A stretch of DNA of 49,171 nucleotides from an uncultured Candidatus Pelagibacter sp. (GTDB taxonomy: Bacteria > Pseudomonadota > Alphaproteobacteria > Pelagibacterales > Pelagibacteraceae). How positions within the stretch are numbered: position 1 is the first letter of the stretch; every line of letters begins with the position of its first letter. The translations under genes and the position numbers were made by a program. Where the stretch lies: positions 1-49,171 of the forward strand of contig CAJQSF010000014.1 in the NCBI GenBank assembly GCA_905612495.1, given 5' to 3'. The notes under the pieces are model-generated. The model searched no databases, was not told the DNA's origin, and was given only the letters and a program-made list of their open reading frames with translations. Below, piece by piece: positions 1 to 49,171 of this stretch.

Positions 1-2
1 TA

Positions 3-584
3 AGACTAAGTGGAAAAAATAATTCTTTATACTATTTTGATAAAAAAGGAATTGAAGGTCACTATGATGAAAATGGTAAGAGTGTTGAAAAAGCATTAAT
101 GAAAACACCCATCAATGGTGCAAGACTTTCATCTGCTTTTGGAATGAGGAAACATCCTATAGATGGTTATAATAAAATGCATAAAGGAACAGATTTTGCA
201 GCACCAATGGGTACACCAATCATGGCATCTGGCAGTGGAGTTATAGTAAGAGCTAGATGGTGTGGTGGTGGTGGAAATTGTGTTAAGATAAAACATAATT
301 CAACTTATGAAACAATTTATGCTCATATGAAAAGTTTTGCGCGTGGAATAAAAGAAGGATTAAGGATTAAACAAGGCCAGATAATTGGGTATGTTGGTTC
401 AACAGGAAAATCTACTGGCCCACATTTACATTATGAGGTGATTAAAAATGGAAAAAAAATAAACTCACAAAAATTAAAATTGCCTTCTGGAAAAATTCTT
501 AAGAGTGCAGACAGAAAAATATTTGAAGTAGTTAAAATTAAATTAGATGTTTTGAAATCTGAATTAATTATTGGTTTAAATTAA
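3..584 (+). CDS. M23 family metallopeptidase, C-terminal part (5' end lies outside the window)
   Basis: Frame is open from base 3; translation has GMRKHPIDGYNKMHKGTDFAAPMGTPIMASGSG and TGPHLHYEV, typical of LytM/M23 peptidases. Confidence 0.9.
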   Translation, partial: RLSGKNNSLYYFDKKGIEGHYDENGKSVEKALMKTPINGARLSSAFGMRKHPIDGYNKMHKGTDFAAPMGTPIMASGSGVIVRARWCGGGGNCVKIKHNSTYETIYAHMKSFARGIKEGLRIKQGQIIGYVGSTGKSTGPHLHYEVIKNGKKINSQKLKLPSGKILKSADRKIFEVVKIKLDVLKSELIIGLN

Positions 585-1048
585 ATAGTTGCAGACTTTT
601 TCTCTACTATTTTTTTATCTGAATCTTTTATAACTTTTTTAACTGACGGCTCAGGAATAATTTTTTTTTCCATGTCTTCGTCTATTTTAACTAGTTTTTC
701 ACTTTTGGCTTCAGCTTCTGTTGGTTTTGTTATTGCTGCAGGGGAAGAATTAACTCTTGCCATTCTAAAACTTTCTTGCTCATTTTGAACCCTAGTAAAG
801 TGATCAGCATGCTGAAAATAGTTTTCTGATAAAACTCTATCTTCATTTGCTAAGGCTTCTCTAGCCATTTCATTATATTTTTCAATTAATTTTGAAGCAT
901 TATGGTTATTTTTACCCGGAACGCTTCTTCTAAAATTATCATTATTAGAAAATTTAGAACCTTCATTATTACTTCTAAATGGAGGTCTTCTATTATTGTT
1001 ACTTCTAAATGGAGGTCTTCTATTATTATTACTTCTAAATGTTACCAT
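581..1048 (-). CDS. DUF4167-like protein with Asn/Arg-rich N-terminal repeats
   Basis: Basic Asn-rich N-terminus followed by NHNASKLIEKYNEMAREALANEDRVLSENYFQHADHFTR, typical of alphaproteobacterial DUF4167 proteins upstream of prmC/prfA. Confidence 0.8.
   Translation of the reverse strand: MVTFRSNNNRRPPFRSNNNRRPPFRSNNEGSKFSNNDNFRRSVPGKNNHNASKLIEKYNEMAREALANEDRVLSENYFQHADHFTRVQNEQESFRMARVNSSPAAITKPTEAEAKSEKLVKIDEDMEKKIIPEPSVKKVIKDSDKKIVEKKSATI
971..1040. repeat. 30-nt tandem repeat (two full copies plus 10 nt) encoding FRSNNNRRPP
   Basis: acttctaaatggaggtcttctattattgtt / acttctaaatggaggtcttctattattatt / acttctaaat read directly. Confidence 0.9.
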
Positions 1049-1064
1049 ATTTTTATTTTTTAAT

Positions 1065-1907
1065 TTAAATTTTAGTGCTGATTATACAGCGATCATTATT
1101 TCCATAATCTCTTATGGCTCTGTTTACGTAAAAACCTTCTTCTTTTAATATTTTCTTAGCTTTATTTTTTTGATTAAACCCAATCTCTAAAATAAATTTT
1201 CCATTTTTCTTAATCAGAGTTTTTGCTTTATTAATAACTTTTCTGATTTTTGAAAACCCGTCAAACCCACCACTTAAAGCTAACTTTGGTTCAAAGTTAA
1301 TAACATCTTTTTCCAAATATTTTAAATTAAATAATTCAATATAAGGAGGGTTTGAAACAATCAGATCATATTTCCCTATTTTAAAATTGTCAATACTAGA
1401 ATGAAAAAACTTTACTCTACCTGTTAAGTTTAGTTGTTTTGCATTGAGTTTACTTACTTTTATACTTTTTTTAGAGATATCTATTCCGGTTCCATAAAAA
1501 TTAGGTCTCTCTTTAAGTATAGATAAAAGGATACATCCAGAACCAGTTCCAATGTCAAGAACTTGCAACTGTGAATGCTTTGAGTAAATTTTTAATACTT
1601 CCTCTATTATTAATTCAGTATCAGGCCTTGGAATTAACACATCTTTATTAACAAAAAACTCATCCTTCCAAAAATCTTTTTTATTTATTAGGTAGGCAAC
1701 TGGCTCCCCTTTTTTTCTTCTTTCAATTAAGTTTTTGAATATCCCTGCCTGCTCTGAGTTTAAAAGCTCCTTAGGGTTTAAAATTATATGTTTTTTATCT
1801 TTCTTGATTGAATTAGATAGTAATATTTCACTATCAAGTTGAGGATTAGATATTTTGTTTTTTTTTAGAATACTTATTCCTTCATTTAAAATACTTTTTA
1901 TATTCAT
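1065..1907 (-). CDS. prmC: Peptide chain release factor N5-glutamine methyltransferase
   Basis: LDIGTGSGCILLSIL and NPPY motif; adjacent to prfA. Confidence 0.95.
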   Translation of the reverse strand: MNIKSILNEGISILKKNKISNPQLDSEILLSNSIKKDKKHIILNPKELLNSEQAGIFKNLIERRKKGEPVAYLINKKDFWKDEFFVNKDVLIPRPDTELIIEEVLKIYSKHSQLQVLDIGTGSGCILLSILKERPNFYGTGIDISKKSIKVSKLNAKQLNLTGRVKFFHSSIDNFKIGKYDLIVSNPPYIELFNLKYLEKDVINFEPKLALSGGFDGFSKIRKVINKAKTLIKKNGKFILEIGFNQKNKAKKILKEEGFYVNRAIRDYGNNDRCIISTKI

Positions 1908-1908
1908 T

Positions 1909-2982
1909 TTAAGTAAGATTGCTTAATTTCTCTTCTTGTGCTTGTAGTGTTAAGTTTTCTACCATTTCATCAAATGCTTCACCCTCTAGGAAAGCCTCAA
2001 GTTTGTGTAGTGTTAGATTAATACGATGATCTGTTACCCTTCCTTGGGGAAAATTATATGTTCTAATTCTTTCAGAGCGATCTCCAGTTCCTATTTTGCT
2101 CTTCCTATCTTGTGATCTCTCACCTTCTATTCTTGATCTTTCCAGCTCATACAATCTTGATCTCAAAATCAACATTCCTTTTGCTTTATTTTTGTGTTGT
2201 GATTTTTGATCTTGCTGAGATACTGATAATCCAGTTGGGATATGAGTAATTCTAACAGCACTGTCTGTTGTATTTACAGACTGTCCTCCTGGGCCACCAG
2301 CTCTAAAAACATCAATTCTTAGATCAGAGTCATTTATTTTTATATCAACCTCTTCAGCTTCCGGTAAAACAGCTACCGTTGCAGCAGATGTATGAATTCT
2401 TCCTTGAGTTTCTGTGTCTGGAACTCTTTGAACACGATGAACTCCACTTTCATATTTTAAAGTTGAGTAAATATTTTTTCCTCTAATCGATGCAATAACT
2501 TCTTTAAGGCCACCCGCTTCACTCTGGGACATACTTATTAATTCTAATTCCCATTTTTTTTGATGACTAACTTTTTCATACATTTTAAAAAGATCCGAAG
2601 CAAACAAACTTGCTTCTAAGCCACCTGTGCCAGCTCTAATCTCTATAATTGCATTTTTTTTATCCGCATCATCTTTGGGTAATAAAAATAATTTTAATTT
2701 CTTTTCTATTGTTTCATTTTCTGACTTGAGGTCTTTTAATTCAGTTTCAGCCATTACTTTAAACTCAGCATCACTATCAGCATCACCTAAAATTTTTTCT
2801 AAATCTTTTTTTTCTTCTTCGTATGAAGAATATTTTTTAGCATCATCTATTACATCATTTAAATCTGAATATTCTTTTGACTTTTCAGCAAAAAGTTTCT
2901 TATCCACATCACCTGCTGATAGCTCCTTCTCCAACAAGGAGTGCTTAGATATTAATTCTTCAATAGTTTTTAGAGGTATCAT
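1909..2982 (-). CDS. prfA: Peptide chain release factor 1
   Basis: [25 protein letters not shown] motif; full-length. Confidence 0.97.
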
Positions 2983-4082
2983 TATAATTTTTTATCAAGT
3001 TCGGCAGCTTTTTTTTCTACTTCGCTTACAACTTTTGATATTATGTCTTCTGATAAAACTTTTTCACTTTGAATACCAGATAAATAAAGCATATTACTCC
3101 CTTTTCCACCTCCTGTTATGCCTATGTCGGTCATTGCTGCTTCTCCCGGTCCATTAACTACGCAACCAATAATTGATAGAGTTAAAGGAGTTTTAATATG
3201 AGAAAGTTTTTCTTCTAGTGTTTTGACAGTATCAATTACTTGAAAAGCTTGTCTTGCACAAGATGGACAGGATATAATTCTCACACCTCTATTCCTTAAG
3301 TTAAGTGACTTTAATATCTCATTGCCTATTTTAATTTCTTTTACTGGATCATCGGATAATGAAATTCTTATTGTGTCACCTATTCCATCCATCAAAAGTG
3401 ATCCTAAACCTATCGAAGATTTAATACTCCCCGATATAAAACTACCAGCTTCTGTAATTCCTAGATGCAAAGGATAGTCTGTAATATGTGAAAGTTGACG
3501 ATATGCAGCCATAGATAAAAAAACATCTGACGACTTAACACTAATTTTAAAGTTAAAAAAATCTTGGTCTTCAAGAATTTTGATATTTCTTTGTGCGCTT
3601 TCAACTAAAGCCTCAGGACATGGCTCCTTATATTTTTCTAAAATATCTTTTTCAAGTGAGCCCGCATTGACTCCTATTCTTATCGAACAGTTATTATTTT
3701 TGGCTGCACTTAATACATCATGTATTTTTGATTTATCACCTATATTACCTGGATTAATCCTTAAACATTTTGCACCATTTTCTGCGGCTTCAATGGCTCT
3801 TTTGTAATGAAAATGAATATCAGCAATTATTGGTACAGAAACATTCTTAGTAATTTCCTTAAGTGCTAAAGAAGATTCTTCATCTGGGCAAGAAACCCTA
3901 ACTAGGTCGGCGCCCTCTTCATGAATATCATTAATTTGTTTAATAGTTGCTTGAATATCTGTGGTTAATGTATTTGTCATTGATTGAACAGAAATAGGAT
4001 TATCTCCACCTATTTTTACATCACCAACATTTATAACTTTTGTTTTTTTTCTATGAATATCTCTAAATGGTCTTAAGCTCAT
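2982..4082 (-). CDS. ispG: 4-hydroxy-3-methylbut-2-enyl diphosphate synthase
   Basis: [24 protein letters not shown] and [10 protein letters not shown] motifs. Confidence 0.96.
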
Positions 4083-4085
4083 TAT

Positions 4086-5297
4086 TTAATCTAATTTAAA
4101 TTCTTTGTGAAGGACTGCTATAGCTTTTTTTACACTTTTGTTAGATATCAAAACTGAAATTTTTATTTCAGATGTTGAAATAACCATAATATTAATTTTT
4201 TTCGATGCTAGTGCTTGAAACATTCTATAAGTAATTCCAGGTGTTGTAATCATCCCAACTCCTATGATTGATACTTTAGAGACATTAGTATCATATGTAA
4301 ACTTTCTAAAAGAGATTTTTTTATTTTGTTTTATAATTTTCTCAGTTTTTTTTAAATCTTCCAATTTAATAGTGAAAGTTAAGTCTGTTTCTTTACTGTT
4401 TAATGAAATGTTTTGAACAACCATGTCTACATTTATTTGGTTAAGTGATAAAGGTTTAAAAATAGAAGCTGCAACACCAGGTTTATCCTTAACACCAATC
4501 ATTGTAACTTTAGCATCATTTTTTGTGGATGTAATTCCTGTTATTATTTGATCACTAAAAGCTTTTTTATTGTTTGTTATTAAAGTGCCTTTCTTTTTTA
4601 CAAATGAAGATTTAACTGAAAAGCTTATATTATTTAATTTAGCATCTTGCACAGATGTTGGCTGCATAACTTTTGCTCCTAAAGATGCCATTTCAAGCAT
4701 TTCATCATAAGAAATTTTATCAATTTTTTTTGCTTTTAAATGACTTCTTGGATCTGTTGTGTACACACCATCTACATCTGTATAAATATCGCAGGTTTCG
4801 GCATTAAAAAATTTTGCTAACATTATTGCTGAAGCATCAGTTCCTCCTCTACCTAATGTGGTAACTCTATCCTCTGAATTGATTCCTTGAAAGCCAGTAA
4901 TGATTGGTATTCCTCCCAACTTCATAAAACTGAGTATTTTATTTTTGTTAATCTTATTAATTCTTGATGAACTATATGGGCCCTCAGTAATAATTGGCAC
5001 CTGCCAAGCCATCCATGATCTAGCTTTAAACCCAAGATGCTTTAGTCTGCCAGCAATTAATGCACATGTTGCTTGTTCGCCCGTAGATAACAAAACATCA
5101 TATTCGGCTGCATCAAAATTTTTACTTAATTCTTTTGTTTGTTTAATCAATTGATTAGTTATCCCACTCATTGCAGAAGAAACAACAATTACTCCTAAAT
5201 TTTTTTTTTTATAAGTGGCTATAATTTTAGCTACATTCTTAATTCTATCCATATTTCCTACAGAAGTTCCACCAAATTTTAATACGACCGTTTTCAT
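4086..5297 (-). CDS. lysC: Aspartate kinase
   Basis: VLKFGGTSVGNMDRI N-terminus, TLGRGGTDASA, C-terminal ACT domains. Confidence 0.96.
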   Translation of the reverse strand: MKTVVLKFGGTSVGNMDRIKNVAKIIATYKKKNLGVIVVSSAMSGITNQLIKQTKELSKNFDAAEYDVLLSTGEQATCALIAGRLKHLGFKARSWMAWQVPIITEGPYSSSRINKINKNKILSFMKLGGIPIITGFQGINSEDRVTTLGRGGTDASAIMLAKFFNAETCDIYTDVDGVYTTDPRSHLKAKKIDKISYDEMLEMASLGAKVMQPTSVQDAKLNNISFSVKSSFVKKKGTLITNNKKAFSDQIITGITSTKNDAKVTMIGVKDKPGVAASIFKPLSLNQINVDMVVQNISLNSKETDLTFTIKLEDLKKTEKIIKQNKKISFRKFTYDTNVSKVSIIGVGMITTPGITYRMFQALASKKINIMVISTSEIKISVLISNKSVKKAIAVLHKEFKLD

Positions 5298-5363
5298 TGA
5301 TAATTTTGTTTAATTAATATTGATAAAATACATCTTAATTGTTATGTCCACAAGTCATCTATT

Positions 5364-6086
5364 ATGAATTCAATAAATAAAAAAGAAATAGAAAAATTTT
5401 CTAAAATTGCTGATGAATGGTGGAATCCTAATGGCAAATTTAAACCTCTGCATAATTTTAACCCTATAAGAATTAAATATATAAAAGAAAATATAATTAA
5501 AGATTTCAAAATTAAACTCTCAGAAAGGCCATTAAAGAAAATTAACTTGCTAGATATTGGTTGTGGTGGAGGGTTATTATCTGAGCCAATGTGTAGACTG
5601 GGTGCTAATGTAGTTGGTATAGATGCTTCATTAAAAAATATTGAAATTGCAAAATTTCATGCAAAAAAAAACAAACTTAAAATAAACTATAAAGTTGCAT
5701 CACCAGAAAAGTTAAAAACTGATATAAAATTTGATGTAATTTTGAATATGGAAATAGTTGAACATGTTGAAAATATAGATTTTTTTATTAAAGAGAGTGC
5801 AAAACTGTTAAAAAAAAATGGTATAATGTTTGTGGCAACTTTAAATAAAACTCTAAAGTCTTATGCTTTTGCAATCATAGGAGCTGAATATATTTTAAAA
5901 TGGTTACCTATAGGGACTCATGATTGGGAAAAATTTGTTAAACCTAGTGATTTAATAAAGATTTCAGAAAAAAATAGTTTATCTCTAAAAAAATTAGACG
6001 GCATGAAGTTTAATATATTAGATGATAGTTGGAAGGTTAGTAATGACACCTCTGTTAACTATATTGTTAAATTAAAAAAAAATTAA
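5364..6086 (+). CDS. ubiG: 3-demethylubiquinone-9 3-O-methyltransferase
   Basis: FSKIADEWWNPNGKFKPLHNFNPIRIKYI, LDIGCGGGLLSEPM. Confidence 0.95.
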   Translation: MNSINKKEIEKFSKIADEWWNPNGKFKPLHNFNPIRIKYIKENIIKDFKIKLSERPLKKINLLDIGCGGGLLSEPMCRLGANVVGIDASLKNIEIAKFHAKKNKLKINYKVASPEKLKTDIKFDVILNMEIVEHVENIDFFIKESAKLLKKNGIMFVATLNKTLKSYAFAIIGAEYILKWLPIGTHDWEKFVKPSDLIKISEKNSLSLKKLDGMKFNILDDSWKVSNDTSVNYIVKLKKN

Positions 6087-6511
6087 TTCGTATTATCTTT
6101 TATCCAAGGTATTATTTCCACTTCGATGCCTTCTTCTTTTAATTCTTTAAGGTCCTCTTTTGTTGAAGTGCCATAAATCCCTTTCAAGGCTTTTTTATTT
6201 TTATAATGAAAGGATCTTGCTTCATGAGCAAAATTTTCACCGACGTAATCAAAATTTTTTTTAATAAATTCTTGATATTTTAAAATTACTTTCTTTGTTT
6301 TTTTATATTTTTGAATTTCACTATCAGTTTTAGAATCATGCTTTGGTATAAATACACTTGGAGACATTAGAGTTTTTTCTACACTTAATGAATTACAAAT
6401 ATGACAGTTAATAAATTTTTTTTTTTTTAATCTCTCATATTCTTTAGAAGAAGAAAACCAGCTATCAAAAGTAGTTTCACAATCTTCACAAATAAGCCTG
6501 TATTTGATCAT
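6083..6511 (-). CDS. DUF1178 family protein
   Basis: MIKYRLICEDCETTFDSWFSSSKEYERL with two CxxC motifs. Confidence 0.85.
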   Translation of the reverse strand: MIKYRLICEDCETTFDSWFSSSKEYERLKKKKFINCHICNSLSVEKTLMSPSVFIPKHDSKTDSEIQKYKKTKKVILKYQEFIKKNFDYVGENFAHEARSFHYKNKKALKGIYGTSTKEDLKELKEEGIEVEIIPWIKDNTN

Positions 6512-6552
6512 TGAGTATAGTTAGTGATTAATATACTTAATTCAATATCCAA

Positions 6553-7854
6553 TTAACTTCTATAATCAGCATTGATCTCTATATATTTTTTTGTCAAATC
6601 CATAGTGTAAGCCGTAAAGTTTTTTAAACCCATATTAAGATTTATTGAAATATCTATTGATTGGTTTTTCATATAATTTGCAACATCACTCTCTTTATAA
6701 TTTTTCACAAGTTGTCCTTTTTCTATAATTTTTATTTTACCAAATTGAATTGATAGTTTTTTTAAATTTATATCAACGCTAGATTTACCAATAGCCATTA
6801 TAATTCTTCCCCAATTTGGATCTTCGCCTGCAATAGCTGTTTTAACAAGTTTTGAATTTGCAATGGAAAATGCAATTTTTTTAGCATCATTATCGTTTTT
6901 TGATTTAATAATATTAACTGTTATAAATTTACTAGCACCCTCACCGTCTGCAACTATTCTTTTTGATAAGTTTAATAACACAGAGTGTAAAGCTTTATCA
7001 AAACTAACTATCTTTTTATCATTGATATTATTTATAGTTGGATTTTTTACCTTAGCTGTTGAAAAAATTGAGACCATATCATTTGTGCTTGTGTCTCCAT
7101 CGCACGTTATTGCGTTAAAAGTTGTATCAATGTTTTTTTTAAGCAATTTACTTAAGATGTCATTTGAAAGGTCTGCATCTGTAAAAATATAACCTAATGT
7201 AGTTGCCATATTTGGAAAAATCATTCCTGAACCTTTTGCTATTCCATAAATTTTTACTTTTTTATTTCCAATCTCACACTCTTCCATTGCAAGTTTTGGT
7301 TTCAAATCAGTTGTCATTATACCAAGTGCTGCCTTCATCCAGATAAGCTTGTTTTGGGTGTACTTAATTTTCTTAATTAATTCTGGAATATTATTTTTAA
7401 TTTTTTCTGTTGGATACTTTTCACCTATTGTTCCTGTACATCCAAAAAGAATCTCATTATCAGATATATTTTTTGGATAATCTTCATCTTCTTTTTGTTT
7501 TTTTGATAATTGAATAGATGCTTCTTTTGCAATTTCTTTTAAACCTTTGTAACCATTTTCGCCAGTGAAAGCATTGGCATTTCTAGTATTAACAATAAGA
7601 GATTTTATTTTTTTACTTTTTATATTTAAATTCCATTTAATATTTTCTGAGACAATTTTTGATTGTGTGTATACAGAAGCATAGTTAGCCCCATCTCTAA
7701 AATAAAACATAACCAAATCATCTCTTGGTTTATTGTACAAATTTGCACAAATAGTAGATATCGATAATCCATCAATGTGATCTAAATCTTGAAAGTCACT
7801 CATTTTTGACTTTAAATTTAGATAATTTTCAAAGTTTTTAAATTTTATTGCCAT
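6553..7854 (-). CDS. argJ: Bifunctional ornithine acetyltransferase/N-acetylglutamate synthase
   Basis: KGSGMIFPNMATTLGYIFTDA autocleavage region and AGEDPNWGRIIMAIG. Confidence 0.94.
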   Translation of the reverse strand: MAIKFKNFENYLNLKSKMSDFQDLDHIDGLSISTICANLYNKPRDDLVMFYFRDGANYASVYTQSKIVSENIKWNLNIKSKKIKSLIVNTRNANAFTGENGYKGLKEIAKEASIQLSKKQKEDEDYPKNISDNEILFGCTGTIGEKYPTEKIKNNIPELIKKIKYTQNKLIWMKAALGIMTTDLKPKLAMEECEIGNKKVKIYGIAKGSGMIFPNMATTLGYIFTDADLSNDILSKLLKKNIDTTFNAITCDGDTSTNDMVSIFSTAKVKNPTINNINDKKIVSFDKALHSVLLNLSKRIVADGEGASKFITVNIIKSKNDNDAKKIAFSIANSKLVKTAIAGEDPNWGRIIMAIGKSSVDINLKKLSIQFGKIKIIEKGQLVKNYKESDVANYMKNQSIDISINLNMGLKNFTAYTMDLTKKYIEINADYRS

Positions 7855-7920
7855 CTATTTAAAATATTCATTTAATACTTATATTAAAAGTTATAATTAA
7901 TTGTATACCAAAAAAACTAG

Positions 7921-10485
7921 ATGCTTAATCCTTTAAATTTTTTATCAAAGTTCATTAAATCAAGTAACCAAAAAGAGCTTGATCGAATTGCCAAAATTGT
8001 TGAAAAAGTTAACTCTTTTGAGAATATCGTTCAAGACATTTCGGATAAAGATTTTCCTAGCAAAACATTAGAGTTAAAAAAAAAACTTAATGAAGGCAAA
8101 GATATCAATGAATTATTACCTGAGGCTTTTGCACTCGTAAGAGAGGCGTCTAAAAGAACTAGAAATGAAAGACATTATGATGTTCAAATAATAGGTGGCG
8201 TTGTGCTGCATGAAGGTAAAATTGCTGAAATGAGAACTGGTGAAGGTAAGACACTTACTATAAGTCTTGCCGCTTACCTAAATGCCTTATGTGGTAATGG
8301 TGTTCATATTGTTACTGTTAATGATTATCTAGCTAAAAGAGATTCTTCAGAAATGGGTGAGATCTATAAATTTTTAGGTTTAACTTCTGGTTATATAAAT
8401 AATGAACAAGATGATTATGAAAGAAAAGAAAATTATAATTTTGATATTACATACGCAACTAATAGTGAGCTAGGATTTGACTATCTAAGAGATAATATGA
8501 AGCTCTCTAAAGAGCAAATGGTCCAAAGAGGACACGTTTACACTATTGTAGATGAAATAGATTCTTGCTTAATTGATGAAGCTAGAACTCCATTAGTAAT
8601 TTCTGGAGCTGCTGAAGATAAAACAGAACAATATCTTGCAATCGATAAGTTAATTAAAAAATTAACATCAAAACATTATGAAATTGATGAAAAAGATAAA
8701 AACATTTTACTTACAAATGATGGTATAAATAATGTTGAAGAAATATTTTCTAGTGCGGGAATTTTAAAAAATAATAACTTTTATGATCCTGAAAACCTGA
8801 GCTTAGTTCATCATGTCAATCAGTCATTAAGGGCTAATCATTTATTTGAAAAAGGCAAAGATTATATAGTCAAAGATGGAACATTAAAAATTATCGATGA
8901 GCTTACTGGAAGAATTTTAGAAGGAAGAAGATTTGGAGATGGACTTCATCAGGCTCTAGAAGCTAAAGAAAGAATAGACGTGCAGGCTGAAAACCAAACT
9001 CTTGCATCTATAACCTATCAAAATTATTTCAAACTTTATGGCAAGATTTCTGGATGTACTGGAACAGCAGCAACAGAGTCTCAAGAATTTTTTGAAATCT
9101 ACAATTTAATTGTTGTTATTATCCCTACCAATAAAAAAATGATCAGAAAAGACTGGAACGATCAAATTTTTAGAACAGAACTAGAAAAAAATAAAGCTAT
9201 CATTGAAAAAGTTATTGAATGCCATAAAAAAGGACAGCCGATTTTAGTTTTTACTTCCAGTATTAATAAGTCTGAAATTTATTCAAAATTACTAAACTAT
9301 GAAAAAATAAAACATGTTGTTTTAAATGCAAAAAATCATGAAAACGAAGCTGAAATTATAGCAAATGCAGGAAAAAAGAGCTCAGTTATAATTACAACAA
9401 GTATTTCAGGAAGAGGAGTTGATATACAGCTGGGTGGGAAAAAAGGAAGTCAACCCAACCAAGAACTTTCAGTAAACAAGAGCCAAATCAAATCATTAGG
9501 TGGATTATATGTGATTGGTACTGAAAGAATGGAATCTAGGAGAGTTGATAACCAAGCAAGAGGAAGAGCTGGGCGTCAAGGAGATGAAGGAAGTTCAATT
9601 TTTTATGTTAGTTTAGAGGATGACCTGATGAGAATTTTTGGCTCAGAATCTATGAATAACATCTTACAAAAGCTTGGCTTAAAAAATGGGGAAAGCATTG
9701 ACCATCCTTGGATTAATAAAGCACTTGAAAGAGCACAACAAAAAGTTGAAGCAAGAAATTTTGACATAAGAAAGAATTTACTTAAATTTGATGACGTTTT
9801 AAATGATCAAAGACATGTAATATTTTCTCAAAGAAATAATGTAATGAATAGTGAAAAAGTTTTTGATTATTCAGATGAATTTTTATCAGAAATTACAGGT
9901 CATTTAATTAGCTTAAAGGCTCAAAAGTTGTCAAAAACTAAGAGCAATGAATTTAACAACCAGTTAAAAATTTTACTTGGAAAAAGTGTCGATGATAATG
10001 AATTTGAAAATTTAATTAATTTAAAAGATGAAGATTTTAAAGAAAAAATTAATTCTAAATTTTTAGGATCAAGAAATGAAAGAATTCAAATGCTGCATGA
10101 AGAAAAAGCAAAGGAAATTGAAAAAAAAATTTTTCTTCAATGCATTGATTTAAATTGGAAGTCGCATATTCAATACCTTGAACAATTAAGACAGGTTATA
10201 GGACTTAGGTCTTATGGTCAGAGAGATCCATTAGTTGAATATAAAAAAGAAGCTTTTCATCTTTTTGAAAATTTATTAAATAAATTAAAAATTGATTTTG
10301 TAACAATTTTAATTAATTTAAAAATAGTACAAGAGCCAATTGAAAATAACTCTAATGCAGCAGTAAAAGATATATCTAATAATCCTAAATGCCTAATAAT
10401 TCAAAGAAAAGGTGAAAAAATTTCAAGAAATGAAAAATGTGAAGCTACAGGTAAAAAATTTAAAAACTGTTGTGGTGCTTTATAA
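7921..10485 (+). CDS. secA: Preprotein translocase ATPase SecA
   Basis: AEMRTGEGKTLTISLAAYLNAL, DEIDSCLIDEARTPLVISG, GRAGRQGDEGSS; degenerate C-terminal SEC-C motif. Confidence 0.96.
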   Translation: MLNPLNFLSKFIKSSNQKELDRIAKIVEKVNSFENIVQDISDKDFPSKTLELKKKLNEGKDINELLPEAFALVREASKRTRNERHYDVQIIGGVVLHEGKIAEMRTGEGKTLTISLAAYLNALCGNGVHIVTVNDYLAKRDSSEMGEIYKFLGLTSGYINNEQDDYERKENYNFDITYATNSELGFDYLRDNMKLSKEQMVQRGHVYTIVDEIDSCLIDEARTPLVISGAAEDKTEQYLAIDKLIKKLTSKHYEIDEKDKNILLTNDGINNVEEIFSSAGILKNNNFYDPENLSLVHHVNQSLRANHLFEKGKDYIVKDGTLKIIDELTGRILEGRRFGDGLHQALEAKERIDVQAENQTLASITYQNYFKLYGKISGCTGTAATESQEFFEIYNLIVVIIPTNKKMIRKDWNDQIFRTELEKNKAIIEKVIECHKKGQPILVFTSSINKSEIYSKLLNYEKIKHVVLNAKNHENEAEIIANAGKKSSVIITTSISGRGVDIQLGGKKGSQPNQELSVNKSQIKSLGGLYVIGTERMESRRVDNQARGRAGRQGDEGSSIFYVSLEDDLMRIFGSESMNNILQKLGLKNGESIDHPWINKALERAQQKVEARNFDIRKNLLKFDDVLNDQRHVIFSQRNNVMNSEKVFDYSDEFLSEITGHLISLKAQKLSKTKSNEFNNQLKILLGKSVDDNEFENLINLKDEDFKEKINSKFLGSRNERIQMLHEEKAKEIEKKIFLQCIDLNWKSHIQYLEQLRQVIGLRSYGQRDPLVEYKKEAFHLFENLLNKLKIDFVTILINLKIVQEPIENNSNAAVKDISNNPKCLIIQRKGEKISRNEKCEATGKKFKNCCGAL

Positions 10486-11586
10486 AAAAAATATTAAGTA
10501 GCCCAGTAAAACCATTATACCAAAAGAAATTCCTAAATTCATTTTTGATTTAAAAAAATTCTCAACAAATGCATAAATCTTATTTTTTTTCACACTTAGT
10601 GAACCTAAGTCATCTAATTGGCTAACAAATCCTTTTGATCTTCCAATGGTTAAAAATTTATTTTTTCTATGATTTAAAACTTCATCTCCACTCATATTGA
10701 AGAATTCATTTAAGTTACTTTCAATAGATTTTCTTACATTATCTAAAATCAAATCTCTATCTCTGTGAGCTCCACCAACTGGTTCTGGAATAATTTCATC
10801 AATTACTTTTAATTCTAAAAGATCTTTTGAAGATAGTTTCATTGCTTTCGCTGCATCAAGTGTTTTTTTAGGGTCTCGCCATAAAATAGTTGCACACCCT
10901 TCTGGAGATATTACCGAATAGATTGCATTTTCTAACATGATTACTTTATTGGACGACGCTAATGCTATTGCTCCACCTGAGCCACCTTCCCCAATGACGA
11001 TAGCAAATGTTGGTACACTTAACGACATGCAACATTCTATCGATTTTGCAATTGCTTCAGCTTGGCCTCTTTCTTCGGCCCCAACGCCTGGGTATGCACC
11101 TGGAGTATCTATAAAAGAAATTATTGGAATATTAAATTTATTTGCGAGCTTCATTAATCTAATAGTTTTTCTATAGCCCTCAGGTCTCATCATTCCAAAA
11201 TTTCTTTTAATTCTAGTTTCAAGGCTATCACCTTTTTCTTGACCTATAACTAAAACCGATTTTTCATTAAATTTTGCAAATCCCGCTAAAACAGATTTGT
11301 CTTCGCCATAAAATCTATCTCCAGATAATGGAATAAAATCTTCAAATAGGTTATCTATAAAAAACTTAGCTTTAGGTCTGTCCTCATGTCTTGCAACTAA
11401 GGTCGTTTGCCACGGATCAAGATTAGAGTAAATTTCTTTTAATCTTGTATCTATTTCTTGTTGAGACTCAGAAATTTTTTTTGTGTCTACTTCTGAAAGC
11501 CCATCTTGATTATATGGATCTTTTAGCTTTTCTATTTCGACTTCTAAATTTTTAATATCAGTTTCGAAATTTAAATAATTTTTCAT
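10480..11586 (-). CDS. accA: Acetyl-CoA carboxylase carboxyltransferase subunit alpha
   Basis: FIDTPGAYPGVGAEERGQAEAIA and GEGGSGGAIAL; hydrophobic C-terminal tail. Confidence 0.95.
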   Translation of the reverse strand: MKNYLNFETDIKNLEVEIEKLKDPYNQDGLSEVDTKKISESQQEIDTRLKEIYSNLDPWQTTLVARHEDRPKAKFFIDNLFEDFIPLSGDRFYGEDKSVLAGFAKFNEKSVLVIGQEKGDSLETRIKRNFGMMRPEGYRKTIRLMKLANKFNIPIISFIDTPGAYPGVGAEERGQAEAIAKSIECCMSLSVPTFAIVIGEGGSGGAIALASSNKVIMLENAIYSVISPEGCATILWRDPKKTLDAAKAMKLSSKDLLELKVIDEIIPEPVGGAHRDRDLILDNVRKSIESNLNEFFNMSGDEVLNHRKNKFLTIGRSKGFVSQLDDLGSLSVKKNKIYAFVENFFKSKMNLGISFGIMVLLGYLIFFL

Positions 11587-11689
11587 ATGAATAATTTAAA
11601 TTATTAATTAATTACGAAAAAAGGCAATAAAATGTTTTAAATAATTAATATTTGACATAATTACATTAACGAGTAGTGTTATTCTTATT

Positions 11690-11832
11690 AGTAGAGACTA
11701 AGTATATTAGTGCCAGAAGAGCAACCAGCCCGGAAACTCTAAGGCAAAAAAACCAATAATAAACATAACACTCTAGAAAGAGATTTAATCTTGCCAATGG
11801 AGCGAAACTCTCGGCAAATATATAGATGAGGT
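11690..11832 (+). promoter_or_regulatory. Glycine riboswitch, apparently tandem, upstream of malate synthase G
   Basis: gccAGAAGAGCAACCAGCCCGGAAACTCTAAGGCAAAAAAACC followed by ctctAGAAAGAG...GCCAATGGAGCGAAACTCTCGGCAAA, resembling two glycine aptamer cores; matches the reported SAR11 glcB riboswitch position. Confidence 0.85.
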
Positions 11833-11835
11833 AAA

Positions 11836-13998
11836 ATGGGTGCTATGAAAGAACAATATACAAAAATACACAATCTATCAGTTTCTAATAAATTGCTTAG
11901 CTTTATTAATGAAGAATTACTTAAAGATACAAATATTTCTTCAGAAAAATTTTGGGAAGGTTTTGACAGAGTGGTTCATGAATTAGCTCCAAAAAATAAA
12001 AACCTATTAAAAATAAGACAAGATTTACAAAAAAAAATAGATGGTTGGCACATTGCAAATAAAGGCAATGAAATTAATCTCGAAGAATATAAAAAATTTT
12101 TAAAAGAAATTGATTATCTAAAAGAAGTAGGTCCTGATTTTAAAATCAAAACAAGTAATGTTGATGAAGAAATAACTAGCATAGCTGGGCCACAATTAGT
12201 GGTCCCAATCATGAATGAAAGGTATGCACTGAATGCTGCCAATGCAAGATGGATGAGTTTATATGATAGTTTATACGGCACAGATGTAATCGAGCAATCT
12301 GAAGATAGCACTTCTCAGAGGTATGATCCTTTAAGAGGTGAAATGGTTATAAAATATGGAAGAGACTTTTTAAATAAATATTTTCCTTTAGAAAATTTAG
12401 AATGGCAAAATATTACAGAATTTAAAATTAATGATGGTTCTCTAATTATATCAAAAGATGATATTGAGACATCACTAAAAAATAAAGATAAATTTATTGG
12501 TCATAGAGGAGAGGCTACCGATCCTTCTGCAATAATTCTAAAAAATAATAATCTTCATATAGAAATAATTATAGATCCAAATGCTTTTAGTGCCCAACAA
12601 GATTCTGCTAAAATTAGTGATATTATTATTGAAGCAGCAGTTTCAACTATTTGTGATAATGAAGACAGTGTTGCTGCAGTTGATGCTGATGACAAAATTA
12701 TTTGTTACCGTAATTGGCTAGGTTTGATGAAAGGTGATTTAAAATCAACGTTTAAAAAAAATGGAAAAACCTACGAACGTAAATTAAACCCAGATAGAAG
12801 TTACGTTTCCAAAAATGGCAAAGGATTAAAATTACATGGGAGAAGTTTGTTATTAGTAAGAAATGTTGGACACCTTATGACTAACCCAGCAATCACTTTA
12901 AAAGATGGCTCTGAAATACCCGAAGGAATTATGGATGCTTTTATAACTTCAGCAGCATGCCTTCATGATATGAATAAAAAAGGTAACTCAAGAAGTGGGT
13001 CAATCTATATTGTTAAACCAAAAATGCATGGTCCTGATGAAACTTCATTTACAGATTTAATTTTTACTAAAGTTGAAGAAGTTTTAGGGTTAGAAAAATA
13101 TACTTGTAAAATTGGTATTATGGATGAAGAAAGAAGAACTTCCTCAAACTTAAAAGAGTGTATTAGAACACTTAAAAATAGAGTATTTTTTATTAATACT
13201 GGATTTCTAGACCGAACAGGGGATGAAATGCACACTTCAATGGAAGCTGGTCCTATGATTAAAAAAGGGGATATGAAATCTTCTAAATGGATTGGAGCAT
13301 ATGAAAATAATAACGTTGATGTAGGTCTTCAATGTGGCCTTTCTGGCAAGGCTCAAATTGGTAAAGGAATGTGGGCTATGCCTGACAAAATGAAAGAGAT
13401 GATGGAACAAAAAACTGGTCATCTAAAAGCTGGTGCAAATTGTGCTTGGGTGCCTTCACCTACTGCAGCTGCACTTCATGCTCTTCACTACCATGAAATA
13501 AATATTTTTGAGAAACAAAAAGAATTACAAAATAGAGTACCAGCAAAACTAGATGATCTTTTAACTATACCTGTTGCTAACAGACCTAATTGGTCTATTG
13601 AAGAGATTAATTCAGAAATTTCTAACTCTACGCAAACACTTTTGGGTTATGTCGTAAGATGGATTGATCAAGGTGTGGGCTGCTCTAAAGTACCAGATAT
13701 TAATAATGTTGGTTTAATGGAGGATAGAGCTACTTTAAGAATTTCTTCTCAACATATAGCTAATTGGATACACCATGGAATTTGTACAAGTAAACAAGTT
13801 TTAGAAATTATGAAAAAAATGGCAAAAATTGTTGATGAACAAAATAAAAGTGACAAATTATATCAAAATATGTCTCCAAATTTTGATAAGTCAGTAGCTT
13901 TCAAGGCGGCATGTGATTTAGTATTTCATGGTAGGTCTCAACCATCTGGTTATACTGAACCACTTCTTCATTTAAATCGATTGATTAAGAAAAATTAA
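11836..13998 (+). CDS. glcB: Malate synthase G
   Basis: NAANARWMSLYDSLYGTDVI, GLMKGDLKSTF, FINTGFLDRTGDEMHTSMEAGPM. Confidence 0.97.
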   Translation: MGAMKEQYTKIHNLSVSNKLLSFINEELLKDTNISSEKFWEGFDRVVHELAPKNKNLLKIRQDLQKKIDGWHIANKGNEINLEEYKKFLKEIDYLKEVGPDFKIKTSNVDEEITSIAGPQLVVPIMNERYALNAANARWMSLYDSLYGTDVIEQSEDSTSQRYDPLRGEMVIKYGRDFLNKYFPLENLEWQNITEFKINDGSLIISKDDIETSLKNKDKFIGHRGEATDPSAIILKNNNLHIEIIIDPNAFSAQQDSAKISDIIIEAAVSTICDNEDSVAAVDADDKIICYRNWLGLMKGDLKSTFKKNGKTYERKLNPDRSYVSKNGKGLKLHGRSLLLVRNVGHLMTNPAITLKDGSEIPEGIMDAFITSAACLHDMNKKGNSRSGSIYIVKPKMHGPDETSFTDLIFTKVEEVLGLEKYTCKIGIMDEERRTSSNLKECIRTLKNRVFFINTGFLDRTGDEMHTSMEAGPMIKKGDMKSSKWIGAYENNNVDVGLQCGLSGKAQIGKGMWAMPDKMKEMMEQKTGHLKAGANCAWVPSPTAAALHALHYHEINIFEKQKELQNRVPAKLDDLLTIPVANRPNWSIEEINSEISNSTQTLLGYVVRWIDQGVGCSKVPDINNVGLMEDRATLRISSQHIANWIHHGICTSKQVLEIMKKMAKIVDEQNKSDKLYQNMSPNFDKSVAFKAACDLVFHGRSQPSGYTEPLLHLNRLIKKN

Positions 13999-14606
13999 TC
14001 AGAACTATTTTTAATTCTAGTTCTATTTTTAAAAGCTGAATATAAAGTCCCATCATCAAGGCTTTCTATTTCACCACCCACGGGCAATCCTTGTGCAAGT
14101 TTTGTAATTTTTGTACTCGTTTTTTTAAGACTGTCTTGAATATAGTAGGCTGTCGTTTGACCCTCAACAGTTGCGCTTGTTGCTAATATAACTTCTTCAA
14201 TATTTTCCTCAATAACTCTTTCAACTAGTGAATTAATTAAGAGATCTTCTTTTCTTTGACCAGGAGATGAAATTGTTCCACCTAGTATGTGAAAGTATCC
14301 TTTATAAATATTTGAATTTTCTATGGACCACTGATCAGCAATATCTTCAACAACACATATTTTATTATACTTTTCTTTGGTGTTTTCACAGTTATTACAA
14401 CCTAAAGAATTAGATTTCAAAGTACCACAAAACTGACATCTAATAACATTTTTATAAACTTGAGCTAGAGTATTGGCCATTGGTTTAACCAATTCATCTC
14501 TATTATTAATAAGTTTTAATACAATTCTTTTTGCAGATTTTGGGCCTAAGCCTGGAAGTTTGGCAATTAGTTTAATTAACTCTTCTATTTCACTAATATT
14601 TTGCAT
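13995..14606 (-). CDS. recR: Recombination mediator RecR
   Basis: Start trimmed to MQNISEIEELIKLIAKLPGLGPKSAKRIVL; CxxC zinc motif; TOPRIM LATSATVEGQTTAYYI. Confidence 0.93.
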   Translation of the reverse strand: MQNISEIEELIKLIAKLPGLGPKSAKRIVLKLINNRDELVKPMANTLAQVYKNVIRCQFCGTLKSNSLGCNNCENTKEKYNKICVVEDIADQWSIENSNIYKGYFHILGGTISSPGQRKEDLLINSLVERVIEENIEEVILATSATVEGQTTAYYIQDSLKKTSTKITKLAQGLPVGGEIESLDDGTLYSAFKNRTRIKNSSD

Positions 14607-14610
14607 GTTA

Positions 14611-14928
14611 TTAAAGTGGCCATTTAAATCCAGGAATACCAAATCCACTTGTAGACTTTGAAATTTCTTCGGATGTTTTGGATTTCAATTCAGATTTTGC
14701 ATTATTATGCGCTGCTATTATTAAATCTTCTATTATAACTTTATCTTCTTTCATCACTTCGTCTGACAAATTTATTTTAATCATTTCGTTTTCACCATTT
14801 AATGTAACTTTTATAGAATTGGCACCTGATGTTCCTTCAACTTGAATATTCTTAATTTTTTCCTGACTCTCTTTCATTTTAGACTCTAATTCTTTAGCTT
14901 TATCTAAAATCTTATTAAAATCAGTCAT
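14611..14928 (-). CDS. YbaB/EbfC family nucleoid-associated protein
   Basis: Start trimmed to MTDFNKILDKAKELESKMKESQEKI; dnaX-ybaB-recR order. Confidence 0.9.
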   Translation of the reverse strand: MTDFNKILDKAKELESKMKESQEKIKNIQVEGTSGANSIKVTLNGENEMIKINLSDEVMKEDKVIIEDLIIAAHNNAKSELKSKTSEEISKSTSGFGIPGFKWPL

Positions 14929-16603
14929 TCTTATTTTCTTTCTGATTAGTTTTAACATCAATCAGCTCTGCGTCTGGAAACTTTTCTAAAATATTTTTAT
15001 AAGTTAAAGAATTTTTTGCACTTTCTATTAACTCTTTTTTTAAATTAACTTCTGTTTCTTTTTTAGATGGTTGGCCTTTAATCTTACTAAGTGTTATTAT
15101 CCATCTATTATTCGTCCATTCATAAAGTTTTAAAGATAAATCCTTAATAAAATCTTTGTCTAGATCTTCATTAAATGAAATTTCAATTCTTTGATCTTCA
15201 AAACTAACAAGATTAACATTTTTTTCTAATTCATATTTTAATTTAATCTCTTTTTTTGAAGAACATATTTCTAATAAGTCATCGAAAGAATTTATAAGGT
15301 TAGTCTGAGTTTCAACTTTTTTATTATCCTTTAAAGTTACGTCTTTCTCTTGAGCAATATTTTTCATTTGACCAATTGATTCTGCCTTATCTTTTAATCC
15401 AAATAAATCTTCACCATTTTTTTTTGAAAGAGATGTTTGGCTAATATTTTCATTTGTCTGATGTGAGTCTTCATAGCTAGCTTCTGAGTTGTTCTTAACA
15501 CCTTTCAAATGAATTAATCTGATTAAAAACATTTCCATTGATAAATGCTGATTGGATACGATATCAAGCTCTTCTAATGTTTTAATAGTAAACTGCCAAA
15601 ATAATATTAAAGTTTCATTGCTAACTTTTTCAGAAATTTCTTTAATTCTATTAAATTCCTCGTCATTTAATGAAAAATTTGTACCATCAATTTTTAGTGA
15701 CTCGATGTTTTTAAAATAATATAAAAGCTCTAAAAAATCATTTATAAAAATTTTAGGTTCAACACCTTGATTATAAATTTCTCTATATGCATTTAAAACT
15801 TCTGTTTCTTTAGCTTCAAATATAAGCTGAAATAAGCTAATTAATTGTGACTTATCAAAGTAACCAAATATTTTTTGCGCAGAACCTAGGTCTAATTCCT
15901 TGTCTTTGTCTAATGTAAGCAATGCTCTATCAAGCAGTGATAAGGCGTCTCTAACAGATCCCTCTGAAATCTTTACAATTAATTTAAGTGCATCATCTGA
16001 TGCGTTACCATTCTCCTTATCTTTAATTTTTTTGATAAATTCAAATAATTCTAGAGACTTAATTCTAGATAAATCAAATCTTTGACAACGAGAAACTACA
16101 GTAATTGGAATTTTTTTTATTTCTGTAGTTGCAAAAATAAATTTTAAATACTCGGGCGGCTCCTCTAAGGTTTTTAGTAATGCATTAAATGCCTGTTTGC
16201 TAAGCATATGAACTTCATCAATAATAAATATTTTATATTTAGCCGTGGTTGGACCATATCTAGAAAATTCAATAAGATCTCTTACATCGTCGACGCCAGT
16301 TTTACTTGCCGCATCCATTTCCAGTACATCAATATGATTTGAATTTGAAATAGCTATACAATTCTCACAAAGATCATCTTTACAAAGTTCATCAATACCA
16401 TTTGAGCAATTTAAAGATTTTGCAACTATTCTTGCTGTAGTAGTTTTCCCAATCCCTCTAATCCCAGTAAAAAGATAAGCATTAGGGACTTTATTCGCTT
16501 TAATTGAATTATATATTGTTTCAGCAACAACATCTTGACCTATAAGGTCAGCAAATGTCTGAGGTCTATATTTTAAAGCTAAAACTTTTGTATTTTTATT
16601 CAT
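14921..16603 (-). CDS. dnaX: DNA polymerase III subunit gamma/tau
   Basis: VLALKYRPQTFADLIGQD, FTGIRGIGKTTTARIVAKSLNC, DEVHMLSKQAFNALLKTLEEPP. Confidence 0.97.
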   Translation of the reverse strand: MNKNTKVLALKYRPQTFADLIGQDVVAETIYNSIKANKVPNAYLFTGIRGIGKTTTARIVAKSLNCSNGIDELCKDDLCENCIAISNSNHIDVLEMDAASKTGVDDVRDLIEFSRYGPTTAKYKIFIIDEVHMLSKQAFNALLKTLEEPPEYLKFIFATTEIKKIPITVVSRCQRFDLSRIKSLELFEFIKKIKDKENGNASDDALKLIVKISEGSVRDALSLLDRALLTLDKDKELDLGSAQKIFGYFDKSQLISLFQLIFEAKETEVLNAYREIYNQGVEPKIFINDFLELLYYFKNIESLKIDGTNFSLNDEEFNRIKEISEKVSNETLILFWQFTIKTLEELDIVSNQHLSMEMFLIRLIHLKGVKNNSEASYEDSHQTNENISQTSLSKKNGEDLFGLKDKAESIGQMKNIAQEKDVTLKDNKKVETQTNLINSFDDLLEICSSKKEIKLKYELEKNVNLVSFEDQRIEISFNEDLDKDFIKDLSLKLYEWTNNRWIITLSKIKGQPSKKETEVNLKKELIESAKNSLTYKNILEKFPDAELIDVKTNQKENKND

Positions 16604-16611
16604 TTTTATAA

Positions 16612-16695
16612 GGAGACTAGAACCTGAAAAACTGTCTCTACGACTGCTTCCGTTAAGATCTGGTCGGGTTCAAGCAGTATTCACCTCTAGCCTCC
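16612..16695 (-). ncRNA. ffs: Small bacterial signal recognition particle (4.5S) RNA
   Basis: Minus strand GGAGGCTAGA...CCGACCAGATCTTAACGGAAGCAGTCG...TCTAGTCTCC; terminal helix and conserved ACCAG/GGAAGCAG apical core; ffs-dnaX linkage. Ends approximate. Confidence 0.88.
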
Positions 16696-16745
16696 AAAAC
16701 TATTATAGCAGTAATGATTTCCAATCTACAAGAAAAGTTTCTGAA

Positions 16746-17576
16746 TTATCTTTCTCTAAATTTATCAGCCTCAAAGACACCTAGTACGTGAAAATCTTGG
16801 CAATGAAGTCCTAATTCTTCTAAAGATTTTTGAACTTTTGGATCTTCTATGTGACCATCTAGATCGCATAGGAAAAAATATGATTCAAATGAGTTTTGTT
16901 CTGGATAGCTCTGAAGCTTTGTTAGGTTTACACCATTAATCGCAAAACCTCCTAGAGACTGATAAAGTGCAGCAGGTTTGCTTTTCAATTTAAATAAAAA
17001 AGATGTTATGTATTTTTTATCTCCAAAATCTGGTTGATAAACTTCTTTACCCATAACTAAAAATCGAGTTGCATTGCTTTTTTCATTTTCAATGTTGGAT
17101 GCAAGTATTTTAAGTTTATAAATTTTTGCACTTAGTGAAGAAGCGATAGCCGCCTCACTTTTAATTTTTTTTTTTGAAATTGCTTCAGCAGAACCAGCTG
17201 TGTCAGCACGTACATGTTCAATGAAATTATTTTTTTTAATAAAATTTGAACATTGAGATAAGCCTTGTGCATGAGAAAATACATCTTTTATATCATTTAA
17301 GTTGGTTCCTGTTTGTCCTAATAAATTATGTTCAATTTTTTGAAAATGTTCTGCATAAATATTTAATCTATATTTAAAAATTAAGTATTCTATTCCAATG
17401 TTTCCAGTAATACGATTTGATTCAGGTATTACCATTCGTGAGCCACTTTCTGAGGATGCTTTAACGAAACACTCGTCAAACGTCTTACATGGTATAACTT
17501 CTGCATTAGGCTCAATTTCAAGTGCTGCTAAGTGTGAATAGGCCCCGAAGGTTCCTTGAATATAAATTTTACTCAT
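16746..17576 (-). CDS. pheA: Prephenate dehydratase
   Basis: IQGTFGAYSHLAALE, NATRFLVMG, ACT domain near KPAALYQSLGGFAINGVNLTKLQSYP. Confidence 0.92.
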   Translation of the reverse strand: MSKIYIQGTFGAYSHLAALEIEPNAEVIPCKTFDECFVKASSESGSRMVIPESNRITGNIGIEYLIFKYRLNIYAEHFQKIEHNLLGQTGTNLNDIKDVFSHAQGLSQCSNFIKKNNFIEHVRADTAGSAEAISKKKIKSEAAIASSLSAKIYKLKILASNIENEKSNATRFLVMGKEVYQPDFGDKKYITSFLFKLKSKPAALYQSLGGFAINGVNLTKLQSYPEQNSFESYFFLCDLDGHIEDPKVQKSLEELGLHCQDFHVLGVFEADKFRER

Positions 17577-17577
17577 T

Positions 17578-18318
17578 TTATATTTTATATTCCATAATTT
17601 TTTTTATAGCCAGATAATCTTCCTCAGTATCAACCCCAATAGGAGAAGATTTTGCTAAAGCTACATTTATTTTTAACTTATTGTCTAAAGCTCTTAACTG
17701 TTCTAATTTATTTTCTTTCTCATTATTTGTTTGATCCAGGTTAACAAACTTTTTTAATACACTTACTTTATAAGAGTAAATTCCAATATGATGATAAATA
17801 TTTTTACTAACTATTGATAAATTATCTCTAGTAAAATTTAATGCTTTTGGAAAATTACTTTCTGCCAACTTTTTATCTGTGATAACTTTAGTTACATTTC
17901 TATTATTTAACATTTTATCATCTTGAATTTTTGCTGCCAATGTACCTATTTCAGCATCTCGATTAATCATGAAATTATTCAAATTAATAATGTCGTCTTT
18001 ATCAATATCAGGTTCATCTCCTTGTAAGTTTAATATGTAGTCAATATTTTTTATATTCAGCTTTTCATAAGCTTCAAAAATTCTATCTGTGCCCGTTTTA
18101 TGATTTTTACTTGTTAAAATTGCCTTGCCTCCATTTTTTAGAACATCATTAAGTATCTCTTGATCATCAGTTGCAACTACCACTTCGCCGATATTAGCTT
18201 CTTCTGCTCTTTTAAAAACATGAGAAATAATCGATAAATTATTAATCTTTAGAAGTGGTTTGCCTGGTAGCCTAGTTGCTGCCATTCTTGATGGGATTAA
18301 TATTAGTGTTTTTGTCAT
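17578..18318 (-). CDS. kdsB: 3-deoxy-manno-octulosonate cytidylyltransferase
   Basis: LILIPSRMAATRLPGKPL, NLQGDEPDI, HHIGIYSYK. Confidence 0.95.
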   Translation of the reverse strand: MTKTLILIPSRMAATRLPGKPLLKINNLSIISHVFKRAEEANIGEVVVATDDQEILNDVLKNGGKAILTSKNHKTGTDRIFEAYEKLNIKNIDYILNLQGDEPDIDKDDIINLNNFMINRDAEIGTLAAKIQDDKMLNNRNVTKVITDKKLAESNFPKALNFTRDNLSIVSKNIYHHIGIYSYKVSVLKKFVNLDQTNNEKENKLEQLRALDNKLKINVALAKSSPIGVDTEEDYLAIKKIMEYKI

Positions 18319-18422
18319 TATAAAATTACCAATTTAATGCGTCTAAGAGACACAAAATTATAAAATTAAAAATTAAGTATTTTTTTAATTATCATGTTAT
18401 ATGTGAAAATAATTATAATTAA

Positions 18423-18962
18423 ATGGATTCGTTCGAATTAAATAAAATTATTGCTGCAATTTTAATGGTTGCACTGCTTGTAATCGGTTTAGGAAAGATT
18501 GCAGATGGTGTTTTTCATGTAAAGAAACCCAGGAACCCTGGATATCAAGTTGAAGTAGAAAGCCAATTGACTTCTGGAACCTCTCAAGCTGCTGAAGTAG
18601 TGGAAAAAATTAATATTATTGCACTTATGGCATTGGGTGATGTAGCAAGTGGAGAAAAAATCTTTAAAAAATGTGCAGCTTGCCACTCAATAAATAAAGG
18701 TGGAAAAAATAAAATTGGCCCCGCTTTATACAATGTTGTTGGGAGAGCAGTTGGTGGTGCGGATGATTATAAATATTCTAAAACTTTAGCTTCATATGGC
18801 AAAGAATGGACATTTGAGGAATTGAATGGATTCTTACAAAAACCTGCTTCTTACTTAAAAGGAACTAAAATGTCTTATGCTGGTTTAAGAAAAGAGAAAG
18901 ATAGAGCTTCTATAATTAAATACTTAAATCAGAACAGTGATAATCCTAAGCTACTACCTTAG
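18423..18962 (+). CDS. Membrane-anchored c-type cytochrome
   Basis: N-terminal TM helix; CAACHSINKGGKNKIGPALYNVVGR; KGTKMSYAGL. Confidence 0.93.
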   Translation: MDSFELNKIIAAILMVALLVIGLGKIADGVFHVKKPRNPGYQVEVESQLTSGTSQAAEVVEKINIIALMALGDVASGEKIFKKCAACHSINKGGKNKIGPALYNVVGRAVGGADDYKYSKTLASYGKEWTFEELNGFLQKPASYLKGTKMSYAGLRKEKDRASIIKYLNQNSDNPKLLP

Positions 18963-19883
18963 TTTACCGAAACAATACAATAGAATACTTTTTTGAACAT
19001 GCACTCTATTAAGTGCCTGTAGCCATACTTTTGAATTTTTAGCTAGAAAAACTTCACTCGATACTTCAGTGCCTCTTGGTAGACAATGTAAAAAAGTTGC
19101 ATCTTTTTTGGCAAAGCTCATTAATTTTTTATTAATTTTAAAATTCTTAAAATCTTTAATTTTTTTAGTTTTATCAACTTTATCATTTAAAGAAATAACC
19201 TTATCTGAAAAAATAACATCAGCATTTTTTGCTGCTTTTCTAGCATCATTATAAATATTAATTTTTCCTTTATTTTTTTTTACCCAATCAAGTACAAATT
19301 TTTTGGGTTTATAATCTTTAGGGCAACCAATACTTAATTTAAAAGAAAACTTAACTGATGCAGTAATTAAACTATTGAGAACATTATTTGAGTCTCCAAC
19401 CCAACAAATATTTAATTCTGAAATCGGTTTTTTTTTAATCTCTTCGACTGTAAAAATATCTGATAAAACCTGCGTTGGGTGTGATGATGGACTCAATCCA
19501 TTAATAATAGGTATTGTTAAATATTTACTAAATTTCTCTATTTTTTTATCACTATCACTTCTCAACATAAAACCATCACAATAAGTTGATAAAATTCTTG
19601 CTGTATCAGCTAAACTCTCACCTCCTTTTCCAAGGTGTAGTTCATTTGTTCTAAGTATTATGGTTTCACCTCCCAATTGTTTTATTGCAAGGTAAAAGCT
19701 TAGTCTTGTTCTTAGACTTGATTTTTCAAACATTTGAATAAGTAATTTTCCCATTAAGGGCTTATCTTTATCGACTTCAAGTGTGTTGAATTTCTTTCTT
19801 CTATCTTTTCTTTTTTTTGCATCAATTAAAATTTTTCTAAGGTCTTTCGCAGGTATGTCTTTAAGTGTAATAAAATGGTTCAT
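18954..19883 (-). CDS. argF: Ornithine carbamoyltransferase
   Basis: FEKSSLRTRLSFYLAIKQLGG, HPTQVLSDI, HCLPRGTEV; adjacent to argD. Confidence 0.95.
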   Translation of the reverse strand: MNHFITLKDIPAKDLRKILIDAKKRKDRRKKFNTLEVDKDKPLMGKLLIQMFEKSSLRTRLSFYLAIKQLGGETIILRTNELHLGKGGESLADTARILSTYCDGFMLRSDSDKKIEKFSKYLTIPIINGLSPSSHPTQVLSDIFTVEEIKKKPISELNICWVGDSNNVLNSLITASVKFSFKLSIGCPKDYKPKKFVLDWVKKNKGKINIYNDARKAAKNADVIFSDKVISLNDKVDKTKKIKDFKNFKINKKLMSFAKKDATFLHCLPRGTEVSSEVFLAKNSKVWLQALNRVHVQKSILLYCFGKLR

Positions 19884-19885
19884 TT

Positions 19886-21052
19886 TTATTTTTCAGTTAA
19901 ACAAACTTTTTTGATAATTTTAATAGCCATATCTATTTCTTGTTTTTTAACATTAAGTGGTGGAAGTATTCTTATAACATTTTCTGCAGCTCTAATTGTC
20001 AATAATTTATTATCCATTAATTTTTGAATAAATTTTGTTTGATCGTAGTGTAGCTGTAATCCAATCAATAAACCAACACCTCTCACTTCTTTAATTGTTT
20101 TTGGAAAATCCTTCTTTAGTTTATTTAGCTCAGAATAAAAATATTTTGATATCTTTTTAACATTAGAAAGAAATCCTTTTTTAAGTATTTGGTCTAAAAC
20201 TGCATTTCCGACAGACATTGCCAATGGATTTCCACCAAATGTTGAACCGTGGGTTCCTGCTGTCATTCCAAATGCTACTTTTTTGTTCATTAGGACTGCA
20301 CCAAGTGGAAAACCACCCCCAATACCTTTCGCTATTGGAACAATATCAGGTTTAATTTTTGCACTTTCAAAGGCAAAAAAAGTTCCAGATCTACCTATTC
20401 CACATTGAACTTCATCTAAAATTAATAAAATTTTTTTTTCATTACAAATTTTTCTTAGCCCCTTTAGACACCAATCTGGAATAACCTTAATTCCACCTTC
20501 ACCCATAACAGTTTCGACCATGATTGCAGCTGTTCTATTGGTTATAGATTTTTTTAATGATTTATGATCTCCAAATTCAAAGTGATCAAATCCATCAACT
20601 TTTGGGCCAAAACCTTCTGTCATTTTTTTTGATCCACTAGCATAAATTGTGGCCAATGTTCTTCCATGAAATGAATTTTTAACACAAAGAATTCTATTTT
20701 TTTTTGGTTGCCCTATTGAATAAAAATATCTTCTTGCAACTTTAATTGCTGCTTCTGTTGCTTCTGCTCCACTATTTTGAAAAATAATAAAATCAGCAAA
20801 AGTTTTTTTAGCCAATCTAGTAGCTAACTTTTCGCCTTCTGGAATTATAAATGCATTAGATACATGCCAAAGTTTTTTAGATTGTTTGTTAATTGCTTTT
20901 ATTAAATGTATGTTGGCATGTCCTAAGGAGTTAACCGCAATCCCTTGAACAAAATCTAAATATTTTTTTCCATTGATTGAATATAAAAAACTACCCTTTC
21001 CATATTTAAACGAAATTTTTCTTCTATTATAATTTTTTGCTAAAGCACTCAT
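19886..21052 (-). CDS. argD: Acetylornithine/succinyldiaminopimelate aminotransferase
   Basis: NSGAEATEAAIKVARRY, LDEVQCGIGRSG, GTHGSTFGGNPLA. Confidence 0.94.
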   Translation of the reverse strand: MSALAKNYNRRKISFKYGKGSFLYSINGKKYLDFVQGIAVNSLGHANIHLIKAINKQSKKLWHVSNAFIIPEGEKLATRLAKKTFADFIIFQNSGAEATEAAIKVARRYFYSIGQPKKNRILCVKNSFHGRTLATIYASGSKKMTEGFGPKVDGFDHFEFGDHKSLKKSITNRTAAIMVETVMGEGGIKVIPDWCLKGLRKICNEKKILLILDEVQCGIGRSGTFFAFESAKIKPDIVPIAKGIGGGFPLGAVLMNKKVAFGMTAGTHGSTFGGNPLAMSVGNAVLDQILKKGFLSNVKKISKYFYSELNKLKKDFPKTIKEVRGVGLLIGLQLHYDQTKFIQKLMDNKLLTIRAAENVIRILPPLNVKKQEIDMAIKIIKKVCLTEK

Positions 21053-21055
21053 GTT

Positions 21056-21868
21056 TTAAGACTTAATTTTATAACCTTTTTTGTAAAGAAAAAAAGCCAC
21101 ATACCACATTAGAATACTTAAAATTGTTAAATAAATTAATCCCACGCTTATTGATCCATCTGACTTTCCTAAAAAACCATATCTAAATCCATCAATCATA
21201 TAAAAGAACGGATTAATATGACTAATAGTTTGAAAAAATTTTGGAAGTTTATCTATGGAATAAAATACACCAGATAAAAAACTTAATGGGGTAATAACAA
21301 AGTTTGTGACAGTTGCTGTGTGATCAAATTTTTCAGCCCATAAACCAGTAATAAAACCTAAACTCCCCAGTATAAAGGCGCTTAAGAAACCAAAAATAAA
21401 AATAAATAAAATATTATTTATTGGCATCTCAACTATTAGTGAAAAAACACCTATTGAAATCATGGCAATTAAAAAACTTCTTGTAAGAGCTGCTAATATT
21501 ATGGCCATTGAAACTTCTAGTGCTGATAAGGGCGCATAAAGCATATCAACAATGTTTCCTTGGATTTTTCCAATCATTAATGATGAAACAGAATGACTAA
21601 ATGATTGAGTTAAAATGCTCATAGCAATTAAACCTGGCGCTAAAAAACTAATAAAAGAATAACCAAGAACATCTCCTCTATTATTTCCTAAAGCCAAAGA
21701 TAAAACTGACAAAAATAGCAGGCTTGATACAAGTGGAGATAGTAATGTTTGTTGCCAAACTGCCAAAAACCTATTGCATTCCTTAAGCCATAAACTTTTA
21801 AAGCCAATCCAATTTATAAAACCAAATTTTTTTACTTTAATTTGATATTTTTTATTCAATTCAACCAT
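21056..21868 (-). CDS. ABC-2 type transporter permease
   Basis: About six hydrophobic segments; FLSGVFYSIDKLPKFFQTISHINPFFYMIDGFRYGFLG. Confidence 0.88.
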   Translation of the reverse strand: MVELNKKYQIKVKKFGFINWIGFKSLWLKECNRFLAVWQQTLLSPLVSSLLFLSVLSLALGNNRGDVLGYSFISFLAPGLIAMSILTQSFSHSVSSLMIGKIQGNIVDMLYAPLSALEVSMAIILAALTRSFLIAMISIGVFSLIVEMPINNILFIFIFGFLSAFILGSLGFITGLWAEKFDHTATVTNFVITPLSFLSGVFYSIDKLPKFFQTISHINPFFYMIDGFRYGFLGKSDGSISVGLIYLTILSILMWYVAFFLYKKGYKIKS

Positions 21869-21990
21869 AAGTAATCATATATAAATTTTGAAAAATTTGT
21901 GTACAAAACAAAAATATCTATTGTTTTTTTTTTAATCTTGTGTGATCTGTATATAGTTATTAAATTTAATTAACATACTAAATATAGATT

Positions 21991-22488
21991 ATGAGCTGGA
22001 ACGAAGAAAAAGTTAGTAAATTAAAAGAGCTTTGGGGTAAAGGAAATACTGCAAGTCAAATCGCTGAAATTATTGGTGGTATTAGTAGAAATGCAGTTAT
22101 TGGTAAGGCGCATAGATTAAACCTGTCATCAAAAATCAAGACAAGAAATACTTTATCAAGTCAAAAACTTGATAATAATTTGGAAGAAAATAATTCTCAG
22201 CAAAAACAAAGTAGGAAAAGTAAGTTTAAGTCTTTACTTATTGAAAAAGATTTTGAGCCAGAAAATCCTAAAAAATTAGAAGAACTAGACGAAAGTTCTT
22301 GTAAGTGGCCTGTTGGGCATCCAGAAGAGGATTCCTTTTATTTCTGTGGAAGATCTTCTTTAAAGGATTTTTCATATTGTAAACTTCATTTACTGTACGC
22401 TTATCAGCCGAAAGGAAAGAAAGAAGATCCTACCACTGATAAAGAAGAAGCACCACAGTATGATGAAAAAAAAGTTAATACTGCTTAA
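21991..22488 (+). CDS. gcrA: GcrA cell cycle regulator
   Basis: MSWNEEKVSKLKELWGKGNTASQIAEIIGGISRNAVIGKAHRLNL. Confidence 0.93.
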   Translation: MSWNEEKVSKLKELWGKGNTASQIAEIIGGISRNAVIGKAHRLNLSSKIKTRNTLSSQKLDNNLEENNSQQKQSRKSKFKSLLIEKDFEPENPKKLEELDESSCKWPVGHPEEDSFYFCGRSSLKDFSYCKLHLLYAYQPKGKKEDPTTDKEEAPQYDEKKVNTA

Positions 22489-22508
22489 TAATAGTTTCTT
22501 CTAAAATA

Positions 22509-22622
22509 TTATTTTTTATTTTTATTTTTTCCATTAATGCCTCTGATTACAGACTTAATAATTAAATACGTCAGAAATGAAAAAATTAAATAAATTAAAA
22601 GATAGATAATATTAATGGCCAT
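22509..22622 (-). CDS. Candidate 37-aa single-TM small protein
   Basis: Read by hand: MAINIIYLLIYLIFSFLTYLIIKSVIRGINGKNKNKK; 36 bp downstream of the NDUFA9-like gene, same strand; below the ORF-track size limit. Confidence 0.5.
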   Translation of the reverse strand: MAINIIYLLIYLIFSFLTYLIIKSVIRGINGKNKNKK

Positions 22623-22658
22623 AAGATAGATTATAGAATCCTAATTTAAAAAATTCTA

Positions 22659-23627
22659 TTAAGAATTGCTTTGGTTGTATTTTTTAGTGGAAAATTGACC
22701 ACCTTCTCTCCACATATAACAATATTTTTCAACTTCCTCATCGAATAGCCTTGTGCTTGGAACCCCTACATCAGAATTAGTTTGATATTTATTTGAAGAA
22801 ATATTATCATACTTTAAGAGAGTAAGCTGATCTTCTGTTAATAGTGGTTTTGGGAATAATTGTAATAGTTTTGCTGACATACTTGCAGCAAAAAATGGAA
22901 TGGGAATTAATAATCTATTCTTGTTAATTAGTTTTAATAACTTTTTTAAAATTTCTTTTAAAGAAATAACTTCAGGTCCTATACATTCAATTATTTTTGA
23001 ATATATATTTTTAGAAATAACGTAATAGATAGTATCTGTTAAATCAGAACAATGAATTGGAGTAAATTTAGTATCTCCATTATAATAAAGTGGAAAGAAT
23101 GGAAGTCTGCTTAGCAAAGTCATAAAATTTGTAGTAAAATTATCATCTACAGAATAAACTATTGATGGTCTTAATATGGTAGCTAGTGGAAAATTTTTTT
23201 GAATATTAATCTCCCCCTCTAATTTACTTTTTGCATAGTCTGAATCTACAGCATTATTAATACCTAATGCAGATAAATGAATAAACTGTTGAACTTTATA
23301 CTCTTTACAAAGTTTGGCTAAAATAGATGGAAAGATAGAGTGAATATTTCTGAATGTATTTCCCTTGCCACTTTCATACAAAATACCAATTAAATTGATG
23401 CAAATATCAGTATGGGAAAAAAGTTTTCTAATTTTTGTCTCGTCAAAAATATTAGCTTCAACTATATCAATATAACCAGCATTAGCTTGGGTTTTTAATA
23501 CGTATCCTTTTTGATGAAGATTTCTAGTAACTACAGTAACCTTATAATTATTTTGAGTAAGCTTTCTAATTAAATGACGACCTATTTGACCACTACCACC
23601 AAAAATTAGACAATTTTTTGCTTTCAT
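22659..23627 (-). CDS. NAD(P)-binding, complex I NDUFA9-like epimerase family protein
   Basis: CLIFGGSGQIGRHLIRKL Rossmann motif; ATILRPSIVY. Confidence 0.85.
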   Translation of the reverse strand: MKAKNCLIFGGSGQIGRHLIRKLTQNNYKVTVVTRNLHQKGYVLKTQANAGYIDIVEANIFDETKIRKLFSHTDICINLIGILYESGKGNTFRNIHSIFPSILAKLCKEYKVQQFIHLSALGINNAVDSDYAKSKLEGEINIQKNFPLATILRPSIVYSVDDNFTTNFMTLLSRLPFFPLYYNGDTKFTPIHCSDLTDTIYYVISKNIYSKIIECIGPEVISLKEILKKLLKLINKNRLLIPIPFFAASMSAKLLQLFPKPLLTEDQLTLLKYDNISSNKYQTNSDVGVPSTRLFDEEVEKYCYMWREGGQFSTKKYNQSNS

Positions 23628-23643
23628 ATATATATAATTAAAA

Positions 23644-24255
23644 ATGAATATTGATATTAAACTTCACAAAAATGACTTACCAGAAGATTTAGATTTAGGC
23701 AATATTATTGCAGTTGATGGAGAGTTTATGGGACTCAATGTCAAGCGCGATCCTTTATGTCTCATTCAAATATCTAGTGGAAATTCGGATGCACATATTG
23801 TTCAGTTAAATAGATCAAATTACAACGCTCCAAACTTGAATAAAATTCTTTCAGACGATTCAGTTACAAAAATATTTCATTATGGTAGGGCTGATATGGC
23901 TCACATCAAATATTATCTAAAGACTGAAACTAAAAATATTCTAGACACTAAGATTGCCTCAAAATTAGCTAGATCTTATTCTGATAGCCACTCACTTAAA
24001 ACTCTAATTAAAGAATTTATTAACATTGATGTTAGTAAACAATTTCAAAGCTCAGATTTTGGGGGTGAATTATCTCCTGCTCAGCTTAAATATTGTGCAA
24101 ATGATGTTGTCTATTTGCATAAAATTCATGAAGAATTAAATAAAATTCTTATAAGGGAAAAACGAGTTAATTTATATAATGACTGCTTAAAATTTTTAAA
24201 AACCAGAGTTGACCTTGATTTAGCTTTATTTAAAGATGATATATGGTCTCACTAA
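23644..24255 (+). CDS. Ribonuclease D-like 3'-5' exonuclease
   Basis: AVDGEFMGL, KIFHYGRADM, YCANDVVYL (DEDDy motifs); short form without HRDC. Confidence 0.9.
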   Translation: MNIDIKLHKNDLPEDLDLGNIIAVDGEFMGLNVKRDPLCLIQISSGNSDAHIVQLNRSNYNAPNLNKILSDDSVTKIFHYGRADMAHIKYYLKTETKNILDTKIASKLARSYSDSHSLKTLIKEFINIDVSKQFQSSDFGGELSPAQLKYCANDVVYLHKIHEELNKILIREKRVNLYNDCLKFLKTRVDLDLALFKDDIWSH

Positions 24256-25227
24256 ATGAAAAAAAAAGATTATAAAAAAATTGCAAAAAGTGTAATCGAC
24301 TTAGAAATCAAAGCATTAAGGAAACTAAAAAAATCTATAAATAGTTCTTTTAATGAGGCGGTCGAGGCAATTGCAAAATGCCCCTCTAAAGTTATTTTGT
24401 GTGGAGTTGGAAAAAGTGGTCTTATTGCTGCAAAAATTTCTGCAACACTATCATCTGTTGGCACCCCATCATTTTCCCTTTCTGCTAACGATTGCTCTCA
24501 TGGAGACCTAGGTAGTATATCAAAGAGAGATGTATTAATTTTAATTAGCTACTCTGGATCTACTGAAGAGTTAAAGAATATTATTAAATATGCTAATAGA
24601 AATAAAATTAAATTAATTGGAATAATGTCTAAAAAAAACTCCATTTTATATAAAGCTTCTGATATTAAGCTTCTTATACCTGAGGTAGCAGAGGCAGGAC
24701 TTGGAATTGTACCAACTTCTAGCACAATAAATCAATTAAGCATTGGCGATGCTTTATGTGTAGCGACATTAAATAAAAAAAGTATTAGCAAAAAAGATTT
24801 TAAAAAATTTCATCCTTCAGGAAACTTGGGTTCTAGACTTAAATCTGTAGAAGATTTGATGTTAGTTAAAAATAAAATACCATTCATAGATGAAAATTCA
24901 TCAATGAAAAAAGCATTAAGTATTATCACACAAAAAAAATTAGGTACTTTGATTGTTCGAGATAGTAACAAAAATACATCAGGAATAATTACAGACGGTC
25001 AAATAAGACGTATAAATCAAAAAAATCAAAATTTATATGATCTAACGGTCAAACAAGTTATGACGAAAAATCCGATTAAAGTTGATAAAGAAATGTTGGC
25101 TGTAAAGGCACTATCTATAATGAATGAAAAAAAAATTACAAGCTTATGTGTGGTCAATTCATTAAATAAAAAGAAGACAATTGGTATTCTTCATATTCAT
25201 AACTTACTTCAAAATAATATTAATTAA
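24256..25227 (+). CDS. kdsD: Arabinose-5-phosphate isomerase (KpsF/GutQ)
   Basis: SIS domain GVGKSGLIAAKISATLSSVGTPSFSL, HPSGNLG, two CBS domains. Confidence 0.94.
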   Translation: MKKKDYKKIAKSVIDLEIKALRKLKKSINSSFNEAVEAIAKCPSKVILCGVGKSGLIAAKISATLSSVGTPSFSLSANDCSHGDLGSISKRDVLILISYSGSTEELKNIIKYANRNKIKLIGIMSKKNSILYKASDIKLLIPEVAEAGLGIVPTSSTINQLSIGDALCVATLNKKSISKKDFKKFHPSGNLGSRLKSVEDLMLVKNKIPFIDENSSMKKALSIITQKKLGTLIVRDSNKNTSGIITDGQIRRINQKNQNLYDLTVKQVMTKNPIKVDKEMLAVKALSIMNEKKITSLCVVNSLNKKKTIGILHIHNLLQNNIN

Positions 25228-25234
25228 CTTTTAA

Positions 25235-25834
25235 ATGTTAAAAAAGACCATACTCCAGGTATTTCTTTTAATTTTTATATTAATAATCTGTTTTATTTTT
25301 TTTAAAACTTATTTTAAAAAAGAAAATGACATTGAAAATGACAAAGAAGATGGCATTGAACAAATTGAACTAAAAAAAAATGATTCAAATAAAATAAAAC
25401 CTAATTTAATTTACAATATTGAATATAAGTCAAATAACAATAGTGCAAATAATTATACAGTATTATCTAAAGTAAGTGAACTTCCTGAAAAAAATTCAGC
25501 TACAATTGTAATGAAAGGTGTTGAGGCAACTATAAATGCCAAAAATAGCTCACCGATAAAAATACTTTCAGATAGTGCTATTCTCAATAAGATTACTTAT
25601 GATACTGTATTTTCAGAAAATGTTTTAATCACTTATGATGATCACTTAATAACATCTGATAAGCTAGATTTATTTTTTCAAAAAAATTTAGCAATTATTT
25701 CAAATGATATAATTTATAAAAACTTGAATACTACACTACAAGCAGATATGATTGAAATAGACCTACTTTCAAAAAAGTTAAGAATATTTATGAATGATAG
25801 TACAAAGAAAATTAAAATTTTAACTTTAAATTAA
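25235..25834 (+). CDS. lptC: LPS export periplasmic protein LptC (LptC/LptA-like)
   Basis: N-terminal TM anchor, OstA-like repeats, directly upstream of lptB. Confidence 0.7.
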   Translation: MLKKTILQVFLLIFILIICFIFFKTYFKKENDIENDKEDGIEQIELKKNDSNKIKPNLIYNIEYKSNNNSANNYTVLSKVSELPEKNSATIVMKGVEATINAKNSSPIKILSDSAILNKITYDTVFSENVLITYDDHLITSDKLDLFFQKNLAIISNDIIYKNLNTTLQADMIEIDLLSKKLRIFMNDSTKKIKILTLN

Positions 25835-26610
25835 TGGCAATAATTAAAAAATTTCGTATTAAACATTTTAAAAAAAATAGACCAATTATTGAAATAAACA
25901 ATATGTCACTATCTTTTGGTTCAAAAAAAATACTAGATAACGTAAGTTTTAAAATTAATGAAGGACAAATAATGGGTTTGCTTGGGCCGAATGGAGCTGG
26001 TAAATCAACTGTCTTTAATCTAATTACAGGTTTAATTAAGCCAAATTTTGGAAAGATTATTATTAGCTCTACAACAGTTAATAACTACCCTATTTATTTG
26101 AGAACCAAAAAGTTTAATATCGGTTATGTCCCTCAATATGGAGGTTATTTTCATGATTTAACATTGCTTGAAAACTTAAAAGCAATAGGTGAAATTTTAA
26201 TTTTAGACAAAAAAATCAGAATAGAAAGAATCAACTCTTTAATCTCAAAATTTGAATTAGATTCGTCAAGAGATACAAAAGCAGAGCATTTATCTGGTGG
26301 ACAAAGAAAAAGGTTAGTTATAGCTCTCGCATTACTAGGGTCACCAAAAATACTTTTGTTGGACGAACCTTTTGCTGCTTTAGATGTTTTAACGATTAAA
26401 ATGTTGCAACAAATTATAGTTAACCTCCAAAGTGAAAATAATATTTCAATAATGCTTTGTGATCACCAAGCAAGGGACTTGCTATCATGTGTGGATGTTG
26501 CAATTGTTCTATCTGATTGTAAAATAATAGCAAAAGGAACACCTTCTGAGTTAGTTAATAATACAGAAGCAAGGTTTGCATATTTTGGAGATTCTTTTAA
26601 ATTTAATTAA
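25834..26610 (+). CDS. lptB: LPS export ABC transporter ATP-binding protein
   Basis: LLGPNGAGKSTVFNLITGL, LSGGQRKRLVIALALLGSPKILLLDEPFAALD. Confidence 0.93.
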   Translation: MAIIKKFRIKHFKKNRPIIEINNMSLSFGSKKILDNVSFKINEGQIMGLLGPNGAGKSTVFNLITGLIKPNFGKIIISSTTVNNYPIYLRTKKFNIGYVPQYGGYFHDLTLLENLKAIGEILILDKKIRIERINSLISKFELDSSRDTKAEHLSGGQRKRLVIALALLGSPKILLLDEPFAALDVLTIKMLQQIIVNLQSENNISIMLCDHQARDLLSCVDVAIVLSDCKIIAKGTPSELVNNTEARFAYFGDSFKFN

Positions 26611-26630
26611 TATTAATAAATTTGTTTGTA

Positions 26631-27959
26631 ATGACTAATTGCTTAATAATTAAAAAAAAAATTATAAATTTTAATAAAAAAATAAAAGTGAGTGGCGATA
26701 AAAGCTTAAGTATCAGGTGGGTTCTCCTTGCATCTCAAGCAGATGGAATTTCTAAAGCCTATAATCTTTTAATGTCTGAAGATGTGCTTGCAGCTATGGA
26801 TGCTATAAAAAAATTAGGAATAAAAGTCAATATTTCCAAAAATTATTGTGAAATATTTGGAAATGGAATTAATGGCTTTAAATTTAAAAAAAATTTAACG
26901 ATAAATGCTAAGAATTCAGGAACACTTGCCAGATTATTGCTAGGTTTGCTAATTAAATCACCCCAAAAAATAAAATTAACTGGTGATAAAAGTTTATCTA
27001 AAAGAGATTTTTCAAGAGTAGCTTTACCTTTACAGCAATTTGGAGCAAAATTTTATTATAAAATAAAGAATAAATTACCACTATCGATTCTTGGTTCACA
27101 ATCAACAAAAGGTATTAAGTATTTAGAAAACAAAGGTTCTGCTCAGTGTAAAAGTAGTGTAATGCTCGCCGCTCTTAATTCATCAGGAACAACATCAATT
27201 AAAGCTAAAAAATCGAGAAATCACTCAGAATTACTTTTCAAATATTTAAAAATACCCATCAAAATTAAAAAAACTAAAGAATATGATTTCATAGATATAA
27301 AAAAACCAAAAAAAATTAAAGCATTTAACTATCAGATTCCAGGAGACATAAGTTCAAGTGCATTTTTTATGGTACTCACAACTCTTTCAAAAAATTCAAG
27401 GCTTTTAATTAAAAATGTAAATATTAATCCTTCAAGAACAGGTGTGATTATTATTTTAAAAAAAATGGGTGCTAAAATATTTCTAAAAAATCAAAGAAAT
27501 TATAGAGGTGAAAAAATTGCTGACATTTTAATTAAAAGTTCAAATAATCTTAAAGCTATAAATTGCCCATCTAAATTAAATAGTAGTGCCATAGATGAAT
27601 TTTTAGTTATTTTTCTAGTGGCAGCAAAAGCAAAGGGTATTTCTTATTTTAAAGACATATCTGAGTTAAATCAGAAAGAAAGCCCAAGATTAAACTGGGG
27701 CTCTAAAATTTTAAATATGATGGGAGTTAAAACAAAATTAACAAAAGACTCAATTAAGATTTATGGTGAGCCTAATTTAGAAATTACGAAACCAATTATA
27801 ATTAAAAATTATTTAAAAGATCATAGGGTTTTTATGATGAGTACAATTGCTGCATTAACTTGTGGTGGACAGTGGAAAATTCATGACAAGGATTCTATAA
27901 ATAGTTCATTCCCATCTTTTCTTAAAATAGTTAAAAAGATAAACAATAAATCATTATGA
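26631..27959 (+). CDS. aroA: 3-phosphoshikimate 1-carboxyvinyltransferase
   Basis: SGDKSLSIRWVLLAS, NSGTLARLLLGL, QKESPRL, DHRVFM; ATG at 26631 preferred over upstream TTG. Confidence 0.9.
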   Translation: MTNCLIIKKKIINFNKKIKVSGDKSLSIRWVLLASQADGISKAYNLLMSEDVLAAMDAIKKLGIKVNISKNYCEIFGNGINGFKFKKNLTINAKNSGTLARLLLGLLIKSPQKIKLTGDKSLSKRDFSRVALPLQQFGAKFYYKIKNKLPLSILGSQSTKGIKYLENKGSAQCKSSVMLAALNSSGTTSIKAKKSRNHSELLFKYLKIPIKIKKTKEYDFIDIKKPKKIKAFNYQIPGDISSSAFFMVLTTLSKNSRLLIKNVNINPSRTGVIIILKKMGAKIFLKNQRNYRGEKIADILIKSSNNLKAINCPSKLNSSAIDEFLVIFLVAAKAKGISYFKDISELNQKESPRLNWGSKILNMMGVKTKLTKDSIKIYGEPNLEITKPIIIKNYLKDHRVFMMSTIAALTCGGQWKIHDKDSINSSFPSFLKIVKKINNKSL

Positions 27960-28609
27960 AATTAATAAACAAAATTAAAGTTGCAATCGACTCTCCTGCT
28001 GCTGCGGGTGCTGGGACACAAGCAAGGTTAATTTCTAAACACTTCAACTTGTTTTATTTAGATACAGGTAAAATTTATAGATTGATTGCAAATATCAAAA
28101 TTACTCAACCAAAAAAATATTGCTACATCTTGATAAAAAAAATAATGAGCAAGTTAACTATGAAAGATTTGCAAAATAAGAAATTACTATCTGATGAAGT
28201 TGGAACAATGGCATCTATAATATCAAAAAATAAAGAGATAAGAAAACTTGTTCATGCCTTTCAAATTAAAAGTGCTTATCACCCCCCTAAAAAATATAAT
28301 GGCTCTTGTCTAGATGGAAGAGATATAACTTATAAAATAATTCCTGATGCTGATTTTAAGTTTTTTATTACTGCAAATACAAAGACTAGAGCCTTAAGAA
28401 GATATAAAGAATTAAAAGCACTAAATAGGAAAATATCCTTTGATGAAGTCCTAAAAAGTATCAAAAAACGTGATAAAAGTGACTATAATAGAAAAATTTC
28501 CCCTCTAAAGAAAACAAAAGATTCGGTATTGATAAATACTACGAAGCACACTAAAAGAGCTTGTTTTTTAAAAATAAAACAAATTATGAATAGGAAAATT
28601 AAAACTTAA
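27956..28609 (+). CDS. cmk: Cytidylate kinase with atypical P-loop
   Basis: VAIDSPAAAGAGTQARLIS, YLDTGKIYR, CLDGRDITYKIIPDADFKFFITA; between aroA and rpsA. Confidence 0.88.
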   Translation: MKLINKIKVAIDSPAAAGAGTQARLISKHFNLFYLDTGKIYRLIANIKITQPKKYCYILIKKIMSKLTMKDLQNKKLLSDEVGTMASIISKNKEIRKLVHAFQIKSAYHPPKKYNGSCLDGRDITYKIIPDADFKFFITANTKTRALRRYKELKALNRKISFDEVLKSIKKRDKSDYNRKISPLKKTKDSVLINTTKHTKRACFLKIKQIMNRKIKT

Positions 28610-30339
28610 TGCAAATATATAAAGATCTTTCAAATCCTGCCTCAAAAGAATTCGAACAACTACTAAATTCTCAATTTACAAAAACAGCTAACCTTGAAGA
28701 AGGAAAAATTATTACGGGTACTGTAAATAAAGTAACTAATAACTTCGTATTTCTTGAGGTTCCTGGTTTAAAATCTGAACCTATTCTAGATATTAATGAA
28801 TTAAAGAGTATGGGTATGCTTGATAAAGCAAAAGTTGGTGAAAAGATTTCAGTTCTTCTTGAAAGATTAGAAGACAAAAAAGGTGAAGTGCTAGTATCTG
28901 CTTCAAAGGCTCAAAAAATTCAAGGATGGGAAAAGTTAGTTGAAGCTTATGAAAAAAATGAACCTATCATGGGTAAAATTACTGGCCGTGTTAAAGGTGG
29001 TTGTATTGTAGAACACATCGATACAGGATCATTAATGTTTTTACCTGGATCACAAATTTCAGATAAACCTTTAAAAGATATAAGTCATTTAATGAATGAA
29101 CCTCAGAAATTTGCTCTTATTAAGTTAGACAAAGTAAGAGGGAATGCTTGTGTTTCGAGAAAAGAAATCATCTCATCATTTAAAAAAGAAGATAAAATTA
29201 AAATTGTTGAAAAATTTAAATTGGGAGACATCATTAAAGGAGCTGAGGTAAAAGGCTATAGTTCATTTGGATGTTTCTTTAGTGTTAATGGTGAACTTGA
29301 CGTTTTGGTGCACCTTCAAGAAATATCTTACTCGAGAGTTAATCACCCTGATGAAGTTTTTACAATTGGTGAAAAGCATGACCTGCTTGTTATTTCTGTA
29401 GACAAAGAAAAATTACAAGTAGGCTGTTCCATTAAACAACTTTCTCCAGATCCTTTTGAAAATATTAAAAACTATGAATTAAATAAATCTTATAAAGTTA
29501 AAGTTGTTAAATTAATGGATTTTGGTGCCTTCTGTGAACTTGAAAAAGGATTGTCAACTTTATTGCATACCAGCGAACTAAGCTGGACTAAGAAAAATCT
29601 ATCAGCTAAAAAAATATTTAATGTCGGTGACGAAATTGACTGTGTTATTACTGAAATTGACAAAGAAAAAAGAAGAGTTGCGATCTCACATCGTCTAACA
29701 ACTGAAAACCCATTTGAAGTTTTTGAAAAAAAATATCCTGTCGGATCTGAAGTTGAAGGTGAAGTGATCAGTAAAAATGAATACTCTCTTTTCTTAAAAA
29801 TAGATAATCTAGATATCGATGCATTCTTACATTGCAACGATCTTACATATCTTAATGATGGTGAAAAAAAACTAGCAGAGTACAAAATTGGTGACAAATT
29901 AAATGTCAAAGTTTTAGAAGTTAAAGCAGCTGAACAAAAGGTACGTGTAGGATTCAGACAGACACAGCCTGATCCGTTTAGTTGGTTTAACGATAAAAAA
30001 GTTAAAGAAACAATTACTGTTAAAATTATCTCTACAGATAATAAAGGATTAATTGTGAGACCTGAAGGCTGTGAAATGGACTTTGCCATTAAAAAATCTG
30101 CAATAGCCATAAACATGGCTGACGCTAGACCGGCAAGATTTACAGGTGGTGAAAGAATTGATTGTGCAATTCAAGAATTAGATTTAGATAATAGAAAAGT
30201 TGTACTAAGTATTAAACTTCTAGAAGAAATTGAGCGTAAAGTTGCGTTAGATACCTATGGCTCTGAAGCAAGTGGTAAAAATTTACCTTTTTCTTCATTA
30301 TCTGATGATTTAGAAAAAAAGAAAAAAGAAGAAGAATAA
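28609..30339 (+). CDS. rpsA: 30S ribosomal protein S1
   Basis: Multiple S1 domains (VKVVKLMDFGAFCELEKGLSTLLHTSELSW). Confidence 0.97.
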   Translation: MQIYKDLSNPASKEFEQLLNSQFTKTANLEEGKIITGTVNKVTNNFVFLEVPGLKSEPILDINELKSMGMLDKAKVGEKISVLLERLEDKKGEVLVSASKAQKIQGWEKLVEAYEKNEPIMGKITGRVKGGCIVEHIDTGSLMFLPGSQISDKPLKDISHLMNEPQKFALIKLDKVRGNACVSRKEIISSFKKEDKIKIVEKFKLGDIIKGAEVKGYSSFGCFFSVNGELDVLVHLQEISYSRVNHPDEVFTIGEKHDLLVISVDKEKLQVGCSIKQLSPDPFENIKNYELNKSYKVKVVKLMDFGAFCELEKGLSTLLHTSELSWTKKNLSAKKIFNVGDEIDCVITEIDKEKRRVAISHRLTTENPFEVFEKKYPVGSEVEGEVISKNEYSLFLKIDNLDIDAFLHCNDLTYLNDGEKKLAEYKIGDKLNVKVLEVKAAEQKVRVGFRQTQPDPFSWFNDKKVKETITVKIISTDNKGLIVRPEGCEMDFAIKKSAIAINMADARPARFTGGERIDCAIQELDLDNRKVVLSIKLLEEIERKVALDTYGSEASGKNLPFSSLSDDLEKKKKEEE

Positions 30340-30343
30340 AAAA

Positions 30344-30634
30344 TTGGCTATTGTAAAATCAAAGCTTCTATACCAACTAAAAAAATCATATCCTAATTTC
30401 CTTAAGCGTGACCTTGAAAAGGTTGTGTCCGTAGTTCTAAATGAAATCAAACAAGCTCTCAAACGTGGAGATCGTGTCGAACTAAGAGGTTTTGGTATGT
30501 TTTCAACAAATATTCAAAAAGCTAGAATATCACGAAACCCTAAAACTGGAGAAAAAGTAAACACACCAGAAAAGAAAACAATTCACTTTAAAATGGCAAA
30601 AGAAATGTTTAAAAAATTAAACAATGACGAATAA
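30344..30634 (+). CDS. ihfB: Integration host factor subunit beta / HU family (TTG start)
   Basis: RGDRVELRGFGMFSTNIQKARISRNPKTGEKVNTPEKKTIHFK; follows rpsA. Confidence 0.92.
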   Translation: MAIVKSKLLYQLKKSYPNFLKRDLEKVVSVVLNEIKQALKRGDRVELRGFGMFSTNIQKARISRNPKTGEKVNTPEKKTIHFKMAKEMFKKLNNDE

Positions 30635-31301
30635 AAATATCTTCGTAGCATGCGATGTTTCAAGTCAAAAAGAAATACTAGATTTATTAGAATTAATTCA
30701 TAAAGATATTTCAGGAATTAAAATTGGATTACAATATATTACACAAAGAAGTCCTGAAGAAATAAAAGAGCTTTCCAAGTTTAAAAAACCTATTTTTTAT
30801 GATGGAAAATTTTTTGATATTAAAAATACATTAGTTGAATCAATAAAATCACTTAAAAATTTAAATGTGAATTATGCAACAGTTCATCTTCTAAATGGGT
30901 TAGATTCTCTCAAGGTTGCAAATAAAGCAGCGCAAGAAATTAATTTAAAATTATTAGGCGTTTCTGTTTTAACAAGTTTTGGTGATGAAGATTTGGAGTG
31001 CCTAGGTTTTAATAGCAAAGTTGAAGATCAAGTTAAAAGACTAATTAAAATCGCAATGGAAGCTCAGCTGTATGGCGTTATCTGTAGCCCTCTCGAGATT
31101 AAAATGATTAAAGAAATTGCACCAAAACTTAAATGCTATACTCCAGGGATTAGAATGGGAAATACAAAAGATGATCAAAAAAGAACTATGAATGCTAATG
31201 AGGCGATTAAAGAAGGTAGCGATTGTCTAATAATTGGTAGACCTATTACCAAAGGTGATCCCAAAGAAAACATAAAAAATATTCTTTTATCGATAGATTA
31301 G
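30624..31301 (+). CDS. pyrF: Orotidine-5'-phosphate decarboxylase
   Basis: YDGKFFDIKNT (DxKxxD catalytic array), TPGIRMG, IIGRPITKGDP. Confidence 0.88.
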   Translation: MTNKNIFVACDVSSQKEILDLLELIHKDISGIKIGLQYITQRSPEEIKELSKFKKPIFYDGKFFDIKNTLVESIKSLKNLNVNYATVHLLNGLDSLKVANKAAQEINLKLLGVSVLTSFGDEDLECLGFNSKVEDQVKRLIKIAMEAQLYGVICSPLEIKMIKEIAPKLKCYTPGIRMGNTKDDQKRTMNANEAIKEGSDCLIIGRPITKGDPKENIKNILLSID

Positions 31302-31925
31302 ATGAAGTCAAAAATTTGTGGAATCTCCGACTCTGAAACATTAAAATATTTAGTAGAGCACCCTAACCCTCCTCAGTATATTGGCTTTATTGTTAACTAC
31401 CCAAAATCTAAAAGGTTTGTTGAATACAATCGTCTTAAAGAAATATTAAAAATAGATAAAAAAAACTCAAAATATGTTGCAGTATTAGTTCAACCTGATG
31501 ACAGTATTCTTGAAAAAATAAAAGATTTATCTTTTGATTATTATCAGCTTTATGATTGCACTCTGGTTGAGATAAAGTCCATTAAAGAAAAATATAATAT
31601 AAAAATTATAGTTGCTATCACTGTCAAAGATCAAAATGATATTGTAAAATATATGGAATACAATGATCATGCGGATATAATTTTATTTGATAGTAAAGGT
31701 TATGAAAAAAGCATGTCTTTTGATCATCAGTTAATCAAGAATCTTAAAACAAATAAAGAATTAATGTTAGCAGGAAATATCCAGATAGAAGATAATATTG
31801 TAAACTACAAGGAAATTGCTGACATTGTAGATATTTCTGGAGGTCTAGAAACATCTGGATTAAAAGATATTTCAAAAATAAATATTTTTTTAGAAAAAAT
31901 TAAACAAATTAATAATGAAACTTAA
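31302..31925 (+). CDS. trpF: Phosphoribosylanthranilate isomerase, divergent
   Basis: SKICGISDSE N-terminus, IILFDSKG, DISGGLETSGLKD; upstream of trpB. Confidence 0.82.
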   Translation: MKSKICGISDSETLKYLVEHPNPPQYIGFIVNYPKSKRFVEYNRLKEILKIDKKNSKYVAVLVQPDDSILEKIKDLSFDYYQLYDCTLVEIKSIKEKYNIKIIVAITVKDQNDIVKYMEYNDHADIILFDSKGYEKSMSFDHQLIKNLKTNKELMLAGNIQIEDNIVNYKEIADIVDISGGLETSGLKDISKINIFLEKIKQINNET

Positions 31926-33147
31926 AAAAAAAATTCCTTTAATTGATCAACACGACAAAAGTGGTTTTTGGGGAGGTAAGTTTGGTGGTAATTATATTCC
32001 TGAAACCTTAAAAAAACCTATTGAAGATTTAACACTTCTTTTTGAAAAACTTAGATATGACAAAAAATTTCTAGAACAAAGAGATTACTATTTTAAGAAT
32101 TATATAGGCTCACCAACCTCGCTTATAAAACTTCAAAACCTATCCCGCCATCTAGGAGGAGCACAAATATATGCTAAAATGGTGTCTGAGGCGAACGGAG
32201 GTGCTCATAAAATCTATAATGCGACTGTTCACTGTCTTATTGCTAAAAGGGCAGGCAAAAAATATGTCGTAGGTGATACTGGTGCTGGCTATGCTGGTAA
32301 AATGTTAAGCATGGCTGCTAAAAAATTTGGTCTTAAGTGTAAAATATTTATGGGTGCAAAAGACATAAAGAGACAAAAACCAAATGTTGATGCCATGAAA
32401 AAAAATGGCGCTAAAGTTGTTCCTGTTTACTCTGGGAGCCAAACATTAGTTGATGCAGTTAGTGAGTGCATGCGATATTGGGTTTCAAATTGTGATAATA
32501 CTCACATGTGTGTTGGCTCAACAGTGGGTCCATATATATTTGTTAAGATTTGTGGTTGGAGTACAGCTCAAATTTCAAGAGAATTAAAACTTCAAATTCA
32601 ATCTAAGTTTAAAAAGATTCCAAAAAAAATTAAACTTATTAACTGTGTGGGTGGTGGAAGTTCGGCTTACGGTTTTTGGAGTGAGTTTATGGACTATGAT
32701 AAAAAACAAATTGAATTGGTGGGTGTTGAAGCTGGTGGACCACAAAACTCTAAGCTTCATGCTGCACCTTTAACAAATGGAGCTAAACTTGGGATATTGC
32801 ATGGTGCTGCCGCTTATGTTTGTCAAAATAAGGAAGGACAAATTAATGATACTGCTTCTATTTCTGCTGGATTAGATTACCCAGGTGTGTCTCCTATTCA
32901 CTGTTTCTTAAAAGATACTAAAAGAGCAAGGTATACATCTGCAACAGATGAGGGTGCTCTAAATGCCTATAAACTTGTAACCAATCTTGAAAAAATAAAT
33001 CCAAGTTTAGAGCCATGTCATGCTTTTTCAGAGGCAATCAAAATTGCCCCTAAGTTAAGTAAGGATACTATAATTATAGTAAACTCTTGTGGTGATGCCA
33101 AAAAAGATCGAGACATTTTAAAAGCAAGATTGAGAAAGGTTAACTAA
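31915..33147 (+). CDS. trpB: Tryptophan synthase beta chain-like protein with divergent active site
   Basis: GKFGGNYIPETL, GGAHKIYNA (PLP lysine), CVGGGSSAYGF, SISAGLDYPGVSPIH; positioned between trpF and trpA. Confidence 0.85.
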   Translation: MKLKKKIPLIDQHDKSGFWGGKFGGNYIPETLKKPIEDLTLLFEKLRYDKKFLEQRDYYFKNYIGSPTSLIKLQNLSRHLGGAQIYAKMVSEANGGAHKIYNATVHCLIAKRAGKKYVVGDTGAGYAGKMLSMAAKKFGLKCKIFMGAKDIKRQKPNVDAMKKNGAKVVPVYSGSQTLVDAVSECMRYWVSNCDNTHMCVGSTVGPYIFVKICGWSTAQISRELKLQIQSKFKKIPKKIKLINCVGGGSSAYGFWSEFMDYDKKQIELVGVEAGGPQNSKLHAAPLTNGAKLGILHGAAAYVCQNKEGQINDTASISAGLDYPGVSPIHCFLKDTKRARYTSATDEGALNAYKLVTNLEKINPSLEPCHAFSEAIKIAPKLSKDTIIIVNSCGDAKKDRDILKARLRKVN

Positions 33148-33148
33148 G

Positions 33149-33946
33149 ATGTCATTAATTAACTTAGCATTTAAAAAAACTAAATATGAAAAAAGACCTG
33201 CTTTACTCACTTACACAGTTGCAGGGGATAATAGTAAAAAAAAATCATTAGAAATATTAAGATCAATTGCAAACTATGCTGATATTTGTGAGATAGGTTT
33301 TCCTCATAACACTCCAATCGCAGATGGTGGTCAAATTCAATCAAGTGCTTATCGAGCTATAAAAAATGGAATTAAAATTAAAGATGTTTTTTCAATAGTA
33401 AAAAATTTTAAAAAATCTAAACAAGCAAAACCAGTAATTTTAATGGGTTACTACAATATGATTTATCAGTATGGTGATAGTAACTTCATCAATATCTGTA
33501 AAAAAGTTGGTGTTGATGGTTTAATTGTTGTTGATTTACCTTATCCTGAAAACAAAAATTTTGCCAAAAAATGTAAGAAGAAAAATATTAACTTTATTCA
33601 ATTGGTTTCTCCTACTACTTCACTAATTAGAATGAAAAAGATTATTAGAGATTCTCATGATATGGTCTACTATATTAGTATGCTCTCAACGACGGGTGGT
33701 AAGCTAAAGGTTTCACCTAAAAAAATTCTTGAAAGATATAATAAAATTAAAAATCTAAATAAGAATAAAAATGTTGTAATTGGGTTTGGAATTACAGAAA
33801 AGACTATAGCTTCGCTAAGAAAGGCTGATGGATTGGTGGTTGGAAGTGCCTTGTGCAAAGAAATATCAAAATCAGTCGAAAAAAGACAAAATCCTGTCAC
33901 AAATGTAACTAATATTGTAAAAAGACTAAGAGAAAAAATTGCATGA
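33149..33946 (+). CDS. trpA: Tryptophan synthase alpha chain, divergent
   Basis: CEIGFPHNTPIADGGQIQ, ILMGYYNMIYQYG, GVDGLIVVDLPYPE. Confidence 0.87.
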   Translation: MSLINLAFKKTKYEKRPALLTYTVAGDNSKKKSLEILRSIANYADICEIGFPHNTPIADGGQIQSSAYRAIKNGIKIKDVFSIVKNFKKSKQAKPVILMGYYNMIYQYGDSNFINICKKVGVDGLIVVDLPYPENKNFAKKCKKKNINFIQLVSPTTSLIRMKKIIRDSHDMVYYISMLSTTGGKLKVSPKKILERYNKIKNLNKNKNVVIGFGITEKTIASLRKADGLVVGSALCKEISKSVEKRQNPVTNVTNIVKRLREKIA

Positions 33947-34872
33947 ATTGGATTAAAAAAACCCTACGTTTCGGTGAAAAAATAAAAAGAATAATTAAAA
34001 AACGTGCAAGCAAAGAAGAAATTGCTAATAGTGATTGGACATCTTGTTGTAAAGGTCCAATTTTAAAAAAGGATTTGGAAGATAATTTGTGGGTTTGCCT
34101 ATCTTGTAATAAGCATCACAGAATAAATCCACGTCAAAGATTTGATGTTATTTTTGGTAAAAATAATTATGAAGTTTTAAAAACTCCAATTCCTCAGGAT
34201 GACCCTTTAAATTGGAGTGACTCTAAATCATACAAAGATAGGTTGAAAGCTGCTAGAAAAAAAACAGGTATGAACTGTGGAATGATGGTGATCAACACTA
34301 ATATTCATACTATAAAAATTACTGCTATTGCCTCAGATTTTGATTTTATAGGTGGCTCAATTGGTGCAGCGGAAGGTGAAGCTTTCTTATATGGAATTCA
34401 GCATGCTATTGAAAATGAACAACCTTTTGTAGTTTTCACTGCAGGTGGTGGAATGAGAATGATGGAGTCGTTAATCTCACTTTCACAAATGACCAGAACT
34501 ACTTTAGCAATTAATGAACTTAAAAAGCATAACCTTCCTTACATTGTTGTGTTAACAGATCCAACTGCAGGTGGTATTACAGCATCCTATGCAATGCTTG
34601 GTGATATTCATTTAGCCGAACCTGGGGCCCTGATAGCTTTTGCAGGAGCTCGTGTGATTCAAGGAACTGTTAGAGAAGAATTGCCTGATGGCTTTCAAAG
34701 AAGTGAATATGTTGAAAAAACGGGATTTGTAGATTTAATTGTTGAAAGAAAAGACCTTAGAGAAAAATTAGGCACATTATTATCAATATTGTTAAAGAAA
34801 AATTCTGCTATAAATTCATCAGAAAATGAAACTTCAGAAGATAGTAGAACGCTTACAAAAGCTGCATCCTAA
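33943..34872 (+). CDS. accD: Acetyl-CoA carboxylase carboxyltransferase subunit beta
   Basis: Altered zinc ribbon, GGSIGAAEGEAFLYGI, VLTDPTAGGITASYAMLGD. Confidence 0.95.
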   Translation: MNWIKKTLRFGEKIKRIIKKRASKEEIANSDWTSCCKGPILKKDLEDNLWVCLSCNKHHRINPRQRFDVIFGKNNYEVLKTPIPQDDPLNWSDSKSYKDRLKAARKKTGMNCGMMVINTNIHTIKITAIASDFDFIGGSIGAAEGEAFLYGIQHAIENEQPFVVFTAGGGMRMMESLISLSQMTRTTLAINELKKHNLPYIVVLTDPTAGGITASYAMLGDIHLAEPGALIAFAGARVIQGTVREELPDGFQRSEYVEKTGFVDLIVERKDLREKLGTLLSILLKKNSAINSSENETSEDSRTLTKAAS

Positions 34873-36094
34873 GGAAATAGATCTAAGCCTAGATCGAACT
34901 AGAAATCTTTTAGAAAAACTAGGAAATCCTCAAGATCAGATTACTTGTATTTCAATTGTTGGAACCAACGGTAAATTTTCAACAATCCAAGCTCTTTATG
35001 CAATTTTAAAAGCAGCAGATTACAAATGCAATATTTATACAAGTCCACACATCCAAAAGATTAATGAACGATTTGTCTTTAATAACAAACCTTTAACAGA
35101 TGTTGAATTGGCCAATCTTTTTAACGAGATAGAGGAGGCAAATAATGAAACACAAATTACTTTCTTTGAAATTTTAACTGTTGCGTACCTTCATTATGCT
35201 AGAAAATACCCTGAAAACATTAACTTAATTGAGTCAGGCCTATTTCATAGATTTGATGCAACCAATATATTAAAGAAGAACTTGGCGAGTATTGTGACAG
35301 CGATTGGTCTTGACCATTTAGATTGGCTTCCAAAAAAAGAGCAGACAGTTGAAAAAATCATATTTGAAAAAACATCCACTTTACTAAATTCCAAAATCAT
35401 TGTTGCAAAACAAAGCACAAATGAAATTAGCAAAAGTATTGAAAATACAATTAAAGATAACTCTTCTAAAAAAATAATCTTTAATATAAATTACAGTTTC
35501 ATTTTAAAAGAAAATGATTTCTTTTATTTTGAGGATGAGTTTGGTGGTTTAAAACTTCCAAAACCAAATTTACCTGGCGAATTTCAATTAGAGAATGTCT
35601 CTACTGCGATTGCAACCGCAAGACAACTGACAGATTACAAAATAACTGACGAACATATTAAGAGTGGTATTACTAAAATTGAAAGTATTGCACGACTACA
35701 AGAATTAAAATCTGGAAAACTAAAAGATTTAACTAATGATAATTTACTATTTGTAGATGGCTCTCATAACCCACTTGGTGCAAAAGTATTAAATGAATAT
35801 CTTCAAAGTTTAAATTGTAAAAAACATATTATATTAGGCATGATGGCAAATAAAAATCACAACGAATATATGAGTTACTTTAAGGATATTGAATCTTTAA
35901 CAACAATTGATATTCCAAACCAACCTAATGCAATCAAAGGAAATAAACTTAGAGATAAAATTAAAAATTTTAAAAATACCAATTACGAAAACTCAATTGA
36001 AAATGCTATTAGATCAATTAATCTTAAGGAAAATGATATTATTTTGATTACAGGTTCTTTATATCTTGCAGGAGAAATTTTAAACTTAAATTAG
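34826..36094 (+). CDS. folC: Folylpolyglutamate synthase / dihydrofolate synthase
   Basis: LSLDRTRNLLEKLGNPQ, IVGTNGKFSTIQALYAIL, LFVDGSHNPLGAKVL. Confidence 0.93.
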   Translation: MKLQKIVERLQKLHPKEIDLSLDRTRNLLEKLGNPQDQITCISIVGTNGKFSTIQALYAILKAADYKCNIYTSPHIQKINERFVFNNKPLTDVELANLFNEIEEANNETQITFFEILTVAYLHYARKYPENINLIESGLFHRFDATNILKKNLASIVTAIGLDHLDWLPKKEQTVEKIIFEKTSTLLNSKIIVAKQSTNEISKSIENTIKDNSSKKIIFNINYSFILKENDFFYFEDEFGGLKLPKPNLPGEFQLENVSTAIATARQLTDYKITDEHIKSGITKIESIARLQELKSGKLKDLTNDNLLFVDGSHNPLGAKVLNEYLQSLNCKKHIILGMMANKNHNEYMSYFKDIESLTTIDIPNQPNAIKGNKLRDKIKNFKNTNYENSIENAIRSINLKENDIILITGSLYLAGEILNLN

Positions 36095-36408
36095 ATGTTC
36101 TTATCTAGAAATTCTTTCATGTGGCTTTCTGCAACGCCTCCTACTTTTCTGTCTACCTCAACACCTTTTTTGTAAACAATAACAGTAGGTACACCTCTTA
36201 CGCCAGCAGCAGAACCAGTGTTAATTCCACCATTTTCAATGTCCGCATAATAGAAGCTAGCTTGGTCTTTGTAAGTATCAGATAATTTTTCCATTACTGG
36301 AATTAATGCCTTGCAAGGGGCACACCATTCTGCAGAAAACTGTACTACAGAAACCTCTTCGCTCTTAATTTTTGTTTCAAACTGTTCGTCTTTAAAATCT
36401 ATAAGCAT
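36091..36408 (-). CDS. trxA: Thioredoxin (WCAPC active site)
   Basis: VVQFSAEWCAPCKALIPVMEKLSD, VRGVPTVIVYKKG. Confidence 0.93.
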   Translation of the reverse strand: MLIDFKDEQFETKIKSEEVSVVQFSAEWCAPCKALIPVMEKLSDTYKDQASFYYADIENGGINTGSAAGVRGVPTVIVYKKGVEVDRKVGGVAESHMKEFLDKNI

Positions 36409-36481
36409 GCTTCATGTATAAATTTTTATTTTATTTATTCAATATGTAAAAAAGGTTTTTTTAAATTAATTCACAGTAGAA

Positions 36482-37909
36482 TTATGCTTGCTCATATTTT
36501 TTCTGTATTCCTTCAACAAATTCATTAATTTCATCTAAAAACTTAAGCTTTTTCTCATCTTTATCGTTGGTGTATCTATCTCTTAAATTATCACATTCAA
36601 AATAAAATTCCTTACATGTCCACCATTTCTCTTTTTCGTCACTTAATATTCTCTCTGCTATCCCTCTTTTTATGGTTTTAAACATGTCTGTTGGCAATGT
36701 TTCTGGTGATTCTTGATAAATTATCTTTTTCCCAAAACTTACCATTCTCTCATCTTCAAATTTATCTAGTAAAATTAATTTGTCCTTCCAAGACGCTGCA
36801 TGCCATTTTGGAAATAACGCTGTATCTTTTTGAGGTGTAAATTTTTTATAAATTGTCTCTTCAGCAAGTAGATCAACCTGTGAATCAAATTGTGCTTTAT
36901 CTTCAGCAGTTTCTCTTAATGCAGTTAAAACATTTTGAGAGAATCTTTCATTATCGTTTACTAATTTTGCACGCTTTTTAATTAAATCAATATCAAGATT
37001 ACAATATGGTTCAGTTTGTAATCCATAACTTGCATCTAAAATTATAGGAGCTTTGTTTGATCTTATAGTTCTTAAAAACTTTAATTTTTTAATAGCAGTT
37101 TTAAGTTCTGAAATTGACATATCAAATAATGGAATTGGATCAATTTTAAGATCAAATGCTTGGCCCCATTGATAAACTGGATGAATACAATGCTTAGGGT
37201 GAAGTGGAGCAACTACAAATCTATAATTTTTTCCAAAATGATATTCAGCTAATGTAAATATCTTCTCAGTTTTAAATATTGTTTCTGTGTCATTCTTGTT
37301 TGCTGTTCTTAAAAAAGTATCCCATGTTTGAGGTTGATTTTTTTTAATTAAACCTAAAACTTTGACAGTTAGCTCTGCGTCAAATAAAGCTGAGTGAGCC
37401 CCACTAGATTCGAAGCCATTCATTCTAGCTAATGATTCTAGTTTCATTACTGCATTACCTTTTGCATTTATTTCTGTTTTTACTACACTCTCATCAACAG
37501 CATGTGCTCCTCTTGCTATGTTTAATCCATCATGTCTTTTGTTTGGTGTGGCATTTGTAATATATGGATATCTAATTCCTCTAAAAAATTCGTTTCTTAT
37601 CATCTCGTCATCAAAACCAATATTTGACCAACCCATAAATATTGCTGGGCTCCACTTTTTAAATACCGCTTCTAATTGAGATAACATTTGATAATGACTT
37701 AGATTTCCTTTGGTTAATAAATCAACACTAGTTTTATTCACTATTAAGGCCATTGCTTGAGGCACTTCTCCTTCTGGTAACCTGCATCTAAAATTAAATC
37801 TGTCTAATTCTTTAAAGTTTGCATCAACTAAAACACCACCTACTTCAATAATACTCCCCCATGAAGTGTTTGCACTGCTAGATTCTATATCCCATATTGC
37901 TAAATTCAT
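36482..37909 (-). CDS. sbcB: Exodeoxyribonuclease I
   Basis: DEDDh motifs (LAIWDIESSSANT, WSNIGFDDEMIRNEFFRG, HSALFDAELT) plus ExoI C-terminal region. Confidence 0.88.
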   Translation of the reverse strand: MNLAIWDIESSSANTSWGSIIEVGGVLVDANFKELDRFNFRCRLPEGEVPQAMALIVNKTSVDLLTKGNLSHYQMLSQLEAVFKKWSPAIFMGWSNIGFDDEMIRNEFFRGIRYPYITNATPNKRHDGLNIARGAHAVDESVVKTEINAKGNAVMKLESLARMNGFESSGAHSALFDAELTVKVLGLIKKNQPQTWDTFLRTANKNDTETIFKTEKIFTLAEYHFGKNYRFVVAPLHPKHCIHPVYQWGQAFDLKIDPIPLFDMSISELKTAIKKLKFLRTIRSNKAPIILDASYGLQTEPYCNLDIDLIKKRAKLVNDNERFSQNVLTALRETAEDKAQFDSQVDLLAEETIYKKFTPQKDTALFPKWHAASWKDKLILLDKFEDERMVSFGKKIIYQESPETLPTDMFKTIKRGIAERILSDEKEKWWTCKEFYFECDNLRDRYTNDKDEKKLKFLDEINEFVEGIQKKYEQA

Positions 37910-37910
37910 A

Positions 37911-38597
37911 TTAATTCATATTCCTTTGGTGATAAAATTGTTCAACTTTTTCTAAAAACTTGTTTTGATATTCTTCTAATTTTTTGCCTTGAATTCTGAA
38001 GTCTTGGAATAAATTATCTACAGTACAAAGTAAAACAATTCCTTGGGTTATTTTTGAATTGTGTACAACGTTGTGAGCTAATGAATATGCCCCTAATTGA
38101 AGGTAATAATCCTCAATCCACTCCTCTTTTTTGGGTTTGTTTGATTGTTTAAAATCTATAATAGTTTCTTGCCCTTCATACACACCTACTGCATCGCATG
38201 TTCCGGCATATTTTCCAGGATAATATAAAGTTGCTTCAGTTCCCCAAATTTCTGACAGTTTATTTTTAATTCCTTGCTCAATAATTTCATCAGCCATTTT
38301 TTTAGATTTATTTTCTATTTCTAATAATTCTAGATTTAACTGGCCTAATAAATATTTTTCTAGAAAGCCATGCATTGATGTTCCTCTGCTTGAGGCATCG
38401 TTTTTAATTCTATTTGCTTCGGCAGCTCCCACTCGTGCTTTCCAGTTTGCAAGGGATGCTTTTTTTTCTTCACTTTGCGTTGCTTGTAATATGGATGTGA
38501 CTGATGGAAGTTTTTGTTGGTTAACAGCATACATTCTTGAGCCACTAACCATTGATCTCATAGATTTTGGATATGAAAATTTATTATTCCACTGCAT
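37911..38597 (-). CDS. PD-(D/E)XK (RecB/MGME1-like) exonuclease
   Basis: LPSVTSILQ, RGTSMHGFLEKYLLGQ, YAGTCDAVGVYEGQETIIDFKQ, YYLQLGAYS. Confidence 0.83.
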   Translation of the reverse strand: MQWNNKFSYPKSMRSMVSGSRMYAVNQQKLPSVTSILQATQSEEKKASLANWKARVGAAEANRIKNDASSRGTSMHGFLEKYLLGQLNLELLEIENKSKKMADEIIEQGIKNKLSEIWGTEATLYYPGKYAGTCDAVGVYEGQETIIDFKQSNKPKKEEWIEDYYLQLGAYSLAHNVVHNSKITQGIVLLCTVDNLFQDFRIQGKKLEEYQNKFLEKVEQFYHQRNMN

Positions 38598-38632
38598 ATT
38601 TATCTTATAATCATTATTGAAGAGAAAAAAAA

Positions 38633-39730
38633 TTAATTTTTTGCCTGTTTTGAGTGATCAATAAATTTTTCTACATTTTCTGTTTGAACAGCCTTTTCAA
38701 CTTGCTCGGGATCTTTAATATTTTCCAGGCTTCTAGTAATTGATCTTGCATCTGTTCCAAATTTATCGACAACTGTCATTGCTTCTTCTAATTTTTTTCT
38801 AAGAGAAATTATATTATCAAAATGTTTTCCAAATCTTGAGCTAATTGTTTTTAAATGATCATAGATTTCTGTAGCACCCTTTTGAACTTTTAAAGATTGA
38901 AAACCCATGTGCAAAGATTGTAAGTAAGCTGAAAGAGTATTAGGGCCACAGATTACAATTTTATATTTTTTCATTAATTCTTGAGTTAATAATTCTTTAG
39001 TAGTTGGATCTTGGTATTCAGTTAATTCTTTATATAAACTCTCAGTTGGTGCATAAACAATTGCAAAATCTGTAGTTTTTGGTGGCACTATGTATTTTTC
39101 GTTAACACTTTTAGCTTTAGCTTTAAATGCAGCAGCTAATTTTGCTCTTGCATCTGCAACAGCTTTTTTATTATCATCATCATAACCGTCAGTAATTGCT
39201 TTAAATTTTTCTACTGGGAAATGTGAGTCTACGGGTACCATTACATCACCTTGAAGTTTGATTGCAAATTCTACATTTTCACCCGTATCTTCTTTCATCT
39301 TAACGTTAGTCTGAAATTGTGAAGCAGGTAATAGGTCCTTGATTAGGGCATCTAATGAAAACTCTGCAAGAGTTCCATATTTTTTAACACCCGCTAAAAT
39401 CTTAGTTATGCCCTCTTGGCTTTTATTTAATAATTCGACCTGACTATTGAAGTTTCCTACTTTTTCATCAACTTTTGTTAAAGCTTCAGTCATATCTTTA
39501 GTCACCCCAGTTGATAGGTTATTAAATGAAGTCGACATAGAACCTAGTGAAGTATTAATCGTAGTATTTAAGGTATCTTTTAATGAAGTAATTTCTGTTT
39601 TTAAATTAGCTATTTCCTCAGCTCCTTTATTTTCATTATCATCTTTAGGCTTAGATCTTAAGTTTAGATACAGAATGCCTGAAGTTGCGCCAAGTAATAA
39701 AACTAATAAAGTTAATAAGATACTATCCAT
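38633..39730 (-). CDS. rmuC: DNA recombination protein RmuC
   Basis: N-terminal TM, coiled coil, DVMVPVDSHFPVEKFKAI, DFAIVYAPTESLYKEL. Confidence 0.92.
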   Translation of the reverse strand: MDSILLTLLVLLLGATSGILYLNLRSKPKDDNENKGAEEIANLKTEITSLKDTLNTTINTSLGSMSTSFNNLSTGVTKDMTEALTKVDEKVGNFNSQVELLNKSQEGITKILAGVKKYGTLAEFSLDALIKDLLPASQFQTNVKMKEDTGENVEFAIKLQGDVMVPVDSHFPVEKFKAITDGYDDDNKKAVADARAKLAAAFKAKAKSVNEKYIVPPKTTDFAIVYAPTESLYKELTEYQDPTTKELLTQELMKKYKIVICGPNTLSAYLQSLHMGFQSLKVQKGATEIYDHLKTISSRFGKHFDNIISLRKKLEEAMTVVDKFGTDARSITRSLENIKDPEQVEKAVQTENVEKFIDHSKQAKN

Positions 39731-39795
39731 GATTCTATTTTTCTATTTTATAGTAAAAATTTGATTAATATATTTAATTATTTACAAGTGTCTTT

Positions 39796-39927
39796 ATGGA
39801 ATTAATCTTAATACTAAAAATACTCTTTATAGTTGGGGCTTTAGTTGCTCTTTATGCTGTATTAAGAAATCTAGATATTATTAAGATTATCTTAGTTTAT
39901 TTTAAAGACTTAATTCTTAGAAAATAA
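39796..39927 (+). CDS. Candidate 43-aa small membrane protein
   Basis: Read by hand: MELILILKILFIVGALVALYAVLRNLDIIKIILVYFKDLILRK; not in the ORF track. Confidence 0.45.
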   Translation: MELILILKILFIVGALVALYAVLRNLDIIKIILVYFKDLILRK

Positions 39928-40602
39928 TTTAACTAATTTTTTAACAGCACTGTTTTTTGAAGCAGATTTAGAAATCATCATACAAGCTTCAGATTTTAAT
40001 ATTTCACCATCTTTAAGTATTCGAAGATTATTGGCTCTTAAAGTTTCCCCAGTTGAAGTAATATCAGTTACAATCTCAGAGGAACCAGTAAAAGGATAAG
40101 CTTCCGTTGCACCAAGGCTACTAACAAGTTTAAATTGAGTAACACCTTTAGAAAATAAAAACTCTCTTGTTAAATTTGGATATTTTGTTGCAACTCTTAA
40201 TCTTTTCTTATTTTTATCTTTAAATTCAAAAGCAATTTCCTCTAAATCTGCAACTGTTTGAACATCAATCCAAGGATCAGGAATAGCCACAACTAAAGTT
40301 GCCTTGCCAAATCCATACTTCTTAACAACATTAATTTTATTTTGAATATTAATTTCACTTTCTTTTAATAAATCATATCCAGAAAAACCAAGATCTAAAG
40401 AACCATCCCCAAGTCTCTCAACTATCTCTCTTGCATGTAAATATAATGTCTTAACATTAGATAAGTTTTTAACAGATCCTAATAAATCTCTTTCTCCTCT
40501 TTCAGATACTAAATTTAATTTATTCTTTTTGAAGATTTTTAATATGTCCTTTCTAAGTCTGCCTTTACTTGGAATTCCAATATTAATTATATTCTTCATC
40601 AT
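39910..40602 (-). CDS. hisG: ATP phosphoribosyltransferase, short form
   Basis: IGIPSKGRLRKDIL, LDLGFSGYDLL, EIVTDITSTGETLRANNL. Confidence 0.93.
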   Translation of the reverse strand: MMKNIINIGIPSKGRLRKDILKIFKKNKLNLVSERGERDLLGSVKNLSNVKTLYLHAREIVERLGDGSLDLGFSGYDLLKESEINIQNKINVVKKYGFGKATLVVAIPDPWIDVQTVADLEEIAFEFKDKNKKRLRVATKYPNLTREFLFSKGVTQFKLVSSLGATEAYPFTGSSEIVTDITSTGETLRANNLRILKDGEILKSEACMMISKSASKNSAVKKLVKLFSKN

Positions 40603-41657
40603 TATGAATTTAAATTTAAAGCAGCTCCTACTGCTGGAACTTGTTTTTTTGATCCAAGATCTGAAATTAATTTGTCGTATCGTCCACCATTAATTATATT
40701 AATATTTTTGGATTTAGACTTGATATCAATTTTAAACACCATGCCCGTATAATATTCTAGCTGACGTCCAAAAGAAGCTGAAAACTCTACATTTAATTTT
40801 TGAATTTTATTTAATGAAGTTGGAAAATATTTTTGATCCACGACTAGGTTAATCTTATTTTTTTTAAAAAAGGTATTTAATTTCTCAGCTGCTTGATTTA
40901 TTGGGCAATTAATTTTTAAAAATTCTTTAATAATTTTTGAAACATTTTTACCCCTACTTGCTCTTCTTGGATCTTTAATTTTATTATTAAATCTCTTTAA
41001 AATTTCCTCAATAGATCGTCCTGCAACTATTGTTTGCTGATTATCTTTTAGCATTTTTAAATATCTTTTTTTATCTACCTCAACAATCGTTGGATCAACA
41101 TCAGAATTAGTCTCTAATCTTTTTAATAAATCATTAAAATAACCTTCTCTCCAAAAATGTCTTGAAAGTCTAAGTTTCCATCGTTTTGGGATATCAAGCT
41201 TTGAAATCAGTAAGTTGAAAATCTCAACATTTCCAATCTTCAAAGTTCCCTTTGTATAGTTTAAATTTGATAAAGATTTTAAAGCAGTATTAATAATTTC
41301 TTTGTCATCATTTTTTTCATCTTTAGAACCAATTATTTCAAAGCCAACTTGATTTCTAATAATAGAATCTTTTTTGTTATTTGATTTTCTGTATGCCTGA
41401 CCACTATAAAATATCTTCTCTTTACCCTTTAGTTTATTCTCTAAGTACCTTAAGCACGATGCAATAGTTAGATCGGGTCTAAGACATAGCTCACTGCCAT
41501 TTTGATCAATAAATGAGAAGATATACTTCCTAAAACTTTCTCCTGACCTTTGCACAATATGATTAGCCTCAATTACCGAAGGTAAATCAATGTACTTAAA
41601 CCCTTTAGATTTTACCGATCTAAGAATTTTTTCAGATAAATTTTTTGATTTCATCAA
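40602..41657 (-). CDS. hisZ: ATP phosphoribosyltransferase regulatory subunit
   Basis: HisRS-like fold: LRPDLTIASCLRYL, FYSGQAYR, GGRYDKLISDLG; next to short-form hisG. Confidence 0.88.
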   Translation of the reverse strand: MMKSKNLSEKILRSVKSKGFKYIDLPSVIEANHIVQRSGESFRKYIFSFIDQNGSELCLRPDLTIASCLRYLENKLKGKEKIFYSGQAYRKSNNKKDSIIRNQVGFEIIGSKDEKNDDKEIINTALKSLSNLNYTKGTLKIGNVEIFNLLISKLDIPKRWKLRLSRHFWREGYFNDLLKRLETNSDVDPTIVEVDKKRYLKMLKDNQQTIVAGRSIEEILKRFNNKIKDPRRASRGKNVSKIIKEFLKINCPINQAAEKLNTFFKKNKINLVVDQKYFPTSLNKIQKLNVEFSASFGRQLEYYTGMVFKIDIKSKSKNINIINGGRYDKLISDLGSKKQVPAVGAALNLNS

Positions 41658-43029
41658 TTAAGTTCTCTTTTGGAAATGTAACTTGATTATTTTCACCCTT
41701 AACCCCTAAAAGATTTTTTAAAGTAATCGTATTATCTTTAAATTCATTCTCACCACAAATCACTGCAATAGGACACTGTTTTTTATTAGCATAGGTTAAT
41801 TGTTTTCCAAGATTTTTTTTACTATCTAAAAATATTTCAGAATTAATATTGTTATCTCGTAAAAGTTTTAAAATCTTATAATAATCTTTTAAATATTTTT
41901 CATCCATTACGCAGACAATTACTGGTTTTTTCTCGTCTATTTTTATTTGATCTAATTGTAACATTGCAAATAATAATCGATCAACTCCAATGCTCATTCC
42001 AGTTCCTGGTATATCAACTCCCTTAAATCTTGAGATTAATTTGTTATATTGTCCACCTGAACAGATACTTCCAATATCAACCTCTTTACCTTTGTTGTTT
42101 GTTGCTTTGAAGTTCAAGTTTGTTTCAACACAAAACCCATCATAATAAGCAAGGCCTCTAACAATAGTAAAATTAGTCTTTATCTGATCTAGATAATCAC
42201 CATAACTTACAACTTCTAATAAATTCTCTAACTCTTTAATTCCTTCTTGAGATAGTGGATTTTTTAAATTTTCTTTTAATTCCTTTAAATCTTTTACTTT
42301 TAAAAAATTAATAATTTGTGAAGCTTCATCATCAGTTAAGTCAGCACCTTTAGTAACCGCCCCACTAACGTCTACTCTTTCTTTTTTTAATAAATCTTCA
42401 ACTCCTCTTAATCCAAAACCAGGTTTATCTAGCTTATCAATAGCTCTCATAACTTTTATTTCTTTGTCTTCAGATATTTTAAGATCTTCAATTAACCCTT
42501 GAACAATTTTTCTATTACTAATGTTAATTACAAACTGGTCTTTATTTAATCCACAAGAAAGGAGTGTACTTGCAATTAAATTGCATAGTTCTGCATTTGC
42601 CTGTGCTGGGTTAACGTTACCAATAATATCACAATCTGCTTGAGTGAACTCACGATACCTCGCATTGCCTCCTTTTTCATTTCTAAATACATTTTGGATT
42701 GCATATCTTTTATAAGGTAAGGGTAATTCTTGATTATTTTGTGCAACAAATCTAGCTAATGGACTTGATAAATCATATCGAAGAGTAATACTTTTTTCAC
42801 CGTCCTTAAATGAGAATACATCTGACATAGGATTACTATCATCATCTGCCAGAAATGATCCTATATTTTCACTAATTTCAAATGATGGAGTTTCAAGTGG
42901 TTCAAAACCAAACTTTACAAAATTATTCTCAATAATATTAATTAACTTTTTCTTAAGAATTAATTTCTTATTCCATCTATCTTCAAATCCTGAGGGTAAC
43001 CCAGGAATTAATTTATTTTCTTTATTCAT
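41632..43029 (-). CDS. hisS: Histidyl-tRNA synthetase
   Basis: GLPSGFEDRW, LRYDLSSPLARFVA, FRNEKGGNARYREFTQADCDIIG; start trimmed to MNKENKL because the upstream extension lies in tRNA-His. Confidence 0.94.
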   Translation of the reverse strand: MNKENKLIPGLPSGFEDRWNKKLILKKKLINIIENNFVKFGFEPLETPSFEISENIGSFLADDDSNPMSDVFSFKDGEKSITLRYDLSSPLARFVAQNNQELPLPYKRYAIQNVFRNEKGGNARYREFTQADCDIIGNVNPAQANAELCNLIASTLLSCGLNKDQFVINISNRKIVQGLIEDLKISEDKEIKVMRAIDKLDKPGFGLRGVEDLLKKERVDVSGAVTKGADLTDDEASQIINFLKVKDLKELKENLKNPLSQEGIKELENLLEVVSYGDYLDQIKTNFTIVRGLAYYDGFCVETNLNFKATNNKGKEVDIGSICSGGQYNKLISRFKGVDIPGTGMSIGVDRLLFAMLQLDQIKIDEKKPVIVCVMDEKYLKDYYKILKLLRDNNINSEIFLDSKKNLGKQLTYANKKQCPIAVICGENEFKDNTITLKNLLGVKGENNQVTFPKENLIDEIKKFI

Positions 43030-43035
43030 TTTTTT

Positions 43036-43110
43036 TGGTACCCGCGCTTGGAATCGAACCAAATCCTATAGTTCCACAAACTATCGTACTAACCGTTATA
43101 CTACGCAGGC
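43036..43110 (-). tRNA. tRNA-His (GTG), encoded CCA, A73, no encoded G-1
   Basis: GCCTGCGTAGTATAACGGTTAGTACGATAGTTTGTGGAACTATAGGATTTGGTTCGATTCCAAGCGCGGGTACCA folds as a cloverleaf by hand; loop TTGTGGA. Confidence 0.95.
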
Positions 43111-43162
43111 ATTCCTTGTTTTTATATTATTTTTGTGTGGATTAAAATTATATTATAAATAA

Positions 43163-43178
43163 ATAGCCTACAGGCTAT
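43163..43178 (-). terminator. Terminator-like hairpin ATAGCC-TGTA-GGCTAT followed by TTTATTT on the minus strand
   Basis: Perfect inverted repeat with T-rich downstream tract. Confidence 0.4.
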
Positions 43179-43225
43179 GCAAACAAACTCTGTGAGTACT
43201 TCTTGAAGTCTCTCTGTATGTAATA

Positions 43226-43254
43226 TTTATAATCATTGGTAGTCTTTTAGACAA
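43226..43254 (-). promoter_or_regulatory. Sigma70-like promoter: TTGTCT-17 nt-TATAAA
   Basis: Minus-strand -35-like hexamer at 43249-43254 and -10-like hexamer at 43226-43231, spacing 17 nt. Confidence 0.4.
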
Positions 43255-43298
43255 TTCTAAATAATATTCAATAATAATTTAAAATTTTAGGGTGATGG

Positions 43299-43374
43299 TG
43301 GTGGCCCCAACTGGACTCGAACCAGTGACACACGGATTTTCAATCCGATGCTCTACCAACTGAGCTACAGGGCC
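43299..43374 (-). tRNA. tRNA-Phe (GAA), encoded CCA
   Basis: GGCCCTGTAGCTCAGTTGGTAGAGCATCGGATTGAAAATCCGTGTGTCACTGGTTCGAGTCCAGTTGGGGCCACCA; loop TTGAAAA. Confidence 0.97.
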
Positions 43375-43379
43375 CCGTA

Positions 43380-43595
43380 TTAACCTCTAAAAGTGATACG
43401 ACCTTTGGTCAAATCGTAAGGCGTCATTTCTACCTGAACCTTATCACCTTGGAGTACTCTAATTCTGTTCTTACGTAATTTGCCTGCAGCATGTGCTGTA
43501 ACAATATGGCCATTTTCTAATTTAACTCTGAACATTGCATTCGGTAATAGATCCTCAACAATTCCTGAGAACGACAGCATTTCTTGTTTTGACAA
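43380..43595 (-). CDS. infA: Translation initiation factor IF-1
   Basis: [58 protein letters not shown]. Confidence 0.98.
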
Positions 43596-43597
43596 AT

Positions 43598-44884
43598 TTA
43601 TTTTCTCCTAATTCTTTTTTCTACTGATCTAGCGTGTCCCGCTAAACCTTCGTAGTTTGCAAGTGTTATAACTGATGGACCGAGGGTTTCAATCCCTTTT
43701 TTTGATAGGTTTATATATGAAATTCTTTTATAAAATTCATTTACACTAACGCCACTTGAATATCTTGCAGAAGAATTGGTTGGTAGTACGTGGTTAGAAC
43801 CAACATTATAATCTGTCATAGCCATCACAGCATACTTACCTAAACAAATAGATCCTGAGTTTTTAATTTTTCCAACCATATTTTTATAGTTCTTAATATT
43901 AAGCTCCAAATGTTCTGGTGCAATTTTATTTATAGTATCAATAATTTTTTGATCGGATGTAATATGAATTAAAATACCATTATTACTCAAGCTATTTCTT
44001 GCGATCGTTGATCTTGGTAAACTTTTTAATTGTTTATTAATTTCTTCATAAATTTTATTGATAATTAATTTATCTTTTGAAATTAAAATACATTGAGCAA
44101 GATTATCATGTTCTGCTTGTCCTATTAGGTCACTTGCAATCCATTCTGAATTTGAAAACTTATCACATACAACTGTTACTTCTGAAGGTCCAGCAATCAT
44201 TCCTTCAATTCCAACATCACCAAAGACTTCTTTTTTAGCTGCTGCCACATAAGAATTTCCAGGGCCAACAATTTTATCAACTTTTTTAATCTTTTTAGTA
44301 CCATATGCAACTGCTGCAATCGCTGGTGGCCCACCTATTGAATAAATTTCTTTAATTTTACATTTTCTTGCAGCATACAATACTGCCGGATTTTGTTTGC
44401 CTTTTTGACCTGGGTTGATCATCACTAATCTTTTAACACCTGCAACAAGAGCTGGAATTGCATTCATTAAAACACTTGATGGGTATGAAGCTGTTGAACC
44501 TGGCACATAAATTGCAACTGATTCAATTGGAATATATTTGTATTCAAGTTTATTTTTTAGTTTATCCGTATAAGAAATATCTTTGAATTTTTGTAAAGAG
44601 TGAAATTTATAAATTCTATTATAAGCAAGATCTATTGCTTTTTTAACTTTTAAGTCTAGGGACTTTATGGCTTTAATTATTTTTTTAGGATTTGGAATAA
44701 TAATACTATTTTTATTAAATTTTTTTTCATATTTCAAAACAGCTTTATCACCATTTTTTTTAACATCTTTAATAATTTTAGTAACTGAAACTGAGTTAAG
44801 CTGAATTTTATTTTTTCGTTTAGATAGCAGTTTATCTAAAGTTACATCAAAGTTTTTAATTTTACTGTCTAATATTTTAATCAT
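43598..44884 (-). CDS. hisD: Histidinol dehydrogenase
   Basis: [46 protein letters not shown]. Confidence 0.96.
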
Positions 44885-45279
44885 TAATCAATTTTATTTT
44901 GATCATCAAGAGTTACTTCAATTATTTCTGTCGATAAAGTTATATATGCATTATTAGTAAAAATTAAATTAATCTCATAATTGTCATTATTTTTTAAATA
45001 ATCCATAGTTATCAATTCAAGTTTTTGATCAATATCATCTTGTTTTATATTTTTAGATTTAACACTATCTACAAACTCAAATTTACAGATGCTATTTACT
45101 TTTTTACCCTCATTTTCTGATTCAATTTTTGTTCGCTTTAAAGATAATAAGAAAACCTTATTTTTTTGAAGATATTTGATTTCGCTAACTTTGATCTCAG
45201 CTCCAGCACAACATGCTGAAATCATTTGCAAACCTTCATTATCATTTGCAATAATTTTTGATAAATATTTTTTTTTCAT
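44884..45279 (-). CDS. DUF2948 family protein
   Basis: LQMISACCAGAEIKVSEIKYLQKNKVFLLSLKR; murA-DUF2948-hisD order seen in alphaproteobacteria. Confidence 0.75.
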   Translation of the reverse strand: MKKKYLSKIIANDNEGLQMISACCAGAEIKVSEIKYLQKNKVFLLSLKRTKIESENEGKKVNSICKFEFVDSVKSKNIKQDDIDQKLELITMDYLKNNDNYEINLIFTNNAYITLSTEIIEVTLDDQNKID

Positions 45280-46532
45280 TAATTAACTCTTCTAATTTTA
45301 GCACCTACTTTTTTTAACTTCTTTTCTATGTCCTCATACCCTCTATCAAGGTGATATATTCTATTAATTACAGACTTTCCTTTGGCTGTGAGTGCCGCAA
45401 GTATTAGAGAGACAGACGCTCTTAAATCTGTTGCCATTAGTTCCGCTGCTTCAAATTTAATATTTCCCTCTATTGTAGCTTTATTTCCATTGATAGAAAT
45501 TTTGGCTCCCATTCTATTTAATTCTGCTACGTGCATAAATCTATTTTCAAATATTTCTTCTCTAATATAAGATTTCTTATTTGCCTTACATAGCAAGACC
45601 ATCATTTGTGCTTGCAAATCTGTTGGAAAACCAGGGTAAGGGGATGTTTTAATATTTATACTTTTAATCTTTTTACTTCCTTGAATCAGTATTTCATTTT
45701 TCTTTTGGATAATTTTTGCACCTAATTTTTTTATAATATTAATTTCTGTATTGATAATCTTTGGATCGATTCCAACAATCTTTAGATTTCCTTCAGTTAA
45801 AGCAGCGGCTATTAAGTAAGTGCCTGCTTCTATTCTATCTGGCATTACTTTATATTTTATTTCACTGAGATTTTTTATACCTTCAATTTTAATGGTTCTG
45901 TTCGAAGTCCATTTAATATTACAACCCATCTTAATTAAGAAATTAACTAAATCTTTAATTTCAGGCTCTATTGCACAATTTGATAATGTTGTTTTTCCTT
46001 TAGCCAAGCAAGATGCAATAATCAAATTTTCAGTGGCACCAACTGAAATTTTTGGGAATTTAATATTTGCTCCAACTAAACCTTTTGGGGCATTTGCGTG
46101 AACGTATCCTTGAATAATTTTATATTTTACTCCAAGTTTTGATAACGCTTGTAAGTGAATATCAACTGGCCTTGTGCCAATCGCACAGCCACCTGGTAAA
46201 GATACTTTTGCTTTACCAAATTTTGCTATTAATGGTCCTAAAACTAATATTCCTGCTCTCATAGTTTTAACCAAGCTATAAGCTGCAAAAGTTTTGATTT
46301 GTTTATTGTTATTAATAGTTAGTATTTTTTTGTTATCCTCAATAGATGACCCTAAAGACTTCAATAATAGTATCATTGTTTCAATATCTTTTACCTTGGG
46401 TAAATTTGTTAAAGATATCTTTTTATCTGATAATAAAGTAGCAGCTAAAATTGGTAGAGATGCATTTTTAGAACCTGAAATTTTAATTTGTCCCTTGGGC
46501 TTTGTTGCTCCAAAGACTTCCAATTTTTTCAT
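45279..46532 (-). CDS. murA: UDP-N-acetylglucosamine 1-carboxyvinyltransferase
   Basis: ISGSKNASLPILAATLL, LPGGCAIGTRPVDIH, PYPGFPTDLQAQ. Confidence 0.96.
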   Translation of the reverse strand: MKKLEVFGATKPKGQIKISGSKNASLPILAATLLSDKKISLTNLPKVKDIETMILLLKSLGSSIEDNKKILTINNNKQIKTFAAYSLVKTMRAGILVLGPLIAKFGKAKVSLPGGCAIGTRPVDIHLQALSKLGVKYKIIQGYVHANAPKGLVGANIKFPKISVGATENLIIASCLAKGKTTLSNCAIEPEIKDLVNFLIKMGCNIKWTSNRTIKIEGIKNLSEIKYKVMPDRIEAGTYLIAAALTEGNLKIVGIDPKIINTEINIIKKLGAKIIQKKNEILIQGSKKIKSINIKTSPYPGFPTDLQAQMMVLLCKANKKSYIREEIFENRFMHVAELNRMGAKISINGNKATIEGNIKFEAAELMATDLRASVSLILAALTAKGKSVINRIYHLDRGYEDIEKKLKKVGAKIRRVN

Positions 46533-46534
46533 TA

Positions 46535-47092
46535 TTATACTTTTGGTAAAGTTACTCCTGTTTGACCCATATATTTACCTTTACGGTCAGCGTATGAAGT
46601 TTCTGGGGCCTGATCTCCTTTTAGAAATAAAAATTGAGCAACTCCTTCGTTTGCATATATTTTTGCTGGTAGTGGAGTGGTGTTTGAAAATTCAAGCGTA
46701 ACAGTACCAAAAAATTCTGATTCAATCGGTGTTACGTTAACTATAATTCCAGTTCTTGCGTAGGTACTCTTACCAACAACAATACACATGACGTCTCTTG
46801 GAATTTTAAAAACCTCTATTGTGGTCCCTAGAGCAAAAGAGTTTGGTGGGATAATAATATATTCAGAACTTTTCTTTGTAACAAAATTATCTGAAGTAAA
46901 TTTTTTTGGATCAACAATAGAAGAGTTTACATTATGAAATATTTTAAATTCATCAGCTACTCTTGCGTCATAACCAAATGAACTTAGACCATAAGAAATT
47001 TTACCGTCTCTAACCTGCTTATCTACAAAAGGAGAAATCATTGCCTCTTCGAGTGCAAGTTTTCTTATAGATTTATCGGAAAGTACTGACAT
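46535..47092 (-). CDS. dcd: dCTP deaminase
   Basis: [45 protein letters not shown]. Confidence 0.95.
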
Positions 47093-47193
47093 TATTTACT
47101 TTTCTTCTTGTTTTTTTTTTGAAAAATTTTTCTTTTTTTAAGGTTTTTTTTAAGTGCTAAACTTAATCTTTCATTTTTTTCTTTATCCCTCAT
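47092..47193 (-). CDS. Candidate 33-aa basic small protein
   Basis: Read by hand: [38 protein letters not shown] start/stop overlaps with both neighbours. Confidence 0.65.
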
Positions 47194-47390
47194 TATTTAT
47201 CTGGATTAGTTAAAAAATCTAAAGTGATAGGTTTTGATGCATCTAAAGTTTTCTCTGGCTCTTCTTGTGCCTTTGGACCTTCTTTAGCTTCACGCTTTGC
47301 TCTTTTTTCTGCAAGCTTCTTTTCTCTTTTGGCTTGCTTTTCCATGAGCTTGTTGCCTTTAGTAGATTTATAATCGTAATGAATTCCCAT
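47193..47390 (-). CDS. Small charged hypothetical protein
   Basis: 65-aa ORF MGIHYDYKSTKGNKLMEKQAKREKKLAEKRAKREAK...; coupled by TAATG to the next ORF. Confidence 0.65.
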   Translation of the reverse strand: MGIHYDYKSTKGNKLMEKQAKREKKLAEKRAKREAKEGPKAQEEPEKTLDASKPITLDFLTNPDK

Positions 47391-47493
47391 AAAATTTTCC
47401 TCAGCTAAATATAAATCATTATATGAAAAAAATTAAGGCAATACTTTGAAAAAGTGATTTATAGTAGAAAATGCTTCAATAAATAACAAAATA

Positions 47494-47567
47494 GCCCCTG
47501 TAGTTAAATGGCATAACATGTCCATGGTAAGGATAAATTTCAAGTTCGATTCTTGGTGGGGGCACCA
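47494..47567 (+). tRNA. tRNA-Thr (GGT), encoded CCA
   Basis: GCCCCTGTAGTTAAATGGCATAACATGTCCATGGTAAGGATAAATTTCAAGTTCGATTCTTGGTGGGGGCACCA; loop ATGGTAA. Confidence 0.9.
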
Positions 47568-47612
47568 GTTTATTTAAATAAATTACTCTTTAAATTAGAA
47601 TATTCACCAAGT

Positions 47613-48755
47613 TTACCTAGTAATAAAATTTACTGTGTCTGCTATATAGCTCAATTGTTTTTTAGTTAAATCAATGCCTGTGGGTATATAAAAACCATTA
47701 TTTGAAAGATATTCTGCATTTGGGTATTTTTCATTTTTGAATAAATTAAGCTTTTTAAAAATATCTTGTTTATGCATTGGCCAAAAAAAAGGTCTAGTTT
47801 CAATGCCTTTTTTAAAAAGTTTTTTCTGTATTTCGGTTTTATATTTTAATGAATTGATCTTCAAAACTACTCCATAAATCCAATAAATATTTTTGGCATA
47901 GGAAGTTTCTTTTGGTTGAATTAAAATATTTTTATTATTTATAAAGCTTTTATAATAATAATTGCCGATAAATCTTTTTTTTTTAATTATTTGATTTATT
48001 CTTTTTAATTGATTAACGCCAAGTGCTGCTTGCATATTGGTCAGTCTATAATTCCAGCTTATATCCGTATGATTAAACCTGTTGATTTTACCAAAGTTAA
48101 GATTTTTTAAATCTTTAATTTTTTCATAAAGGCTTTTATTATTTGTTAATACCATTCCACCTTCTCCAGTAGTAATATGTTTATTAGCATAAAAACTAAA
48201 AGTACTAATATCTCCAAAACTACCACACTTATTTTTTTTATAATTTTGCCCGAGCATTTCTGCTGCATCTTCAATTAAATAAAGTTTATATTTTTTGCAT
48301 ATTTTTAATATTTTATCCATATCACATGGGAAGCCATAAATATGAGGTAACATTATAGCCTTGGTTTTTTTTGTAATTTTTTCTTCTATTTTTTTAACAT
48401 CAATATTCCATGTATCTAAATCAGAATCAATTAACACAGGCTTTGCTAAATTTTTTATAATAGCTATTGCATTAGATATTATTGTAAAAGTTGGCATTAT
48501 TATTTCATCATTTTTTTTTAGTCCAAGGCTTTTAACTGCTATTTCCAAAGCAGCTGTTCCACTAGATACAGCGCAAGCATACTTACGGTTAACAAATTTT
48601 GATAAGTTTTTTTCAAATAAAATTATGTCTGGTCCAGCAGAAGATATCCAACCACTTTTTACTGCCTTATAAATTTTTTTGGCATCCCCTTCAGTTACTA
48701 TTGGACGATTTACAGGTAAGAATATTTTTTTATTTAATTTTGATTTTTTTTTCAT
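47613..48755 (-). CDS. DegT/DnrJ/EryC1/StrS family PLP aminotransferase
   Basis: CAVSSGTAALEIAVKSL, LIEDAAEMLGQNYKKNKCGSFGDISTFSFYANKHITTGEGGMVLTNN. Confidence 0.94.
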   Translation of the reverse strand: MKKKSKLNKKIFLPVNRPIVTEGDAKKIYKAVKSGWISSAGPDIILFEKNLSKFVNRKYACAVSSGTAALEIAVKSLGLKKNDEIIMPTFTIISNAIAIIKNLAKPVLIDSDLDTWNIDVKKIEEKITKKTKAIMLPHIYGFPCDMDKILKICKKYKLYLIEDAAEMLGQNYKKNKCGSFGDISTFSFYANKHITTGEGGMVLTNNKSLYEKIKDLKNLNFGKINRFNHTDISWNYRLTNMQAALGVNQLKRINQIIKKKRFIGNYYYKSFINNKNILIQPKETSYAKNIYWIYGVVLKINSLKYKTEIQKKLFKKGIETRPFFWPMHKQDIFKKLNLFKNEKYPNAEYLSNNGFYIPTGIDLTKKQLSYIADTVNFITR

Positions 48756-49161
48756 CTACTTTTTCAAAAAGAACTTTATCAATTAGTTTAATATATGGCC
48801 CTTGTTTAATTTCAATTATAGAGCAATCTTTTATAATCTTAAATCCATGATGACTCTCATGTAAAAAAATGATGTCTCCTCTTTTTAGGATTTTACTAAA
48901 AATATATTTTTTTTTGCTATTATAAAAATCAGTTCTAAGAATACCTTTTTGTATGATTAATACTTCTGAGGTATGATATACTTTTCTTAAATATTTTTTA
49001 TGCGTATGCGGTTTAATAAAATGGTTTTTTGAATAATTTATGACACCTAGCTGCTGTGTAAAATTATTTGGTGTAATAAAATTAGGACCTTTTTTATTAA
49101 TTTTTCCTGCTTTTATAATGAGTGCAATTAGTTTTTTTTTATCAAATATTTTTTGAATCAT
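48730..49161 (-). CDS. Cupin-fold protein of a sugar/surface-glycan pathway
   Basis: FIKPHTHKKYLRKVYHTSEVLIIQKGILRTDFY, LHESHHGFKIIKDCSIIEIKQGPY; overlaps the aminotransferase. Confidence 0.7.
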   Translation of the reverse strand: MIQKIFDKKKLIALIIKAGKINKKGPNFITPNNFTQQLGVINYSKNHFIKPHTHKKYLRKVYHTSEVLIIQKGILRTDFYNSKKKYIFSKILKRGDIIFLHESHHGFKIIKDCSIIEIKQGPYIKLIDKVLFEKVDEKKIKIK

Positions 49162-49171
49162 TTCTTAATTT

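Follow-up and report, generated by a model that had tools for sequence, protein, structure and literature searches.

The window, the whole 49,171-nucleotide stretch of DNA analyzed here, belongs to a Pelagibacter (SAR11) assembly that is 63% complete and whose nearest named records are uncultured Candidatus Pelagibacter. The window genes described here lie on the plus strand. The genes rpsA, ihfB, and pyrF (28609..31301), assigned by synteny, form the conserved 5′ anchor of a slot that holds trpB (31915..33147; 410 amino acids), encoding a tryptophan synthase beta chain with the motif GDTGAGYAG, referred to here as type I, and its co-inherited partner trpA (33149..33946; TIGR00262, 203.5 bits). 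The 5′ neighbor trpF (31302..31925; PF00697) overlaps trpB by 11 bases, and accD (33943..34872), also placed by synteny, and folC (34826..36094) follow on the 3′ side. Linkage to the trpBA cassette is partial for trpF and accD, and folC, whose SAR11 alleles are themselves deeply diverged, is almost unlinked to it. The window TrpB narrowly passes the TIGR00263 cut-off (400.4 versus 392.45 bits), and its closest relatives in a PDB sequence search are TrpB. The window TrpA retains both catalytic acids, E48 (Salmonella E49; codon 33290-33292) and D59 (Salmonella D60; codon 33323-33325), and has NTP instead of SDP in loop 2.

We aligned the window TrpB with Salmonella TrpB (letter-identical to PDB 1k8x_B) and 20 canonical TrpBs of other Pseudomonadota. 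The preliminary description of this DNA had reported an open reading frame with several altered active-site residues; its translation is exact, and the alignment agrees with it. Lys99 (32209..32211) corresponds to the PLP-binding K87 of Salmonella and is invariant in 28 SAR11 homologues, and Asp321 (32875..32877) and Glu366 (33010..33012) are the retained D305 and E350. Asp121 (32275..32277) occupies the position of the catalytic Glu109, and Tyr126-Ala127 (32290..32295) the positions of Gln114-His115 in the substrate carboxylate loop. In Salmonella numbering, type I differs from canonical TrpB by E109D, Q114Y, H115A, N89Y, R148A, K167V, N236S, G310S, and R379D and retains H86, K87, the GGGS loop (G232-S235), R141, N145, D305, E350, and K382-D383. 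Because AETGAGQHG is invariant in 20/20 canonical references, the change in the window motif far exceeds what chance would give. The 28 aligned SAR11 homologues all share the altered residues, and the type I motifs are identical in more than 100 SAR11 loci that were read. The carboxylate at position 109 is present as Asp, without Glu, in every sequence of types I to III. A Cys facing the PLP nitrogen had also been counted as part of the rewritten active site. This residue, Cys392 (33088..33090) at the Ser377 position, was ruled out as such, since Cys is common there in canonical TrpB and is found in 11 of the 20 references.

The AlphaFold model of the window TrpB matches PDB TrpB (E 9e-35), which bears out the fold; built on 28 close homologues, it is weak (pLDDT 66), and because it is too poor in residues 280 to 335, we claim no active-site geometry.

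A single TrpB1 and tryptophan synthesis

In fold, PLP lysine, PLP loop, Asp305, Glu350, and TrpA partner, the window TrpB resembles TrpB1 (TIGR00263), as known from Salmonella and Pyrococcus furiosus, and it is 41 to 46% identical to the best canonical TrpB1s. Unlike TrpB1, it has Asp for Glu109, Tyr-Ala for Gln114-His115, Ser for Asn236, and Asp for Arg379, and the window pair has neither the Lys at beta 167 nor the Asp at alpha 56. A TrpB1/TrpB2 tree, as the preliminary description had proposed, places it with TrpB1 and not with TrpB2, although this is a quick tree with long branches and the exact place inside TrpB1 is unsure. TrpB2 (TIGR01415) is a PLP fold-type II relative that a few SAR11 genomes carry in addition; it scores 33 to 48 bits against the window TrpB, has Arg at 305, forms a separate branch, and lies outside the trp slot. 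The window TrpB scores 94.4 bits against TIGR01415, with a cut-off of 518.85, and has Asp at 305, which places it outside TrpB2. Such TrpB2-like extras (454 to 475 amino acids; loci L040, L041, L042, and L044) accompany types I or IV or occur in an incomplete genome where no TrpB1 was found.

A TrpB match is present in 257 of 300 Pelagibacter genomes; among the 44 with a completeness of 90% or more, 43 have one. None of the 300 carries two full-length TrpB1 genes, and the few cases of two matches in one genome are explained by fragments, by a broken copy, or by the distant TrpB2. A search of the window genome for a second, canonical TrpB found none, its other PALP genes being cysK and thrC; as this genome is just 63% complete, we turned to complete relatives for copy number, and the single-contig genomes G105, G321, and G421 likewise have a single TrpB1. 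Type I trpB is under strong purifying selection, with pairwise dN/dS of 0.03 to 0.05 (0.02 to 0.06 across all types). The genes trpC and trpD are located elsewhere and were found in genomes of every trpBA type tested. TrpA Glu49 is retained in all types, and Asp60 is either retained or, in types III and IV, Glu.

Changes at position 109, including E109D, alter TrpB specificity. When Glu109 or Gln114 of Salmonella TrpB is changed, the beta reaction is impaired or altered (PMC9512447). With Glu109, Gln114, His115, and Asn236 all altered, the SAR11 enzyme could have been neofunctionalized to another beta-replacement reaction, as the preliminary description had considered, and tryptophan might then no longer be made. 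We regard this as very unlikely: the gene is the sole TrpB1, always occurs with a TrpA that has both catalytic acids, and is accompanied by intact trpD and trpC, and no tryptophan is needed for isolates to grow (PMC8437039, PMC2395257). For HTCC1062 and HTCC7211, artificial seawater supplemented only with pyruvate, glycine, methionine, and vitamins supports growth (PMC8437039). Kagan et al. found one trpB in HTCC1062, in a distinct SAR11 cluster with the same gene order; by their reasoning, this gene has to be functional (PMC2395257). From that cluster, we infer that the HTCC1062 TrpB is type I.

The second possibility raised earlier, a divergent but working TrpB, agrees with the single TrpB1, the intact acids of TrpA, the presence of trpC and trpD, purifying selection, and prototrophic isolates. 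The preliminary description had named conservation of the same residues across SAR11 TrpBs shown to make tryptophan, with no other TrpB in the genome, as evidence against a new function, and this is essentially what we found, with the HTCC1062 type assigned from Kagan et al. The window gene is thus best read as a divergent, probably working TrpB1, the standard and only TrpB1 of most Pelagibacter. That type I joins indole and serine into tryptophan is likely from the prototrophy of isolates with one trpB (PMC8437039, PMC2395257). TrpA and TrpB together would release indole from indole-3-glycerol phosphate and then join it to serine on PLP, the beta active site having presumably been rebuilt in the SAR11 lineage around unchanged Lys87, PLP loop, Asp305, and Glu350. 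The Asp at 109 that replaces Glu may serve as the carboxylate stabilizing indole.

A few trpB copies, in G083 (G083:C11:12472-13694, L165), G317, G296, and G093, contain in-frame stops or a split frame and are either assembly errors or broken genes.

trpBA types and their exchange in one slot

We read the same locus in 52 Pelagibacterales genomes, in which one syntenic slot holds at least six trpBA pairs besides type I. Type I, the commonest, has GDTGAGYAG (TDTGAGYNG in the G121 variant); the others have GDTGAGMFG (type II), GDTGAGMAG (type III), CESGAGQHY/F (type IV), C/AETGAGAHL (type V), TETGASMNA or CETGASMHS (type VI), and the canonical AETGAGQHG (type VII). Between types, identity is 24 to 65% for TrpB and 28 to 62% for TrpA, and types II, IVb, and VI fall under the TIGR00263 cut-off (331.7, 383.7, and 314.2 bits, respectively, versus 392.45). 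Motifs were read directly only in the fetched loci, and the remaining genomes were typed by score; by score, the 257 Pelagibacter genomes comprise 19 of type II, 10 of type IV, 2 of type V, and 8 of type VI, with the remainder type I. One Pelagibacterales genome (G039, locus L035) has a fully canonical AETGAGQHG TrpB with an SDP TrpA in the same slot, which represents either the ancestral state or a reacquisition.

Types IV and V retain Glu109 and have Gln, Thr, or Asn in place of Asp305, which is lost in these two types only. At beta 167, they keep a basic side chain (Lys, in one case Arg), and alpha 56 is Glu. In types I to III and VI, beta Lys167 is replaced by Val or Leu, and alpha Asp56 is also replaced, mostly by Thr or Cys. 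These two positions presumably form a salt bridge at the alpha-beta interface, and their paired change suggests that the interface is exchanged as a unit.

Every type forms a clade on the TrpB tree, with the reservation that type I may not be exclusive of type II. This near-monophyly is what would be expected if the types were old vertical lineages, one per SAR11 subclade, with no exchange between them. We find that explanation highly improbable in light of the rpsA tree, built from a gene 3 kb from trpBA, on which TrpB type is about as scattered as after shuffling (24 changes over 48 tips, versus 26.8 for shuffled labels); rpsA itself recombines in SAR11 and was therefore used as a linked marker only. 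Near-identical flanks around different types, and within-type trpB dS that can be far under rpsA dS, also speak against vertical lineages. In a 46-genome set deliberately enriched for rare types, the nearest neighbor by TrpA shares the TrpB type in 46/46 genomes, compared with 29/45 by trpF, 23/45 by accD, and 15/43 by rpsA, for which shuffling gives a mean of 10.1. For rpsA, aroA, ihfB, pyrF, and folC, the match is at or near shuffled values, and linkage to trpBA type decays within one gene.

Genomes with 86 to 95% identical flanks differ at exactly trpBA. For example, G105 (type I) and G285 (type IV) encode PyrF, AccD, and FolC proteins that are 90%, 96%, and 95% identical, respectively, and their TrpB and TrpA are 35% and 30% identical. 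At the DNA level, the breakpoints are visible as a fall in identity from 83 to 94% through cmk-rpsA-pyrF to approximately 60% in trpF and 43 to 58% in trpBA, followed by a return to 92 to 98% from accD onward; in round figures, identity drops from about 92% to about 50% and recovers to 94% at accD. The same pattern with other end points occurs in G017/G142 (types VI and IV), G063/G065 (IV and II), G191/G164 (I and II), and G022/G236 (IV and II). Two type II genomes, G084 and G294, have a trpB dS of 0.04 versus an rpsA dS of 2.45, and such low trpB dS with high rpsA dS is the mark of a recent transfer. Because type is decoupled from rpsA, is tied to TrpA, and changes between similar flanks, we conclude that trpBA is exchanged in situ as a co-adapted cassette.

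Many of the genomes are fragmented SAGs or MAGs, and a few trpB copies have in-frame stops, so that the patchwork might be an assembly or binning artifact of single-cell and metagenome genomes. The probability of this is next to negligible, as complete single-contig genomes differ in type (G012 is type IV; G105 and G321 are type I), the cassette is usually internal to its contig in the fetched loci with the same genes on either side, and each combination of flank and type is common to several independent genomes.

We therefore regard it as highly probable that the window trpB encodes a working TrpB1 and belongs to the commonest of at least seven trpBA types that occupy one slot and move as a co-adapted cassette. 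On this reading, trpB and trpA, at times with trpF or accD, would travel as one unit, and homologous recombination in the conserved flanks would replace the resident pair and leave the neighbors undisturbed. Each of the rarer types would likewise be expected to make tryptophan.

In G063 and G065 (loci L162 and L137), trpF-trpB-trpA-accD-folC follows heat-shock-like, permease, and glycosyltransferase-like genes that replace rpsA-ihfB-pyrF. This upstream DNA is 92% identical between the two genomes, yet their types differ (IV in G063 and II in G065).

Origin and maintenance of the trpBA types

The divergence of trpBA is extreme, but not unique, among syntenic orthologues. We compared 563 syntenic orthologues between two complete genomes, G105 (about 800 kb, type I) and G012 (type IV), for which the median identity is 78%; counted from the bottom, TrpA ranks third (29.3%) and TrpB tenth (37.3%). 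Most other orthologues at the low end look like envelope, membrane, or short proteins. Another exception is a ferrochelatase-like (HemH) protein at about 911666 of G105 (L278), the least conserved of all at 28.7%, which suggests a similar replacement. The folC gene falls into three deep allele groups, with 27 to 31% identity between some genomes and little or no linkage to trpBA. The window pyrF (30624-31301) is only approximately 37% identical to that of G085, though G085 is a close relative (TrpB 94% identical), and it is a singleton when 43 SAR11 PyrF proteins are clustered at 50%; it is apparently another in-place replacement.

We looked for donors outside SAR11 and among viruses. Apart from SAR11 itself, 142 alphaproteobacterial genomes contained no sequence above 46% identity to type I, and 160 Pseudomonadota genomes contained none above 38% to type VI, so that no outside donor was identified within this sample. 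We also rejected carriage by viruses or phages, since neither type I nor type VI trpB has a relative in IMG/VR. With no close outside relative, the pool either lies within Pelagibacterales or was derived from unsampled lineages.

Replacement flexible genomic islands keep the same position and function with different sequence and are swapped via homologous flanks (PMC4033161). In marine SAGs, hardly any core gene is untouched by gene transfer, and SAR11 recombination is promiscuous (PMC12416821, PMC12374537). The trpBA slot is like a replacement flexible genomic island in its constant location and function, its different genes, and its homologous flanks. However, the products of such islands are mostly exposed structures on which phages exert pressure, whereas trpBA encodes an essential two-gene cytoplasmic enzyme with alleles down to 24 to 35% identity. 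Because its product is a cytoplasmic biosynthetic enzyme, we describe the slot as working like a replacement island and do not file it as one. Our search of the open-access literature turned up no account of an essential two-subunit enzyme with several deeply diverged forms that trade places at a single locus.

The trpBA types might differ in beta substrate, with types IV and V, for instance, using an activated serine ester rather than serine, and be kept by nutrient differences. The loss of Asp305 only in types IV and V fits this idea, as does the Arg at 305 of TrpB2, and SAR11 lacks canonical serine/glycine synthesis (PMC6775983); type I, however, keeps Asp305, and we consider a substrate shift unlikely. 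A tentative reading, to which we give more weight while still doubting it, is that seven or more co-adapted trpBA cassettes, each solving catalysis differently at residues that are normally invariant, form a standing pool maintained by balancing or frequency-dependent selection and spread by cassette replacement between cells. The selective agents could be, for instance, natural tryptophan synthase inhibitors or differing serine supply.

A divergent SAR11 TrpB cluster was already known from the work of Kagan et al. in 2008 (PMC2395257), in which the cluster, trpB_1, is the sole copy in HTCC1062 and was argued to be functional; active-site residues, other trpBA types in the slot, and exchange lay outside the analysis of that paper. 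The active-site rewrite is real and clade-wide, and in our judgment, the swappable trpBA slot is the more interesting result. Glu109 of TrpB is a catalytic residue known from textbooks, yet it is replaced in the TrpB found most often in a bacterial group that is among the most abundant. In sister types, Glu109 stays and Asp305 is lost instead. Nature thus provides selected alternatives to an active site that has been heavily engineered. Within a single genus, essential two-subunit enzymes can trade places at one locus even at 24 to 40% identity, and trpB, trpA, and folC are best avoided as SAR11 markers. These observations raise the testable question of what keeps the trpBA types in circulation. 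The standing pool, if true, would mean that a core amino acid enzyme behaves like a surface-antigen locus.
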